Positions 1-64,000 of a stretch of DNA of 64,000 nt are shown piece by piece. The number at the start of each line of letters is the position of its first letter. Positions within the stretch are counted from its first letter, which is position 1. A model generated the notes under the pieces. That model worked only from the letters and a program-made list of their open reading frames with translations. It did not search any database and was not told the origin of the DNA. The translations under genes were made by a program, and so were the position numbers. The stretch is from Qipengyuania sp. YIM B01966 (lineage in GTDB: Bacteria; Pseudomonadota; Alphaproteobacteria; Sphingomonadales; Sphingomonadaceae): assembly GCF_016461955.1 (NCBI RefSeq), contig NZ_JADMNM010000002.1, forward strand, positions 124,001 through 188,000. Reading direction: 5' to 3'.

Positions 1-1
1 C

Positions 2-337
2 AAGGCGCTGGGCGTGCCGTTCGCTTCAAGCCCGCCCGACACCTATTACGAGATGATCGATGACCGCCTGCCCGGCCATGGTGAGCCGGTGGCCGAATTG
101 CAGCAACGCGGTATCCTGCTTGATGGCTCGACCGCTGACGGCGATCCGCGCCTGCTGCTGCAGATTTTCGGCCAGACGGTGATCGGCCCGGTGTTCTTCG
201 AATTCATCCAGCGCAAGAAGGATGAGGGGTTCGGGGAAGGCAATTTCACCGCCCTGTTCAAGTCCATCGAAGCCGATCAGTTGAAGCGCGGCGCGCTTGC
301 CGGTGCCGGCGCGAAGGCGACGGAGGACGCCCAATGA
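2..337 (+). CDS. hpd: 4-hydroxyphenylpyruvate dioxygenase, C-terminal part (cut by window start)
   Basis: Only the last 111 residues are present; the frame is open to the first base of the window. The product converts 4-hydroxyphenylpyruvate to homogentisate in tyrosine catabolism, using Fe(II) in the cytoplasm. The family signature is clear: [10 protein letters not shown] followed by [20 protein letters not shown], where the E of FFEF is the last iron ligand of the family, and the gating helix [13 protein letters not shown] near the C-terminus. The stop codon overlaps the start of the next gene (ATGA at 334-337), so the two are probably co-translated. The N-terminal domain cannot be judged here. 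Confidence 0.93.
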
Positions 338-909
338 CCGGCCCTGTCTCCCTCTCGGGCATTCACCACGTCGCCTATCGCTGCAAGGACGCAAAGGAGA
401 CTGTCGAGTGGTACGGCCGCGTGCTCGGGATGGATTACACCACCGCCTTTGCCGAGGATCACGTCCCCTCCACCGGCGCGTATGACCCCTATATGCACGT
501 CTTCCTCGACGCCGGGAACGGCAACGTGCTGGCCTTTTTCGAACTGCCCAACCAAACCCCCATGGGCCGCGACGAGAACACGCCGGCCTGGGTCCAGCAT
601 CTGGCATTCAAGGTGCCTGACGAGGCCGCGCTGATGGCTGCCAAGGCGCATGTCGAAAGCTGCGGTATCGACGTGCTGGGTCCGACGCATCACGGCATTT
701 TCAAGTCGATTTATTTCTTCGATCCTAACGGCCACCGCGTCGAACTGGCGGCCGATATCGGAACTGACGAGCAATATGCCGAGCTGAAGCGCGTCGCGCC
801 GATGATGCTGGACGAATGGTCTGCCACGAAGAAGGCGCCCCGGCACGCCGATTGGCTCCATGCGATCGCCAGAGCCGAACACGCAGCGGAGACGCCGGAC
901 GACGCCTGA
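334..909 (+). CDS. VOC (glyoxalase/extradiol dioxygenase) family protein
   Basis: A 191-residue protein with the paired beta-alpha-beta-beta-beta modules of the vicinal oxygen chelate superfamily. A likely metal triad is visible: His in GIHHVAYRC near residue 12, His in VQHLAFKV near residue 90, and Glu in [10 protein letters not shown] near residue 138. The single-protein length and the hpd gene immediately upstream (4-base overlap) suggest a role in aromatic amino acid breakdown, but the substrate cannot be read from sequence. The last 45 residues, rich in charged residues, extend past the VOC fold. Glyoxalase, ring-cleavage dioxygenase or isomerase activity are all possible. Confidence 0.85.
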
Positions 910-930
910 CAGGTACGCCTGCTCCTCCGG

Positions 931-1551
931 TCAGCCCTCCAACTCCACGGGCCACGAATCGGCGTCGAGCTTTTGGCAGCGATCGTGCGGGCACAGCATA
1001 ACCGCCTCCTCAGCTTCAAAGCGCAGTTGGTCCGGGGCCAGCCCGACAAACGCGCTTGCTGCCTCGCCAGCGGGGTGAATCACAACATAGCTGACCTTGC
1101 GCCGCTGCGTGCCGAGCATGAGGTCAACGACCTCGCCGTATTTTTCGCCATCGGCGGTTCGCACGGTCCTACCGATCAGCCCACTCACGGGTGCGATGGT
1201 CTCCACGTCGGTGCTTTCGGCGCTGGCCGCATTGGCTTCGGCGGCGGCTTCTTCGGCCACGGCAACCTGCCCCAACCAGCGCCTGATCCCCACTCCGTTC
1301 ACGACCGTCAGCGCGGCATTGACTGAAATGGCGAACCAGTCGCCCTTCGCAATGCCGAGGATCGTAAAGATAGCTGCGCCGATCGTCAGAGCGATAAAGC
1401 CGTAACCGGTAATCCGCGCGCCCTTGTTGGCTGCTGTCAACAGGGCGCCGACGAGAATGGCGAATGGGCCGAAATACGGCGCGACAGTCTCGATAATGGT
1501 GCGCTTCCTCGCTTCGGCCCGCGGATGCCAGTGGTGCGCCCGGCGTGACAA
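931..1551 (-). CDS. PRC-barrel domain membrane protein
   Basis: A 206-residue protein. Residues about 26-90 hold three hydrophobic segments (YFGPFAILVGALLTAAN, ITGYGFIALTIGAAIFTILG and WFAISVNAALTVVNGVG), and after an Ala/Glu-rich linker residues about 118-190 form a PRC-barrel-like domain (LIGRTVRTADGEKYGEVVDL, then VSYVVIHPAG). PRC-barrels occur in RNA-processing and photosynthetic proteins and in many uncharacterised stress-linked membrane proteins; no specific role can be given. It converges on the VOC gene with a 21-base gap. The N-terminal start is uncertain because the first 16 residues are basic and no clear ribosome-binding site was seen. Confidence 0.7.
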   Translation of the reverse strand: MSRRAHHWHPRAEARKRTIIETVAPYFGPFAILVGALLTAANKGARITGYGFIALTIGAAIFTILGIAKGDWFAISVNAALTVVNGVGIRRWLGQVAVAEEAAAEANAASAESTDVETIAPVSGLIGRTVRTADGEKYGEVVDLMLGTQRRKVSYVVIHPAGEAASAFVGLAPDQLRFEAEEAVMLCPHDRCQKLDADSWPVELEG

Positions 1552-1783
1552 CGATGGGCACTTAGATCAATGGGAAATTTTCGTCGCAGCGTTGGCTTAG
1601 CGTCCGCTTTGCGCCCCAATTCCAGTCTCTTGCCTTATTGGCTTGTTGCCCCAAAAGCTGACACATACGCGTCGCCTGAGTTATTCGAAATGCGGCAAGC
1701 GACCTCACATGATCGGGCCGGGGCTGGGTGATTGGATTTAAACGCGATAGCAATGCCGCTGCGTGAAAAGGGTGATTCCAGCG

Positions 1784-2521
1784 ATGTGGCCATTCCAAAA
1801 GAAGAAGAAGAAGCAAATTCACGGCTTCATCGGTGCGTCGGGCCTAACTGATTGGTGGTTGACCGAATTTGACGATGACGAGCGCGCGCATATCCTAGCG
1901 ACGTTTCAGCCTATGGGCGCGATCGATGGGGAAAGTATGCTGATCGAAGGGTCAAGCAGCGGCGACGTTAGCAACCCCAGTGCCCTACTTTCAACGTTGG
2001 CGACTTGGTTCAAACATGAGGCAGACCGCACCATTGGGTTCCGAATAATTGACAAAGCGGAGGAGCTGCTTGCCGTCTCAGAGAATGTTCTGACGAAACA
2101 CTTCACATATCAGGCGAAGGCTATGGTCTACTACAGATGGCGAGACGCAGATAGCTTCGCTCTTGAACGAGCTGAGACAGCCTGCCGAGATCAGATTCAG
2201 CTATCACATTTGGCTGCTGAGGCTTTCCTCGCACCCGCAAGAAAACCTTTTATCGAGATCGACTGGTTCGAAGATAGCGGGGAAGAGGCGCAGCGAAAGA
2301 TCGACCTCGTCCAGAGGGGTGAGGCGACGTTTGACAGGTATCCGCCAGACACGTTGCCGTCGCACCATGGCTACAAGCAGCTTGCTATCATCCTTGAGAA
2401 GCGCGGCGATTATGTTGCCGCAGGTGCCCTATCCGAGGAAGCAAGAGAACAAGGATGGAAAGGTGATTGGGATACAAGGATTGCACGGCTAAACAAAAGG
2501 ATCGTCAAGCTTTCCAACTGA
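1784..2521 (+). CDS. Hypothetical protein, accessory gene of lower GC
   Basis: A 245-residue soluble protein I do not recognise. It starts MWPFQKKKKK, and an AAAAGGG ribosome-binding site lies about 10 bases before this ATG; an in-frame GTG at 1763 is the alternative start. The middle (WFKHEADRTIGFRIIDKAEELL and the following YYRWRDADSFALERAE) and the C-terminal helices (QLAIILEKRGDYVAAGALSEEA) look like TPR-type helical repeats. Base composition and codon choice are clearly more AT-rich than the neighbouring housekeeping genes, and the gene sits in the patch between the PRC-barrel gene and tRNA-Arg, so horizontal acquisition is likely. No toxin, nuclease or phage motif was found. Confidence 0.65.
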   Translation: MWPFQKKKKKQIHGFIGASGLTDWWLTEFDDDERAHILATFQPMGAIDGESMLIEGSSSGDVSNPSALLSTLATWFKHEADRTIGFRIIDKAEELLAVSENVLTKHFTYQAKAMVYYRWRDADSFALERAETACRDQIQLSHLAAEAFLAPARKPFIEIDWFEDSGEEAQRKIDLVQRGEATFDRYPPDTLPSHHGYKQLAIILEKRGDYVAAGALSEEAREQGWKGDWDTRIARLNKRIVKLSN

Positions 2522-2526
2522 CGCCA

Positions 2527-3362
2527 TCATGCATCAGTTTGACAGCCGACACTGCTCTCTCGGTGGACTTGCATCAACCGCCACTGCACGTAATTTTTTT
2601 GGCGGCAGGAATGGCATGAGAATGAACCAACCTCGTCGTGCTTCATATCAAGAAAGAAGCGCCAGGGCATGAGGTTGGCGGCGCTGCACGCCTCGCAGTT
2701 CACGGGGACCGTCACCTGCTCGAAGCCGAAGCCGTCGTCGTCCCGCGTAGCCTTCCACGTCTGCTTGCATTCTGGGTTCAGACAGTGGACGTGCTGCCCG
2801 TCGCGCGCCGTTTGTTCAATTCGCCGCACGAGCATTCGAACTTCACTTCCTCTCCGAGGCCGGAGAATGTCATAGTCCCCTTGGCGAGCCTCCGAAGTTC
2901 CGCCTGCACCTCCTCCACCTTCGCACGGATGCGCGGCCGATCACCGTATGCTGGTATTGCATCGTTGCGGTGTTCGGATAGGTGGGCGTAAAGCGCCAGC
3001 TTGGCCAGCGCGTTCCACAGCTTTGCAATGTTCTGCGGGTTGAAACCGATTTCCGTCCCGACTTCCATATACTCGTCATCTTCCAGCTTAACACCGGGGG
3101 CGATTGGCGACTTGCTGATACTGAGGGTGAGGGTCTTGCCGAGATGCTCGTTCACCTCTTTGATGAGCATGTTGACCACGGCACCAGGCTGCCAGCGCCG
3201 AAGCTGCTCGTGGGAAATGTAATCATGCCGCTGGCGGAATCGATCGTAGCATACCCGTTCGAGCGCCAACCGAGCCTCCAAGGCAGCATAGGTCACGCTC
3301 TGGTCGGTGTCCTCATCCAGCAGCGCGTCGATATGCTTGATGACCGGGTCCAAGTTTATCAT
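2527..3362 (-). pseudogene. Zinc-ribbon hypothetical protein broken by a frameshift
   Basis: Two minus-strand frames overlap by 58 bases: 2778-3362 (194 residues) and 2527-2835 (102 residues). The first ends with a half zinc ribbon (VKFECSCGE) and then reads a low-sense tail to a stop; the second carries the missing partner cysteines (CLNPECKQTW, CEACSAANL, CHSCRQKNY). Reading one base back near 2800-2835 would join them into a protein of about 280 residues with three Cys pairs after an N-terminal helical domain. No slippery heptamer is visible at the junction, so a one-base deletion or a sequencing error is more likely than programmed frameshifting. Function unknown; located in the accessory patch beside tRNA-Arg. 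Confidence 0.6.
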
Positions 3363-3599
3363 TATTCAATTCTGACATCGTGTGATCGGAGTGTCACCGG
3401 GCAGATATGTGACGTGCGACATCAAGAAACAGCCCCTGGACGGCGGCTTTTGCCGATTTGCAACCGAAAGCTGACCGTCTCCTCCCGGCCCAACAACGGC
3501 CGAGTTCGCTGGCTTGGGTTCGACCTCTCGAGCGCGGCCCTTGAGTGCAGCAGACGCGCGAGCAGAACGCACCCCACACCAGCCCTCGCGGCGCAGAGA
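3363..3599. other. Non-coding stretch between broken gene and recombinase remnant
   Basis: No convincing gene in either strand. Open frames here have no domain content and uneven codon use. The stretch probably contains decayed upstream sequence of the serine recombinase whose tail follows, but I could not match it to specific parts of that family. Confidence 0.4.
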
Positions 3600-3830
3600 A
3601 AAGCCTTCACGGCCGACGCCGACATTCTTGAAAGACAACTGGCTGACCCGCAGCGCCGGATTACTCCCCACATCATTGAGAGGTTCAGCAATCTGCTGCG
3701 AGAAAAGTTCGCCCACGTGGATGACCCCCTTCGGCGAGAGTACGTTCGCCTTCTCGTTGATCGGGTTGAGGTTGACCACGAACGGATTCGGATCGTGGGT
3801 TCCAAAGCTGCCGTCGCACGAGCAGTGACA
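3600..3830 (+). pseudogene. Large serine recombinase, C-terminal remnant
   Basis: In one frame the translation from about 3627 to 3827 matches the C-terminal tail typical of alphaproteobacterial serine recombinases of the DNA-invertase/integrase type: ITPHIIERFSNLLREK, then a charged link, REYVRLLVDRVEVD and IRIVGSKAAVARAV. The catalytic resolvase domain and the zinc/recombinase domains are absent upstream; the frame stays open to 2982 only by reading antisense to the zinc-ribbon gene, and downstream it runs through the tRNA gene. It is therefore a leftover of a mobile element, ending about 40 bases from the 3' end of tRNA-Arg(CCT). Confidence 0.72.
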
Positions 3831-3870
3831 GGAACTCCCCCCACAAATGGTGCCCAAAGCTGTACCGGAA

Positions 3871-3947
3871 TGGTGCGCCCGACAGGATTCGAACCTGTGG
3901 CCCCCAGATTAGGAATCTGGTGCTCTATCCTGCTGAGCTACGGGCGC
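3871..3947 (-). tRNA. tRNA-Arg (anticodon CCT)
   Basis: The minus strand folds as a full cloverleaf of 77 bases. The acceptor stem GCGCCCG (3941-3947) pairs with CGGGCGC (3875-3881), the discriminator is A, and CCA is encoded (3871-3873). The anticodon arm CCAGA-TTCCTAA-TCTGG gives anticodon CCT, reading AGG. The T arm carries the GGTTCGAATCC core. tRNA genes of this kind are common integration sites, and the recombinase remnant next to its 3' end fits that, although no duplicated 3' end was found on the far side of the accessory patch. Confidence 0.96.
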
Positions 3948-3987
3948 GCCTGGGTCGCCGATTAGGCTAGAGGTCGCGTGCTGGCAA

Positions 3988-4443
3988 TCAGTTCAGTTCC
4001 TCAGGCGGCGCAACTGGCAGCGGGAGCGGCGCCACCGTAACGCCTTCTTCGACCAGCGCCTTCGCCTCGGCGAGCGTCGCCTGCCCGTGGATTGGCCGGT
4101 GCTCGGCGTCGCCATAATGCATCTGGCGCGATGTCTCGGCAAATTTGCGCCCGACCCACTTGCTGTCCTTGAGCATCTCGGCCTGCGCCTTGGCCAGCGC
4201 GGCCAGCGCCTGCTGCATGGCGGGCGGTGGGGCGTTGCCGGCGACTGGGACGGCTCTATCCGCACCCCGCGCATTGGTCTTGGCTGGTACGGCGGGGGCC
4301 ATTGGGGCCTTAACGACTTGGGTATCGCCGCAATAGGGGCACACTATCAGTCCGCGCCCCTGCTGGCGTTCGAACTCCGCACTCGAGGCAAACCAGCCCT
4401 CGAACCGGTGGCTATCGGTGCAGGCAAGGTCGAAAACGATCAT
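3988..4443 (-). CDS. DUF1178 family protein
   Basis: A 151-residue cytoplasmic protein starting MIVFDLACTDSHRFEGWF, the usual N-terminus of this family, with a short metal-binding-like knuckle CPYCGDTQVVKAP near residue 38. Cysteines in DLACTDSHRFEGWF and CPYC suggest a rubredoxin-like zinc site. The frame stays open upstream to 4629, but that part lies over the end of the nitrilase gene and lacks family residues, so I use the internal ATG. It begins 7 bases after the nitrilase stop and likely forms an operon with it and glutaredoxin. The biological role of DUF1178 is not known. Confidence 0.85.
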   Translation of the reverse strand: MIVFDLACTDSHRFEGWFASSAEFERQQGRGLIVCPYCGDTQVVKAPMAPAVPAKTNARGADRAVPVAGNAPPPAMQQALAALAKAQAEMLKDSKWVGRKFAETSRQMHYGDAEHRPIHGQATLAEAKALVEEGVTVAPLPLPVAPPEELN

Positions 4444-4450
4444 GGCGGCG

Positions 4451-5269
4451 CTATGGGCGGATAGGTCGCCGGTTGGCAAGGCTGGGCAGACGGGTGCGGA
4501 CTTCCGCAATCCGCGCGAGATCAATGTCGCAAAAACCCACCTGCCCGCCCGCGCTGCCCATATCGAGCAGCACCTCGCCCCACGGATCGACCACCAGGCT
4601 GTGACCGAAAGTCTCGCGTCCATCTTCATGCCGACCTGCCTGCGCTGCGGCGATCACGAAGGCGCTTGCCTCGATCGCGCGGGCCCGCTGCAGGATGTGC
4701 CAGTGGGCCCGCCCCGTCGGCACGGTGAACGCAGCGGGAATGGCAATCGCATCGCAGCTTTCGCGCCCAAGCGCCTCGAACAGAGCCGGAAAGCGCAGAT
4801 CGTAGCAGATGGTCAGCCCGAGCCGGCCGACGGGGGTGCCCGCCACGGTGACGATGTCGCTCCCCGCGCGGTAGGCCGCAGATTCCTGCCAATCATCGCC
4901 GCCACCCAGCGCGACGTCGAACATATGGATCTTGTCGTAACGGGCGACGATCTCGCCCCGGCTGTCGATCACGAAAGACCGGTTGGCGAGGCTGCCGTCC
5001 TCGTTTCGAATGGCGAGTGAACCGAGCGCAATCCAAAGGCCGTGTTCGCGCGCCGCCTGTTGCATCGCGCTCAGCGCCGCGTTGCCACCCTCGCTGACGA
5101 TATGCGGAGCGGCCCGCGCCCGGTCACGGTCGAGCAGACCTGACATTTCCGGCGTGAACAGCATGGCCGCCCCGCCCTCACCCGCACGCTCGGCCGCGTG
5201 CGCGAGAAGGTCGGCATTACGCGCCGGATCGATCCCGGTCGTCGCCTGCAACAGCGCAATGCGGACCAT
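4451..5269 (-). CDS. Carbon-nitrogen hydrolase (nitrilase superfamily, Nit-type amidase)
   Basis: A 272-residue enzyme with the Glu-Lys-Cys triad of the nitrilase superfamily: Glu in LFTPEMSG, Lys in RYDKIHMFD and Cys in TICYDLRFPALFEAL. The last motif is typical of the Nit1/Nit2 branch, which hydrolyses omega-amides such as deaminated glutathione or alpha-ketoglutaramate. This assignment is supported by the glutaredoxin gene 10 bases upstream, but the substrate is inferred. The start used is ATG at 5269 (MVRIALLQATTG); a longer reading to 5350 would overlap the glutaredoxin gene and has no family match. Confidence 0.9.
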   Translation of the reverse strand: MVRIALLQATTGIDPARNADLLAHAAERAGEGGAAMLFTPEMSGLLDRDRARAAPHIVSEGGNAALSAMQQAAREHGLWIALGSLAIRNEDGSLANRSFVIDSRGEIVARYDKIHMFDVALGGGDDWQESAAYRAGSDIVTVAGTPVGRLGLTICYDLRFPALFEALGRESCDAIAIPAAFTVPTGRAHWHILQRARAIEASAFVIAAAQAGRHEDGRETFGHSLVVDPWGEVLLDMGSAGGQVGFCDIDLARIAEVRTRLPSLANRRPIRP

Positions 5270-5279
5270 GCGGCGGCTG

Positions 5280-5543
5280 TCAGCCGGCGAGCAGGCTATC
5301 GAGCTTGCCGCGCCGTTCCAAATCGGCCAGCTCGTCCGACCCGCCGACATGGGTTTCGCCGATGAAGATCTGCGGCACTGTCCGCGCAGTCGGCGCGCGT
5401 CGCATCATCTCGTCGCGCTTCTCGCCGCCCAGCGTGATGTCGTAATCATTATAGGCGGCGCCTTTCTGGTCGAGCAGCCGCTTGGCGCGCGCGCAATAGC
5501 CGCAGCCGAACTTGGTATAGATGTCGATCTTCGGCGCGGGCAT
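5280..5543 (-). CDS. grxC: Glutaredoxin 3
   Basis: An 87-residue dithiol glutaredoxin with the active site CGYC at residues 14-17 (FGCGYCARAK), the cis-proline motif TVPQIFIG near residue 57, and the GSDEL segment that helps bind glutathione. It reduces protein disulfides and glutathione mixed disulfides in the cytoplasm. It is first in a likely grxC-nitrilase-DUF1178 operon, a common alphaproteobacterial arrangement. Length and motifs are normal for the family. Confidence 0.95.
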   Translation of the reverse strand: MPAPKIDIYTKFGCGYCARAKRLLDQKGAAYNDYDITLGGEKRDEMMRRAPTARTVPQIFIGETHVGGSDELADLERRGKLDSLLAG

Positions 5544-5590
5544 CAGTTTCTCCTGGGAGTTGAAATCGGGCGATGCGTGACCAAGTCAGG

Positions 5591-5655
5591 TCCGAAGGGT
5601 GCCGCAAGCCGGGCCCTTCGTCCAAATCAAATTGCTCAATGGAGGATTTGTTTCA
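5591..5655 (+). promoter_or_regulatory. ROSE-like RNA thermometer in the Hsp20 leader
   Basis: Two hairpins precede the Hsp20 start. The first has CGAAGGG (5593-5599) pairing with CCCTTCG (5614-5620). The second sequesters the ribosome-binding site: CAAAT (5628-5632) pairs with ATTTG (5646-5650), and the TTGCT core (5632-5636) lies opposite GGAGG (5641-5645) with a G-G mismatch. A U(U/C)GCU core facing the Shine-Dalgarno sequence is the hallmark of ROSE elements, which melt at heat-shock temperature to let small heat shock genes be translated in alphaproteobacteria. Identity as ROSE is inferred from pairing and context; no folding program was run. Confidence 0.8.
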
Positions 5656-6117
5656 ATGTCCCGTTTCGATTTTACCCCCTACCGCCGCTCGACCGTGGGT
5701 TTTGACCGTCTGTTCGACCTGCTCGAAAGCCAGAGCCGCGCCAATGGCGGCGACAATTATCCGCCCTTCAACATCCAGCGTCGGGGCGAAGATCACTACC
5801 GCATCACCTTGGCCGTGGCCGGGTTCAAGCCGGCCGATATCGAGATTACCGCGCAGCAGAACCTGCTGGTCGTGGAAGGCAAGAAGCGCGAGGAAACGCA
5901 GGCCGAGGGCGAGATGCTCCATGTCGGCATCGCCAGTCGTAATTTCGAACGGCGCTTTGAACTGGCGGATTATGTCCGGGTCGAGAATGCCGCCTTGGCC
6001 GATGGCCTGCTACAGATCGATCTGGTGCGCGAAATTCCTGAGGCGATGAAACCGCAGAAAATCGCGATTGGCAGCGCACCTGTGACCATCGATAGCGCGG
6101 ATAACGTGACGGACTGA
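5656..6117 (+). CDS. Small heat shock protein, Hsp20/IbpA family
   Basis: A 153-residue chaperone that holds unfolding proteins. It starts MSRFDFTPYRRSTVGFDRLF, the usual N-terminus of class A rhizobial/alphaproteobacterial sHsps, followed by an alpha-crystallin domain (about residues 35-130: YRITLAVAGFKPADIEI, LVVEGKK, then FERRFELADYVRVENAALADGLL). GGAGGA at 5641-5646 sits 9 bases before this ATG; the frame is open further upstream, but the leader structure argues for this start. Single gene, transcribed away from grxC and followed by a strong hairpin. Confidence 0.95.
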   Translation: MSRFDFTPYRRSTVGFDRLFDLLESQSRANGGDNYPPFNIQRRGEDHYRITLAVAGFKPADIEITAQQNLLVVEGKKREETQAEGEMLHVGIASRNFERRFELADYVRVENAALADGLLQIDLVREIPEAMKPQKIAIGSAPVTIDSADNVTD

Positions 6118-6142
6118 TCATCAGCATTGCCGGAAAATATGT

Positions 6143-6166
6143 GGGGGCGAGCCTAAGCTCGCCCCC
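6143..6166. terminator. Strong GC hairpin after Hsp20 gene
   Basis: A perfect 10-base-pair stem GGGGGCGAGC (6143-6152) / GCTCGCCCCC (6157-6166) with loop CTAA, 25 bases after the Hsp20 stop. There is no T-run, so intrinsic termination is not certain, but placement between converging genes fits a bidirectional terminator. Confidence 0.6.
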
Positions 6167-6331
6167 GCGACGACGAACGCCGCCCCGCGCGCATTTGACC
6201 GTCCGGGTCGCAGAAGACGGTCACACCCGCGACAAGCTTGCCGCACCACGCCGACCAGAATCCATCGGGTCAGGCGCCGCTGCTGCTGTCCGGTTGCCGC
6301 AAAATTGATAAAAGATAAACAACTGCATAAG

Positions 6332-6348
6332 CGGAACCGCAGGTTCCG
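6332..6348 (-). terminator. Possible pyrG terminator hairpin
   Basis: CGGAACC (6332-6338) and GGTTCCG (6342-6348) form a 7-base-pair stem with a 3-base loop, about 55 bases past the pyrG stop on the minus strand. The sequence after it on that strand is AT-rich but lacks a clean T-run. The rest of 6118-6401 shows no gene on either strand. Confidence 0.4.
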
Positions 6349-6401
6349 ACAAAACTAACGGCATTTGTAATCATTATCCGGCCGGGCGGGGACAACGTCC
6401 G

Positions 6402-8036
6402 TCAGACGAGGCGGGATTGGCGCAGACCTGCCGCAATAAACCCGGCGAAAAGCGGATGCGGGTCGAACGGCTTGCTCTTGAGTTCCGGATGGAACTGAAC
6501 CCCGACGAACCACGGGTGGTCCGGCCGCTCGACGATTTCCGGCAGCAGCCCGTCGGGTGACATGCCCGAAAAGATCAGCCCGTCACGCTCCAGCGCGTCG
6601 CGATAGGCAGCGTTGACTTCGTAGCGATGGCGGTGGCGTTCAGAGATCGTCGACGCCCCGCCATAAATTCGGGCGACATGGCTGTTGGGCGACAGCACCG
6701 CATCATAGGCGCCGAGCCGCATCGTTCCCCCCAGATCCCCGCCCTCTTCGCGCTGTTGCAGCCCCTCTTCGCTCATCCATTCGGTGATGATGCCCACGAC
6801 CGGTTCCTCGGTCGCGCCGAATTCGGTCGAGGAGGCCGCGGCGTGGCCGGCCGAGCGGGCGCTTTCGATGCAGGCCATCTGCATTCCCAAGCAGATGCCC
6901 AGGAACGGAACGCCGTGCTCGCGCGCGAAGCGGACGCTGGCGATCTTCCCTTCCGAGCCGCGCTCGCCGAACCCGCCCGGCACGAGGATGGCGTGCATCG
7001 GTTCGAGTTGCGCGGCGAGCTCATCCCCCTCGCGCTCGAACAGTTCGGCATCGAGCCAGCGGATGTTGACCTTGACCCGGTTGGCCAGCCCGCCATGCAC
7101 CAGCGCCTCGTTGAGCGATTTATAGGCGTCCTGCAGCCCGACATATTTGCCGACCACGCCGACCGTAACCTCGCCCTCGGGGTTGAAATAGCGGTCGGTC
7201 ACATCATGCCAGCGCGACAGATCGGGCGCCGGGGCGTCGTCGATGCCGAAGGCGCGCAGCACCTCGCGGTCGAGCCCTTCGGCATGATATTGCAGCGGCA
7301 CCGAATAGATCGAGGGCGCATCGAGCGCCGGGATCACCGCCTCGGCGCGAACATTGCAAAACTGCGCGATCTTGCGCCGGTCGCTTTCGGGGATCGGATG
7401 TTCGGCTCGGCACAGCAGCACATCGGGCTGGATACCCAACGCCGCCAGCTCGCGCACCGAATGCTGCGTCGGCTTGGTTTTCAGCTCGCCGGCAGCGGCG
7501 ATATAGGGCACCAGCGTGACGTGCACGGACACGGTCTGCTGCGGCCCCAGCTCGTTCCGCAGCTGGCGGATCGCCTCCATGAACGGCAGCGATTCGATGT
7601 CGCCCACCGTGCCGCCGATCTCGCATAGCACGAAGTCGAGGTCATCGGCATCGGCCAGCGCGAATTGCTTGATCGCGTCGGTGACATGCGGGATGACCTG
7701 CACCGTCGCGCCGAGATAATCGCCGCGCCGCTCGCGCGCGATGATCTGCTGATAGATCCGCCCCGACGTGACATTGTCGCTCTGCCGGGCGGATACGCCC
7801 GTGAAGCGCTCGTAATGCCCAAGGTCGAGGTCGGTTTCGGCCCCGTCATCGGTGACATAGACCTCGCCATGCTGATACGGGCTCATCGTGCCCGGGTCGA
7901 CATTCAGATAGGGGTCGAACTTGCGGATGCGGACCTTATAGCCGCGTGCCTGCAGCAGCGCAGCGAGCGATGCCGCCATGAGACCCTTGCCAAGCGAGGA
8001 GACCACGCCGCCGGTGATGAAAATATACCGCGCCAT
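6402..8036 (-). CDS. pyrG: CTP synthase
   Basis: A 544-residue enzyme that aminates UTP to CTP using glutamine and ATP. The N-terminal synthetase domain begins [19 protein letters not shown] with the ATP loop, followed by the UTP-binding segments ([20 protein letters not shown]). The C-terminal class I glutamine amidotransferase domain has the nucleophile Cys in [13 protein letters not shown] and the His/Glu pair in VQFHPEL. Length is normal. secG and tpiA lie upstream on the same strand, with a 103-base gap before pyrG, an arrangement common in Sphingomonadales. Confidence 0.98.
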
Positions 8037-8139
8037 GGGAGGTGCGCCTTAAGGCCTGTTGGGGAGCAAGGGCAAGCGCGATCGGGCGCCCGCCCGTGTT
8101 TATGTCCACAATTTGCGTACCGCCGTAGCGGGGGGGCGA

Positions 8140-8544
8140 TTATTGTGCCGGCGCAGGAGTCGCCGCGGGCGCCGCCGGCGCGGCAGCCGGCTTCCCGGCC
8201 GGTGCAGACGCATCGCCCACCGCCCCGCCCACCGGATCGGCAGGAGCCGGCTGCGCCGGTGCGGCGGCTGCAGGAGCGCCGCGCTGGAGGGTCGATTCGA
8301 TCGCCGCATCGGACCCCTGCGACGCGGCGATCACCGCCAGCGCGATCGACATCAGCACGAACAGGATCGCCAGGATGCGCGTGGTCCGCGTGAGGAAATC
8401 GGCCGCACCGCGCGCGCTCATCATCCCGCTCGGGCTGCCGCCAATACCCAGCCCGCCCCCTTCGGAGCGCTGCATCAGGATAACGCCGACCAGCGCGGCG
8501 GCGATTATCGCCTGCAATACCGACAGAAACAGGAAAAGCGACAT
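8140..8544 (-). CDS. secG: Preprotein translocase subunit SecG
   Basis: A 134-residue membrane protein of the SecYEG channel. Two membrane segments are visible (FLFLSVLQAIIAAALVGVIL near residue 4 and ILAILFVLMSIALAVIAA near residue 60), joined by the conserved loop MQRSEGGGLGIGG. The last 50 residues are an Ala/Pro-rich tail typical of alphaproteobacterial SecG. The start at 8544 (MSLFLFLSV) is chosen because the preceding in-frame residues are charged and unlike the family. Confidence 0.93.
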   Translation of the reverse strand: MSLFLFLSVLQAIIAAALVGVILMQRSEGGGLGIGGSPSGMMSARGAADFLTRTTRILAILFVLMSIALAVIAASQGSDAAIESTLQRGAPAAAAPAQPAPADPVGGAVGDASAPAGKPAAAPAAPAATPAPAQ

Positions 8545-8626
8545 TACGGTCCGATCTTCGTCACGACAGGGCAACCGGCGCGCCATTTAGAGGCGCGGCG
8601 CGCAGAGGGCAAGGGTAGCGGGCTGC

Positions 8627-9391
8627 TCAGGCGTCCTGCAGCTCGCTCGCCGCAAGGACAATGCCGAGGAAGCTTTCGGCGGTCAGGCTGGCCCCGCCAA
8701 CCAGCGCCCCGCCCACCTCGTCAGCGCCGAGCAGCTCGCGGGCATTTTCCGCCTTGACCGAACCGCCATACAGAATGCGGATCCGCTCAGCCTCGTCCGA
8801 GCCGAACAGCTCGACCGTCAACGCGCGGATCGCACGGTGCATTTCGCCGATATCATCCACCGTCGGCGTGCGCCCGGTGCCGATAGCCCAGATCGGTTCA
8901 TAGGCGATGGTCAGCCGCTCGCCCGCCTGCTCAAGCCCTGCCGGGAGCGACGCGCGCAGTTGCGCGACGACGAATTCTACCGCCTTCCCGCTATCGCGCA
9001 CCGCTTCGCTTTCGCCGCAACACAGGATGATCTTGAGCCCGGCATCAAGCGCCGCCTGCACCTTGGCCTGCACCACCGCATCGCTTTCGGCATGATTCTG
9101 CCGCCGTTCGCTATGGCCGAGAATGACGAACTTCGCGCCCGCGTCGGCGAGCATTGCAGCCGAGATGTCGCCCGTATGCGCCCCTTCGGCAGCACCATGG
9201 CAATCCTGCGCGCCGACACCGATCTGCTCGACCTCGCGATAGACGGCGTGGATCAGCGTGGCGGGCGGCGCAATGGCGACTTCGACCTTCATCGTGCGCT
9301 GGGCACCGCGATCGATCGCGCGCGCTTCGGGCAGCATCGCCCGCAGGCCATGCATCTTCCAGTTGCCAACAATATAGGGCCGTTCGGCCAT
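8627..9391 (-). CDS. tpiA: Triosephosphate isomerase
   Basis: A 254-residue TIM-barrel enzyme interconverting dihydroxyacetone phosphate and glyceraldehyde 3-phosphate. The signature residues are present: Asn/Lys in VGNWKMHG, His in LGHSERRQ, catalytic Glu in AYEPIWAIGTGRTPT, and the phosphate loop in YGGSVKAENARELL. It is the first gene of the tpiA-secG-pyrG series and is divergent from the foldase gene at 9585, with 193 bases between them that must hold both promoters. Confidence 0.97.
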   Translation of the reverse strand: MAERPYIVGNWKMHGLRAMLPEARAIDRGAQRTMKVEVAIAPPATLIHAVYREVEQIGVGAQDCHGAAEGAHTGDISAAMLADAGAKFVILGHSERRQNHAESDAVVQAKVQAALDAGLKIILCCGESEAVRDSGKAVEFVVAQLRASLPAGLEQAGERLTIAYEPIWAIGTGRTPTVDDIGEMHRAIRALTVELFGSDEAERIRILYGGSVKAENARELLGADEVGGALVGGASLTAESFLGIVLAASELQDA

Positions 9392-9584
9392 CGTGAAATT
9401 CCCGCTCTGTCTCGTGATTGCGTGGCCGGCATTGCCGCCGGCGGAGCGGCCCCGCTAGCCCAGCGCGGAGAGCACGTCAAAACCCTTGTCCCGGCTTTGC
9501 GACCACCTGTTGCCGGGAAGCCGCAAGGCCGATAAAGCGCACCGCGCATTCCCCTGACCTCGCTTACCGGACCTAACCCGAACC

Positions 9585-11510
9585 ATGATTTCCTCGATCC
9601 GCAAACTGTTCAGTTCGAAGCTCGGCATTGCGCTGGCGATGGCGTTCCTGGCGCTCATCGCGGTCGCCTTCGCCAGCATGGACGTATCGTCCAGCGGCAC
9701 GTTCGGCGGCCTTTCGGGCACCAGCCATGCGGCAGTCGTGGGGGACGAACGGATCAGCACCGCCGACCTTGCCAGCGCGGCCAATTCCACGCTGGACAAT
9801 ATGCGCCAGCAGAACCCGACGCTGTCGATGGCGGCGCTGGTCGCGCAAGGCGGCCTGACGCAGGTGCTCAACCAGTTGATCGACCGCGCCGCGCTGCGCT
9901 CTTTCGCCCAGAGCATCGGGCTGCGCGCGGGCGACAATCTGGTGAACAGCGAAATCCTGCGAATCCCTGCCTTCCGCGGTCCCGACGGGCAATTCAGCGA
10001 CAGCGTGTACCGCCAGGCGCTGGCGCAGCAGGGCGTGACAGACGCTCAGCTGCGCGAGGATATCTCGTCGGGGATGCTGGCTCAGCAGGTCTTGGTGCCC
10101 GCGGCATTCGGCGCGGTCAGCCCGGCGAAGCTGGCGATGCGCTATGCCGCCCTTCAGAAGGAACGCCGGCAGGGCGCGATCGGGTTCGTTCCCAGCGCCG
10201 CCTTTGCCCCGCAAGCTGCGCCAAGCGCGTCCCAATTGCAGGCGTTCTACGCCGACAATCGCGACCGCTTCATCCGACCGGAGCGCCGGGTCATCCGCTA
10301 TGCGACCTTTGACGCCAAGGCGCTCGCCGGACAGATCGAACCGACCGAGGCAGAAATCGCCGCCGCCTATAATTCCCGCCGCAGCGAGTTCGCGGCGACC
10401 GAGCAGCGCCGGTTCAGCCAGCTGATCGTCCCCACCCAGCAGGCCGCACAGGCGATCGCCCAGCGCGGCGGCAGTGCGCTGGCTCAGGCCGCGGGCGAAG
10501 CTGGTCTGTCGGTCACGACCATCGGGCCGTTGACCCGCGAACAGCTCACCGCGCAGGCTAACAAGGCGGTGGCCGACGCGGCCTTCACTGCCGGGCGCGG
10601 CACCATTGCGACGCCTCAGCGCGGGGCACTCGGCTGGTATGTTATCCGCGTCGATGGCGTGGATGCGCGCCCCGCGCGCACGCTGGCGCAGGTGCGCGGC
10701 GAGCTTGCCAGCAGCTTGCGCGATGACAAGCGGCGCCGCGCGATTGCAGAAACATCGGTCGAGATTCAAGACCGCTTCGACAATGGCGAGGGGCTGGCCG
10801 ATGTCGCACGCGAGATGAAGCTCGACCTGAGGACTACTCCGCCCGCGACTGCCAATGGCGCGCTGTATGGGGCCGCCGGCACCCTCCCCGCCGAACTGGC
10901 GCCGGTATTGCAGACCGCCTTCCAGATGGAAGAAGGCGAGCCGCAGATTGCCGAGCTGACCCGGGGCGAGACCTTCATCCTGTTCGATGTGCCGACGATT
11001 AGCGCCTCGGCTGCCGCACCGCTTGCCGAGATCCGCGACGATGTGACGCAGGCATGGCGCCTTGCGGAAGGGTCCAAGGCGGCACGGGCTGCGGCTGACC
11101 GGATCGTCCAACGGGTGGCCGGCGGGGCGACGCTGGCGGCGGCCATGGCGGCGGAAACCGCACGCCTGCCCGCGCCAGAAGCCCTGTCGATGTCGCGCGA
11201 GGAACTGGCGGCGCGAAACCAGCAGGTGCCGGCTCCAATGGCGCTGTTCTTCTCGATGGCGGCAGGTACGACCAAGCGGCTGGAGGCGCCGGGAAGGGCC
11301 GGCTGGTTCCTCGTCGAACTGGACACGATTGCCGCTGGCCGGATTGCCGAGAACGATCCCTTCCTCGCCAGCGCGCGCGAGGCGATTGGCGAGCTGATGG
11401 GCCGCGAATATGCCGAACAGTTGCGCGCGGCGGCCCGGCGCGAGGTCGGCGTCCGGCGGAACGAGGCCGCCGTCGCGGCAGTTCGCAAACAGCTCACCGG
11501 CGAAAACTGA
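9585..11510 (+). CDS. ppiD: SurA/PpiD-like peptidyl-prolyl isomerase, membrane anchored
   Basis: A 641-residue periplasmic foldase. The N-terminus carries one membrane anchor (LGIALAMAFLALIAVAFASM, residues about 13-32) after a basic stretch, then a SurA-N-like helical region (ISTADLASAANSTLDNM, with the chaperone helices LIDRAALRSFAQSIGL) and a parvulin-type domain around residues 255-370 (RRFSQLIVPTQQAAQAIA, GRGTIATPQRGALGWYVIRV). The parvulin domain is less canonical than in SurA, so chaperone rather than isomerase activity may dominate. The trpE start follows 7 bases after its stop, so the two are likely co-transcribed. Confidence 0.88.
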   Translation: MISSIRKLFSSKLGIALAMAFLALIAVAFASMDVSSSGTFGGLSGTSHAAVVGDERISTADLASAANSTLDNMRQQNPTLSMAALVAQGGLTQVLNQLIDRAALRSFAQSIGLRAGDNLVNSEILRIPAFRGPDGQFSDSVYRQALAQQGVTDAQLREDISSGMLAQQVLVPAAFGAVSPAKLAMRYAALQKERRQGAIGFVPSAAFAPQAAPSASQLQAFYADNRDRFIRPERRVIRYATFDAKALAGQIEPTEAEIAAAYNSRRSEFAATEQRRFSQLIVPTQQAAQAIAQRGGSALAQAAGEAGLSVTTIGPLTREQLTAQANKAVADAAFTAGRGTIATPQRGALGWYVIRVDGVDARPARTLAQVRGELASSLRDDKRRRAIAETSVEIQDRFDNGEGLADVAREMKLDLRTTPPATANGALYGAAGTLPAELAPVLQTAFQMEEGEPQIAELTRGETFILFDVPTISASAAAPLAEIRDDVTQAWRLAEGSKAARAAADRIVQRVAGGATLAAAMAAETARLPAPEALSMSREELAARNQQVPAPMALFFSMAAGTTKRLEAPGRAGWFLVELDTIAAGRIAENDPFLASAREAIGELMGREYAEQLRAAARREVGVRRNEAAVAAVRKQLTGEN

Positions 11511-11517
11511 GGGCGGC

Positions 11518-13044
11518 TTGCGCGAGGCGGAGCCGCAGGGCGCGGACAGAGCGCGTGCCGAACTGGCGGCCGGGCGCAACGCGCTGGTCTGGCAGCGTGT
11601 GGTCGCCGACACCGTCACGCCGGTTGGCGCAGCGCTTCTGCTTAGCCAGCCCGGGCGCGGTGATTTCCTGCTCGAATCGGTCGAAGGCGGCGAGGTGCGC
11701 GGGCGCTACAGCCTGCTCGGTCTTGCCCCCGATCTGCTGTTCCGCGCGCACGGCTCGCGGGCCGAACTGATCCGCCACGGCGTTGCCCGCGATGCCGGCG
11801 CGCCGACGCTCGCCGCGCTGCGCCAGCTCGTTGCCCAGTGCCGGATCGACGTGCCGGCTGGCCTGCCGCCGGCGCTGGCCTGTCTGGTCGGCTATCTGGG
11901 TTACGAGACCATTGGTCTGGTCGAGGAACTCCCCCGCGCGCCCGATGGCCCGCTGGGGCTCCCCGACATCTTGCTGGCCCGGCCAACCTTGCTGCTGGTG
12001 TTCGACAACCTCGGCGATGAACTTTACGTGATCGCCCCGCTCTGGGCAGACCATCAGGCCGATCCGGCAGCCGCAATTGCCGCCGCTGGTGAGGCAATCG
12101 AGGACACGCTGGCCCAACTGATGGGTGCCGCACAGCCCGCCCGCCCGCACAGCGCCGTTGCCGAGCATTCCTCGCCGCTTGCCGAACCGGTGTTGGAACC
12201 CGGTCGCTACGCCGCAATGGTCGCCCGCGCGCAGGATTACATCGCCGCCGGGGACATCTTTCAGGTGGTTCTGGCCCAGCGGTTCACCGCCCCCTTCACG
12301 CTGCCGGCGGCCGATCTCTACCGGGCGCTGCGGCGGGTGAACCCCTCCCCGTTCCTCTATCTCCTCGACCTGCCCGGTTTCGCAGTGGTCGGCTCCAGCC
12401 CGGAAATTCTCGTCCGCGTGCGCGCCGATGCCGATGGCCGGACTCGCATCACGGTCCGCCCGATTGCCGGGACAAGGCCGCGCGGCGCCGATGCTGCCGC
12501 CGACGCAGCCGCCGAGGCGAGCCTGCTGGCCGACCCCAAGGAACGCGCCGAGCATCTGATGCTGCTCGACCTGGGCCGCAACGATGTCGGGCGGGTCGCA
12601 GCGCCGGGCTCGGTTTCGGTCACCCAGAGCTTCACCGTGGAGCGTTACAGTCACGTCATGCACATCGTCAGCAACGTTGAGGGCGTGCTTGTTCACGACC
12701 GTGATGCGTTGGATGCACTGTTCGCCGGTTTTCCTGCCGGCACGGTGAGCGGCGCGCCCAAGCTGCGCGCCTGCGAAATCATAGCCGAGCTGGAACCCGA
12801 AACGCGCGGCCCCTATGCCGGCGGCGTGGGCTATTTCGCCCCGGACGGCTCGCTCGATTCCTGCATCGTCCTCAGGACGGCGGTGCTCAAGGATGGTATG
12901 ATGCACGTCCAGGCCGGCGCCGGCATCGTCGCCGACAGCGATCCGGCTTCCGAGCAGCGCGAATGCGAGGCCAAAGCCGGAGCCCTGTTCGCCGCCGCGC
13001 GCGAAGCCTTGCGGATTGCCGCAGAGCCGGGATACGGCCAGTGA
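11518..13044 (+). CDS. trpE: Anthranilate synthase component I
   Basis: A 508-residue enzyme that makes anthranilate from chorismate with TrpG. Conserved parts include the N-terminal domain with LLESVEGGEVRGRYSLLG, and the chorismate-binding region with NPSPFLYLLDLPGFAVVGSS, TVRPIAGTRPRG, LLDLGRNDVGRVA, FPAGTVSGAPK and GPYAGGVGYF. The start is taken as TTG at 11518, 7 bases after the upstream stop and just after GAGGGCGG; an ATG at 11410 would add 36 residues read over the foldase gene without family resemblance. There is no room for a leader peptide attenuator directly before it. Confidence 0.95.
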   Translation: MREAEPQGADRARAELAAGRNALVWQRVVADTVTPVGAALLLSQPGRGDFLLESVEGGEVRGRYSLLGLAPDLLFRAHGSRAELIRHGVARDAGAPTLAALRQLVAQCRIDVPAGLPPALACLVGYLGYETIGLVEELPRAPDGPLGLPDILLARPTLLLVFDNLGDELYVIAPLWADHQADPAAAIAAAGEAIEDTLAQLMGAAQPARPHSAVAEHSSPLAEPVLEPGRYAAMVARAQDYIAAGDIFQVVLAQRFTAPFTLPAADLYRALRRVNPSPFLYLLDLPGFAVVGSSPEILVRVRADADGRTRITVRPIAGTRPRGADAAADAAAEASLLADPKERAEHLMLLDLGRNDVGRVAAPGSVSVTQSFTVERYSHVMHIVSNVEGVLVHDRDALDALFAGFPAGTVSGAPKLRACEIIAELEPETRGPYAGGVGYFAPDGSLDSCIVLRTAVLKDGMMHVQAGAGIVADSDPASEQRECEAKAGALFAAAREALRIAAEPGYGQ

Positions 13045-13898
13045 TGCGCTGCACTCTGCCTGTCGTCGTCATCGCGCTGCTTGCTCTGACTGCTTGCGAT
13101 CGCGGACAGGAGGGCAAGCCGGTGACGGTGATCGAGTTTGGCGAGGACGGCACGACTACGCGCCGCGCTGAGCCGAGCGCCGCCCCGGCACGGGCCGCAG
13201 CGGGGGCTTGCGAACAGGTCGTGTTCGAACAAATCCCCCTCGTCCATTGTGTCGCCGATCCTGCCCGGCACCGCATCCGCGTGGATCTCGGCCCGTCGGG
13301 CGGCGGCGCACCCTATCGTTCCTTTGCCAAGCTGGCCGAGGCGCGCGGCGCCGATGCGGCGCCGGTGGCCTTTGCGATGAATGCAGGGATGTTCGACGGC
13401 GAAGGGAAGCCTATCGGCTATTATGTCGAGGGGGGCGAGCGATTGAAACAGCTCAATCGCAAGGACGGCGAAGGCAATTTCCATCTCAAGCCTAACGGGG
13501 TGTTCTTCGGTACCGGCACGCGCTGGCGGGTGATGACCGCCGAGCGCTTTTACGCCGATATCGGCGACCGGCCCGAATTCGGCACCCAGAGCGGGCCGAT
13601 GCTGCTGATCGACGGCAAGGTACATCCGGAGATCACCGCCGACGGCCCTTCGCGCACCACGCGCAACGCGGTTGGCGTCGATGCCCAGGGCCGGGCGCAT
13701 TTCGTCATTGCCGATGGGCCGATCAGCTTCGGCCGGCTGGCGCGTTATTTCCGCGACGAGCTCAAGACCGCCAACGCGCTCTATCTCGACGGCAGCGTCT
13801 CCGCTCTGTGGAACCCGGCATCGGGGCGGATGGACGATGGCACGCTGATCGGCCCGATGGTGATTGTCGAGGACATGGCCGAAGGGCGGGCGCCATGA
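13044..13898 (+). CDS. Lipoprotein with phosphodiester glycosidase (NAGPA/DUF2233) domain
   Basis: A 284-residue protein with a lipoprotein signal ([18 protein letters not shown]; lipobox LTAC), so the mature form is probably tethered outside the cytoplasm. The domain matches the phosphodiester glycosidase family: [48 protein letters not shown] and [11 protein letters not shown]. Characterised members cleave a sugar from a phosphodiester; the substrate here is unknown. Its ATG overlaps the trpE stop by one base and its stop overlaps the trpG start by four, so it is embedded in the trp operon although it has no evident part in tryptophan synthesis. Confidence 0.85.
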
Positions 13899-14491
13899 TC
13901 CGCGTGATCGACAATTATGACAGTTTTACCTTCAACCTGGTGCACTACCTGTTGGAGCTGGGTGCGGAGGTCGATGTGGTACGCAACGATGCGGTGACCG
14001 CTGCCGCCGCGATCGCGGGGGTCGCCGGCGTGCTCATCTCGCCGGGGCCCTGCACCCCCACCCAGGCCGGCATCAGCCTCGAGGTCGTGGCCGCCTGCGC
14101 CGATGCCGCTCGTCCGCTGCTGGGCGTGTGCCTGGGCCATCAGGCGATCGGCCAGCATTTCGGTGGAAACGTGATGCGGGGCGGGCTGATGCACGGCAAG
14201 ACCAGCCCGGTCGACAATGACGGCAGCGGTGTGTTCGCTGGCCTCCCCTCGCCGTTCGTCGCCACGCGCTATCATTCGCTGGTGGTTGAGGACGTGCCGG
14301 CGGCCCTGCTGGTCAACGCCACCTCCGAAACACCGGGCCTAGATGGCACCAGCGTGATGGGGTTCCGCCACGCGGAACTGCCGATCCACGGCGTCCAGTT
14401 CCACCCTGAAAGCATCGCGACAGAACATGGCCATGCACTGCTGGCCAATTTCCTCCGCCTGTGCGGCATCGAACCGGGGCCGCTGCCATGA
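13895..14491 (+). CDS. trpG: Anthranilate synthase component II (glutamine amidotransferase)
   Basis: A 198-residue class I glutamine amidotransferase that supplies ammonia to TrpE. Nucleophile Cys lies in [12 protein letters not shown], with His/Glu in [13 protein letters not shown]; the oxyanion segment [12 protein letters not shown] is typical of TrpG. In some bacteria the same protein serves p-aminobenzoate synthesis. Its ATG overlaps the preceding lipoprotein stop and its stop overlaps the trpD start, so translation is likely coupled. Confidence 0.97.
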
Positions 14492-15480
14492 AGACGCTCC
14501 CCGATGCCGAACCGCATCTCACCCGCACCGAGGCCGAGGAGGTGTTCGGCTGGCTGCTTGATGGCGTGACGAGCGAGGAGGAGATTGCCCGCTTTCTCTG
14601 CGCCCTGTCCGACCGGGGCGAGACGGCCGCCGAAATCGCCGGTGCCGCCAGTGCCCTACGATCGCGGCTGCTGCCGATTTCCGCACCCGAAGGCGCGGTG
14701 GATGTGTGCGGCACCGGGGGCGACGGGCACCACACGCTCAATGTCTCCACCGCCGTCAGTCTGGTTGTCGCGGCCAGCGGCGTGCCGGTGGCCAAGCACG
14801 GCAACCGCGCGGCCAGCAGCAAGGCCGGGGCGGCCGACACGCTGGAGGCGCTGGGGCTCGATATGGAGGCGGCCGGCCGCACCGCCGAAGCCAGCCTGGC
14901 CGAACTGGGTATCTGCTTCCTCTTTGCCCGTAATCACCACCCGGCGATGGCGCGCATTCAACCTATCCGCCAGCGGCTGGGTCGGCGCACGATCTTCAAC
15001 CTGATGGGGCCCTTGTCCAATCCCGCCCGCGTATCGCGCCAACTGATCGGTATCGCCCGGCCAGCCTATGTCCCGATCTACGCCGAGGCGCTGGCCATGC
15101 TGGGGACCGACCTTACGCATATCGTCTCGGGCGATGAGGGGCTCGATGAACTGAGCCTCGCGGGTGGCAATGAACTGGCCGAGGTTCAGGGACACGATTT
15201 CGAGATGAAGCGGATCGACGCGACGCTGGCCGGGTTGGCGCACGCGCCGGTGGAAGCGATCAGGGGCGGTGACGCGGTGCACAACGCCAGGGCGCTGCGC
15301 GCGCTTCTGCAGGGCGCGCCGGGCCCCTATCGCGATGCTGTGTTGCTCAATTCGACCTGTGCACTGATTATCGCCGGCCGCACTGATGACTGGCTGGAAG
15401 GCGCTGCGATAGCGGCCGAAACGATCGACAGCGGGGCGGCCGAGCGGCTGCTTGAGCGCTGGATTGCGTTTGCCCGATGA
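14488..15480 (+). CDS. trpD: Anthranilate phosphoribosyltransferase
   Basis: A 330-residue enzyme that joins anthranilate to phosphoribosyl pyrophosphate. Signature stretches are [19 protein letters not shown] (PRPP binding), [21 protein letters not shown] and [10 protein letters not shown]. The 4-base overlaps with trpG and trpC (ATGA) put it in the middle of a translationally coupled trpG-trpD-trpC group. Length is normal. Confidence 0.97.
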
Positions 15481-16289
15481 ACCGGCTGGAGCAGATCTGC
15501 GCGACCAAGCGCCGCGAGGTGGCGGAGCGGTATGCCATTCGCACATTGCAGGAACTCGATGTGCTCGCCCGCGCCGCGAGCGCGCCCCGCGGTTTCGCTG
15601 CCGCACTGTCGGAAAAAGCCGAAGCCGGGTTCGGGCTGATCGCCGAAATCAAGCGAGCATCGCCATCAAAGGGTTTGATCCGACAGGATTTCGATCCCGC
15701 CACGCATGCCCGCGACTACGCTGCGGGAGGAGCGGCGTGCCTCTCGGTGCTGACCGACGCGCCCTATTTCCAAGGGCACGAAGAATTCCTCGTGCACGCG
15801 CGTGAAGCAGCCAGCCTGCCGGTTCTGCGCAAGGATTTCATGGTTGATCCGTGGCAGATCGCCGAAAGCCGCGCGCTTGGGGCTGACGCGGTGCTGCTCA
15901 TCGTCGCCGCTCTGGATGACGGGCAGATGGCCGAACTGGAATCCGCTGCGCTCGAGCGCGGCATGGACGTGTTGGTCGAAGTCCATGATGCGACCGAACT
16001 GGAGCGCGCATTGCGGCTCCACAGCCGGCTGATTGGGGTCAATAATCGCGACCTCAGGACGTTTGCCACCGACATTGGCGTGACCGAGGAGCTGGCGAGA
16101 CTCGTTCCGGCAGACGTCATGCTGGTCAGTGAAAGCGGCATCGTATCGCACGCGGATTGCCAGCGTCTGGCCCGGCATGGCGTCCGCCGGTTCCTTGTTG
16201 GCGAGAGCCTGATGCGCCAGGCGGACCTCTCAGCCGCGACGCGCTCGCTGCTCGGCAATGTTCCGGTGCATAATGGCGGAAATGCTTGA
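15477..16289 (+). CDS. trpC: Indole-3-glycerol phosphate synthase
   Basis: A 270-residue TIM-barrel enzyme that closes the indole ring. Typical motifs are [56 protein letters not shown] and [13 protein letters not shown]. It is a stand-alone TrpC, not fused to TrpF. It is the last trp gene here; the lexA promoter begins within its last codons. trpF, trpB and trpA are not in the window. Confidence 0.97.
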
Positions 16290-16314
16290 CTTGTAGGATT
16301 GTGTTGCCTAATTG
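16286..16314 (+). promoter_or_regulatory. Probable lexA promoter
   Basis: TTGACT (16286-16291) and TAATTG (16309-16314) are spaced 17 bases apart, overlapping the trpC stop and running into the LexA operator. The -10 match is only fair, so the assignment rests on position. Confidence 0.5.
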
Positions 16315-16328
16315 TTCTGTGTTCGTTC
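16314..16328 (+). promoter_or_regulatory. LexA operator (SOS box)
   Basis: GTTCTGTGTTCGTTC fits the alphaproteobacterial LexA site GTTC-N7-GTTC exactly. It lies 37 bases before the lexA start and overlaps the probable promoter, so lexA is expected to repress itself. The GTTC in the middle (16321-16324) gives a directly repeated look. Confidence 0.85.
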
Positions 16329-16364
16329 GCTGGCGCGGACGCATTTCTGGGGCAGGAGCAGGCG

Positions 16365-17048
16365 ATGCTTACGGCGAAGCAGCATGAACTCATCCGTTTC
16401 ATCCAGCAGCGGCTGGAAGATACCGGCATCTCGCCCAGTTTCGAGGAAATGAAGGAAGCGCTCGATCTGAAGAGCAAGTCGGGTGTGCACCGGCTGATCT
16501 CCGCGCTGGAAGAGCGCGGCTTTATCCGCCGCCTGCCCAATCGCGCGCGGGCGCTCGAAATCGTCCGCCAGCCCGAGGACGTGGTCGGTGGCGGCACACG
16601 GACCGCAAATGATGTGACGGGCAAGGCGCTGTCCGCACCGGCATCCCGGCCGCAGCCGGCGAATGACGTGATCGAGATTCCGCTGCACGGCCGGATTGCC
16701 GCCGGTGTCCCGATCGAGGCGCTGGAAGGGCATAATACGCTGCCCGTTCCGGCCGCGTTGCTCGGCCCGGGCGAACATTACGCGCTCGAAGTTTCGGGCG
16801 ATTCGATGGTCGAGGCGGGGATCTTCGATGGCGATTTTGCGCTGGTGAAGCGCACCAACTCCGCGCGTGATGGGGAGATCGTCGTGGCGCTGGTGAACAA
16901 CGAGGAAGCGACGCTCAAATATCTGCACCGCGACGGGGCAATGGTCCGGCTCGATCCGGCCAATGCCGCTTACGAGCCGCAAGTTTATCGGCCGGATCAG
17001 GTCGAGGTTCAGGGCAGGCTCGCCGGCTTGCTGCGCCGCTACCACTGA
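16365..17048 (+). CDS. lexA: LexA repressor
   Basis: A 227-residue SOS repressor. The N-terminal winged helix begins [20 protein letters not shown] and contains [20 protein letters not shown] and the recognition region [13 protein letters not shown]; the C-terminal autoprotease has the Ala-Gly cleavage site in [11 protein letters not shown], catalytic Ser in [12 protein letters not shown], and catalytic Lys in [10 protein letters not shown]. RecA filaments trigger self-cleavage after DNA damage. The ATG at 16365 follows GGAGCAGG; the open frame upstream overlaps the operator and is not used. Confidence 0.97.
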
Positions 17049-17063
17049 TCCGCATGTTTCGTT

Positions 17064-19361
17064 TCAGCGGGCTGAGGCTGGCAGAGTAGTCCTGACCGCC
17101 GGCGTGGGCACCTCGGCCGGCGGTCCTGTCGTTGTCCCATACGGTCGCGGCCGCACCGGATAAGGGGTCCGCTCTCCCGCACGCCACCACCCATGATCGC
17201 CTTGTGTATCGGCAACCTTGTCCACTCGCCCGCTCGATAGCGTAATCGCCAATCCGCCGCTCTGGCCCAGAAACGCCCGGTCTGCCTTCAGCCAGCGCGG
17301 CGCGCATGATCGCGGCAGCCAGCGGTTGGCAATGACGATATCTGCGCGCTCGCAGGCGGTGGCTAGCGCGCGCTCCTCCACCCGCTCCCTGCTCCGACCG
17401 ATCAGCAACCACCATTCGCGGCCGTCGCGGACCAGCGGCAGGCTGCAGAAATCGCGGCTGCACTGTGCCTTGGACCAGTTCGCAAGCGGAACCACCTCGC
17501 CGCTCATCCCGGCCAGTTCCTGGAGGTTTTCGCGCGCATAATCGCTGCGCCCTTCGCGTAGGACCAGCAACCGCCCCCCTTCCCCGGCAATGCCGACATG
17601 GCGTCCGTCACCCGAAATCAGTATGTCGGGCGCGGGTTTGGTCGCAAGCAGCAGTGTTGCGCCCAGCACCGGTACCAGGCCGAGCAGGCGGATCCGCCCG
17701 CGCCACAGCGCGAGCCACAACCCACCGGCCACAAACAGCGCGAAAATCCCGCGCCCCATATCGGGCATCAGCTTGACCGCGCCGGCCTGCCCGGCCGTCC
17801 AGCGTGCCAGCCACAGCAGTGCATCGAGCGATTGGCCTGCCGCCCACCATGCGGGCGCGCCGAGACCGGCAACATCGAGCATCAGCGCGAGTGCGATCAG
17901 CGGCATGGCGATGAATGTTACCAGCGGGATCGCGAGCACATTGGCGAACGCGCCGTACAACCCCGCGCGATGAAAATGGAACAGCACGATCGGCATCAGC
18001 GCAAGTTCGATAACGATCCCGGTGATCAGCAGCATGACAAACCGCCGTCCCTGCCGTGCTGGCCAGCGCTCCTCCCGCGGGGCAAGAAATCGGCGGACCG
18101 GCGCGCTTTGATGCAGTGTGACGATCGCCAGAACTGCGGCGAAGCTCATCTGGAAGCTCGCCCCGACCAGCGATTCCGGCCACAGCATCAGCACCGCTGC
18201 CCCGCCTACCGCGACCATCCGCAGGGAAAGCGGCTCGCGCCCCAGCACCATAGCAAACAGAACAAGCAGCGCGCCGATGCAGCTTCGCACCGTGGGAACC
18301 TCCGCCCCGGTGAGGAGCGTGTAGCCTACGCCCGCCATCGCGCCGGCCATTGCCGCCGCCACGGGCAGCCTGACCCGCAGGACCAGCCACGGCCACAGCG
18401 CGAGTATCCGGATCGCCAGCGCATAGGTCGCCGCGATCACGGCGCTGACATGGAGCCCGCTGATCGACAGCAGGTGCGTCAGCCCAGAATCGCGCATTGC
18501 GCTTTCGTCGCTTTCGGCAATGCCGCCGCGATGCCCGCTGGCAAAGGCTGCGGCGATGGCGCCGGACGACCCCGGAAGCTGCGCCATCACATGATTGGCG
18601 AGGCGGCGTTGTTGCCGGGCGACCCACCCCGCGTCGCCAGTGGCAGGCGCGATTATCTCCACCGGGCCAAGCACCGACCCGGTTGCGGCGAGACCCTGAA
18701 ACCATGCCGCGCGGGCAAAATCGTAGCTACCCGGCAACATCGGCGGCGCCGGCGGCATCAATCGTGCGCGCAGGCGCACCACGGCTCCCTCGCTGATGCC
18801 GGGGGCATCACGCTCTGCGGGCAGATTGACCCGCACCTTGCGCGCGGTCCCGGCCGCCGCGTCGCGATAGGCCAGCGTCAACCGGACGCGGCCCTGCGCT
18901 GGTTGCTCTTCGCGCTTCAGAATACGCCCATCAATAACAGTAACCGCCGGGCGCTCGAGTGCTCGTGCGCCTACCATGTCTGAGCGCGTCCAAATCGCCG
19001 CCGTTCCCAGCAACGCGGCCAGCGCCATGCCGGCGACCGCCAGCCGCAGATGCGCGCGTTCATCGCGCTCGCGCCACAGGGCCAGCGCCGCAATGGCGGC
19101 CAGCGCGAGCGCACTCATCAGCCCCAGCCACTGCCACGGGCTGGCCAAAATGAACCACGCCGCTATCCCGCCGGCAAAGGCGACGGTGAGCCACGGCCCC
19201 CGGTCGAACCCGGCAGCGCCGAGCCAGCCATCGGCGGCGGTGGCAAGGCTGGACAAGTCGCTGCGCTTGCGCCTAGTACGCTGCAGTGCAGCATCGTCTG
19301 CCGGCTGGCCGCCCTCGAACGGAATTGCAGGCATTTCGGCGTGTGGGATAAGCGAGCCCAT
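17064..19361 (-). CDS. comEC: ComEC/Rec2 family DNA-transport membrane protein
   Basis: A 765-residue inner-membrane protein. After two N-terminal membrane segments comes a soluble domain (about residues 120-220) and the competence domain with [19 protein letters not shown] and many hydrophobic helices. The C-terminal 170 residues resemble the metallo-beta-lactamase-like region of ComEC but lack an HxHxDH motif. ComEC carries single-stranded DNA across the inner membrane during natural transformation; no other competence genes are nearby. Start is uncertain: ATG at 19361 is used, with 19334 and 19391 possible. The region just upstream overlaps the divergent gltX start. Confidence 0.88.
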
Positions 19362-19389
19362 CCAGCCTTTGGAAAGGAAAGCGGTTTTC

Positions 19390-20802
19390 ATGGCAAGCAG
19401 CAGCGCCGCGGTGGTCACCCGTTTTGCGCCGTCGCCGACCGGCTTTCTGCATCTGGGCGGAGCGCGGACGGCCCTGTTCAACTGGCTTTATGCGCGTCAT
19501 CATGGCGGCAAGGCGCTGCTCCGCATCGAGGATACCGACCACAAGCGTTCCACCCAGGACGCGATCGATGCGATCCTGTCAGGTCTGGACTGGCTCGGCC
19601 TTGATTACGATGCGCCGCCGGTTTTCCAGAGCGCGCGCGCCGAGCGCCATGCCGAGGTGGCCCGGCAATTGCTCGACGCCGGTCATGCCTATCGCTGCTA
19701 CGCCACCCCCGAGGAGCTGGAGGCGATGCGCGAGGCGCAGCGCGCGGCCAAGCAGCCGCTGCGCTATGACGGACGCTGGCGGGACCGCGACCCGGCCGAA
19801 GCGCCCGCCGACGCCCCGTTCACGGTCCGCCTGAGGACGCCGGCGGACGGCGAGACGGTGATCGAGGACCAGGTGCAGGGCCGCGTCACCGTCCAGAATG
19901 CCGAGATCGACGATTACATCCTGCTGCGTGCCGATGGCACCCCGACCTACATGCTGGCGGTGGTGGTCGATGATCACGATATGGGCGTAACCCACATCAT
20001 CCGCGGCGACGATCATCTCAACAACGCTTTTCGCCAGCTACCGATTATCCGCGCGATGGATGCGATCGAGGGCAGCTGGCCCGATCCCGTTTATGCGCAC
20101 ATACCGCTGATCCACGGTACCGACGGTGCAAAGCTCTCCAAGCGCCACGGCGCGGTCGGGGTTGAGGCCTATCGCGACGAACTGGGCGTGCTGCCCGAGG
20201 CGCTGTTCAATTACCTTCTGCGGCTCGGCTGGGGGCACGGCGACCGTGAAGAACTGACCCGTGACGAGGCGATCGCGCTGTTTGATCTGGCAGGGGTCGG
20301 CAAGAGCCCTTCGCGCTTCGATCTCAAGAAGCTCCAGCATCTGAACGGCCATTACATCCGCGAAGCCGATGATCAGCGACTGAGCGCGCTGGTCGCGGAG
20401 CGTCTGGGCGATAGCGCCGATCTCGCATTGCTCGAACAGGCAATGCCGGTGCTCAAGCCGCGCGCGCGCGATCTGAACGAATTGGCCGAGGGGGCCGCCT
20501 TCCTGTTCCGGCAATTGCCCTTCCCGCTCGACGAGAAGGCAGCGGCGCTGCTCGACCAGGACGCCAGAGCGCGCCTTGCGGCAATTCATACACGCTTCGC
20601 TGCCCAAAACGACTGGACAATCGACGCGCTCGAAGCCAGTTTGAAAGAGATGGCGGAGGAGCTCGGCCTCGGCCTTGGCAAGCTTGCGCAGCCGCTGCGC
20701 GCGGCGCTGACGGGCACCACCAGTTCGCCGGGCATATTCGATGTTCTGATCCTCCTTGGCAAGGAGGAAAGCTTGGCCCGCATAGGCGCGCAAGCGGCCT
20801 GA
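19390..20802 (+). CDS. gltX: Glutamate-tRNA ligase
   Basis: A 470-residue class I aminoacyl-tRNA synthetase. The first signature is in [20 protein letters not shown] and the KMSKS-type loop is [14 protein letters not shown]; the binding segments [11 protein letters not shown] and [12 protein letters not shown] are also present. The frame continues upstream over comEC, but the synthetase begins at [12 protein letters not shown]. Many alphaproteobacteria carry two GltX proteins, one acting on tRNA-Gln as well; which one this is cannot be told from sequence alone. Confidence 0.96.
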
Positions 20803-20862
20803 AACAGGTTGCCGCAGGCCCGCCCTCGGCGCCCGCTATTTTGAAGGTGAAGGAGAAGTGAG

Positions 20863-22146
20863 TTGACGGATCAGGCCAAGCTGGACGTGGGCGGCGCGCA
20901 GTATGACTTCCCCGTCATCTCAGGCACTTGCGGCCCAGATGTGGTGGATATTCGTAAGCTCTACGGGCAGACCGGCCGATTTACTTACGATCCGGGGTTC
21001 ACCTCTACGGCCAGCTGCGAAAGCGGGCTGACCTTTATCGACGGCGAGGAAGGGGTGCTGCTCCATCGCGGTTACCCGATCGGACAACTGGCCGAACATT
21101 CGAGCTTCATGGAGGTTGCCTACCTGCTGCTTAATGGCGAGCTGCCATCGAAGAACGAGCTCGGCACGTTCGAGAATACCATCACGCGGCACACCATGCT
21201 GCACGAGCAGCTGATGACCTTCTATCGGGGCTTCCGCCGCGACGCCCATCCGATGGCGATCATGTGCGGCGTGGTTGGCGCGCTGAGCGCGTTCTACCAC
21301 GACAGCACCGACATTTCCGATCCCGAACAGCGCAAGATCGCCAGCCACCGCCTGATCGCCAAAATGCCGACGATCGCCGCGGCGGCCTATAAATATTCGG
21401 TCGGTCAGCCCTTCGTCTATCCCGACAATTCTCTGTCCTATACCGGGAATTTCCTGCGCATGACCTTTGGCGTGCCAGCCGAAGAATACGAGGTGGTTCC
21501 GGCGGTCGAAAAGGCGATGGACCGCATTTTCATCCTCCATGCCGATCATGAGCAGAACGCCTCGACCAGCACGGTGCGCCTTGCCGGATCGTCGGGCGCC
21601 AACCCGTTCGCCTGCATTGCGGCCGGGATTGCGTGCCTTTGGGGTCCGGCGCATGGCGGCGCGAACGAGGCAGCGCTCAATATGTTGCGCGAGATCGGCA
21701 CGCCAGACCGCATTCCCCATTACATCGAGCGCGCGAAAGACAAGGACGATCCGTTCCGCCTGATGGGCTTCGGCCACCGGGTGTACAAGAATTACGATCC
21801 CCGGGCGACGGTCATGCAGGACACGGTGCGCGAGGTGTTCGACGCGCTGAAAGTCAGCGATCCGGTGTTCGAGACTGCCCTGCGGCTTGAGGAACTCGCG
21901 CTCAAGGACGACTATTTCATCGAAAAGAAGCTGTTCCCCAATGTCGATTTCTATTCGGGCGTGATCTTGTCGGCCATCGGTTTCCCGACGACAATGTTCA
22001 CGGCGCTGTTCGCGTTGGCGCGCACGGTCGGCTGGGTCGCACAGTGGAACGAGATGATTTCCGATCCCGGCCAGAAGATCGGCCGTCCGCGCCAGCTTTA
22101 TGTCGGACCGGCCGAGCGGGACTATGTGCCGATGAGCGAGCGGTAA
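20863..22146 (+). CDS. gltA: Citrate synthase
   Basis: A 427-residue type II citrate synthase that condenses acetyl-CoA and oxaloacetate in the TCA cycle. Catalytic His residues are in [13 protein letters not shown] and [12 protein letters not shown], and catalytic Asp in [11 protein letters not shown]. The start is TTG at 20863, preceded by GGTGAAGGAG; a GTG five bases earlier is followed at once by a stop. It lies 60 bases after gltX on the same strand. Confidence 0.97.
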
Positions 22147-22160
22147 CCGGAACCGCGCGG

Positions 22161-23549
22161 TCAGTTGGCCTTGGGCAGCGCAAGCGTGAACCGTGCCCCC
22201 TCGCCCGGCGCGCTTTCGAGCGTAAGTTCGCCCCCCATCGCCTGTGCGAGACGGTGCGAGATGTAGAGGCCGAGGCCCGAACCGCCGTCACCGCTGCGGC
22301 CGAGGCGCTCGAACTTGTCGAACACCAGCGCATGCTGGTCGGCGGGAATACCCGGCCCCTGATCGCTGACGGTGATGCACACCCTCGTCGGCGTCTCGCT
22401 CAGCGTCAGCGTCACCTGCGTCCGCGGGGCGGAATAGGAAATCGCATTGCCGAGGAGGTTGAGTAGAACCTGCAGAACGCGGCGGAATTCTCCTGTTGCG
22501 CGCAGGCTGCTGCCAGCCGGGGGCAGGATCAGGTCGATGCCTTTTTCCTGCGCACGCATTCCGAGGATGCCCGTTGCGCGGCGCGCGACATCGGCAAGGT
22601 CAATCTGGTCGGGCTGCGTGATGAAGCCGTCGCTCTCGACTATTTCGAGGTCCGCCAGATCGTCGAGCAGCGCCAGCAAATGTTGCGCGGCCGACGAGAT
22701 GTCTGCGGCATACGCGCTGTATTGATCGTCCAGCGGGCCAGCGAGTTTGGTCCGGATCGTTTCGGCATTGGCGACGATGCGCGCTATTGGTTGGCGCAGG
22801 GCTGGCGCCAGATCGCGCCCGAGCGAAGTTTCTGCAGCGGGCAGTTCCACCCGGCCTTCGGCAGCGGTGGGTGGCTGGTCGGAAACGAGCAACAACTCAA
22901 ACCCGCTGCTGCCGGCCACCGGTTCGCCCAGCGGAATAACACGGGCCCGCCAGCTACGCGGCGATCCTTCGATCGCCACTGACGCCCCGTCAAGGAGCCG
23001 CCAGTGCATCGGCTGGCGCTGCTCGAGCCCGGGCAGGGCAACAAAATCGGTCCACGGGCGGCCCGGCCCGGCGCGCATTGCCTGGCCGAGAGACGCCAGC
23101 GCGGGTTCGGCATGGAGCACCGCGAGCAGGTTCTGCCGCTGATCCAGCCGCGCTGCGAGCTCGGCCTGCTGCCGGTCAATCGCGATGCTGCGCGCTGCGG
23201 CCTCGCCATCGGATGGCGCCGGCAGGTCAGTAGCATGCCAGCTCGTCACCATCACGGTGCAGCCGCCTGTGTCAGGGTCCGGTCTCACCTCGACCCACGC
23301 GCGAATGACATGCTCGCCATCAAAGGCTTGCACATGGCGAGCAAGCTTCAACCCGTAACGGCGCGCCTTGGCCACGAGGTCGAGCAATTCCGGGACCGCT
23401 ACCGTTCCCGGCAGTCCGCCCCCGCAGCGCCATTGGAGATCGGCCAGCGGGCCATCGGCGGACAGCAGCCGATCGTGTCCATCGGTCGTTCCTCGGGCGA
23501 TCAGGCTGGTCGTCGGCGCGTTCACCGTTAGCTGCCGGCAAAGCCGCAC
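22161..23549 (-). CDS. Histidine-kinase-like protein lacking the phosphoacceptor His
   Basis: A 462-residue soluble protein with a PAS-like N-terminal half, a dimerisation helix pair (about residues 240-300) and an intact ATPase domain: N box LLNLLGNAISYSAP, G1 DQGPGIP, G2 GSGLGLYISHRLAQAMGG. In a normal kinase the H box reads like HELRTPL; here it reads DLAPALRQPIARI, with Pro249 at the His position. The dimerisation and ATP parts otherwise look well kept, which argues against decay. It may bind ATP and act as a regulator or scaffold, or phosphorylate elsewhere. Its start overlaps the upstream gene by 22 bases. Confidence 0.85.
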   Translation of the reverse strand: MRLCRQLTVNAPTTSLIARGTTDGHDRLLSADGPLADLQWRCGGGLPGTVAVPELLDLVAKARRYGLKLARHVQAFDGEHVIRAWVEVRPDPDTGGCTVMVTSWHATDLPAPSDGEAAARSIAIDRQQAELAARLDQRQNLLAVLHAEPALASLGQAMRAGPGRPWTDFVALPGLEQRQPMHWRLLDGASVAIEGSPRSWRARVIPLGEPVAGSSGFELLLVSDQPPTAAEGRVELPAAETSLGRDLAPALRQPIARIVANAETIRTKLAGPLDDQYSAYAADISSAAQHLLALLDDLADLEIVESDGFITQPDQIDLADVARRATGILGMRAQEKGIDLILPPAGSSLRATGEFRRVLQVLLNLLGNAISYSAPRTQVTLTLSETPTRVCITVSDQGPGIPADQHALVFDKFERLGRSGDGGSGLGLYISHRLAQAMGGELTLESAPGEGARFTLALPKAN

Positions 23550-24490
23550 GAGGCGGCCAGCATCGCCCCGGCCTGATCGGCGCGCAGCGTTTCAAACCCA
23601 TCGGGCAACGCGATGTCCGGGTGGAGATAGAGAAATTGCTCCTCCACCTCCTGCGGTTGGAGGCCGGCCGCACGAAGCATCAACGCCAGGCGGGCAAGCT
23701 GCCGATCGTTTGTCGCCAGCACCGCTAACGGCCGATCTTGCCCGGTGGCGAGTGCCAGCGCGGTAAGGAACAGCGCCGTACCGGCATGATGGATCGCGAG
23801 GGCAGCGCGGGCACCGGCGCCCATGCCGGTCACGATCCGCGCCAGCAACCCGATACGGCTGGCACCTTCGTCGAACCCCGCGCGCAAGGCATCGACGCTG
23901 CGTTCGACCGCCGCGCCGTCTTCGGGGCCGAAGGTTTCAACGAACGCGACAAGTGCCTTGTGGAACAGCTCCCCCGTCAATTCGCGCAACGGCAATTCCA
24001 TCCGCCGCTGGGTTTCGATGAACCGCGCTTGCGCCGCGAGCAGACCCATGGCGCTTTCGGCAACCTGAGCATCGTCCGAAGCGACAAGCGATTGCAGCAG
24101 CGGCGACAGCACGGGATCAAGCGCACCACTTTCGTGCAGCCGCTGTGTCAATTGCGACTCAATAGCCAGCGCATGACAATGGAGCAGCAGCGCCTGGTCG
24201 GCCGCGATCTCTCCTGCAAGCCGCGTTTCGCGCTCAACGGCGAACTGCCGCGGGTCGGCCGCCCCAACGTTACTGCCATGCACCACCAGTATCTGGTTGG
24301 CGACATTTTGGACCATGCCCTGCACGCGGGCGACCACTTCATCGCTGAACAGCGAATTGTCGTGATTGGCCAGCAGATGGCCCAGCACCGGCGCAATCGT
24401 CGCGAGCACGAAATCGCCTTGGGCGAGCTCGGTGCCGAGGACGGCCGCGACATCCTGGTCCGTAGTGGGTTCAAGCGCTGCCATCGTCAT
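23528..24490 (-). CDS. Helical protein of unknown function, upstream of the kinase-like gene
   Basis: A 320-residue protein without membrane segments or signal peptide and almost wholly helical by pattern. I do not recognise a domain with confidence; the regular heptad-like leucines (for example AQALLLHCHALAIESQLTQRL minus its first residue) and the C-terminal NDRQLARLALMLRAAGLQP segment suggest helical repeats, perhaps DUF2336-like. It overlaps the kinase-like gene by 22 bases and follows the 393-residue membrane gene by 10, so all three are likely one transcript. A role in the same signalling unit is inferred from context only. Confidence 0.65.
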   Translation of the reverse strand: MTMAALEPTTDQDVAAVLGTELAQGDFVLATIAPVLGHLLANHDNSLFSDEVVARVQGMVQNVANQILVVHGSNVGAADPRQFAVERETRLAGEIAADQALLLHCHALAIESQLTQRLHESGALDPVLSPLLQSLVASDDAQVAESAMGLLAAQARFIETQRRMELPLRELTGELFHKALVAFVETFGPEDGAAVERSVDALRAGFDEGASRIGLLARIVTGMGAGARAALAIHHAGTALFLTALALATGQDRPLAVLATNDRQLARLALMLRAAGLQPQEVEEQFLYLHPDIALPDGFETLRADQAGAMLAASCGFAGS

Positions 24491-24500
24491 CCCGCCAGCC

Positions 24501-25682
24501 TTACTCGCGCATGGTTAAAGCGCCGTTATCCGCGCCGTACACCGTGCCAAGCACCATGATAAGCAGGACGACAGCAGCGATGGTCGCACCGATGCTGAGC
24601 ATGTCAGCGGCCGCCAGGATCGCGCATATCGCTGCCCACAGGCCGCTATCGGCGAATATCGCGCGGCGGGACCGTCGCGGTGTCACCCCATGCATGGCCA
24701 TAATCAGACCGCCCAACATCACGGCAGGAAACCACAGCGTTCCGTAGTCCAGCAGCAAGATGGCAATCGCTAGCAGAAACGCCCCCACCCACGGCGGCCA
24801 GCGCCTGTCCGCTTCGCCAGCCCCTTGCGGACTGAGGGAAGCGATCACATGGGTGCGCAGCGCGGCGGATAACATCATCGGAAACAGAGCTGCGGCCGCC
24901 AATGCGGCCGCCCCGTACCCCAGCCAGGCCAAGACCGCCGCGGCTGCTCCCAGCGCCGCCGCCGCCCCTGCGATCAGCCGCGGTGAAAGGCGGTCATGCA
25001 CCCGGTCAGCCATCCGCTCGCCCAGTGCCTGCGATGGTGTGGACCAGAGCGCGAGAGCGGCGTGTCGGCGGAGCAGCGCGTTCTCATATGCGCGCGCTTC
25101 GCGCTCATGACGAACTAAACGCCAGCTGCCCTCCGCAAGGATTGAAGCCGGGGCTTCGATCACCCGCGTGCCGCCCTGTAAAGCGATCCGCAGCAAAGCG
25201 GAGGGCACGTCGATATCGGGCGGCAGACCATCGAGCCGAGCCACCATGTGGCCGCGTACGCGTAATACACCGGCAAAGGCGCGGGCGGCGTCGATCCGCT
25301 CGAAACCATGGTCCACGCCGACATCTGCGGGAAGCACGACCAACCCGGCCCGATCGTCCAGCAGTTCGCGTATCTGCTGCGAATCAGCAAGCAGCCCTTC
25401 CGAGAGCAACACGACATCGCAGCCCGACGTGACCAGCCCCGCGAGGCCGCGCCGCTCGCTGACGGCATGAAAGCCGAGCCCCGCTCGCTCGGCGCTGCGT
25501 TGCAAAGCAAGGGCATCTGCTGACAACTCAGGTGTCAGGCAGACAATACGGTCAGCGCCGAGTGCGGCCAGCATGGCAAGCTGATGCTGCCCGACGCTGC
25601 GACCGAACACCAAGGGCGCCGGCCGCGAGGGTCCGTCCTCCGACCATGCGCCGCTGCCAATTGCGATGACCCCGAGGCGCAC
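24501..25682 (-). CDS. Membrane protein with nucleotidyltransferase-like N-terminal domain
   Basis: A 393-residue protein. Residues 1-200 look like a Rossmann/GT-A type nucleotidyltransferase (LGADRIVCLTP, DVVLLSEGLLADSQQIRELL, GLVVLPADVGVDHGFERID), but the usual GxGxRxR loop at the start is missing (MRLGVIAIGSGAW). Residues 225-390 hold about five membrane segments and resemble the shape of CDP-alcohol phosphotransferases without their DG-AR-D-D motif. The overall plan recalls bifunctional IPCT/DIPP synthases in a degenerate form; that parallel is inference. It sits in the probable operon with the kinase-like gene. Confidence 0.6.
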   Translation of the reverse strand: MRLGVIAIGSGAWSEDGPSRPAPLVFGRSVGQHQLAMLAALGADRIVCLTPELSADALALQRSAERAGLGFHAVSERRGLAGLVTSGCDVVLLSEGLLADSQQIRELLDDRAGLVVLPADVGVDHGFERIDAARAFAGVLRVRGHMVARLDGLPPDIDVPSALLRIALQGGTRVIEAPASILAEGSWRLVRHEREARAYENALLRRHAALALWSTPSQALGERMADRVHDRLSPRLIAGAAAALGAAAAVLAWLGYGAAALAAAALFPMMLSAALRTHVIASLSPQGAGEADRRWPPWVGAFLLAIAILLLDYGTLWFPAVMLGGLIMAMHGVTPRRSRRAIFADSGLWAAICAILAAADMLSIGATIAAVVLLIMVLGTVYGADNGALTMRE

Positions 25683-25749
25683 GCGCTACTCCCACATTGT
25701 GTGGCTTCAGATTAGGTCGGGGTGCCGGGCCCGACAAGCATCCCTGAGG

Positions 25750-26055
25750 TCAGCGCCGCGCGCGAAATTCCGTCAGATAGGTGCGGATACGGCGGACAAT
25801 GCCAGGCTCGCCCGGTGCGCCCGCCAGGGCTTCCTCGGCCATTGCCTGCAGTTCATAGGCGTGAAAGCCCGCTGCCAAGCCGCGTAAGCGGCCCGCTGCA
25901 ACCCGCCAATTGGCATCACACCGCGCGCGGGACAGCAGGTCGAGATGCGACGCCAGGCTTTCGGCAAAACTTTCGCGGAGTTCGGCATTCAGCTTCGCAT
26001 CGTGCCCTGCCACCGCAGCCAAAGTCGCGTCAAAGCTGGCGTTTTCGAAAGCCAT
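25750..26055 (-). CDS. Hpt-like protein lacking the phosphoacceptor His
   Basis: A 101-residue helical protein with the outline of a histidine phosphotransfer domain: LRESFAESLASHLDLL, then RVAAGRLRGLAAGFHAYEL where an Hpt domain would read like AHxLKGxAxxxG, and AMAEEALAGA. The His position is Gly55, so it should not carry phosphate. It is first in the series that ends with the kinase-like gene (67-base gap to the next gene). Loss of the His in both proteins suggests a binding role instead of phosphotransfer. Assignment to the Hpt fold is by pattern and moderately sure. Confidence 0.55.
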   Translation of the reverse strand: MAFENASFDATLAAVAGHDAKLNAELRESFAESLASHLDLLSRARCDANWRVAAGRLRGLAAGFHAYELQAMAEEALAGAPGEPGIVRRIRTYLTEFRARR

Positions 26056-26080
26056 GGCGGGCGGTTTGGCATCATCTTGG

Positions 26081-26224
26081 TTAAGAACAGGTTTCGCGCG
26101 AGCGCAAACGTGATAGTCTGCGGAAATGAGCGGGGGATGGAACGTCCGGGCTGTCGGCCAGGAAGGCGCGCATCACGATGCGCATGTCGATGTATACGAT
26201 GATGCCCAGGGGGGCGAAATACAT
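26081..26224 (-). CDS. Candidate small membrane protein in the divergent intergenic region
   Basis: A 47-residue frame starting MYFAPLGIIVYIDMRIVM and ending with a basic tail. Codons here, including about a dozen upstream of this ATG, end almost always in G or C, as in real genes of this genome, while the opposite strand frame over the same bases does not. The true N-terminus may lie upstream (the frame is open and hydrophobic, IIWILACVV), but no start codon with a ribosome-binding site was found there. I do not recognise the family; a truncated gene is also possible. Confidence 0.35.
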   Translation of the reverse strand: MYFAPLGIIVYIDMRIVMRAFLADSPDVPSPAHFRRLSRLRSRETCS

Positions 26225-26269
26225 GCGGACGACGCAGGCCAGGATCCAGATGATGCCGCTAGCGCCCGG

Positions 26270-28678
26270 ATGACAGAGCAGCCCGAAGCGCGCAGGCCAA
26301 GTCGCGCGCCGCTGGTCCTGGCGATGACGTTGGCAAGTGCCTGGACAATAATCTTTGTCTGGGGGCATCTGGCGAAGATGCGGGCCGGGGCACCCCTTGC
26401 GCAATGGACCGGGTGGCTCGCGGACTGGGCGCTTCCGCTGATATTGCTGGGTGTGATCTGGCTCCTTTCTCAGCGCAACTCCGCGCGCGAGGCGTACCGC
26501 TTCGGGTTGGTCAGCACCAATCTGGCGCACCAGTCAGCAGAGCTCGAGGAGCGACTGTCCGTGGTCAACCGCGAGTTGTCGCTGGCCCGGGAATTCCTCG
26601 CTGCTCAGTCGCGCGAGCTGGAATCGCTCGGCCGGGTGGCCGGCGACCGTCTTTCATCGCACGCCGACCGGTTGCAGGGATTGATTGCCGACAATGGCGC
26701 GCAAGTCGACGCTATTGCAACTGTCAGCACGCGCGCGCTCGAAAATATGGAAAGATTGCGCGACGACCTGCCCGTCGTCGCCAATTCATCGCGCGATGTG
26801 GCCAATCTGATCGCTCATGCGGGTACGACGGCACAGAGCCAGATCGACGAGCTGGTGTCGGGCTTTGCTCGGCTCAACGAGTTCGGCGGCGCGAGCGAGC
26901 GGCAGGTGGCGACGGTGCGTGAGCGCATCAACGAAGCGCTCGAATCGATGGAACGGCACAGCGAGGACATCGCCAAAATCAGCGAGCAACGGCTTGTCGC
27001 CTTGCGGGAACAAAGCGAAGCGCATCGCGCCGAGCTTGGGTCTCGCGAGGTCGAGGTGCTGGCTGCGATGCACCAACGTGCCGAGCGCTTGCGGGACAGT
27101 GTCACTGGTATAGAAGCCGCGTTGAGCGAAGCGCAGGACCGCGCGGCGAGCGGGTGGGACGCCCAGCTGGTTCGGCTGCGCGAAGATCTACTCGCGGCGA
27201 TCGACGAAGTCTCGCAGCGCGACGAAGCTGCATCGGCCTCGGCCAGCGCGCGCCTCGCAGCGCTTAGGAACGAAGCCGAAGCGGTCGATGCGAATCTTGC
27301 CGAACGTGATCGCCTGTTCTTTGTCCAAATGGACGAACGGCGCTCGGCGGCCGAGAGGCAGAGCCAGGTCGTTATTGACGGTCTATCCACCAGCATGGCC
27401 GAACTCGACGCCATCATTGCAGAGCGCCGCGAAGATCAGATCGCCCAGACGCGTATGCTGACAGAGCACGGCGAAGCCATCGCCGCTCGCTTGCAAGACC
27501 TCTCTTCGGTTATGGAGGGGCTATCAGACCATGGTCGTCGGACGGAGGCTGGCCTCGCATCCGCCGCCCAGATTCTGACGGCCTATCTGAATGAGAGCAC
27601 GGTCGCCTTGACCGGAACGGACGCTGCCGTGCGCGACCTGACGGAAGCCAGTGTCCGCCTGCTCGAGCTGCTCGATGCAGCGCACCGGCAGACCCGGGAA
27701 GACCTGCCGCGAGCGCTCGACACGGTACAGACCCGCTTTGCGACGGTCGAGCGCGCTGGAGAAGTTTTTGCCGCGAATCTCACCAACGCCGCCAGAGAGA
27801 GCGAACGTCTGAAAGATCAACTCGCGACAGCGCGCGGGGAAGCAGCCGGAATGGCAGCCGACCTCGAAACCCTGCAACAGCACACATTGATGACGGCCGA
27901 GGCTCATCGGACCCAGATCGACGCCATGCACCAGAGCCTGGTCGAGGCTGGCCGTGACAACGACGAGCTGGCGATGCGTGCCCAGCAGACATTGTCGGGC
28001 GCGCTGGCTGGTCTGACCGCCGCAACCCGCGATGCGCTGGCGTCGCTGGAAAGCCATGATGCCGCGCGTGTGCAATCGCTCGCTGCACAGATCGGAGACG
28101 CCACCGCCGAAGCGATCGAACGGGCGATCCGCGAACGGACTGCGGGCGCGCTGGCGGAACTTGAGCAGGGTGCAACTCAGGCAACGGGTGTTGCGCGCGA
28201 TGCAACGATCCAGCTGCGCGATCAACTGGCCCGGGTGAACGAATTGGCGGGCAATCTGGAAAACCGCATTGCAAGGGCTCAGGAGCGCGCCGAGGAGCAG
28301 ATCAACCACGATTTCGCGCGGCGGATGGCGCTTATTACGGACAGTCTCAATTCCAACGCGATCGACATTGCCAATGCCCTCGCTGTGGACGTTTCCGACA
28401 CGGCGTGGTCAGCCTATCTGCGCGGTGATCGCGGCATCTTTACCCGCCGTGCGGTCCGGCTGATCGACAATGGCGAAGCACGCGAGATCGCACAGCTTTA
28501 CGAGGCCGACGCGGCCTTCCGCGATCATGTGCGGCGCTATATCCATGATTTTGAGGCGATGCTGCGCGCCATGCTCTCAACCCGCGATGGCCACGCGCTC
28601 GGGGTGACGCTGCTGAGCTCCGATATGGGCAAGCTTTATGTCGTGCTGGCGCAGGCGATCGAGCGGTTGCGCGATTAG
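26270..28678 (+). CDS. Large membrane-anchored coiled-coil protein
   Basis: An 802-residue protein. Two N-terminal membrane segments (LVLAMTLASAWTIIFVWG and WALPLILLGVIWLL) form a hairpin, followed by about 600 residues of heptad-rich, charged helix with repeated Ala/Glu/Arg/Leu stretches, and a conserved-looking globular C-terminal domain of about 110 residues (NSNAIDIANALAVDVSDTAW, then RGDRGIFTRRAVRLID). No signalling or ATPase motif is present, although such proteins are sometimes loosely labelled ATPase. The start MTEQPEARRPSR is preferred; the frame runs upstream to 26126 but with poor codon bias. It is divergent from the Hpt-like gene and converges on the DUF1467 gene. Confidence 0.75.
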   Translation: MTEQPEARRPSRAPLVLAMTLASAWTIIFVWGHLAKMRAGAPLAQWTGWLADWALPLILLGVIWLLSQRNSAREAYRFGLVSTNLAHQSAELEERLSVVNRELSLAREFLAAQSRELESLGRVAGDRLSSHADRLQGLIADNGAQVDAIATVSTRALENMERLRDDLPVVANSSRDVANLIAHAGTTAQSQIDELVSGFARLNEFGGASERQVATVRERINEALESMERHSEDIAKISEQRLVALREQSEAHRAELGSREVEVLAAMHQRAERLRDSVTGIEAALSEAQDRAASGWDAQLVRLREDLLAAIDEVSQRDEAASASASARLAALRNEAEAVDANLAERDRLFFVQMDERRSAAERQSQVVIDGLSTSMAELDAIIAERREDQIAQTRMLTEHGEAIAARLQDLSSVMEGLSDHGRRTEAGLASAAQILTAYLNESTVALTGTDAAVRDLTEASVRLLELLDAAHRQTREDLPRALDTVQTRFATVERAGEVFAANLTNAARESERLKDQLATARGEAAGMAADLETLQQHTLMTAEAHRTQIDAMHQSLVEAGRDNDELAMRAQQTLSGALAGLTAATRDALASLESHDAARVQSLAAQIGDATAEAIERAIRERTAGALAELEQGATQATGVARDATIQLRDQLARVNELAGNLENRIARAQERAEEQINHDFARRMALITDSLNSNAIDIANALAVDVSDTAWSAYLRGDRGIFTRRAVRLIDNGEAREIAQLYEADAAFRDHVRRYIHDFEAMLRAMLSTRDGHALGVTLLSSDMGKLYVVLAQAIERLRD

Positions 28679-28965
28679 TCGGGATAGGCCGCGGCCGATG
28701 GCGGCGTACCGAAGACATTGAGGTCGTCGGCCTCGATCCAGCCGTTAACATAATTGGCGACGTAGAGCGCGGTAAGCAACGCCGCGCCGATGCTCGCGCG
28801 AATGATGATCCGTCCCGGCCGGAAATTCGCCGGCGCGCTGTCCGCCTGCCCCGGAACTTTAGGCACCCCCATCTCGTCATGCGTGCGAACCCCGAAAGGC
28901 AACATGACAAACGCCGTACCGACCCAGAACAGGACGTAGATCGCGATTATGGAGGTCCAGTGCAT
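28675..28965 (-). CDS. DUF1467 family membrane protein
   Basis: A 96-residue protein with two membrane segments (SIIAIYVLFWVGTAFVMLPF and ASIGAALLTALYVANYV) separated by the family loop GVRTHDEMGVPKVPGQADSA. Its function is unknown. The ATG at 28965 lies 7 bases after the rnj stop, so it is the last gene of the long nuo-to-rnj run; its stop overlaps that of the converging coiled-coil gene by two bases. Confidence 0.9.
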   Translation of the reverse strand: MHWTSIIAIYVLFWVGTAFVMLPFGVRTHDEMGVPKVPGQADSAPANFRPGRIIIRASIGAALLTALYVANYVNGWIEADDLNVFGTPPSAAAYPD

Positions 28966-28972
28966 GGCGTGC

Positions 28973-30616
28973 CTAACCGACTGCCAGCACGCGGATCTGC
29001 GGGCGCTTGCCACTCCAGCGCGTCGCCGCGCGGCGAACGGCGAGGCGCGCGGCTTCGGTAATGGCGCCCTGTTCACGCCCGGCGGGCCCCTTGAGATCGC
29101 GAATGGCCCTTAGCGCATCGGCTTGCGCCTCGGCGACAAACGCCTCGTAATCTTCGTCCAGCGGCAGACCGACACCATGCACGCCGACCGCACCTGATCG
29201 CGCGAGCGTGACGACCACCAGACCGTCGCGTGCAATGCGCCGACGCATCGTGATCGCTTCGCCATCGGCCGGGACGATGATGTCGCCATCGAGCACGAGC
29301 CGCCCGGCTGCAACCTCGGCAATCTTCCCCGCCTTGCCCGGCGCGAGGCGGACGATGTCGCCGTTCTTCTGGACGACCGCCTGCGGTACACCGCTCGCCA
29401 GCCCGAGCCGCGCCTGTTCGTGCATATGGCGGATTTCGCCATGTACGGGCACCAGTACCTCTGGGCGCAGCCAGGCATAGAGCGCCTGCAATTCAGGCCG
29501 TCCTGGGTGACCCGACACGTGGATATCGACCTGCCGATCGGTCACCATCACCACGCCGCGCGCCGCCAGCCGGTTCTGGACCGCACCCACGGAAAGTTCG
29601 TTTCCGGGTATCGTGCGGCTCGAAAACAGCACGACATCGCCCGCAGCCAGCTCGATCGGATGGTTCCCCTCCGCCATCCGTGCCAGCGCAGCGCGCGGTT
29701 CGCCCTGGCCGCCGGTGGCCAGGATCATGACTTCGCCGCGCGGCAGCGTCATCGCGGTCTGGAAATCGACCGTTTCAGGGAAATGCGAGAGATAGCCGTT
29801 CGCCTGCCCGACCTCGAGGATGCGGTCGAGCGAGCGCCCGGCCATGCACAGCTGCCTGCCGGTAGCGATCGCTACCTCGGCGAGTGTGTGCAGTCGGGCA
29901 ACATTGGATGCAAAGGTCGAGACGACCACCCGCTTGCCCGCATGGCGCGCCACCTCGGCCATCAGCGCGTCGCGTACCCCGCCTTCGGAGCCACTGGCCT
30001 CTGGATTGAACACGTTGGTCGAATCGCACACCAGTGCCAGCACACCTTCGTCGCCGATCGCCCGCAATTCGGCCTCGTTCGCGGGATCGCCGATGATCGG
30101 TTCCTCATCGAGCTTCCAGTCCCCGCTGTGAAAAACCCGTCCGAACGGCGTGTCGATCAGCAAGGCGTGCCCTTCGGCGATGGAGTGCGCCAGCGGCAGA
30201 TAGGCGATGTCGAACGGACCGAGGGCGAAGCTGTCGTAACCTTCGACAACGATCAGCTCGACCTCGCCCACCAGCCCGGCTTCCTCAAGCTTGCGATGGA
30301 CCAGATCGGCAGTGAACGGTGTCGCGTAGAGAGGCACGCCAAGATCACGGGCGAAATAGGGGACCGCGCCGATGTGATCCTCATGCGCATGGGTGAGTAC
30401 GATGCCGAGGAGATCCTCAGCCCGTTCCTCGATGAATTGCAGGTCGGCGAATACGAGGTCGACCCCGGGGTATTCGTTGCCGCTGAAGGTCATGCCGAGA
30501 TCGACCATCAGCCACCGCCCCTGGCAGCCGTAGACGTTCACGTTCATGCCGATCTCGCCGCTGCCTCCGAGCGCGAGAAAGAGCAGTTCGTTTTCGGGGG
30601 TGAAATCGTTCTTCAT
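28973..30616 (-). CDS. rnj: Ribonuclease J
   Basis: A 547-residue metallo-beta-lactamase/beta-CASP ribonuclease with exonuclease and endonuclease activity in mRNA and rRNA processing. The metal-binding motif is [14 protein letters not shown], with further ligands in [11 protein letters not shown] and [13 protein letters not shown]. The beta-CASP part has [12 protein letters not shown]. Alphaproteobacteria often have both RNase J and RNase E; RNase E lies at 60608 here. The start overlaps the coaX stop (ATGA). Confidence 0.96.
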
Positions 30617-31392
30617 GCTGCCCCCGCCCGTTCCGCGAGGAGTGCGAGACCGTCGAGCGTCAGGTCGGCATCGACCGCGTCGAAAATGTCGGTATGCTGG
30701 TCGAACAGGATCGCGAGGCCGCCAGTAGCGATCACCTTGGCGGGCCGCCCGATCTCGGCGCGCATGCGGGCGATAAGGCCTTCCATCATCGCGACGTAGC
30801 CCCAGAACACCCCGATCAGCATCTGATCCTCTGTATTGGTGCCGATCACGCTGGTGGTGCGCGGGGCCTCGATCGCGATGCGGGGAAGCTTGGCGGTGTT
30901 TCCGACCAGCGCGTCGAGCGAAAGGTTGATGCCGGGCGCGATAATGCCGCCCTTATAGGCGCCGTTGAAATCGACCGCGTCGAACGTAGTCGCAGTGCCG
31001 AAATCGACCACGATAAGGTCGCCCTGGTATTTGGCGTGCGCGGCAATCGTATTGAGCGCGCGGTCTGCACCGAGCGAGCGGGGCTGGTCGACGTCGACCG
31101 AGATGCCCCAGTCGGCCGCGCCCTCGCCCGCGATCAGCGGGGTGATGCCGAAATACTTCTCGGCCAACACTGTCAGGTTGTGCACCGCGCGCGGCACGAC
31201 CGATCCGACGATGAGCTGGGTAATCTCGTCGCGCTTGACGCCTTCGATCTCGAGCAGTTGGAGCAGCGACACCGCGTATTCGTCGCCGGTGCGGCGCGGA
31301 TCGGTGGCGATGCGCCAGCGCGCCCTGATCTCGCGCCCGTCGAACAGCGCGAAGACCACGTTGGTGTTGCCGACATCGGCGGCGAGCAGCAT
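30613..31392 (-). CDS. coaX: Type III pantothenate kinase
   Basis: A 259-residue ASKHA-fold kinase that makes 4'-phosphopantothenate, the first step of coenzyme A synthesis. Motifs are [18 protein letters not shown] (phosphate 1), [17 protein letters not shown] and [14 protein letters not shown] (phosphate 2). Start is ATG at 31392, 10 bases after birA; upstream reading has no family match. The nuoN-birA-coaX-rnj order is typical of alphaproteobacteria. Confidence 0.96.
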
Positions 31393-31402
31393 GCGGGGCT
31401 TC

Positions 31403-32134
31403 CTAGATAAGAGAGATATCGCCAGCGTGGATAGAGCGCAATTCGCCGTCTTCCAAACGAATGCGAAGCGACCCATCACTGCCGAGGCCATCGAACGCAC
31501 CACGGATGCGCTCATTGTCGTCAGAAACGATCATCGGGCTTCCGATTGCGTGCGCACGCTCTTCCCACTCCACAATCGTCGCTGATAGCGGTTCGTTGCG
31601 CCATCGCGAAAGGCGCTGGCGGAAAGGGTCGATGAGGGATTCGAGTACGCGTTGCGCGGTGTCGGCGTTGCGCCCATTTTCGATATGGATGCAAGTGGTC
31701 GGCCGATCCGGCACCTCTGGCGCCTCGGCGACGTTGACGCCTATCCCCACAACAACTGTCTCGCCGACGCGCTCGCAAAGAATGCCTGCGAGTTTCGCCC
31801 CATTGATGAGGATGTCATTCGGCCACTTTAGCCATCGCTGCTCGTTCGGGCGGCGCGTATGTCCATCGATCAGATGTGTGCGCAAAAGGTCATGTACCGC
31901 AAGTCCGGCCACGAGAGACAGGGTGGCAGCCGGATGGTCTTGGTTCTGCAGGTTAACGACCGTTGAGCAGTAGAGATTCCCGATGGGGCTGCGCCAGACC
32001 CGCCCCTGTCGCCCCCGCCCCCCTGTCTGGCGTTCAGCACGAAGCCAGAAACCGTCGCTGTATTTCACGCCGGCGCGAATATCGGCGATCAGGTCGGCGT
32101 TGGTCGAGCCGGTCTCGGGGACCGTTGTGATCAC
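31403..32134 (-). CDS. birA: Biotin-[acetyl-CoA-carboxylase] ligase
   Basis: A 243-residue single-domain biotin protein ligase without a DNA-binding domain, so it is not expected to repress transcription. Biotin/ATP motifs are [47 protein letters not shown] and [12 protein letters not shown]. The start is GTG at 32134, overlapping the nuoN stop by four bases (GTGA); longer readings run over nuoN. Confidence 0.94.
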
Positions 32135-33594
32135 GCGGCGATAAAAAGCGCGGAAGCGGCAGTGTTGGCGAGGGTGCCCAGCCATCCGGTCAAGAGGTAG
32201 CCGAGCGGCGAGATAAACAGCACGGCGGCAATAAGGATTGCCCAGTTCACTCCCCCTGCCGCGGCTACCTCGCGGTCCGCAGGTTCATCGAAGAACATCA
32301 CCTTGACGACCTTGATATAGTAGAATGCGCCGATCACGCTCGCTGCGATGCCAATGACCGCCAGCAGCAGCAGATCGGCTTCAACGGCGGCGCGGAACAC
32401 TACGAATTTGGCCCAGAACCCCATCAAGGGCGGAATGCCGGCCAGGCTGAACATCAGCACCAGCAGCGACCAGGCGACGCCGGGGCTGCGACTGGACAGG
32501 CCCGCAATGTCGCCCAGCGTTTCGAGCGGTTCGCCAGTGCGGTCTTGCAGCAGCAGCAGAGCGACAAAACTGCCCAGCGTCATTGCGACATAGACCACCA
32601 GATAGGCCAGCATCGCCGCCACGCCGGCGAGCGATGCGGCGGCCAAACCAATCAGCAGGAAGCCGACATTGTTGATCGACGAATAAGCGAGCAGCCGCTT
32701 GAGGTTGGTTTGCCCGATCGCCCCCAGCGCGCCGACCACGATCGAGGCGAGCGCGGCAAAAACGACGATCTGACGCCATGCCTCTACCTGGCCGCCAAAC
32801 GCTTCGAGCGCCACGCGCGCCGTTAGCGTCACGGCAGCAACCTTGGGGGCGCTGGCAAAAAACAGCGTCACGGGTGTCGGGGCGCCTTCATAGACGTCAG
32901 GCGTCCACATATGGAACGGCACTGCCGAAATCTTGAAGGCGAGGCCGGCCAGTACAAAGATCAGGCCAAACAGGGCGCCCGTCTGCGCGCCGCCGCCCAG
33001 CGCAGACTCGATGCCGGCGAAATTGGTCGTGCCGGTGAAGCCGTATAGCAGGCTCATGCCGAACAGCAGAATCCCGCTCGCCAACGCGCCGAGGACGAAA
33101 TATTTCAGCCCTGCCTCTGCCGAGCGGGTCTCATTGCGCAAGAATGCAGCGAGAACATATGAGGCCAAGCTATTCAGTTCGAGCCCGATATAAAGCGTCA
33201 TCAGGTCGTTGGCCGAGACCATGATGCTCATGCCGATTGTCGCCAGCACGATGAGCACCGGATACTCCGCACGCATCGCTCGAAGGCGTTCAAAGAACGC
33301 AGGAGCTACGAGGATAGACGCAATTGCGGCAATGTAGATCAGGATCTTGGCGAAGGCGGCATAAGCGTCGGCGCGGAACTGACCGCCAAATGCTTCGCTG
33401 GACAGGCCCGAGGCCCCACCACTCAACGCCGGTACTGCAAGGATGGTCGCCGCCGCCAATGCGAGCGCAGCGAGCCAGGAAATAGTTTGCGTATGCCGGT
33501 CGCCCATCCACGCTGCCATCAGCAACAGGATCAGCGAGCTTGCGCTCAGAACGAGCTCGGGCGCGATCAGTGAAAGAGAGGCCGTCAGGTTCAT
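32131..33594 (-). CDS. nuoN: NADH-quinone oxidoreductase subunit N
   Basis: A 487-residue antiporter-like membrane subunit of respiratory complex I, with about 14 membrane helices. The conserved proton-path Lys lies in AFKISAVPFHMWTPDVYEGAP and a Glu in YIGLELNSLASYVLAA. It helps pump protons as electrons pass to quinone. Its ATG overlaps the nuoM stop by one base. Confidence 0.97.
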   Translation of the reverse strand: MNLTASLSLIAPELVLSASSLILLLMAAWMGDRHTQTISWLAALALAAATILAVPALSGGASGLSSEAFGGQFRADAYAAFAKILIYIAAIASILVAPAFFERLRAMRAEYPVLIVLATIGMSIMVSANDLMTLYIGLELNSLASYVLAAFLRNETRSAEAGLKYFVLGALASGILLFGMSLLYGFTGTTNFAGIESALGGGAQTGALFGLIFVLAGLAFKISAVPFHMWTPDVYEGAPTPVTLFFASAPKVAAVTLTARVALEAFGGQVEAWRQIVVFAALASIVVGALGAIGQTNLKRLLAYSSINNVGFLLIGLAAASLAGVAAMLAYLVVYVAMTLGSFVALLLLQDRTGEPLETLGDIAGLSSRSPGVAWSLLVLMFSLAGIPPLMGFWAKFVVFRAAVEADLLLLAVIGIAASVIGAFYYIKVVKVMFFDEPADREVAAAGGVNWAILIAAVLFISPLGYLLTGWLGTLANTAASALFIAA

Positions 33595-35171
33595 CAGTGC
33601 GCCCCCTCGCCCGGAATGTCGCCATGCTGGCCGGGCGCAGCGTCATGACCCGTCATCGCGTTGGCAGGCCGCGTCCGCGCGTTGCCGGTCTTGAGCTGGC
33701 TATCGCCAGCGGGGGCGGCCCGGGCCAAGCGGGCATCGAGTGCGGCAATATCGGGCCGCATCGGTGCAAGGAAGCTCTCGGGATACACGCCCATCCACAG
33801 CACCGCCGCCGCGATCGGCGCGAGCATCGCCCATTCTCGAGCGTTGAGATCGGGCATAGCCGCGGCATCGGCATTGCGCTGCGTGCCGAATACCACCCGG
33901 CGATAGAGCCACAGCATGTAGGCTGCCCCGAGGATAATTCCCGTCCCGCAGATCAGAGCGACCCAGGTCGATATCTTGTAGATCCCGGCGAGGGACAGAA
34001 ACTCGCCGACAAAGCCGCTGGTCCCCGGCAATCCGATGCTGGCCATCGTGAACAGCATGAAGAACAGCGCGTATTTGGGCATATTGATCGCGAGGCCACC
34101 ATAGCGGTCGATCTCGCGGGTATGCAGCCGGTCGTAGATCACCCCGACGCACAGGAACAGCGCGCCAGAGACGAGGCCGTGGCTGAGCATCACCACCATT
34201 GCGCCTTCAAGGCCTTGCACGTTGAACGCGAACAGGCCGATCGTGACAATCGCCATATGCGCCACCGACGAATAGGCGATGAGCTTCTTCATATCGTGCT
34301 GCACCAGCGCGATCAGGCTTGTTACGACTACTGCGATCATCGACAGCGCGTAAATCAGCCAAGCAAACTGGGCCGACGCTTCGGGAAACATCGGCAGGCT
34401 GAAGCGGATAAAGCCGTAACCGCCCATTTTCAGCAGCACGCCCGCGAGGATCACCGAGCCCGCCGTCGGCGCTTGCACGTGCGCATCAGGGAGCCAAGTG
34501 TGAACGGGCCACATCGGCATTTTCACCGCGAAGCTGGCAAAGAAAGCAAGCCACAGCCAGGTCTGGGCGCCCGCCGGGAAATCATGCTGCATCAAAGAGG
34601 GAATGTCGCTCGTACCGGCCTGATTGACCATCCACAGCATCGCCACCAGCATCACGACCGAGCCAAGCAGCGTGTAGAGAAAGAATTTGTAGCTTGCGTA
34701 AATCCGGTTCTGGCCGCCCCACACGCCGATGATCAGATACATCGGTATCAGCCCGGCCTCGAAGAAGATGTAGAACAGGAACAGATCCTGCGCGGCGAAC
34801 ACGCCAATCATCAGCGTTTCCATGATCAGGAATGCCGCCATATATTCGCCGACGCGGTGTTGAATACCGTCCCAACTCGCCAAAATGCAGATCGGCATGA
34901 GGAATACGGTCAGCAGGATCAGCAGCAACGCGATTCCGTCGATCCCGAGCGCCCAGTTGAAGGCGTCAGCCAGCCCGGCACGCTCGGTAAATTGCCACTG
35001 CGGGCCGCCAATATCGAAATTGGCCCACAGGAGCAGGCCGAGCGCAAATGTCACCAAGGTCGTCCCAAGCGCGACCAAGCGTGCCGTCTGCGCGCCAGCG
35101 AAGAAGCAGGCCGCAGCTCCAACAAGCGGGACCAGCAGCATCAGCGAGAGGAGCGGCAGGCCTTCCATCAC
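33594..35171 (-). CDS. nuoM: NADH-quinone oxidoreductase subunit M
   Basis: A 525-residue antiporter-like complex I subunit. Family features include [20 protein letters not shown] with the key Glu, [20 protein letters not shown] with the key Lys, and [20 protein letters not shown]. The last 35 residues form a hydrophilic tail not needed for the fold. It overlaps nuoL by four bases. Confidence 0.97.
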
Positions 35172-37243
35172 ATCATCACCCAGGTGAGAGCGGCAAGCAG
35201 GCCGAGAAGCATGACCAGCGCGTAAGAATAGAGATAGCCTGACTGGAACCGCCGCGCAGCGCCGGACCCTTGAGCGACCAGTGCCGCTACGCCGTTCGGC
35301 CCGAAGCGGTCGATGATGCCTTCATCGCCGAGCTTCCAGAACATGCGGCCCAACCAGCAAGCCGGACGCACAAACAGGAAATCGTACAGCTCGTCAAAAT
35401 ACCATTTGTTGAAGACGAAGCGGTGAACCAGCCGGAACTGGTCGACGAACTGGCCGGGCAGCGAGGGGTTACGGATATAGGCCAGCCAAGCGCCGAACAG
35501 GCCCAGCAGCATGACCACGGTGGCAGTCAGCTTCACCCATAGCGGCACGCCGTGCATCGCGTGGATCAGGCCTTCATTGTAAAAGATCGAGCCGTTCCAG
35601 AACGCGGCGCTGTCGAGGAAGGCGTGGCTGAACAACCAGCCTGCGAAGATCGCCCCGAGCGACAGCACGCCCAGCGGGATCAGCATCGATAGCGGGCTTT
35701 CATGCGGATGATAGCCCGCCGTGCCCTCATGCGCGGCGGGGTGCGGCGCGCTGTGATGCACATCGCTGCCGGCATTTTCCTGCGCGGGCGGGTTGTCGCC
35801 ATCGGCATGGCCGGCATGGGCGGTGTGATCAGCATGGGCGGCGTGCTGGATATGCTCGCTGCCGGCCCAGCGCGGTTTGCCCCAGAAGGTCAGGAACATC
35901 AGCCGCCAGCTGTAGAAACTGGTCAGCAGCGCGGCGAAGGCACCCATCCAGAAGGCGAATTGCCCCATTTCATTGCCGCGCCCGAAGGCCGCTTCGAGAA
36001 TGGCGTCTTTCGAATGGAAGCCGGCAAACCCGGCATGGAGCCAGTAAATCCCGACCCCGGTGATCGCCAGCGTCCCCATCAGCATCGCCGCAAAGGTCAG
36101 CGGGATATGTTTCCTGAGCGCGCCGTAGAATCGCATATCCTGTTCGTGATGCATCGCATGGATCACGCTGCCCGCGCCAAGGAATAGCAGCGCCTTGAAA
36201 AAGGCGTGCGTGAACAAATGGAACATCGCCGCGCCATAGGCACCCACCCCGGCGGCGAAGAACATGTAACCCAGCTGCGAGCAGGTCGAATAGGCGATGA
36301 CCCGCTTGATGTCCCACTGGGTGGTGCCGATGGTGGCGGCAAACAGGCAGGTCGCCGCCCCGATGAAGGTCACGAAGGCGAGCGCAACGGGCGCGGTCTC
36401 GAACATTGGCGACAGGCGGCACACCATGAACACCCCGGCCGTGACCATCGTCGCCGCGTGGATCAGCGCGGAGACCGGCGTCGGCCCCTCCATCGCGTCG
36501 GGCAACCAGGTGTGCAGGCCAAGCTGCGCCGATTTGCCCATCGCGCCGATGAACAGGAGGATGCACAATACATCCATCGTGTCGACCCGGTAACCGAGGA
36601 AGCCGATCGTGCTGCCCGCCATCCCCGGCGCCGCGGCGAGGATCTCGGGGATCGAGACCGTCCCGAAAACGAGGAACGTGCCGAAAATGCCAAGCATGAA
36701 GCCGAGGTCGCCCACGCGGTTGACCACGAAAGCCTTGATCGCCGCAGCATTCGCCGAAGGCTTCCTGAACCAGAACCCGATCAGCAAATAGGAGGCCAGG
36801 CCCACACCCTCCCAGCCGAAGAACATCTGGACGAGGTTGTCGGCCGTCACCAGCATCAGCATGGCAAAGGTGAACAGGCTCAGATAGGCGAAGAACCGCG
36901 GCTGGTCCGGGTCTTCGTCCATATAGCCCCAACTATAAAGGTGCACGAGCGCCGATACACTGGTGATCACCACCAGCATCACCGCGGTCAGCGTATCGAC
37001 CCGCAATGCCCAGTCGAAGCGCATATCGCCCGAGGTCACCCAGTGCAGCACGGGCACGACCGTCGGTTCCATCCCGCCGCCCAGCGCCTGAAGGAAGATG
37101 GGCCAGCTCAGCGCGCAAGAAACGAACAGCGCGCCGGTGGTCACCACCTTGGCGGCGACATTACCCAGCGCACGGTTGCCCAGCCCCGCTATGATGGCGG
37201 CAAGCAGCGGCAGGAAGACAATCAGCAGGATGTTCGCGTTCAT
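35168..37243 (-). CDS. nuoL: NADH-quinone oxidoreductase subunit L, with His-rich loop
   Basis: A 691-residue antiporter-like subunit that carries the long lateral helix of complex I. Conserved parts are [39 protein letters not shown] and [20 protein letters not shown]. Residues about 464-515 are an insertion with a dozen His residues ([20 protein letters not shown] and a second cluster [11 protein letters not shown]) between helices; comparable but variable loops occur in other alphaproteobacteria. The start is ATG at 37243, 8 bases after the nuoK stop; the frame is open over nuoK but has no membrane character there. Confidence 0.97.
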
Positions 37244-37251
37244 CGCGGCGA

Positions 37252-37557
37252 TCAGCCCTTCATCCGGTTGACATCGTCGACCGCGATGCTGCCGCGGCGA
37301 CGGAAATAGATGACGAGGATGGCAAGGCCGATAGCCGCCTCGCCCGCGGCGACGGTCAGCACGAACATCGCGAACACCTGCCCCACCAGATCGCCCAGGA
37401 AGGCGCTGAACGCGACCAGATTGATGTTCACCGCGAGCAGGATCAATTCGATCGACATCAGGATGACGATCACGTTCTTGCGATTGGCGAAGATGCCCAG
37501 CACGCCCAGCACGAACAGGATCGAACTGACGACGATGTAATGTTCGATGCCGATCAC
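37252..37557 (-). CDS. nuoK: NADH-quinone oxidoreductase subunit K
   Basis: A 101-residue subunit with three membrane helices and the two buried acidic residues of the family (Glu in [17 protein letters not shown] and in [12 protein letters not shown]). It overlaps the nuoJ stop by four bases. Normal length. Confidence 0.97.
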
Positions 37558-38177
37558 AGCTCGACTCCCTGCCCGACATCGGGCCTGGTCATGACGGTTG
37601 CGTCTTGCGGCCGGCGGCGGACCTGCCGGTCGATATTCTGATGCGTTTTGTGGCTGCCCGGCCGCTCGCGATGCGTCAACACGATGGCACCGATCATTGC
37701 CACCAGCAGGATCAGCCCGGCGCTTTCGAACAGGAACAGGTAGCGGGTATAGAGCAACGCACCGATATTATCGATATTGCTGCGCCCGGCGATCGGTTCG
37801 GCAGCAACACCCGCAGCGCCCAGTTCCAGCGCACCGGCGCGGTATGCGCCGACGCCCAGCACGATTTCCGCGAGCAGCACGAGCGCGATCAACACCCCGA
37901 GCGGGAAATGGCGGATGAAGCCGGCGCGCAGTTCGGCAAAATCGATGTCGAGCATCATCACCACGAACAGAAACAGCACCGCGACCGCGCCGACATAGAC
38001 GATCACCAGCAGCGCGGCGATGAACTCCGCGCCCACCAGCACCATCAGCCCGGCACCGTTGAAGAAAGCAACTATCAACCACAGCACCGCATGGACGGGG
38101 TTGCGGCTGGTGATCACCAGCACGGCGCTGGCAATCAGCAGCACCGCGAACAGGTAAAAGGCGAAGGTTTGGATCAT
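37554..38177 (-). CDS. nuoJ: NADH-quinone oxidoreductase subunit J
   Basis: A 207-residue membrane subunit with five helices; the conserved segment [17 protein letters not shown] is present (helix 3 with its flexible part). The hydrophilic end [17 protein letters not shown] is typical. It starts 26 bases after nuoI and overlaps nuoK. Confidence 0.96.
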
Positions 38178-38203
38178 GGGCCCCGGGTCGTCTGCGGCGC
38201 GCG

Positions 38204-38689
38204 TTAGCGGTAGGGCGCGTCGGCTTCAAGGTTCGCGGCGATGGCCCGCTCCCACTTGTCCCCATTCGCCAGCAGCTTGGCCTTGTCGTAGAGCAATTCC
38301 TCGCGCGTTTCTGTGGCGTATTCGAAGTTCGGCCCCTCGACGATGGCGTCCACCGGGCACGCTTCCTGACAGAAGCCGCAATAGATGCACTTGGTCATGT
38401 CGATGTCATAGCGCGTGGTGCGGCGGCTGCCATCCTCGCGCGGTTCAGCCTCGATCGTGATCGCCTGGGCCGGACAGATCGCCTCGCACAGCTTGCAAGC
38501 GATGCAGCGTTCCTCGCCATTAGGATAACGGCGCAAAGCATGCTCGCCGCGGAAGCGCGGGGACAGCGGGTTCTTCTCGAACGGGTAGTTGATCGTTGCC
38601 TTGGGCTTGAAGAAATAACGCAGCGTGAGCGCGTGCGCCTTCACGAACTCCCACAGGGTGAACGATTTGATCAGATGGGCGACCGTCAT
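38204..38689 (-). CDS. nuoI: NADH-quinone oxidoreductase subunit I
   Basis: A 161-residue peripheral-arm subunit binding two [4Fe-4S] clusters (N6a and N6b) through [12 protein letters not shown] and [12 protein letters not shown]. It passes electrons towards NuoB. The ATG at 38689 overlaps the nuoH stop by four bases, which fixes the start over a longer reading to 38710. Confidence 0.97.
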
Positions 38690-39831
38690 GTCAGATTCTC
38701 GCGAACGCACGGACTGCCTTGCGGGGCGGCACCTCGAGCAGCCAGTTCCGCATTATCAAGCGACGGGCAAAGCGCCGTGTGAGGTGAACGCTCATAGCGG
38801 GTCACCATCAGCCACCCCGATACGAGCACGACGAACAGCAGGCTCAGCGGCAGGAACACTTTCCACCCTAACCGCATCAGCTGGTCATAGCGATAGCGCG
38901 GAACAGTCGCCTTCACCCAGCTGAAGATGAAGAAGAACGCGAAGATCTTGGCGAACAGCCAGATCCAGCCCGGCACCAAATAGAGCGGCGCCCAGTCCAG
39001 CGGAGGCAGCCAGCCGCCGAAGAACAGGATCGCGTTGAGCGCGCACATCAGCAGCACGTTGGCATACTCGCCGAGCCAGAACAGCGCGAAGCTCATCGAG
39101 GAATATTCGGTCTGGTAGCCGGCCACCAGCTCACTTTCCGCCTCGGTCAGGTCAAACGGCGCGCGCGCGGTTTCCGCCAGGCTCGAGATGAGGAACATCA
39201 CCCAGATCGGGAACAGCAGCAGATTAAACGCATAGGCGTTGACGATGCCGAGCCCGTGGCCGCGCTGCGCCTCGATGATACCGTTCATGTTAAACGTGCC
39301 GGCATAGAGCACCACGCAGACCAGAATGAACCCGATCGAAACCTCGTACGAGATCATCTGCGCGGCCGCGCGCATGGCGGAAAAGAACGGGTATTTGGAG
39401 TTTGACGCCCAGCCCGAAATCACCACGCCATACACGCCGAGTGACGAAATCGCGAGGATGTAGAGCAGCCCGATATTGATATCGGCCAACACCGCGCCCG
39501 AATTGAACGGCACCACCGCCCACGCCGCCAGCGCGACGGTGAAGGTGATGATCGGCGCGATCAGGAACAGCCCCTTGTTCGCCGCGCTGGGGATGATGGT
39601 TTCCTGCAGGAACACCTTCAGCCCGTCGGCAAAGCTTTGCAGCAGGCCAAACGGCCCCACCACATTGGGTCCGCGCCGCAGCGCCATTGCCGCCCACACC
39701 TTGCGATCGACATAAATGATCATCGCCACCGCCAGCATCAGCGGCAGCGCGATCAGCAGGATGCCGGCGATGGTCGCCAGCCCCCAGGCCCATTCATAGG
39801 ACAGACCCCAATCCATGAAGGTACGCGTCAC
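38686..39831 (-). CDS. nuoH: NADH-quinone oxidoreductase subunit H
   Basis: A 381-residue membrane subunit that lines the quinone site. Conserved parts are [40 protein letters not shown] and the [18 protein letters not shown] motif. The first codon is GTG at 39831, overlapping the nuoG stop (GTGA); an ATG five codons later is the alternative. The last 30 residues form a short hydrophilic tail. Confidence 0.96.
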
Positions 39832-41849
39832 TCCGCCGCCTCCGCCAGATCTTCACCATGCAGCAATTCGGCCGAGCAGCGCTGCATCACCGCGCTGGCG
39901 CGGGCGATGGGATTGGTGAGATAAAAATCGTTGATCGGATAGCTGATCGCGCCCTCGGCAGTGGCACCAGCGGCGCTGGCAGGCAACGCGCCGTAATCGG
40001 CCAGTCCTTCTGTGCCAAGCGCCGGCACCTCGGCAACCATTGCGGCGCGCAACTGTGCGAAGCTGTCGAACCCGACGCTGACGCCCAGCGCATCGGCCAG
40101 CGCGCGCAGGATGGTCCAATCCTCGCGCGCGTCGCCCGGTGCGAACACCGCGCGCTCGGCATATTGCACCCGCCCTTCGGTGTTGACGTAGGTCCCGTCC
40201 TTCTCGCTATAGGCTGCGGCCGGCAGAACGATGTCGGCCGCGTGGGCGCCCTTGTCGCCGTGATGGCCGATATAGACCTTCAGCGAGCCCCCGAACTGCG
40301 CCCAGTCCACCTCGTCGGCGCCCAGCGCCAGCACCACCTTGGGCGCCTCCTGCACGATATCTGCGATCCCGCCGGCCTGCGCATAACCGAGCATCAATCC
40401 GCCCATCCGGCTGGCCGCCATGTGGAGCACGTTGAACCCGTTCCACGCCGATCCATCCTCGAGCGTGCGGGAGAGGTTCCACTGCCCCGCTAGCGTCAGC
40501 GCCTGGCCCAGCGCGCCGCGGGCGAGCCCCGCCCCGCCGAGGATGATCGCGGGCCGCGCGGCGCCGGCAAAGGCGTCGCCCACTTCGGCCGGCAGATTGC
40601 CCAGCACCCCGGCATCCTGGCCAAGGAAGGTCGCCGGATAGGTCGTTTCCCATTCCGGGCCGATAATGAAGATCCGCGCCCCGCGCCGGGCAGCCTTGCG
40701 CAGCCGGACATTCACCAGCGGCGCTTCCCAGCGTACATGGCTGCCGACGATCAGGATCGCGTCGGCCTGCTCGATCCCGGCAAAAGTCGAGTTGAAGGCG
40801 AGCGCGGCCAGATTGTCCGCCGCATAGCGCATCCCCGTCTGCCGCCCTTCGAGCAGCGACGAGCCCAGCGCGCGCAGCAAAGCCTTGGCGGCGAACATCG
40901 TCTCGCAATCGACCAGATCACCGGCAATGGCGCCGATACTGGCGCCGGGCTCGGCGGCGGCGATCAGCCCGAACGCCTCGTCCCAACTCGCCCTGGCGAG
41001 ACGCCCCTCGCGCCGCACCCACACGGCATCGAGCCGGCGCCGGGTCAGGCCATCGACCATATAGCGACCCTTGTCGGACAGCCACTCCTCGTTGACCGCA
41101 TCGTTGATGCGCGGCAAGGCGCGCAGCACTTCGCGGCCGCGACTGTCGAGGCGGATATTGGCCCCGACAGCGTCGCTGACATCGATGCTGAGCGTCTTCT
41201 TCAGCTCCCACGGCCGCGCTTCGAACGCATAGGGGCGGCTGGTCAGCGCGCCGACGGGGCACAAATCGATCACATTGGCCGACAGTTCGTGCCTTGCCGC
41301 CTGCTCCAGATAGGTGGTGATCTGCATATTCTCGCCGCGATAGAGCGCGCCGATCTCGTCCACCCCGGCGATCTCTTCGGAAAAGCGCACGCAGCGGGTG
41401 CAGTGAATGCAGCGGGTCATCACCGTCTTGATCAGCGGGCCCATGTACTTTTCGGTGACCGCGCGCTTGTTCTCGTCATAGCGCGAGCCGCCGCGGCCAT
41501 AGGCCATCGCCTGATCCTGCAGGTCGCATTCGCCACCTTGGTCGCAGATCGGGCAATCGAGCGGGTGATTGATCAGGAGAAACTCCATCACCCCTTCGCG
41601 CGCCTTCTTGACCATTTCGCTGTCAGTGCGGATCTCCTGCCCTTCGGCTGCAGGTAGCGCACAGCTCGCCTGCGGTTTGGGCGGCCCGGGTTTCACCTCG
41701 ACCAGGCACATCCGGCAATTGCCGGCAATGCTCAGCCGCTCGTGGTAGCAGAAGCGCGGGATTTCCTTGCCCGCCAGCTCGCACGCCTGCAGCACGGTGG
41801 CGCCGTCGGGAACCTCGATCTCCTGGCCGTCAACGGTGAGTTTTGGCAT
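39828..41849 (-). CDS. nuoG: NADH-quinone oxidoreductase subunit G
   Basis: A 673-residue peripheral-arm subunit. The N-terminal part binds three iron-sulfur clusters ([42 protein letters not shown] with the downstream [14 protein letters not shown]); the rest resembles molybdopterin oxidoreductases without an active cofactor site. It is preceded by two secreted proteins instead of nuoF directly; the overlap with the upstream stop is one base (TAATG). Confidence 0.97.
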
Positions 41850-42529
41850 TATTCAGCGTCCGGTATTTGGGCTGCGCGGCGCGCCAATGCATAGGCAAGG
41901 CCGGCACGCAAAGAAATGCGATCCAGCCGCAGACGCTGACCGGCAAAGGCGCAGGGACCAAGGTGAGCGCTCAACGCACCCATCGCAGCAGTTTCCTCCG
42001 AGCTGTCCGCTTCGGTGCGCACGAAATTGTCCACCGCAGAGGGCGCCGTGGCTGCGACACAGGCGGCGAATTCATCCAGCAGGATTTGCGCCCGATCGTC
42101 TTGCGGCACCGATGTCAGCGCTTCGATCACACTCTCCTGCGACGCGGGGGGTACGGCTGCGAGGGTAACAGGCAATCCGTCACCATATTTCTGCCGATAC
42201 CAGGCTTCGGCTATCGTGCCGCGCAGTTCCGGAAATCCGGCCGACATGTTGCGGACCACGCAATGTGACCGCCCGCTGGGAAACGTGACGACGGGCCGCC
42301 AGTTTTCAGCGATCGGTACTTTCAAGTATGCCTCGATTTCGTCCGCCTTGTATGTTGCCACGCAGCGTCCGAAATACTGGATTGTGTCACGCACCCCGCG
42401 ATCATGATCATACTTTTCCCGATCAAACCGGGTGCCAGTCTGGCTCTCGGTCTGCGCGTTGCCGACGCTCGGGATGGCGAGCGCGATGGCTGCTGCAAAC
42501 ATGCCGCTGACGCCACATGACCGGTTCAT
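41849..42529 (-). CDS. Secreted cysteine-containing protein inside the nuo operon (second of two)
   Basis: A 226-residue protein with a signal peptide (MFAAAIALAIPSVGNAQ, cleavage after GNA likely). The mature part has four spaced Cys residues: RCVATYKADE, SHCVVRNM, ACVAATAP and GPCAFAG. The halves look alike (CVA-x-helix-C), suggesting a duplicated module with disulfides. It resembles its neighbour at 42526 in layout and in the C-terminal segment with LRAGLAYALARR. The family is not known to me. Four- and one-base overlaps on both sides tie it to nuo translation. Confidence 0.7.
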   Translation of the reverse strand: MNRSCGVSGMFAAAIALAIPSVGNAQTESQTGTRFDREKYDHDRGVRDTIQYFGRCVATYKADEIEAYLKVPIAENWRPVVTFPSGRSHCVVRNMSAGFPELRGTIAEAWYRQKYGDGLPVTLAAVPPASQESVIEALTSVPQDDRAQILLDEFAACVAATAPSAVDNFVRTEADSSEETAAMGALSAHLGPCAFAGQRLRLDRISLRAGLAYALARRAAQIPDAE

Positions 42530-43149
42530 TGTCCGCGTCCTTCTTCTGTAACCAGCCGGTAGCTTGCCGTTGCCAGCATCGAGCGCAGGCCGAGCGCATT
42601 AGCCTCAAGCGCCGGCCCGTTCTGCGAACAAATCGCGGCGGCAGGTCGCAGCGCGGCAACCGCTGCATCTTCCTCGGCGGTCGCCGGCGCCGTGTGGAAC
42701 AGCTCCGCGACCTGCTGCGATGCACCCAACGCCATGCACATGGCGATCCGATCGCTCGCGCTGCGCGGTTCGGGCATCGGCCGCAGCGCCGCCTGCGCCA
42801 GGCGCGGCAGAATGGGCTGATTATCGCGTTCGATCAGCGTTTCGGCCAGAGCGCCGGCAAACGGAAGACCGCCCGTTCGCATGGCGCGATACTCCCCGTC
42901 CATCGCGCGGAAGCAATTCGCGCTCGCCCGGGTTTCCGACAATTCCCGCAGTTCGCGCCGATAAGTGTCGGTACGAAAATCCATGGTCAGCACGCTGCGG
43001 GCCGCCTCCGGGCGTTCGGTGGCGATGCACTGCGCCCAGGCCACCAGTGCACCGCGCTGCTTGACCGGATCGCGTTCCTGCTGGCGCGGCTGCGCCGATA
43101 CGCTGCTCGCCAGCAAGGCCGAGATCACGAGGAACAGCGCGCCCTTCAC
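42526..43149 (-). CDS. Secreted cysteine-containing protein inside the nuo operon (first of two)
   Basis: A 207-residue protein with a signal peptide ([20 protein letters not shown]). The mature part has four Cys residues: [31 protein letters not shown] and AICSQNG. The pattern, plus [14 protein letters not shown] near the end, parallels the following gene, so the pair probably arose by duplication. Its ATG overlaps the nuoF stop and its stop overlaps the next start, four bases each. No known complex I accessory protein is recognised; a periplasmic role is inferred from the signal peptide. Confidence 0.7.
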
Positions 43150-44438
43150 TCCGCCGCCTCCGCAAAGCTCGCCCCGCGCTCGGCGATGCGGCGCTCCAGT
43201 TCAGGGCGAAAATGCTTGATCAGCCCCTGGATTGGCCACGCCGCCGCATCGCCCAGCGCGCAGATCGTGTGGCCTTCAACCTGTTTGGTGACCTGCTGGA
43301 GCATATCGATCTCGTGCAGCTCGGCATCGCCGACCCGCAGCCGCTCCATCATCCGCCACATCCACCCGGTGCCCTCACGGCACGGGGTGCACTGGCCGCA
43401 GCTTTCGTGCTTGTAGAAATAGCTGAGGCGGCTGATTGCGCGGACGATATCGGTCGATTTGTCCATCACGATGACGCCCGCCGTGCCGAGGCCACTGCCC
43501 AGCGCCTTCAACCCGTCGAAATCCATCGGCGCGTCCCAGATCTGCTCGGCCGGCACGAGCGGCACCGAAGAACCGCCCGGGATCACCGCCAGCAGGTTTT
43601 CGCGCCCGCCGCGAATGCCGCCGCAATGCGTCTCGATCAGTTCGCCAAAGGGGATGCTCATCGATTCCTCGACGACGCACGGCCGGTTCACATGGCCGCT
43701 GATCTGGAACAGCTTGGTGCCCTTGTTGTTCTCGCGCCCAAAGCTCGAAAACCATGCCGCACCGCGCCGCAGGATGGTCGGCGCGACCGCGATCGATTCC
43801 ACGTTGTTGACGGTGGTCGGGCAGCCGTACAGCCCGGCGCCGGCCGGGAATGGCGGCTTGAGGCGCGGCTGCCCCTTCTTGCCTTCGAGGCTTTCGAGCA
43901 TCGCGGTTTCTTCACCGCAAATATAGGCGCCAGCGCCCCGGTGCACGAAAACGTCGAAATCGTAACCGGAACCGCTGGCATTCTTGCCGATCAGGCCCGC
44001 GTCATAGGCTTCCTGCACTGCGGCGAACAGCGTCTCCGCTTCGCGGATAAATTCGCCGCGAACGTAGATATAGGCCGCCCGCGCGCGCATCGCATAACCG
44101 GCGATCAGTGCGCCCTCGATCAGCTTGTGCGGATCGTGGCGGATAATCTCGCGGTCCTTGCAGCTGCCCGGCTCGGATTCGTCGCCATTGATCACGAGGA
44201 AGCTGGGGCGCCCGTCTTTGGATTCCTTGGGCATGAACGACCATTTCATGCCGGTCGGAAAACCTGCCCCGCCCCGCCCGCGCAGACCGCTGGCCTTGAT
44301 CTCCTCGATGATCGCATCCTGCCCGCGGGCCATCAGCGCCTTGGTATCGTCCCAGTCCCCGCGCGCCTGTGCGGCCGGCAGGCGCCAGTCCTGATAGCCA
44401 TAGAGATTGGTGAAGATGCGATCCTTGTCAGCGAGCAT
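43146..44438 (-). CDS. nuoF: NADH-quinone oxidoreductase subunit F
   Basis: A 430-residue subunit that binds NADH and FMN and one [4Fe-4S] cluster (N3). Motifs are [16 protein letters not shown] (NADH/FMN), the FMN segment [15 protein letters not shown]-like [29 protein letters not shown] and the cluster ligands [14 protein letters not shown] with a later Cys in [13 protein letters not shown]. It starts 3 bases after the nuoE stop. Confidence 0.98.
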
Positions 44439-44441
44439 GGC

Positions 44442-45110
44442 TTACCATTCCCCCCGATAATCGTGATTGGCATCGACCATCTCGCGCAAGGTGGTCGGCC
44501 CGCCAACCGGCTCGACCGTGTGCCGGCCGGGCTCCTGCGTGCCTTCCTTGGGCTGTTCGCCAGCGGCCAGCGCATCAAGCACGGCGTCGAGCCTTTCGGC
44601 GGTCAGATCTTCGTAATTCGCGTCGTTGATCTGGACCATCGGTGCGCTGGCGCAATTGCCCATGCATTCGACCTCGGTCAACGTCCACAGCCCGTCCGGC
44701 GTCGTGTGCCCCTTGGCCATACCGCGCGCCTTGCACGCCGCCATGATGTCGTCCGAACCGCGCAACATGCACGGCGTGGTGCCGCACACCTGCACATGGA
44801 AGCGGCCGACCGGCACGAGATTGTACATGGTGTAGAAGGTCGCCACCTCGACCACCCGCAGGATCGGCATATCAAGCTCGCGGGCGATAAATTCCATCAC
44901 CGGCAACGGCAACCAGCCTTGCGTGCCGGTTTCGGCGCCGACCTGCCTCTGGGCGAGATCGAGCAGCGGCATCACCGCCGATCGCTGCCGCCCTTCGGGA
45001 TAGCGCGCGATAATTTCCTTCGCCTTGGCGGCGTTTTCCTCGGCCCAGGCAAACGAACTCCAGCGCGCGCGCAGCTCGGGCGTATCGGGCGCAATCATGC
45101 GGTCAGCCAT
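44442..45110 (-). CDS. nuoE: NADH-quinone oxidoreductase subunit E
   Basis: A 222-residue thioredoxin-fold subunit holding the [2Fe-2S] cluster N1a through CGTTPCMLRG and CMGNCASAPM. The start is the ATG at 45110 ([12 protein letters not shown]), overlapping the nuoD stop by one base. The C-terminal 40 residues extend past the fold, as in other alphaproteobacteria. Confidence 0.97.
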   Translation of the reverse strand: MADRMIAPDTPELRARWSSFAWAEENAAKAKEIIARYPEGRQRSAVMPLLDLAQRQVGAETGTQGWLPLPVMEFIARELDMPILRVVEVATFYTMYNLVPVGRFHVQVCGTTPCMLRGSDDIMAACKARGMAKGHTTPDGLWTLTEVECMGNCASAPMVQINDANYEDLTAERLDAVLDALAAGEQPKEGTQEPGRHTVEPVGGPTTLREMVDANHDYRGEW

Positions 45111-46324
45111 CAGCGGTCGCATTCCCCGAACACAACGTCGATCGCGCCAATGATGGCGGTGACATCGGGCAGCATGTGGCCCTTGGCCATGAAGTCCATC
45201 GCCTGGAGGTGGCTGAACGCGGTCGGGCGGATTTTGCAGCGATAGGGTTTGTTGCTGCCGTCGCTGACCAGATAGACGCCGAATTCGCCCTTGGGGCTTT
45301 CGGTCGCGACATAGACCTCGCCCGCCGGGACATGGAACCCTTCGGTGTAGAGCTTGAAATGATGGATCAGCGCTTCCATCGAGCTCTTCATCTCGGCGCG
45401 CTTGGGCGGTACAACCTTGCGATCGGTGCTGGCCACCGGGCCTTCGGGCATTTCGGCGATGCACTGGCGAATGATCTTCGCGCTTTCGTACACTTCCTTC
45501 ACGCGGACCATGAACCGGTCGTAGCAGTCGGAATTGGTGCCGACCGGGATTTCGAAATCCATCCGGTCATAAACGTCGTAGGGCTGCGACTTGCGCAAAT
45601 CCCACGGGATGCCGGCCGCGCGGATCATCGGGCCGGAAAAGCCCCAGGCCAGCGCATCGGCCTTGCTCACCACGGCGATGTCGACATTGCGCTGCTTGAA
45701 GATGCGGTTGTCGACCACCAGGCTCATCGCATCGCCGAACAGCCTGGGCAGCCGCGTCTCGCACCATTCGCCAATATCGGCGAGCAGCTTGAGCGGCACA
45801 TCCTGGTGCACCCCGCCCGGCCGAAACCACGCTGAGTGCATCCGTGCGCCCGATGCACGTTCGAAGAAGTTGAGGCAATCTTCGCGCAGCTCGAACACCC
45901 ACAGGTTCGGCGTCATCGCGCCGACGTCCATCACGTGGCTGCCGATATTGAGCATATGATTGCAGATGCGGGTCAGTTCTGCGAACAGCACGCGCAGATA
46001 TTGCCCGCGCAGCGGCACCTCGACATTGAGCAGCTTCTCGATCGCGAGGACGTAGCTGTGTTCCTGCGCCAGCGGGCTGCAATAATCGAGCCGGTCGAAA
46101 TAGGGCAGCGCCTGCAGATAGGTCTTGTGTTCGATCAGCTTTTCGGTGCCGCGATGCAGCAGGCCGACATGCGGATCGACCCGCTCGATAATCTCGCCGT
46201 CGAGCTCCATCACCATGCGCAGCACGCCATGCGCGGCCGGGTGCTGCGGCCCGAAGTTGATCGTGTAGTTTTCGATGACCTCATCGCCGGTGGTGGGCGA
46301 ACGCTCTTGCACCAGGCCACTCAT
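45110..46324 (-). CDS. nuoD: NADH-quinone oxidoreductase subunit D
   Basis: A 404-residue subunit lining the quinone pocket, related to hydrogenase large subunits. Key parts are [38 protein letters not shown], the quinone Tyr in [13 protein letters not shown] and the end [14 protein letters not shown]. It is separate from NuoC, which overlaps it by four bases. Confidence 0.98.
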
Positions 46325-47187
46325 GCCTCGTTCTCCGGCTTGGTCGCTGGGCCGGTATCCCGAGCGCCGCCCTCGCGTGCGGCCCGATCCGGCCGGTTTT
46401 CGGTGGGTTCGGGCGCATCCGGCGCTTTCACGCCCGCCTCATCCTTCGCAGGCGCGCCGTCGCTCACCTTGTCATCAGCCTTGTCATCGGCCTTCGCGCC
46501 CGCACCAGTCTGCGCCGGCGTTTCGGTGGTCTTGGGTTTGTCCACCGTCGGCGCCGGCGGCGTTTCGGCCGCTTTCTCGTCGCCTGGCAGCACGTAGTCA
46601 GCGCCTTCCCACGGGCTCAGAAAATCGAACTGCCGGAAATCCTGAGCGAGTTGAACCGGCTGATAGACAACCCGCTTGTCCTCGTTCGAATAGCGCACCT
46701 CGGTATAGCCGGTCAGCGGGAAATCCTTGCGGAACGGGTGCCCCTCGAAGCCGTAATCGGTGAGGATACGGCGCAGGTCGGCATTGCCGGCAAACACGAC
46801 GCCATAGAGGTCGAACACTTCCCGTTCGAGCCACCCGGCATTCGGCCAGAGCACCGTAGCCGTTGGCACCGGCGTATCGGCCGCCGCGGTCACGCGTACC
46901 ATGATCCGGTGGTTTCGCGTGACCGAGAGCAGAATATAGACGACATCGAACCGCTCGGCGCGGGACGGATAATCGGCGCCGGCAATGTCCATCAATTGCT
47001 GGTATTCATGCTCGTCGCGCAGCAGGTGCAACGCTTCAACCAAGCTGTCACGCGCGACATTCAGGATGAACTCGCCATGCGCTTCGGTCGTGCCAAGCAG
47101 GCGCGCCCCGAGCGCGCGTTCAAAAACGCCTGCCAAGCCCTCGTGAGAGCCGAAACGCGGCGCCGGATGGAGAACGACCTCTGCCAT
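46321..47187 (-). CDS. nuoC: NADH-quinone oxidoreductase subunit C, with long low-complexity tail
   Basis: A 288-residue subunit; the folded part is residues 1-205, with the signature [37 protein letters not shown] and [19 protein letters not shown]. After [14 protein letters not shown], about 80 residues are rich in Ala, Pro, Asp, Glu and Lys (for example [18 protein letters not shown]). That tail is not needed for complex I and is probably disordered; its length is more than most relatives. It begins 4 bases after nuoB. Confidence 0.95.
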
Positions 47188-47191
47188 GATC

Positions 47192-47785
47192 TCAGCGCTC
47201 CAGCGTGCCCACGCGGCGAATTTTGCGCTGCAACTGCATCACGCCATACAGCAGCGCCTCAGCCGTTGGCGGGCAACCGGGCACGTAGATATCCACCGGC
47301 ACGATCCGGTCGCACCCGCGCACCACCGAATAGCTGTAATGATAGTAGCCGCCGCCATTGGCGCAGCTGCCCATCGAGATGACGTATTTGGGATCTGACA
47401 TCTGGTCGTAGACCTTGCGCAGCGCGGGCGCCATCTTGTTGCACAGCGTGCCGGCGACGATCATCACGTCGGACTGGCGCGGGCTGGCGCGCGGGGCGAC
47501 GCCGAAGCGTTCCATGTCATAGCGCGGCATGTTGACGTGGATCATCTCGACCGCACAGCAGGCAAGGCCAAAGGTCATCCACCACAAGCTGCCGGTCCGG
47601 GCCCACTGGAACAGTTCCTCGGTGCTGGTGACGAGGAACCCCTTATTATCGAGCTCGCTCGAGAGCGCGTTGTAATAATTCTGGTCCGGCGCATGGAGCG
47701 CAGGGTTATGGCCGGGGCCGGACGCGGTTGTCGCCGCGGGGTTCGCCAGCGCATGATCGAGCGAGAAAAGGTCGTTCACTCCCAT
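47192..47785 (-). CDS. nuoB: NADH-quinone oxidoreductase subunit B
   Basis: A 197-residue subunit with the [4Fe-4S] cluster N2 that hands electrons to quinone. Ligands are the tandem Cys of GLACCAVEM, plus GSCANGGG and [12 protein letters not shown]. The start is ATG at 47785 ([10 protein letters not shown]), overlapping nuoA by 10 bases; the reading from 47869 runs over nuoA without family match. Confidence 0.97.
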
Positions 47786-48150
47786 TCCAGCGCTCCCTTC
47801 TTCCACGCATAGACAAAGCCGACGACCAGCTCGAACAGGAACACCATCATCGTTATCCAGCCAGGCCATCCGGTCAGGTCGAGGCTAACGGCCCAGGGGA
47901 ACAGGAACGCTGCTTCGAGATCGAAGACGATGAACAGAATGGCCACCAGGTAAAACCGAACATCGAAACGGCTGCGCGGATCTTCGAAGGCGGGAAAGCC
48001 GCATTCATATTCGCTGAGCTTTTCGGTCGTCGGATTATGCGTGCCGGTCAGCTGGCTGACCCCCATCGGCAGGAACACGAAGGCGGTCGACAGCGCGAGC
48101 GCAATGCCGAGAAATATCAGGATCGGCAGATATTGACTGAGATCGACCAC
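47776..48150 (-). CDS. nuoA: NADH-quinone oxidoreductase subunit A
   Basis: A 124-residue membrane subunit with three helices and the loop [20 protein letters not shown] containing the exposed Cys of the family. It is the first gene of the nuo run. The segment upstream (48151-48247) must hold the operon promoter. Confidence 0.97.
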
Positions 48151-48182
48151 GAATGATTCCGTCCCGGGCGTTAGGTGGCCCG

Positions 48183-48211
48183 CCTCTAGGCCCCCGGTCG
48201 CGAGGGTGCAA
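48183..48211 (-). promoter_or_regulatory. Possible nuo operon promoter
   Basis: On the minus strand TTGCAC (48206-48211) and TAGAGG (48183-48188) lie 17 bases apart, 33 bases before the nuoA start. Both boxes match the consensus only partly, so this is a weak suggestion for where the 20-kb run starts. Confidence 0.3.
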
Positions 48212-48247
48212 GGGGCGCACCGCCTGCTTTCGGGCGTTTTTGCCCGG

Positions 48248-49681
48248 TCAGCCCTTCAGCTGGCGCGCGAGCGCCTTGGCCGTGCCTTCGCCATAGGGCG
48301 GTTTGAATCCCGCGAGCTTGGCAATATCCGCGCGGGGCTGGCGGTAGATGCTGCGCGCGTGGCTGAACTCGCGGAACCCTTCGGGCCCGTGATAGGAACC
48401 GATGCCCGATGGACCGACCCCGCCAAACGGAAGATCGTCCATCGAGACATGGAACACCACGTCGTTAACCGTCACGCCGCCTGAAATCGTCCGCGTGAGC
48501 ACCTTCTCGCGCTCCGCCTCGTCCTCGCCGAAGTAATAGAGGCCCAGCGGCCGGTCGCGGCCGTTGACGAAATCGATCGCCTGGTCGATCCGGCCATACG
48601 TCTTGACCGGCAGCACCGGGCCGAAGATTTCCTCCTGCATCGCCTGCATATCATCGGTCACGTTACGCAACACGGTCAGCGGCATCTTGCGCGCATTGGT
48701 GTTGGCGAAATCTTCCTTCCCTGGATTGATCTCGATCACCTCGGCGCCCTTGTCGCGCGCATCGGCCACCATCGATTGCAGCCGGTCGAAATGACGGTCG
48801 GTGACGACCGAGGCATAGTCGTCATTGTCGAGCAGCGTCGGATACATCATGCCGGCAGCCGAGGCGATCGCGGTGATCGCCTCCTCCTCGCGGTCTTCAG
48901 GGACGTAGAGATAATCAGGCGCAAGGCAAATCTGCCCGGCATTGAGCATCTTGCCCGCCGCGATCCGTTCGCCTGCGCGGCCGTAATCGGCGCTGCGGCC
49001 GAGGAATACGGGTGACTTCCCGCCGAGTTCGAGGGTGACGGGGACGAGGTTCTGTGCGGCAGCCTCCATCACCTTGCGCCCGGTGGCGGTCGAACCCGTG
49101 AACACCAGGTGATCGAACGGCAGGGTGGAGAACGCCTGGGCGACATCGGGGCCGCCGGTGACGACCACCAGTTCCTCTGGCGCGTAGGTCTTTTCGACCA
49201 ACTCCGCCATCAGTTCGCTGGTGCGTTCGGTAAATTCGCTCGGCTTGACCATTGCGCGGTTGCCGGCAGCGAACACCTGCATCAGCGGCCCGAAGGTCAG
49301 GTTGACCGGGAAATTCCACGGGCTGAGGATCCCAATCACGCCTTTGGGCTCGTACCGTACCTCGGCCCGCGCGCCCAGGAGGCCGAGCGGAAACTGGACA
49401 TGACGCTTGTCGGGCCGCGCCCAGCGCTCGAGATGTTTGAGGCAATATTTCCCGAAATTGATCGTGCCGACAATGTCGGTCAGCATCGATTGCGACGGGC
49501 TGCGATTGCCGAAATCGGCGCTCATCGCACGGTTCAGCGCATCGGCATTGTCGACCAACAGGGCCATCGCCCGCTCGATCCGGCGGCGGCGCACGCCCAA
49601 CCCCTCGGGCCGTGCAGCGATGAAAGCCGCCCGCTGGCGTTCGAGCACCTGCTCCATTTCCTGCTTGCGATCGCCCGCCAT
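48248..49681 (-). CDS. Aldehyde dehydrogenase, coniferyl-aldehyde dehydrogenase type
   Basis: A 477-residue NAD(P)-dependent aldehyde dehydrogenase. Catalytic Cys is in [15 protein letters not shown] and Glu in [14 protein letters not shown]; the cofactor segment is [20 protein letters not shown]. The [18 protein letters not shown] segment and the C-terminal [18 protein letters not shown] are typical of the coniferyl aldehyde dehydrogenase branch, which also includes fatty aldehyde enzymes. The start is ATG at 49681 behind GGAGA. It is divergent from the thiolase at 49769. Substrate not proven by sequence. Confidence 0.9.
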
Positions 49682-49768
49682 CCGCTGTCTCCGTTTGAGT
49701 TTGTTGCAGCGCAGCACTAGGATGCGCTTTGCAACCTACCGTATCCCAATGAAAGGCAAGTGCAAGCC

Positions 49769-50965
49769 ATGGCCCAGTTCAGCGCCGCCGACCCGATCGT
49801 CATTCTTTCCTATGCCCGCACCCCGATGGGCGGGATGCAGGGCGCGCTAGCGGAGGTGCCGGCGACCGATCTCGGCGCTGCGGCGGTCAAGGCTGCGGTG
49901 GACCGCGCGGGCGTTGCCGGCGCGGATGTCGATCGTCTGTATATGGGCTGCGTGTTGCCGGCCGGACTTGGCCAGGCCCCGGCGCGGCAGGCAGCGCTGA
50001 AAGCCGGTCTGCCGCAATCGGTGCAGGCGACTACGGTCAACAAGGTGTGCGGCAGCGGGATGCAGACCGTCATCATGGGCGCCGAAGCGCTGGCCAGCGG
50101 CACGATCGAGCTCGCGGTCGCCGGAGGGATGGAGAGCATGTCGGGCGCGCCCTACCTCCTCAAGAAGCACCGCTCCGGCGCGCGGATCGGGCACGACACG
50201 GCCTACGACCACATGTTCCTCGACGGGTTGGAAGACGCTTACGAGGCGGGCCGCGCGATGGGCACCTTCGCGCAGGATACGGCTGACGAATATCAGATGA
50301 CGCGCGAGGAGATGGACGCTTACTCAATCGAATCGCTGCGCCGGGCCAATGCGGCGATTGCCAGCGGCGCCTTTGCCGACGAAGTCACGCCGGTCAGCTT
50401 TGCCACCCGCGCCGGCGAGGTGACGGTCGATACTGACGAGCAGCCAGGCAAGGGCAAGCCCGACAAGATCCCGACCCTGCGCCCCGCGTTTGCCAAGGAA
50501 GGCACGATTACTGCGGCAACCTCCAGTTCGATTTCGGATGGCGCGGCGGCGGTCGTGCTGACACGGGAGAGCGTCGCTGCCGCGAAGGGCCACACGCCGG
50601 TCGCGCGGATCGTGGCGATGGCGGCCCATGCACAGGAACCGGCGAAGTTCACCACCGCGCCGATCCCGGCCATCGAGAAGGTCCTCGCCAAGGCCGGGTG
50701 GCGTGTTGACGAGGTCGATCTGTGGGAGGTCAACGAAGCTTTCGCCTGCGTGGCGATGTTTGCCATGCGCGACCTCGGCATTCCGCACGAGCGGATCAAC
50801 GTCAATGGCGGGGCGACCGCGCTCGGCCACCCGATCGGCGCATCGGGCACGCGGATCATCGTCACCCTGCTGAATGCGCTGAGGCAGCAGGGCAAGCGCC
50901 GCGGCGTTGCCAGCCTGTGCATCGGCGGGGGCGAGGCGACGGCAATCGCGGTGGAACTGGTCTAG
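49769..50965 (+). CDS. Acetyl-CoA C-acetyltransferase (thiolase)
   Basis: A 398-residue thiolase. Nucleophile Cys94 is in VNKVCGSGMQTVIMGAEAL; catalytic His is in NGGATALGHPIGASGTRI; the second Cys is in LCIGGGEATAIAVE. The sequence type fits biosynthetic two-substrate acetyl-CoA thiolases (acetoacetyl-CoA formation or cleavage). ATG at 49769 is used; a GTG at 49760 closer to the AAAGG site is an alternative and would add three residues. No 3-hydroxyacyl-CoA dehydrogenase lies next to it. Confidence 0.92.
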   Translation: MAQFSAADPIVILSYARTPMGGMQGALAEVPATDLGAAAVKAAVDRAGVAGADVDRLYMGCVLPAGLGQAPARQAALKAGLPQSVQATTVNKVCGSGMQTVIMGAEALASGTIELAVAGGMESMSGAPYLLKKHRSGARIGHDTAYDHMFLDGLEDAYEAGRAMGTFAQDTADEYQMTREEMDAYSIESLRRANAAIASGAFADEVTPVSFATRAGEVTVDTDEQPGKGKPDKIPTLRPAFAKEGTITAATSSSISDGAAAVVLTRESVAAAKGHTPVARIVAMAAHAQEPAKFTTAPIPAIEKVLAKAGWRVDEVDLWEVNEAFACVAMFAMRDLGIPHERINVNGGATALGHPIGASGTRIIVTLLNALRQQGKRRGVASLCIGGGEATAIAVELV

Positions 50966-50970
50966 CCCGC

Positions 50971-51453
50971 TCAGGGCTCGCCCGCACCCCACAGGCGGTC
51001 GGCGCGGACATAGCCGTTGCGGCCGCCGACCGCGAAGGCGCACCAGCCTTGCGCGCAGTCGCCGAGCCGCCCGACCACGCCGGGCGCCAGGCGCCAGCGC
51101 AGCGGCCCGGTTCCGCCGGCATCGGCACGCATATCGGCATTGCCCCGGCCGATCACCACCGCCGTCCGATCGGGGTGGAGCATCCGCTGCACCATCCAGC
51201 CGCGCACGCCATCCTGGTCCTCGACCAAACGCCAGCCTTCGACGACGCGGATGACTTTCACCGGCAGGCCCTGCCGGCGATAAACCCAGGCGATCCGGTA
51301 ATCGGCGCTCGGCCCGACGCGCATATTGACCTCGCTCGCGCGCAGGCTCGCCCAATAGGGCACGGGCCGGTCCTGCGCCGCAGCTGGCGCGGCAAGGCCG
51401 GTGCTGGCGCCAAGCAGGAGACAGGCGAGAGCGGTACGCATCGGGGCGGCCAT
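50971..51453 (-). CDS. Secreted SH3-domain protein
   Basis: A 160-residue protein with a signal peptide (LACLLLGASTGLAAPAAAQ). The mature part has an SH3b-like domain pair: SEVNMRVGPSADYRIAWVY, then GWRLVEDQDGVRGWM with a second half WRLAPGVVGRLGDCAQGWC and GYVRADRLWG. Such domains often bind cell wall or serve as localisation modules. Starts at 51453 and 51441 are both possible. It converges on the thiolase with a 5-base gap; function otherwise unknown. Confidence 0.8.
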   Translation of the reverse strand: MAAPMRTALACLLLGASTGLAAPAAAQDRPVPYWASLRASEVNMRVGPSADYRIAWVYRRQGLPVKVIRVVEGWRLVEDQDGVRGWMVQRMLHPDRTAVVIGRGNADMRADAGGTGPLRWRLAPGVVGRLGDCAQGWCAFAVGGRNGYVRADRLWGAGEP

Positions 51454-51528
51454 AGGCCCGTTACCCGCAAGGCGACAACCCGTTCCCGCGCTTGACCCCC
51501 TCCCCTCCACCGGCCTAGCGCTTGCGCC

Positions 51529-52548
51529 ATGCCGCATACCGCCCCGACAGACACCGTCACCCCGCGCCGCAGCCACCCCCCGCTGGTCATCGTCACGCGG
51601 CATCTGCTCCCCGCGGTGGAGGCCCGGCTGGCCGAGTTGTTCGATGTGCGGCTCAACGTGGCGGACTCGCCGTTCACCCGCGAGCAACTCGCCGCAGCGA
51701 TGCGCGAGGCTGACGTGCTGGTGCCGACTGTCACCGACCGGATCGATGCCGAACTGATCGCCGGCGCAGGCGAGCAACTTGGCCTGATCGCAAGTTTCGG
51801 CGCGGGCACCGATCACATCGATTTGGACGCCGCGCGCGAGCGAAAGATCATCGTCACCAACACGCCGGGCGTGTTCACTGACGACACCGCCGATCTGGCG
51901 ATGGAGATGATTATCGGCGTGCCGCGTCGGGTGCGCGAAGGCATCAAGCTGGTGCGCAGCGGCCAGTGGAGCGGGTGGGCGCCGTCCGCCATGCTGGGCC
52001 GCAAGCTGGCCGGCAAGACGCTGGGCATTGTCGGCATGGGGCGGATCGGCCAGGCCGTAGCCCATCGCGCGCGCGCCTTCGGCCTCGAGATCGCCTATCA
52101 CAACCGCAAGCCCCTGCCCGAAGCGGTCGAGCGGATGTTCGGCGCGCGCTATGTCGCGACGCTCGACGATCTGATGCGCGAGGCCGACATCCTGACGCTG
52201 CATTCGCCGGCAAATCCCGACAGCCACCAGATGATCGACGCGCGCCGCATCGCGCTGATGCAGCCCGGCAGCGCGATCATCAACACCGCCCGCGGCGACC
52301 TGATCGACCAAGAGGCGCTGATCGCCGCGCTCGAGAGCGGGCACCTGGTCGGCGCCGGGCTCGATGTCTATCCCGACGAGCCGGCAGTCGATCAGCGCCT
52401 GATCGCCCATCCCAACGTCATGACCCTGCCCCATATCGGCAGCGCGACGCGCGAGGGGCGCGAGGAATCGGGCCACAAGGTGATCGCCAATATCCGCATG
52501 TGGGCCGATGGGCACCGCCCGCCCGATCAGGTGCTGACCGGGTTTTGA
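51529..52548 (+). CDS. D-isomer specific 2-hydroxyacid dehydrogenase (glyoxylate/hydroxypyruvate reductase type)
   Basis: A 339-residue NAD(P)H-dependent oxidoreductase. The Rossmann loop is GIVGMGRIGQAVAHRARAFG; catalytic Arg is in INTARGDLIDQ, Glu in VYPDEPAVD and His in LPHIGSATREGR. Substrate-domain segment FGAGTDHIDLDAARERKI is typical of glyoxylate reductases. The first 18 residues precede the fold. It starts 75 bases after the divergent SH3 gene; glyoxylate or hydroxypyruvate as substrate is likely but inferred. Confidence 0.9.
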   Translation: MPHTAPTDTVTPRRSHPPLVIVTRHLLPAVEARLAELFDVRLNVADSPFTREQLAAAMREADVLVPTVTDRIDAELIAGAGEQLGLIASFGAGTDHIDLDAARERKIIVTNTPGVFTDDTADLAMEMIIGVPRRVREGIKLVRSGQWSGWAPSAMLGRKLAGKTLGIVGMGRIGQAVAHRARAFGLEIAYHNRKPLPEAVERMFGARYVATLDDLMREADILTLHSPANPDSHQMIDARRIALMQPGSAIINTARGDLIDQEALIAALESGHLVGAGLDVYPDEPAVDQRLIAHPNVMTLPHIGSATREGREESGHKVIANIRMWADGHRPPDQVLTGF

Positions 52549-52765
52549 CGCGCCGTGGGTGACAATGAACCCCCGGTTTTGCGAAACTTCGCCAACGCCG
52601 ATTTTGTCAATCTGCCCAGCGGGTAACGCCAGAATGCGCCCGCCGATGTGTCGCCTTCCGCGCAGCGCGGTTCGTGGGCGGTCGAAGGGAGCGCGCGAGC
52701 GGAACATGCCGGCGAAATAGCATCACGTCGCAGAGTAGGAAAACTTCCGCTGCGCTGCCGCCCGG

Positions 52766-54172
52766 TCAGTCGCCGGTCAGGATACGGTCCACCAGTTCCT
52801 TCACTGTCGGGGTGAAGTTGTTGGAATAGAACGGGTCCTGCTTGAACCGGTAGGCTGCGTGGCCGGCAAAGGCGAGGTTATCGTCCGGGTCGCCGCCATG
52901 GGCGATGTCCTGCAGCGTTTTCTGGATGCAGAAACTGCGCGGATCGGCGAGGCGCCCGGTCGTGTGATCGTCATGATCCTTCCAGCTCGAAAACTGGCAA
53001 TGGCTGAGGCAGCCCATGCAGCCCTGCTGGTCAGCCCTGATCTGCTCGGCGCTGTCGGGGGTGACGAACACTACCGTATGGTCCGGCGTCTTGAGCGGTT
53101 CGCTGAACCCCTCGTGTACCCAGGCCAGCGCCTTGCGCTGGTCGCCCGGATGAACCCAGAAATATTTGGCCTTGCCGTGATCGGACAGCGGCACGGTGCC
53201 CGGTTCCTGGTCGCGCTTGAAGATCGGGATCTGCCGTTCGGAACGGTGCATCAGGTCGTAAAGGAACGGCGTCTTGACCGCGCTGGAATAGAACCCCGTG
53301 GGGCTGAACGGATGGAGCAGAACATCGCCCGGCTCGACCGTGCGCAGCATATCCTTCCACACTTGCGGGATCGGGCTTTCCACCGTCAGCAGCGGGCGGG
53401 TGCCGAACTGGAACATGATCTTGCCAAGTTCCGGATTGTCGATCCAGTCGTTCCATTCGCGCAGGAACCACACGCCGCCGGCCATGACGATGGCGGTATC
53501 CTCGCTCACTCCTTCGGCGCGCATCGTTTCGCGCAGCGCCTTGACGCGGGGATAGGGGTCTTCCGGGCGGTTGGGGTCTTCAGCGTTCGACAGGCCGTTG
53601 TGCCCGCCCGCCAGCCACGGATCCTCATAGACGACCGCCGCCAGCAGGTGCGGCACCTTCGAATAGCTGCGCTTCCACAGTGCCCGGAACGCGCGCGCGC
53701 TGCTGACGATCGGCAGATAATGCACATTATGCCGCGCCGCGATTTCGGCCAGCTTGTAGGGCATCCCCGCCCCACAGGTCACGCCGGTGACGAGGCCCGG
53801 GCAATTTTCCAGCACCCCTTCGAGCACTTGCTGCGCCCCGCCCATTTCCCACAGCACGTTGATGTTGATCGCCCCGCGCCCGCCGGCAATGTCGTACGCG
53901 CGCTTCACCTGTTCGGTCGCGCCGTCGATGGCATAGCGGACCAGCTGTTCGAACCGTTCCTTGCGGGTCGCCTGAGGATAGATCTGCGGGATCGGCTGGC
54001 CATCCTCGTCATAGGAATCCGCATTGACCGCGCTGACCGTGCCGATCCCGCCCGCTGCCGCCCAGGCTCCCGAGCTTTGGTGGTTGGTGGCCGATACACC
54101 CTTGCCGCCTTCGACCAGCGGCCACACCTCGCGGCCGCCATAGCTGACCGGCTGAAGTCCTTTGAAACTCAT
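52766..54172 (-). CDS. NAD(P)H-dependent flavoprotein of the nitronate monooxygenase / 2-nitropropane dioxygenase family
   Basis: A 468-residue TIM-barrel FMN protein. Flavin-binding features include GAWAAAGGIGTVSAVNAD, LVTGVTCGAGMPYKLAEIAA, IVMAGGVWF and the HGGHNGLSN-like segment AGGHNGLSNAED. It is about 100 residues longer than typical nitronate monooxygenases. The extra part contains Cys385, 388, 392 and 415 (QGCMGCLSHCQF, then SFCIQKT), a pattern that could hold an iron-sulfur cluster or zinc. Start is ATG at 54172 (MSFKGLQPVSYGG); the longer reading overlaps the methyltransferase gene. Substrate unknown. Confidence 0.85.
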   Translation of the reverse strand: MSFKGLQPVSYGGREVWPLVEGGKGVSATNHQSSGAWAAAGGIGTVSAVNADSYDEDGQPIPQIYPQATRKERFEQLVRYAIDGATEQVKRAYDIAGGRGAININVLWEMGGAQQVLEGVLENCPGLVTGVTCGAGMPYKLAEIAARHNVHYLPIVSSARAFRALWKRSYSKVPHLLAAVVYEDPWLAGGHNGLSNAEDPNRPEDPYPRVKALRETMRAEGVSEDTAIVMAGGVWFLREWNDWIDNPELGKIMFQFGTRPLLTVESPIPQVWKDMLRTVEPGDVLLHPFSPTGFYSSAVKTPFLYDLMHRSERQIPIFKRDQEPGTVPLSDHGKAKYFWVHPGDQRKALAWVHEGFSEPLKTPDHTVVFVTPDSAEQIRADQQGCMGCLSHCQFSSWKDHDDHTTGRLADPRSFCIQKTLQDIAHGGDPDDNLAFAGHAAYRFKQDPFYSNNFTPTVKELVDRILTGD

Positions 54173-54188
54173 GGTTTTTTCAGCATCC

Positions 54189-54944
54189 TCAAACACCGCG
54201 CGGGGCAGCAACCCGCTCTGCGGCAAGCTGGTCGCCGCGGCAAGGGCGGATTTCGCGGGGTTCCGGGCGGCGCGCTGTCGCCTTGAACTGCGCGTAATAG
54301 CCGGCAAGCTCCGGCGCGGCGCGATAGGCGACGAGCTCGAACCCGGCCGCACGGAACTCGCAGCCGAGCAGCAGCGGGTCTATCCCGTGCTGGTCGGCCG
54401 GGCGGTCGACATCGACCACGACCACTTGCCCGCCCTCGCGCAAGGCAGGCCACAAGCGCCACAGAAACGCGTATGGCTCTTGCACCTCGTGATACATATG
54501 CACCAGGAAGATGCGGTCGAAGCTGTTTTCGGGCAGGCGCGGATCGTCGGGCAGGCCGAGCTTGATCGAGACATTGTCGAGCCGCTCGCGCTCGACCCGC
54601 TGGCCCAGCCGTTCGAGCGCCTCGCGGTCGATATCCTGTGCCAGCACCCGGCCATCCTCGCCGACCCGTTCGGCCAGCCGAATGGTGTAATACCCCTCGC
54701 CCGCGCCAATATCGGCGACGGTCATGCCCGGTTCGATCCGGGCGAGGTCCATCACCTTTTGCGCTTCGCCCAGGCTGTCGCGCACGTCTTCGGTGGAAAA
54801 GGCGTTGGCGCCCAGATCCGATACCGGGCGGTCGGGTTCGGGGAAGGCCGGGTCATCATCAGTGCCGAGCAGGCCAGCCGCTTGCCGGTCGCAGCCCGTG
54901 CCCAGCAGCAGGCAAGCCGCCAGCAGGGCCATTCGGCCGTTCAT
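54189..54944 (-). CDS. Class I SAM-dependent methyltransferase with lipoprotein signal
   Basis: A 251-residue protein. Residues 45-200 hold a methyltransferase fold: [20 protein letters not shown] (SAM loop), [28 protein letters not shown] and [12 protein letters not shown]. The N-terminus [18 protein letters not shown] looks like a lipoprotein signal with lipobox GTGC, which would export a SAM enzyme to a place where SAM is not normally found. The gene overlaps prfB by four bases. Substrate unknown; the signal could be non-functional or the domain may serve binding. Confidence 0.75.
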
Positions 54945-56068
54945 TCGGTATCCTCGACCTCGACCTTTTCGCCGGTCACCCGCTGCGCAAGCGCGGCCGA
55001 GATGAATGGATCGAGCGCCCCGTCCAGCACATCGTCGGGGGTAGGCGAAGTGACACCGGTGCGCAGGTCCTTGACCATCTGGTAGGGCTGCAACACGTAA
55101 GACCGGATCTGATGGCCCCAGCCGATATCGCTCTTGGCGGCGTGTTCGGCGCTGGCGGCTTCCTCGCGCTTGCGCATTTCCTCTTCGTAGAGGCGCGCTT
55201 TCAGCATCCCCATCGCGGTATCGCGGTTCTTGTGCTGCGAACGGTCGATCTGACTGGCGACCACGATGCCGCTGGGAATGTGCGTAATCCGCACCGCGCT
55301 GTCGGTGGTGTTGACGTGCTGGCCGCCGGCGCCGCTTGCGCGGTAGGTGTCGATTTTAAGGTCCGCCGGGTTGATGTCGATCTCGAACGTGTCGTCGATG
55401 ACCGGGAACACCCAGACCGAGCTGAAGCTGGTGTGGCGGCGCGCGCTGCTGTCATAGGGGCTGATGCGAACCAGCCGGTGGACCCCGCTCTCGGTCTTGG
55501 CATAGCCATAGGCGTTCTCGCCCTTGACCAGGATGGTGGCCGATTTGATGCCCGCCTGTTCGCCCGCCTGATATTCGATCACATCGACCTTGTAGCCGCG
55601 CTTTTCCGCCCAGCGCGAATACATGCGGAGCAGCATTTCGGCCCAGTCCTGGCTCTCGGTGCCGCCCGCGCCGGCGTGGATTTCGATATAGCTGTCATTG
55701 GCATCGGCTTCGCCCGCGAGCAGCGCCTGGACCTTGTCGGCATCGGCCCGGTCGGCCAGCGCGGCGAGCGTCGCCAGACCTTCGGCAATCGAATCCTCGT
55801 CCCCCTCGGCCTCGCCCATTTCGACATATTCGACCGCGTCGGCCATTTCCGCGCTGATCGCGTTGACCGTGCCGATCGCGCCCGCCAGCCGCTTCTGTTC
55901 GCGCATGGTAGCCTGCGCGTTCTTGGGGTCGTCCCACAGGGTCGGGTCTTCGATCCGGGCACTCAGCTCGTCAAGGCGGCGCTTGGCCTGGTCCCAATCG
56001 AGCGACTGGCGGACGAGCGCGAGGGCGGCATTGATGCGATCGATATGGGCCTGCCCTTCGGCACGCAT
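54941..56068 (-). CDS. prfB: Peptide chain release factor 2
   Basis: A 375-residue class I release factor for UGA and UAA. The GGQ loop is [18 protein letters not shown]; the codon-reading motif is [14 protein letters not shown], where the usual SPF is SPY. The reading frame is continuous with no internal UGA frameshift site, unlike the E. coli gene. It lies between the peroxiredoxin and the lipoprotein methyltransferase, close to PBP1A, an order found in other alphaproteobacteria. Confidence 0.97.
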
Positions 56069-56137
56069 GGGGGGTCTCCAACCAGATGGGCAGCCCGCTT
56101 AGCGCCGGGCACGGCAATAGGGAAGCAGCGGATGCCT

Positions 56138-56689
56138 TTACCGCGCCGGGGGACGCAGCTCTTCGACGGCGGCCAGCGTCAGGCGAACATGGTCGCGCCA
56201 GCTCATGTCGGAATGGACCATGCGGATGCGCCCGTCGCGCGCAATCACATAGGAGGTGCGGTTGCTGACTCCGGTGTTCACCCCGGCAACCCGCAGCGGC
56301 ACGTCGTAAGCGCGGATCGTCGCCGGGCTGGCAATGGCGACCGGGAAGGCGTCGCGGCATTCTTCGCGCGAGAAGCGCCGCAGCGTCTCCAGATTATCGG
56401 CCGAGAGGCCGACCACGGTGGCGCCTGCCGCGCGGAACCGCGGCATCGCTTCGGCAAAGGCATTCGCTTCCAGTGTGCAGCCCTGGGTAAAGGCGCGCGG
56501 GTAGAAATAGAGCACCACCGGTCCGCGGGCCAGCGCCGTGCGAAGGTTGAACGCGAAGTCCCGCCCGGCGAGCGCACCCTGGGTCGAGAAATTGGGCGCG
56601 CCGCTGCCGACAGGCAGTTCGGCGCGGGCCGCCTGCGGCGCGGCGAGCGCCAGCATCCCGGCGAGCGCGAGCAATGTGCTGCGGATCAT
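56138..56689 (-). CDS. Periplasmic peroxiredoxin (BCP/PrxQ type)
   Basis: A 183-residue peroxidase. A signal peptide (MIRSTLLALAGMLALAAPQAARA) precedes the thioredoxin-like fold; the peroxidatic Cys is in YPRAFTQGCTLEANAF. A second Cys in SREECRDAFP could act as the resolving residue. It likely reduces hydroperoxides in the periplasm. Its ATG overlaps the PBP1A stop by four bases. Confidence 0.88.
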   Translation of the reverse strand: MIRSTLLALAGMLALAAPQAARAELPVGSGAPNFSTQGALAGRDFAFNLRTALARGPVVLYFYPRAFTQGCTLEANAFAEAMPRFRAAGATVVGLSADNLETLRRFSREECRDAFPVAIASPATIRAYDVPLRVAGVNTGVSNRTSYVIARDGRIRMVHSDMSWRDHVRLTLAAVEELRPPAR

Positions 56690-59247
56690 CCTTCGCCTCC
56701 TTCTTCATCGACGACGATTTCGTCCTGCGTGGTGGCATCGTTCGGCCTGTTGCTTGCGCGCCGTTCCGACGGGGCGGGCGCGCGCGGTGCGCGGGCCTGC
56801 TGCTCGGCGATTCCGCGCCGGGCGCGGCGGATCAGTTCGAGGATCTCGTTGCGCTTGGCGGCAACCTCGTCCTGGCGGGTGCTGCGATCGGGCTCGGTAT
56901 CGGGCTTGAACGCTTCCCAGATGATCGCTGCCTTGGCATCGTCAGACGGCGTCCCGCCGAACACGCGCTTGCCGCTGTTGCGGTCGATCCGGACCATCCG
57001 TACACCCGCAGGCGCGACGAAAGGTTCGTCGGTCCACCGCTCCTTGGTCTTGGTCACGAATTGCTGGAAGATCGGTGCGGCCGTGTTACCGCCCTGGACA
57101 TACCCGCCCATCGATCGGGGCTGGTCAAAGCCGAGATAGGTGCCGGCGACAATATCGGGCGAACCGCCGACAAACCACGCATTGGTCGGCCCCGAGGACG
57201 TGCCTGTCTTGCCGAACAGGGGCAGTTCAAGCCCACGCAGCCGGGTGGCAGTACCGCGGGTAATTACCCCTTCGAGCATATGGACAGTCTGATAGGCGGT
57301 GCGCGGGTCCATCACCAGCCGCCCGCCCGGCGCCAGGCGCGGCATCGGCTTGCCGTCCCACTGCGCCATATTGCAGCCTTCGCATTCGCGCCGGTCGGCC
57401 CGCCAGATCACCTTGCCATTGCGGTCCTGCACGTAATCGACCAGCGACGGCGCGAATTGGCGCCCCATATTGGCCAGCGCCGAATAGGCGTTGACCATCT
57501 TGAGCACGGTCGTGTCGCCCGCGCCCAGCGCAAACGCGGGATAGGGCTCATACTTGCCGATGCCGACGCGCTCGATCGTGCGCACGACATTGGGCATCCC
57601 GGCATCCATCGCGATATGCACGGTCATCAGGTTGCGGCTCTGTTCGAGCCCCCAGCGCATCGTATGCACGCCGCCCCCGCCTCCGCCGAAATTGCGGAAG
57701 CATTTCTCACCGAGATTGGCGCCCTGATAATAGCAATAGGTCTGGTCGGGCACCTGCGTGGCGGGGGTCATCCCGAAATCGAGCCCGGTCGCATAGACGA
57801 ACGGCTTGATGGTTGATCCCGGCTGGCGAAGCGCCTGCGTCGCCCGGTTGAAGCTGCCGAGCCGCGAATCGAACCCGCCCTGCATGGCGAGCACCCGCCC
57901 GGTCTGCGGGTCCTGCGCGACGAACCCGCCCGATACTTCAGGGACGGTCCGCACTGCGAAGCCATTGCCCGCAGGCGCTGCGGCGACGACGTCGCCCACC
58001 TTGACCGCCGTCGGCGCACCGCTGAGCGGCCGCGTGCTGCCATCGGCAAACCCGATCGTCGCCCCGCCGCCGCTGCGCGCCGTAACGACTCCCACCCGCC
58101 AATCCTTGTAGCTGATGCCCAGATTCGAGGAGGCGAGTTGGCCGGTGAGATTGCCGTCCCCGGGATTGAGTGTGGCGATGGGGCTCTTCCACCCGCGATT
58201 GCCCTGATAGCGCAGGATGCCCGCCCGCAATGCGTCACGTGCGGCCTCTTGCAGTTCCTTGTCGAGCGAGGTGCGGACCCACAGCCCGCCAGCATAGACG
58301 CTGTTGTCGCCATTTTCGGCATTTTCACCAAACCGGGCGATCAACTGGCGGCGCACTTCTTCCAGATAGTATCCGGCATCGACCGGCGGGATCGCCTCGC
58401 GCTGGGTGACCAGCCCCAGCGGCTTTGCTTTGGCGGCGGCGGCCACCGCCGGTGTAACGAACTCGTTGCGGGCCATCTGATCGAGCACGAAATTGCGCCG
58501 CTCGATCGCCTGCGCCTCGTTTTCCTTGCGACCATAGCGTTCCGGCGCCTTGGGCAGGATGGCCAGAAATGCCATCTCGTGCAGCGCCAGCTCGTCGACG
58601 TCCTTGTCGAAGTAGGCGCGCGCCGCCGCCTGCACGCCAAAGGATCGCCGGCCGAGCGGAATTTCATTCAGATAGAGCTCGAGGATCTGCTCTTTTTCCA
58701 GCACACCCTCGATCCGGCGGGCCAGGATCATTTCCTTGAGTTTGCGGGTGACGGAATATTCGTCGCCCAGGAGGACGTTTTTCGCCACCTGCTGCGTGAT
58801 GGTCGACCCGCCCACAGCCCGCCCCGTACGCATGGGGTTGGCGTAATCGATCACCGCGCCCAGTGTGCCGGTGAAATCCACCCCGCCATGGCTGAAGAAG
58901 GTCTTGTCCTCGGCCGCCAGAAACGAATTGATCAGCGGCCTGGGGAAATCGACATATTGCAGCGCCACGCGCCGTTCGCGGGCATAGGAGTGGACAATCT
59001 CGCCATCGACGCCGCGCACCATCGTCGGCAGCGGCGTCTGGTAATCGACCAGCTTGCCCGCATCGGGCAGGTTGCGGGTCAGCAATATCCAGAACAGCAC
59101 AAACAGCGCGAGCAGCCCGGCCAGCGTCCAGACCAGCCAGCGGAAGCGGCGATGGTTGCGCCAATTCGTGCGGAACCAGCCGGAGACGCCGCCGACTTCG
59201 CGGCGAATTCGAAATCGGGAGGTGTCGGGGATTGTGTCGTCGACCAT
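56686..59247 (-). CDS. mrcA: Penicillin-binding protein 1A
   Basis: An 853-residue bifunctional peptidoglycan synthase. One membrane anchor (WLVWTLAGLLALFVLFWILL) is followed by a GT51 glycosyltransferase (AAEDKTFFSHGGVDFTGTLG, GRAVGGSTITQQVAKNVLLG, EIPLGRRSFGVQAAA), an OB-like middle domain, and a transpeptidase with Ser in PGSTIKPFVYATGLD, SRN in LEQSRNLM, and KTG in FGKTGTSSGPTNAW. The C-terminal end is a charged Arg/Glu-rich tail. An amidase gene lies upstream on the same strand, fitting a cell-wall group. Confidence 0.96.
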   Translation of the reverse strand: MVDDTIPDTSRFRIRREVGGVSGWFRTNWRNHRRFRWLVWTLAGLLALFVLFWILLTRNLPDAGKLVDYQTPLPTMVRGVDGEIVHSYARERRVALQYVDFPRPLINSFLAAEDKTFFSHGGVDFTGTLGAVIDYANPMRTGRAVGGSTITQQVAKNVLLGDEYSVTRKLKEMILARRIEGVLEKEQILELYLNEIPLGRRSFGVQAAARAYFDKDVDELALHEMAFLAILPKAPERYGRKENEAQAIERRNFVLDQMARNEFVTPAVAAAAKAKPLGLVTQREAIPPVDAGYYLEEVRRQLIARFGENAENGDNSVYAGGLWVRTSLDKELQEAARDALRAGILRYQGNRGWKSPIATLNPGDGNLTGQLASSNLGISYKDWRVGVVTARSGGGATIGFADGSTRPLSGAPTAVKVGDVVAAAPAGNGFAVRTVPEVSGGFVAQDPQTGRVLAMQGGFDSRLGSFNRATQALRQPGSTIKPFVYATGLDFGMTPATQVPDQTYCYYQGANLGEKCFRNFGGGGGGVHTMRWGLEQSRNLMTVHIAMDAGMPNVVRTIERVGIGKYEPYPAFALGAGDTTVLKMVNAYSALANMGRQFAPSLVDYVQDRNGKVIWRADRRECEGCNMAQWDGKPMPRLAPGGRLVMDPRTAYQTVHMLEGVITRGTATRLRGLELPLFGKTGTSSGPTNAWFVGGSPDIVAGTYLGFDQPRSMGGYVQGGNTAAPIFQQFVTKTKERWTDEPFVAPAGVRMVRIDRNSGKRVFGGTPSDDAKAAIIWEAFKPDTEPDRSTRQDEVAAKRNEILELIRRARRGIAEQQARAPRAPAPSERRASNRPNDATTQDEIVVDEEGGEG

Positions 59248-59306
59248 GTCGGGCGCGCACTAGCACGCGCCCGCGCCCTCGCGCCAGCGGGTTTAGCCAT
59301 GCCCCG

Positions 59307-60218
59307 CTAGTCGCCCTGCCCCGATCCCGCGTCCGATCCGGCGCGGGCGAAATACACCCGCACCGCACGGCTAATCGCATCGGCGAAAGTGGCGCGCCCT
59401 TCGGGCGAGGTCAGCCGCGCGGCATCGCCGGTGTTGGTGATAAAGCCCGCTTCATAGAGCACGCTGGGGATATCGGGCGCGCGCAGCACGGCGAGTGAGG
59501 CGGAGCGGCGCGGCTGCGGGTGGAACGGCAGCCGCCCTTCGCCCTCGCGCACAACCAGCGCTGCGAACGCCTCGGCATCGGCGATGGCGCGGCGCTGTGA
59601 CAGATCGACCAGGATCGCCTCGACCGGCGCGCTTTGGGCCGAGAGGTCGGCGCCGTTGATCCGGTCGGCCCGGTTCTCGCGCGCGGCATAGCGGGCGGCT
59701 GCCTCGCTCGAGGCGCGCTCAGACAGGGTGTAAATGCTCGACCCGCTGACCCCGTCCTGCTCGCCCGCGGAATCGGCATGGATCGACAGGAACAGGTCGG
59801 CACCGAGCCGGCGGGCAATCTCGAACCGCTCGTCGAGCGCCAGATAGCGATCGCCCTCGCGGGTCAGTGCCACGCGGATGCCGCCGTCGGCCGCCAAACG
59901 GTCGCGCAGCGCCTTGGCGAGGCCCAGCACCAGCGCCTTTTCCACCGCTCCACCCCCGCTGGCACCGGGATCGTGCCCGCCATGACCGGGATCAATCACC
60001 AGCAGCGGGCGCGTCCGGTCCCTGGGTCCCGCCACTTGCGGTAGGTCCAGCGCCTGCGCCGGGCGGCCCAGGTCCACCCGCTGGACATAGGCCAGACCCG
60101 CCAGCCGCGGCGTGCTGGCAATCGCCAGCCCTGTCGCCACGGCCAGCACCGCCAGCGGGGCGGCGAAGATCAGCCAGAGCTTGGTCGTAAGCGTCATCGC
60201 CGGGTTCGTTACGGCCAT
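59307..60218 (-). CDS. N-acetylmuramoyl-L-alanine amidase (Amidase_3)
   Basis: A 303-residue periplasmic wall hydrolase with an N-terminal membrane or signal segment (LWLIFAAPLAVLAVATGLAIA). Zinc ligands are in VIDPGHGGHDPGASGG, a Glu near RYLALDERFEIA and His in LFLSIHADSA; the catalytic Glu lies in VLYEAGFITNTGD. There is no AMIN targeting domain, unlike E. coli AmiC. Start is uncertain: ATG 60218 is used, 60197 is possible. It is divergent from rne. Confidence 0.92.
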   Translation of the reverse strand: MAVTNPAMTLTTKLWLIFAAPLAVLAVATGLAIASTPRLAGLAYVQRVDLGRPAQALDLPQVAGPRDRTRPLLVIDPGHGGHDPGASGGGAVEKALVLGLAKALRDRLAADGGIRVALTREGDRYLALDERFEIARRLGADLFLSIHADSAGEQDGVSGSSIYTLSERASSEAAARYAARENRADRINGADLSAQSAPVEAILVDLSQRRAIADAEAFAALVVREGEGRLPFHPQPRRSASLAVLRAPDIPSVLYEAGFITNTGDAARLTSPEGRATFADAISRAVRVYFARAGSDAGSGQGD

Positions 60219-60607
60219 CGCCGGGTCCGGCGCAATAAGGTTGCCGGGGGGCGTGCGCTTTGCTAGCGCAGCCCTGCCCTGCCGCATCAAACGAACGGCA
60301 GTGGTGGACCCCGCTCCGGGCTGTCCATGAAAACAGGTTGATGCAGTGATGACCAGGTTTCTTCCGCACTTGCCGCCAGAGCCGTTGCGCTCGGTCGCAA
60401 TGGCGGATGCGACGATCCCGTCTTCGGGGATCGCCTGGCGCGCTGCAGACACACTCATTCCGTCGGGTCGGCGCTGCCGCTCCGAACGGGCCACCCTCGC
60501 CGCCTGTCCGCCGCGCCGTGCGCGCCGGATGATCAGCGGCATTTCTGCATATCTGCGCGAAACCGCCGCCGGCTCTGCCCGGCGTGCCCGCGCATGGAGA
60601 ATTCATA
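60219..60607. promoter_or_regulatory. Intergenic region with long rne leader
   Basis: A 389-base gap between the divergent amidase and rne genes. I see no gene; open frames in it have poor codon bias. It must hold promoters for both directions. CGATCCC (60413-60419) and GGGATCG (60427-60433) form a 7-base-pair hairpin with loop GTCTTCG, and GGAGA (60596-60600) is the rne ribosome-binding site. RNase E is known to regulate its own mRNA through the leader in E. coli; the same here is only a guess. Confidence 0.5.
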
Positions 60608-63376
60608 ATGGCAACGCGTATGCTGATCGATGCGCGCCACCCGGAAGAAACCCGGGTGGCGGTGATCAAGGGAAACCGGATTGAAGAATTCGATTTCGAA
60701 TCTGCTGAACACAAGCAGATCAAAGGTAATATATACCTCGCCAAGGTAACCCGCGTCGAACCGAGCCTGCAGGCCGCGTTCGTCGATTTCGGCGGCAACC
60801 GGCACGGCTTTCTCGCCTTTAGCGAAATCCACCCCGATTACTATCAGATCCCCAAGGCTGACCGCGACGCGCTGATTCAGGCCGAAGCCGAAGCGGCCGA
60901 GGAAGAAGCCCGTCTGCGCGCCGAGGAAGAAGATCGCGGAGAAATGCCCGGCGACGAATATGACGCCGAGAATCCCGAAAGCGCCGAGGCGCTGGTCGAG
61001 GAAATCGCCGAAGACGGCGTGCAGGAGGTTGATACTTCCGAACAGGGCGATGTCGCGACGATCGAGGATGGCCGCGTCGAAGACGACGGCGATCACGCCG
61101 CGTTCGAGGATCACCCGCACGAGGGCGACGGAAACGATGCCGGCGAGCAGGATGGCGATAATGGCCGCCAGCGTCGTGGCCGCCGCCGGCAGGGCCGCGG
61201 CCAGCGCGAGCGGACCAAGGAAGTCGACGATGCGCGCGCCCGCCGGCAGGAACTGCGCCGCCGCTACAAGATCCAGGACGTCATCCAGCGGCGGCAGGTG
61301 CTGCTGGTCCAGGTCGTCAAGGAAGAGCGCGGCAACAAGGGCGCCGCGCTGACCACCTATCTCAGCCTCGCGGGCCGCTACTGCGTGCTGATGCCCAATT
61401 CGACCAGCGGCGGCGGCATCAGCCGCAAGATAAGCTCGGCCGGCGATCGCAAGCGGTTGAAGCAGATCGTTTCTGACCTGTCGCTGCCGCGCACGATGGG
61501 CCTGATCGTCCGCACCGCCGGGCTCGAACGGACCCGTACCGAGATCAAGCGCGATTTCGACTATCTCGCCCGCGTGTGGGACGAAATCCGCGAGCGCACG
61601 CTGGCCTCGGCCGCGCCGGCGCTGATCCATTCGGACAGCGACCTCATTAAGCGCGCCATCCGCGATATCTACAATCGCGAGATCGAGGAAGTCGTCGTCG
61701 AGGGCGAGGAGGGCTACAAATCGGCCAAGCAGTTCATGAAGCTGCTGATGCCCAGTCATGCGCGGCGGGTGAAGGCCTATTCCGACCCGGTGCCGCTGTT
61801 CCAGCGCTATGGCGCCGAAGATCAGCTGCGCGCGATGTACGATCCGGTGGTGCAGCTCAAATCGGGCGGCTATCTGGTCATTAACCCGACCGAGGCGCTG
61901 GTGTCGATCGACATCAATTCGGGTCGCTCGACCAAAGAGCACGGGATCGAGGCGACCGCCTGCAACACCAACCTGGAGGCGGCGAAGGAAATCGCCCGCC
62001 AGCTGCGCTTGCGTGACATGGCCGGGCTGGTGGTGATCGACTTCATCGACATGGAGTACAGCTCCAACATTCGCAAGGTCGAGAAGTGCATGAAGGATGC
62101 GCTCAAGAACGACCGTGCGCGCATCCAGATCGGCCGTATTTCCAGCTTCGGGCTGATGGAAATGAGCCGCCAGCGATTGCGGACGGGGGTGCTCGAGGCG
62201 ACCACGCGCGATTGCCCGCATTGCGACGGCACCGGTCTGGTCCGCACGGCATCGAGCGCGGGCCTGTCGGCGCTGCGCCTGATCGAGGACGAGGCAGCGC
62301 GCGGCAAGGGCTCGGTCATCACGTTGTCGGCCAGCACCGAAGCGGCGATCTATCTGCTGAACGAAAAGCGCGCCGATCTGCAGGAGATCGAGCACCGCTA
62401 CAACGTCAAGGTGGAGGTGCTTCCCGAGGGCGAGGACGAAGGCGCCAAGATGCGCATCGCCAGCTCCGGCCCGCCGCCCGCTGAGGCCCCGCGGTTCGAC
62501 CCGATCGTCGACGATGACGACGACGATTATGTCGAGGAGGATTCCGACGACCGCGAGGAGGATGATGGCGAGCGCGGTGACGGCGATGCCAGTCGCAAGC
62601 GCCGCCGCTCGCGCGGGGGTCGCAATCGCAATCGTCGGCGTGAGGAGCTTGACGAGAGCACTGGTGAAGAGCGCTCGCTGGACGAGGCCGATGAGGATGA
62701 GACAGCCGAACCGCATGCGGCCGATGGTGACGGTGAGGAACGCCCGAAGAAGCGTCGCCGGCGCGGCGGCCGTCGCCGGCGCGGCCGGGGTAACGGCGAA
62801 AATGGCGAAAACGGCGGCTACGAGGGCGGCGACAACGGCACCCTGGAAGGTCCGGAAAATGATGCAGAACTGACGCCGACGGTGGCAGAGGCAAATGCGC
62901 TTCAAGAGATCGGCGCGCAGGTCGATGCGGATATGCCCGTCGCGCCCCCGCCGCCGGGCGAAGATGAAGCGGACGTTGCCCCCGCCACCGAAGACAAGCC
63001 CAAGCGCCGTTCACGCGCCCGGAAGGCTCAGCCCGCTGCGGACATGGCTGAGGATGGGCAGGTGGCCGAAACCGCCGATAAGCCCAAGCGGGCGCCGCGC
63101 GCTCGCAAGAAGGCCGACGTGCCTGCGGAGGCGACCGCCGAGCCCGCCGAAGCCGAGGTGGCGGCCGAGCCCAAACAGCGCCGCGCGCCTCGGCGGAAAG
63201 CACCCGCCAAAGCCGAACCGGCCGAGCTGATCGCGACCGAAACGGTCGAGATCGACGTTACCGAAAGCTCACCGGCGATGCTGGCGGATCAGGAAGCACC
63301 GGTCCCGGCGAGCGCCGAGGACGACACGCCGCGTCCGGCGAAGCGCGGTTGGTGGCAGCGCACATTCGGCGATTGA
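60608..63376 (+). CDS. rne: Ribonuclease E (RNase E/G family)
   Basis: A 922-residue endoribonuclease that starts mRNA decay and processes rRNA and tRNA. The S1 domain (NIYLAKVTRVEPSLQAAFVD) is split by an acidic, low-complexity insertion at about residues 95-215, as in other alphaproteobacteria. Catalytic Asp residues are in LVSIDINSGRSTK and LVVIDFIDMEYS; the zinc link is CPHCDGTGLV. The last 300 residues are Arg/Glu/Pro/Ala-rich and disordered, likely scaffolding a degradosome. Start ATG at 60608 follows GGAGA by 7 bases. RNase J is also present in this window. Confidence 0.96.
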   Translation: MATRMLIDARHPEETRVAVIKGNRIEEFDFESAEHKQIKGNIYLAKVTRVEPSLQAAFVDFGGNRHGFLAFSEIHPDYYQIPKADRDALIQAEAEAAEEEARLRAEEEDRGEMPGDEYDAENPESAEALVEEIAEDGVQEVDTSEQGDVATIEDGRVEDDGDHAAFEDHPHEGDGNDAGEQDGDNGRQRRGRRRQGRGQRERTKEVDDARARRQELRRRYKIQDVIQRRQVLLVQVVKEERGNKGAALTTYLSLAGRYCVLMPNSTSGGGISRKISSAGDRKRLKQIVSDLSLPRTMGLIVRTAGLERTRTEIKRDFDYLARVWDEIRERTLASAAPALIHSDSDLIKRAIRDIYNREIEEVVVEGEEGYKSAKQFMKLLMPSHARRVKAYSDPVPLFQRYGAEDQLRAMYDPVVQLKSGGYLVINPTEALVSIDINSGRSTKEHGIEATACNTNLEAAKEIARQLRLRDMAGLVVIDFIDMEYSSNIRKVEKCMKDALKNDRARIQIGRISSFGLMEMSRQRLRTGVLEATTRDCPHCDGTGLVRTASSAGLSALRLIEDEAARGKGSVITLSASTEAAIYLLNEKRADLQEIEHRYNVKVEVLPEGEDEGAKMRIASSGPPPAEAPRFDPIVDDDDDDYVEEDSDDREEDDGERGDGDASRKRRRSRGGRNRNRRREELDESTGEERSLDEADEDETAEPHAADGDGEERPKKRRRRGGRRRRGRGNGENGENGGYEGGDNGTLEGPENDAELTPTVAEANALQEIGAQVDADMPVAPPPPGEDEADVAPATEDKPKRRSRARKAQPAADMAEDGQVAETADKPKRAPRARKKADVPAEATAEPAEAEVAAEPKQRRAPRRKAPAKAEPAELIATETVEIDVTESSPAMLADQEAPVPASAEDDTPRPAKRGWWQRTFGD

Positions 63377-63386
63377 TGAACGGATC

Positions 63387-63417
63387 GGCGGGGGCGGCCC
63401 GTTGGCGCGCCCCCGCC
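63387..63417. terminator. Terminator hairpin after rne
   Basis: GGCGGGGGCG (63387-63396) and CGCCCCCGCC (63408-63417) form a perfect 10-base-pair stem, with further pairing GCC/GGC inside the 11-base loop. It lies 11 bases after the rne stop and 14 bases before the stop of the converging methyltransferase, so it can serve both. No T-run follows. Confidence 0.65.
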
Positions 63418-63430
63418 ACCGGCTTCGCGA

Positions 63431-64000
63431 TCAGGCTGTGCGCACCGCCCGGCCCCACTCCATCCAGCCGAGCGGGCGCGGTGTACGAGCGATATATTCG
63501 CGGCCCATCGGCTCGACGGTAAAACCCTGATCGGCAAGCGCCACAGCGATCGGCCGCGTCAGGTGGCAATTGCCGGCGAGGCGCTTCCACACGGGCTCGA
63601 CTATCCGCTGCCAGCGCTGCACGCCCGAATCGGGCGCGCGGCCGTGCTCGACGAACAGCAGCACACCGTCAGGTTTCAGCACCCGCCGCATTTCGGCAAT
63701 CGTCCGTGGATGGTCCGTCACCGAACACAGCGTGAAGGTGCACACGATGCTGTCAAACGCAGCGTCTGCTGCCGGTATCGCCTCGCCGCCTGCCTGGTGA
63801 AAGGCGCTGTCGGCAAAGCGCCGCGCCGCGGCCGCGCGCGCGGCATCGAGCAGCGCCAGATTGGGATCGATCCCGACAAACCGGCTGATCTGCTCGGGCC
63901 GGTAGAACGGTTGATTGAGCCCGCCGCCGCAGCCCAGTTCGAACATCGCGCCGCGCGCTTGCGGCACCACCTCGGCGCGCAAACGCGTCAGTACCGGCTG
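63431..64000 (-). CDS. Class I SAM-dependent methyltransferase (cut by window end)
   Basis: The last 189 residues of a methyltransferase; the frame is open to the final base, so the N-terminus lies outside the window. SAM-binding loop: MFELGCGGGLNQPFYRPEQ; second motif FVGIDPNLALLDAARAAA; post-motif DSIVCTFTLCSVTDHPRTI; then EMRRVLKPDGVLLFVEHGR. These are typical of UbiE/phospholipid methyltransferase-like enzymes (Methyltransf_11). Substrate cannot be told. Confidence 0.88.
   Translation of the reverse strand, partial: QPVLTRLRAEVVPQARGAMFELGCGGGLNQPFYRPEQISRFVGIDPNLALLDAARAAAARRFADSAFHQAGGEAIPAADAAFDSIVCTFTLCSVTDHPRTIAEMRRVLKPDGVLLFVEHGRAPDSGVQRWQRIVEPVWKRLAGNCHLTRPIAVALADQGFTVEPMGREYIARTPRPLGWMEWGRAVRTA

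Follow-up and report, generated by a model that had tools for sequence, protein, structure and literature searches.

Single proteins that resemble phosphorelay components but lack the phosphorylated His are already known, DivL being an example among pseudokinases and AHP6 among pseudo-Hpts. According to the DivL study, this Caulobacter protein has a histidine kinase fold without the His, carries a Tyr in its place, binds ATP weakly and functions as a binding sensor, and its binding of DivK~P is disrupted by replacing R553 with Ala (PMC4211667). Likewise, a report on AHP6, a plant protein, describes an Hpt fold without the accepting His, and inhibition of a relay (PMC3572949). In a limited search of the open-access literature, we found no operon described whose kinase, Hpt and membrane enzyme have all lost their catalytic residues.

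We describe here a candidate for such an operon, in a 64,000-nucleotide stretch of Qipengyuania sp. YIM B01966 DNA (hereafter the window), to which an earlier note made from the letters alone had drawn attention. Four genes are read from the minus strand: first a pseudo-Hpt gene (25750..26055), then the gene of a 393-aa membrane protein with an IPCT-DIPPS fold but without the catalytic motif (24501..25682), that of a 320-aa divergent relative of DUF2336 (PF10098) proteins (23528..24490), and fourth a pseudo-histidine kinase gene (22161..23549). The earlier note had set the Hpt-like gene four genes away from the kinase gene; only two genes lie between them. It had also called the two intermediate products unknown, and both turned out to be recognisable. 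Its remark that no response regulator is nearby agrees with our search for receiver domains (E up to 1e-4), which found none in the window part of contig C12. Gene order of the operon is conserved, as judged by sequence comparison of orthologous loci. A citrate synthase gene adjoins the operon. Our preferred explanation, held with a confidence just short of even, is that the four proteins form a phosphotransfer-dead complex acting by binding and linked to CtrA. If the operon does act by binding, it would show cleanly how a phosphorelay can be converted to binding logic, and relatives that still bear the His are available outside the family for comparison.

The kinase-like protein is composed of an N-terminal region, PAS-like by eye and without Pfam match, a DHp domain without its His, and an intact CA/ATP domain. 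Pfam gave HATPase_c at 2.7e-29 and HisKA at 7.9e-06, the latter with 26.3 bits for a cut-off of 26.9. As the earlier note had claimed, the ATP-binding boxes are kept (N, G1, F and G2 are all present), and Pro249 (codon CCA, 22803..22805, minus strand, in DLAPALRQPIARIVANAETI) stands at the H-box His position, aligned with the HELRTP of related kinases. The GTG at 23525 is the likelier real start of this protein, because it is aligned with the starts of relatives, and the residue would then be Pro241. His was absent from the H-box column in 60/60 aligned kinase rows. Pro itself is not fixed among orthologues (44/60, the others being R, G, E, S, Q, V or D, with no Tyr); the constant feature is the absence of His. 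A set of named genomes that overlaps these 60 rows yielded 73 kinases, and none of the 72 readable ones has the H-box His. A mutation private to one genome was rejected as the origin of Pro249, given the absence of His across the 60 rows. We also rejected a shifted His in the H-box helix: residues 236-275 of the window kinase contain no His, and in the 7/60 rows where one occurs within columns 240-270 the positions are scattered.

The ATP pocket is invariant, with N364, N368, D396, G398, G423, G425 and G427 each found in 60/60 rows, as are the DxGx(G/E/L) and GxGLGL motifs, and the kinase dN/dS was 0.034-0.178 (obtained for 7 of 8 pairs). Judged by its sequence, the protein is a pseudokinase under purifying selection with an intact ATP pocket. 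In a tree whose bootstrap had not settled, 29 pseudokinases formed one clade (100/100). The acid following the H-box His position is absent in 60/60 rows and the Thr of HExxT in 57/60, which makes both kinase and phosphatase chemistry unlikely. Kept near the H box are Leu251 (59/60), Arg252 (54/60) and Pro254 (60/60), and Arg252 matches DivL R553 by position.

In our preferred explanation, the kinase-like protein would be a dimeric, ATP-responsive pseudokinase, gated by ATP, whose four-helix stalk docks a partner, possibly a receiver, in the manner of DivL and DivK~P in Caulobacter. Close canonical kinases carry an aromatic residue at H+12 (GF in most alignments), whereas N, A or T is found there in 60/60 rows of the window kinase, so that docking of a DivK-like receiver may have been lost. 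The two proteins also differ in that the window kinase has Pro rather than Tyr and an invariant ATP pocket; because DivL binds ATP weakly, the analogy does not explain the conserved ATP site. We rejected the window kinase as the sphingomonad DivL, since a separate Tyr-bearing kinase is encoded elsewhere in the same genome (L006); it falls outside the pseudokinase clade, but on a long branch, and by likeness we take it to be DivL. DivK did not stand out in an NCBIfam search with the receiver L281, which we had taken to be DivK.

In the Hpt-like protein, Gly55 (codon GGC, 25891..25893, minus strand, in AAGRLRGLAAGFHA) occupies the His position, aligned with the AAHTLKG of canonical Hpts, again as first noted. 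Gly is not fixed either, being found in 1/41 rows, most of which have M, L, Q or E, and it is the absence of the HxxKG His that is constant (41/41 rows). The named genomes, a set overlapping these rows, gave 0/71 Hpts with the His. No orthologue with a normal His was found among those read, be it at the kinase or at the Hpt position. The window protein has no Pfam match, and 11 of 17 aligned relatives match Hpt (E up to 1, best 1.9e-05). Its AlphaFold model (pLDDT 92.7) has a predicted helix at 47-63, and Hpt proteins head both lists of structural matches. The top match was HptB (Z 12.1, rmsd 2.3, 98 aligned), a Z below 13 being weak for helix bundles, since unrelated bundles reach 9.5; with Foldseek no match reached 0.001, all E-values exceeding 0.1. 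Homology of sequence and the predicted model both point to the Hpt four-helix fold. The dN/dS was 0.055-0.2 (3 of 4 pairs gave a value). This protein would act as a docking decoy or adaptor, as does plant AHP6, from which it differs in sharing an operon with a His-less kinase.

Phosphate might alternatively be carried by another residue, Tyr277, Tyr280 or His290 in the kinase, or His65, Ser63 or Asp47 in the Hpt. The alignments give Y277 and Y280 in 60/60 rows, H290, in DHp helix 2, in 57/60, D47 in 40/41, Ser in Hpt column 63 in 40/41, with Gly in the window protein, and H65 in 31/41. However, the equivalent Tyr and His, including H290, occur in close canonical kinases that retain the normal His, and are thus subfamily features. 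In the Hpt, H65 is not part of the predicted helix 47-63 and is replaced by G, A or another residue in 10/41 rows. We consider this alternative very improbable.

A second alternative is that the kinase is split across the genome, the window protein being the ATP half that phosphorylates in trans, within a heterodimer, the His of another kinase-like protein, also conserved, encoded at C12:403174-404916; the His-less Hpt would then be a decoy at the output. The proposed partner is complementary in its motifs: in the best 30 of the 90 genomes with a match, the His and the next Glu were found in 30/30, DxGxG and GxGLGL in 0/30, and Pfam detected HisKA and no HATPase. The window kinase, for its part, has lost the acid beside the His and has N, A or T at H+12, which argues against such a role. 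Among 33 assignable genomes, a count that leaves out 14 further genomes without match to the His-bearing partner, both kinases were found in 27, apparently neither in 5 and the window kinase alone in 0, the remaining one having only a weak match to the partner and no operon found (Fisher p 2.5e-05, not to be read as a probability because the genomes are related). Yet the 5 genomes were scored as lacking the window kinase from missing operon genes in fetched stretches or in searches for other operon proteins, rather than from a dedicated kinase search. Some of the partner matches that count as present are weak (G094, 6.9e-20), and such matches within the set of 90 may come from other kinases. 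Around the partner gene, the conserved neighbours offered neither a link to the operon nor a functional hint. Overall, we regard a split kinase as unlikely.

The two histidines are present outside the family. Among the best outside-family matches, 38/39 kinase ORFs read have the His, and 3 of the 4 best adjoin DUF2336 genes, a few of the stretches fetched around kinases having been picked for the presence of such a gene. Alphaproteobacterial pairs of DUF2336 and kinase genes (L344, L345, L346, L356, L348) share the DHp type of the window kinase, but their kinases keep the His, and Hpt-like and membrane-protein-like genes were not found in those stretches. The tree gave no resolution as to whether DUF2336-linked kinases are sisters of the pseudokinases. 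In 7/40 other loci, the coiled-coil gene that neighbours the operon in the window has a canonical, His-bearing Hpt gene upstream of it, in the opposite orientation. Linkage of DUF2336 to this coiled-coil gene outside the family is weak (2/40 within 600 bp, 3/40 in the stretch), and was scored with a rough profile, about one third of its 12 sequences looking mis-framed; checking these 12 with the 320-aa protein profile gave no match. Because outside-family homologues keep both histidines, the reworking proposed in the earlier note is supported, for a unit that was once active; that it was reworked for binding or allostery rather than for another phosphorylation target is what we infer. Two once-active modules seem to have come together, each with the loss of its His.

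As for the 320-aa protein, 6 of 27 relatives have DUF2336 Pfam matches (best 4e-15) and the window protein none, and its profile matches a Pfam-confirmed DUF2336 protein (L346) at 7.4e-19. A scan of named genomes with the 320-aa protein found no relatives, and the profile of the DUF2336 relative gave no match among solved structures. It was rejected as a periplasmic binding protein (Peripla_BP_3 19.5 for a cut-off of 26.5). It may be an old partner of the kinase.

The 393-aa protein joins a nucleotidyltransferase-like domain to a CDP-alcohol-phosphotransferase-like membrane domain, as do IPCT-DIPPS of Archaeoglobus (4mnd) and AF2299 (4o6m). Its best structural match was to IPCT-DIPPS and spanned residues 1-387 (Z 20.4, rmsd 7.3, 350 aligned). 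Unlike these enzymes, it is without the catalytic Asp motif, the full DxxDGxxAR-x8-GxxxDxxxD being found in 0/141 orthologues, and the GxGxR-like nucleotide motif near the start is mostly absent (3/141). The dN/dS reached 0.393, so selection looks looser in places. A relative with DxxDGxxAR adjoins a myo-inositol-1-phosphate synthase gene (L180). This relative and the structural match would both fit a pseudoenzyme that senses nucleotide-activated lipid precursors, binding a nucleotide or CDP-alcohol and reporting via the kinase. Such binding may nevertheless be gone too, given that the one motif is absent and the other rare, and the membrane-protein gene was not found in L096, where the other three genes are kept; we therefore hold a lipid-precursor sensor to be distinctly unlikely. 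In the preferred complex, the membrane pseudoenzyme would serve as the anchor.

The membrane-protein profile matches 110/113 family genomes. Gene counts in the 60 loci do not measure prevalence, because these loci were picked via matches to the DUF2336 relative and the membrane protein. In 20/60 fetched loci no Hpt gene was found, and it is thus not essential to the operon unit; the kinase and DUF2336-relative genes were both not found in L119, nor was the DUF2336-relative gene in L122. Such piecemeal loss is what a decaying remnant without function might leave, but the low dN/dS, the invariant ATP pocket and the presence of the membrane-protein profile in nearly all family genomes make this reading scarcely credible.

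The region between the Hpt gene and a divergent gene coding for a long coiled-coil protein (26126..28678, plus strand) has a conserved footprint, TTAA-N7-TTT(A/C), oriented toward the coiled-coil gene. It resembles the CtrA consensus TTAAN7TTAA, as given in PMC6180460. The window copy (26081..26095, plus strand) has 2 mismatches to this consensus, and a window scan allowing 1 mismatch found no CtrA-box site in the divergent promoter region. Across the family, CtrA-box-like sites with at most one mismatch were found in 28/42 intergenic regions versus 0.27 expected from the same loci, and exact sites in 8/42 versus 0 in 416,607 flanking bases. Because the divergent promoter region carries this CtrA-box-like site, we propose that the operon is probably connected with the CtrA programme and may be under CtrA control. 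The site opens the operon to testing within the cell-cycle and motility network across the bacterial family. A second element, TGnTAnnnT (26111..26119, plus strand), conserved in 32 regions of 66-74 bp, faces the coiled-coil gene, and we read it as an extended -10-like element. The coiled-coil gene was not found in 6/60 fetched stretches. Its product may be TipN-like, to judge by architecture; a literature search on TipN in Sphingomonas found nothing useful. The protein has hydrophobic helices at its N-terminus, and its true start may lie further in.

The four genes form a real, conserved and selected unit of phosphotransfer-dead proteins. All lie on the minus strand and, from first to last, the operon comprises the Hpt-like gene (26055-25750), the genes of a 393-aa membrane protein (protein 3, 25682-24501) and a 320-aa protein (protein 2, 24490-23528), and the kinase-like gene (23549-22161), and it converges with gltA. 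Intergenic spacing is 67 bp between the Hpt and protein 3 genes and 10 bp between those of proteins 3 and 2, while the protein 2 stop is overlapped by the kinase start or lies a few bases before it. As the earlier note had stated, no response regulator is nearby: the window (124001-188000) has no receiver-domain match, and the closest on the contig are at 100014 and 289887.

Conservation was measured on 60 loci from Sphingomonadaceae (family assigned from names), chosen via protein 2 and protein 3 matches. The recurring gene order is gltX-gltA, kinase, protein 2, protein 3, Hpt and the divergent coiled-coil gene (26126-28678, plus strand, in the window). With profile searches, the kinase and protein 3 were each identified in 59 loci and protein 2 in 58; the coiled-coil domain was detected in 54 loci and an Hpt in 40, and gltA is present in 54 of the 60 fetched stretches. 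Prevalence was taken from a survey with the protein 3 profile, the 60 loci being preselected on proteins 2 and 3: by manual count, 110 of 113 family genomes match (196 genomes of the order surveyed). These 110 include two genomes with an active-type motif and no operon found in the fetched stretch (G105, G154), and one with a very divergent match and no operon found (G053). Elsewhere in the order, 12 genomes give weak partial matches, and the other operon genes were not found in the nine stretches fetched around such matches. In the class sample, protein 3 matches at 1e-4 in 31 of 289 genomes; the four strong matches (8e-80 or better) are all in Sphingomonadaceae, the remainder being 3e-9 or weaker. 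Reduced operons were also observed, lacking a detectable kinase and protein 2 (L119), protein 2 (L122) or protein 3 (L096). Between pairs of orthologues, dN/dS ranges from 0.034 to 0.178 in the kinase (value from 7 of 8 pairs), from 0.055 to 0.2 in the Hpt (3 of 4 pairs), from 0.07 to 0.236 in protein 2 (6 of 6 pairs) and from 0.029 to 0.393 in protein 3 (7 of 8 pairs).

The replacement of histidine by Pro249 in the kinase and Gly55 in the Hpt, proposed earlier, was confirmed. The kinase matches Pfam HATPase_c at 2.7e-29, with HisKA slightly below its cut-off. What is constant among orthologues is the absence of His, the replacing residues not being fixed: the H-box position holds P 44, R 4, G 3, E 3, S 2, Q 2, V 1 and D 1 in 60 rows, and the Hpt position M 15, L 11, Q 6, E 4, A 2, G 1, T 1 and W 1 in 41 rows. 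A second set, the best 80 named loci of a longer list (Qipengyuania, Erythrobacter, Novosphingobium and others), which shares some genomes with the first, yielded 73 kinases and 71 Hpts, with His in 0 of the 72 readable kinases and 0 of the 71 Hpts. The H-box acid is also lost in all 60 pseudokinase rows and Thr in 57, and the ATP-holding residues are mostly invariant, DxGx(G/E/L) and GxGLGL being present in 60 of 60.

A second kinase-like protein is encoded outside the window in the same genome (C12:403174-404916, or L306:439-2181). Its H-box reads HELRTP, it gives no HATPase match, and a family-wide search at 1e-12 recovered matches in 90 of 109 genomes. Among the 30 best of these 90, His and the next Glu are kept in 30 of 30, and DxGxG, GxGLGL and an N-box-like pattern occur in none, although 18 still have an acidic residue where the G1 Asp would align. 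This complementarity, together with co-occurrence, opens the bold reading that the two proteins are possibly partners in a split kinase. Among the 33 genomes to which a status could be assigned, both occur in 27 and apparently neither in five (G121, G133, G105, G154, G135), with a Fisher p of 2.5e-05 that ignores the relatedness of the genomes; but absence of the window kinase, in these five as throughout the table, was judged by missing operon genes. The remaining genome, G053, matches the second protein weakly and in part, with no operon found; G122, whose kinase was not read, was excluded from the table.

The preferred reading is a module that would act by binding only and contain an ATP-dependent switch, function here being inferred from fold, because His, acid and mostly Thr are lost with an Arg kept, and because DivL and AHP6 offer precedents. 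DivL, inactive both as a kinase and as a phosphatase, is proposed to be a sensor of DivK~P, with R553 mattering for docking (PMC4211667); the pseudokinases keep Arg at the matching place in 54 of 60 rows. At H+12, however, they carry N, A or T, and the partner may therefore differ from that of DivL. AHP6, a His-less Hpt like that of the window, is able to inhibit a relay (PMC3572949).

Kinases outside the family were collected from a class-wide search with the kinase profile, followed by reading of the loci. The H-box His is present in 38 of 39 of these ORFs, the exception (L371) having Tyr, and a DUF2336-type gene adjoins three of the four best matches (L344, L346, L345). PF10098 was confirmed directly at L346 and by position at L344, L345 and L348; DUF2336 was not found in any paper of the open-access literature searched. 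The C-terminal domain of the coiled-coil protein occurs in 52 of 142 class genomes. In 7 of 40 fetched non-family loci, the coiled-coil gene has an oppositely oriented Hpt gene upstream of it (gaps of -38 to 1178 bp), the other 33 not showing this arrangement, and all seven Hpts score above the Pfam Hpt cut-off with His in HxxKG. Because the non-family kinases beside DUF2336 genes and the Hpts beside coiled-coil genes keep His, the unit seems to have been put together from two formerly active pairs, one of DUF2336 with a kinase and the other of an Hpt with the coiled-coil protein. In the tree, the 29 pseudokinases form a single clade (100/100) on a long stem, whose sister group was not resolved. 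As side observations, five non-family kinase ORFs with a normal His were flagged beside a DUF2336-type gene (L344, L345, L346, L348, L356), and loci with a canonical Hpt opposite the coiled-coil gene in other alphaproteobacteria are L405, L409, L417, L419, L420, L422 and L423.

DUF2336 is matched by 6 of 27 protein 2 relatives (best 4e-15). The protein 3 profile matches IPCT-DIPPS 4mnd at 4.9e-06, and 4mnd is also the top structural match of its AlphaFold model (pLDDT 86.2; residues 1-387, Z 20.4, rmsd 7.3, 350 aligned), AF2299 being a further one. None of the 141 protein 3 ORFs scoring below 1e-30 has the full catalytic CDP-alcohol motif. DxxDGxxAR occurs in two of them (L182, L183), both without the operon, and in the remoter relatives L172, L173, L174, L178 and L180, the last adjoining a myo-inositol-1-phosphate synthase gene. 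Relatives outside the operon and without DxxDGxxAR were seen at L176, L177, L179, L171 and L181. Since such relatives exist, loss of the active site may have happened repeatedly in this enzyme family.

The 32 intergenic regions of 66-74 bp between the Hpt and coiled-coil genes are weakly conserved, save for GGTTAA-N4-GGGTTT(A/C) and TGnTAnnnT. The published full CtrA site is TTAA-N7-TTAA, close to the -35 when activating (PMC6180460). With at most one mismatch, TTAAN7TTAA occurs in 29 of 52 regions vs 1.34 expected from mononucleotide shuffles, and in 28 of 42 where the remainder of these loci predicts 0.27; the copy in the window departs from TTAAN7TTAA at two positions. The element is oriented toward the coiled-coil gene and might also drive the operon. 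In five loci (L074, L075, L076, L077, L107), the promoter footprint extends into TTATCCACA, which resembles the DnaA box consensus.
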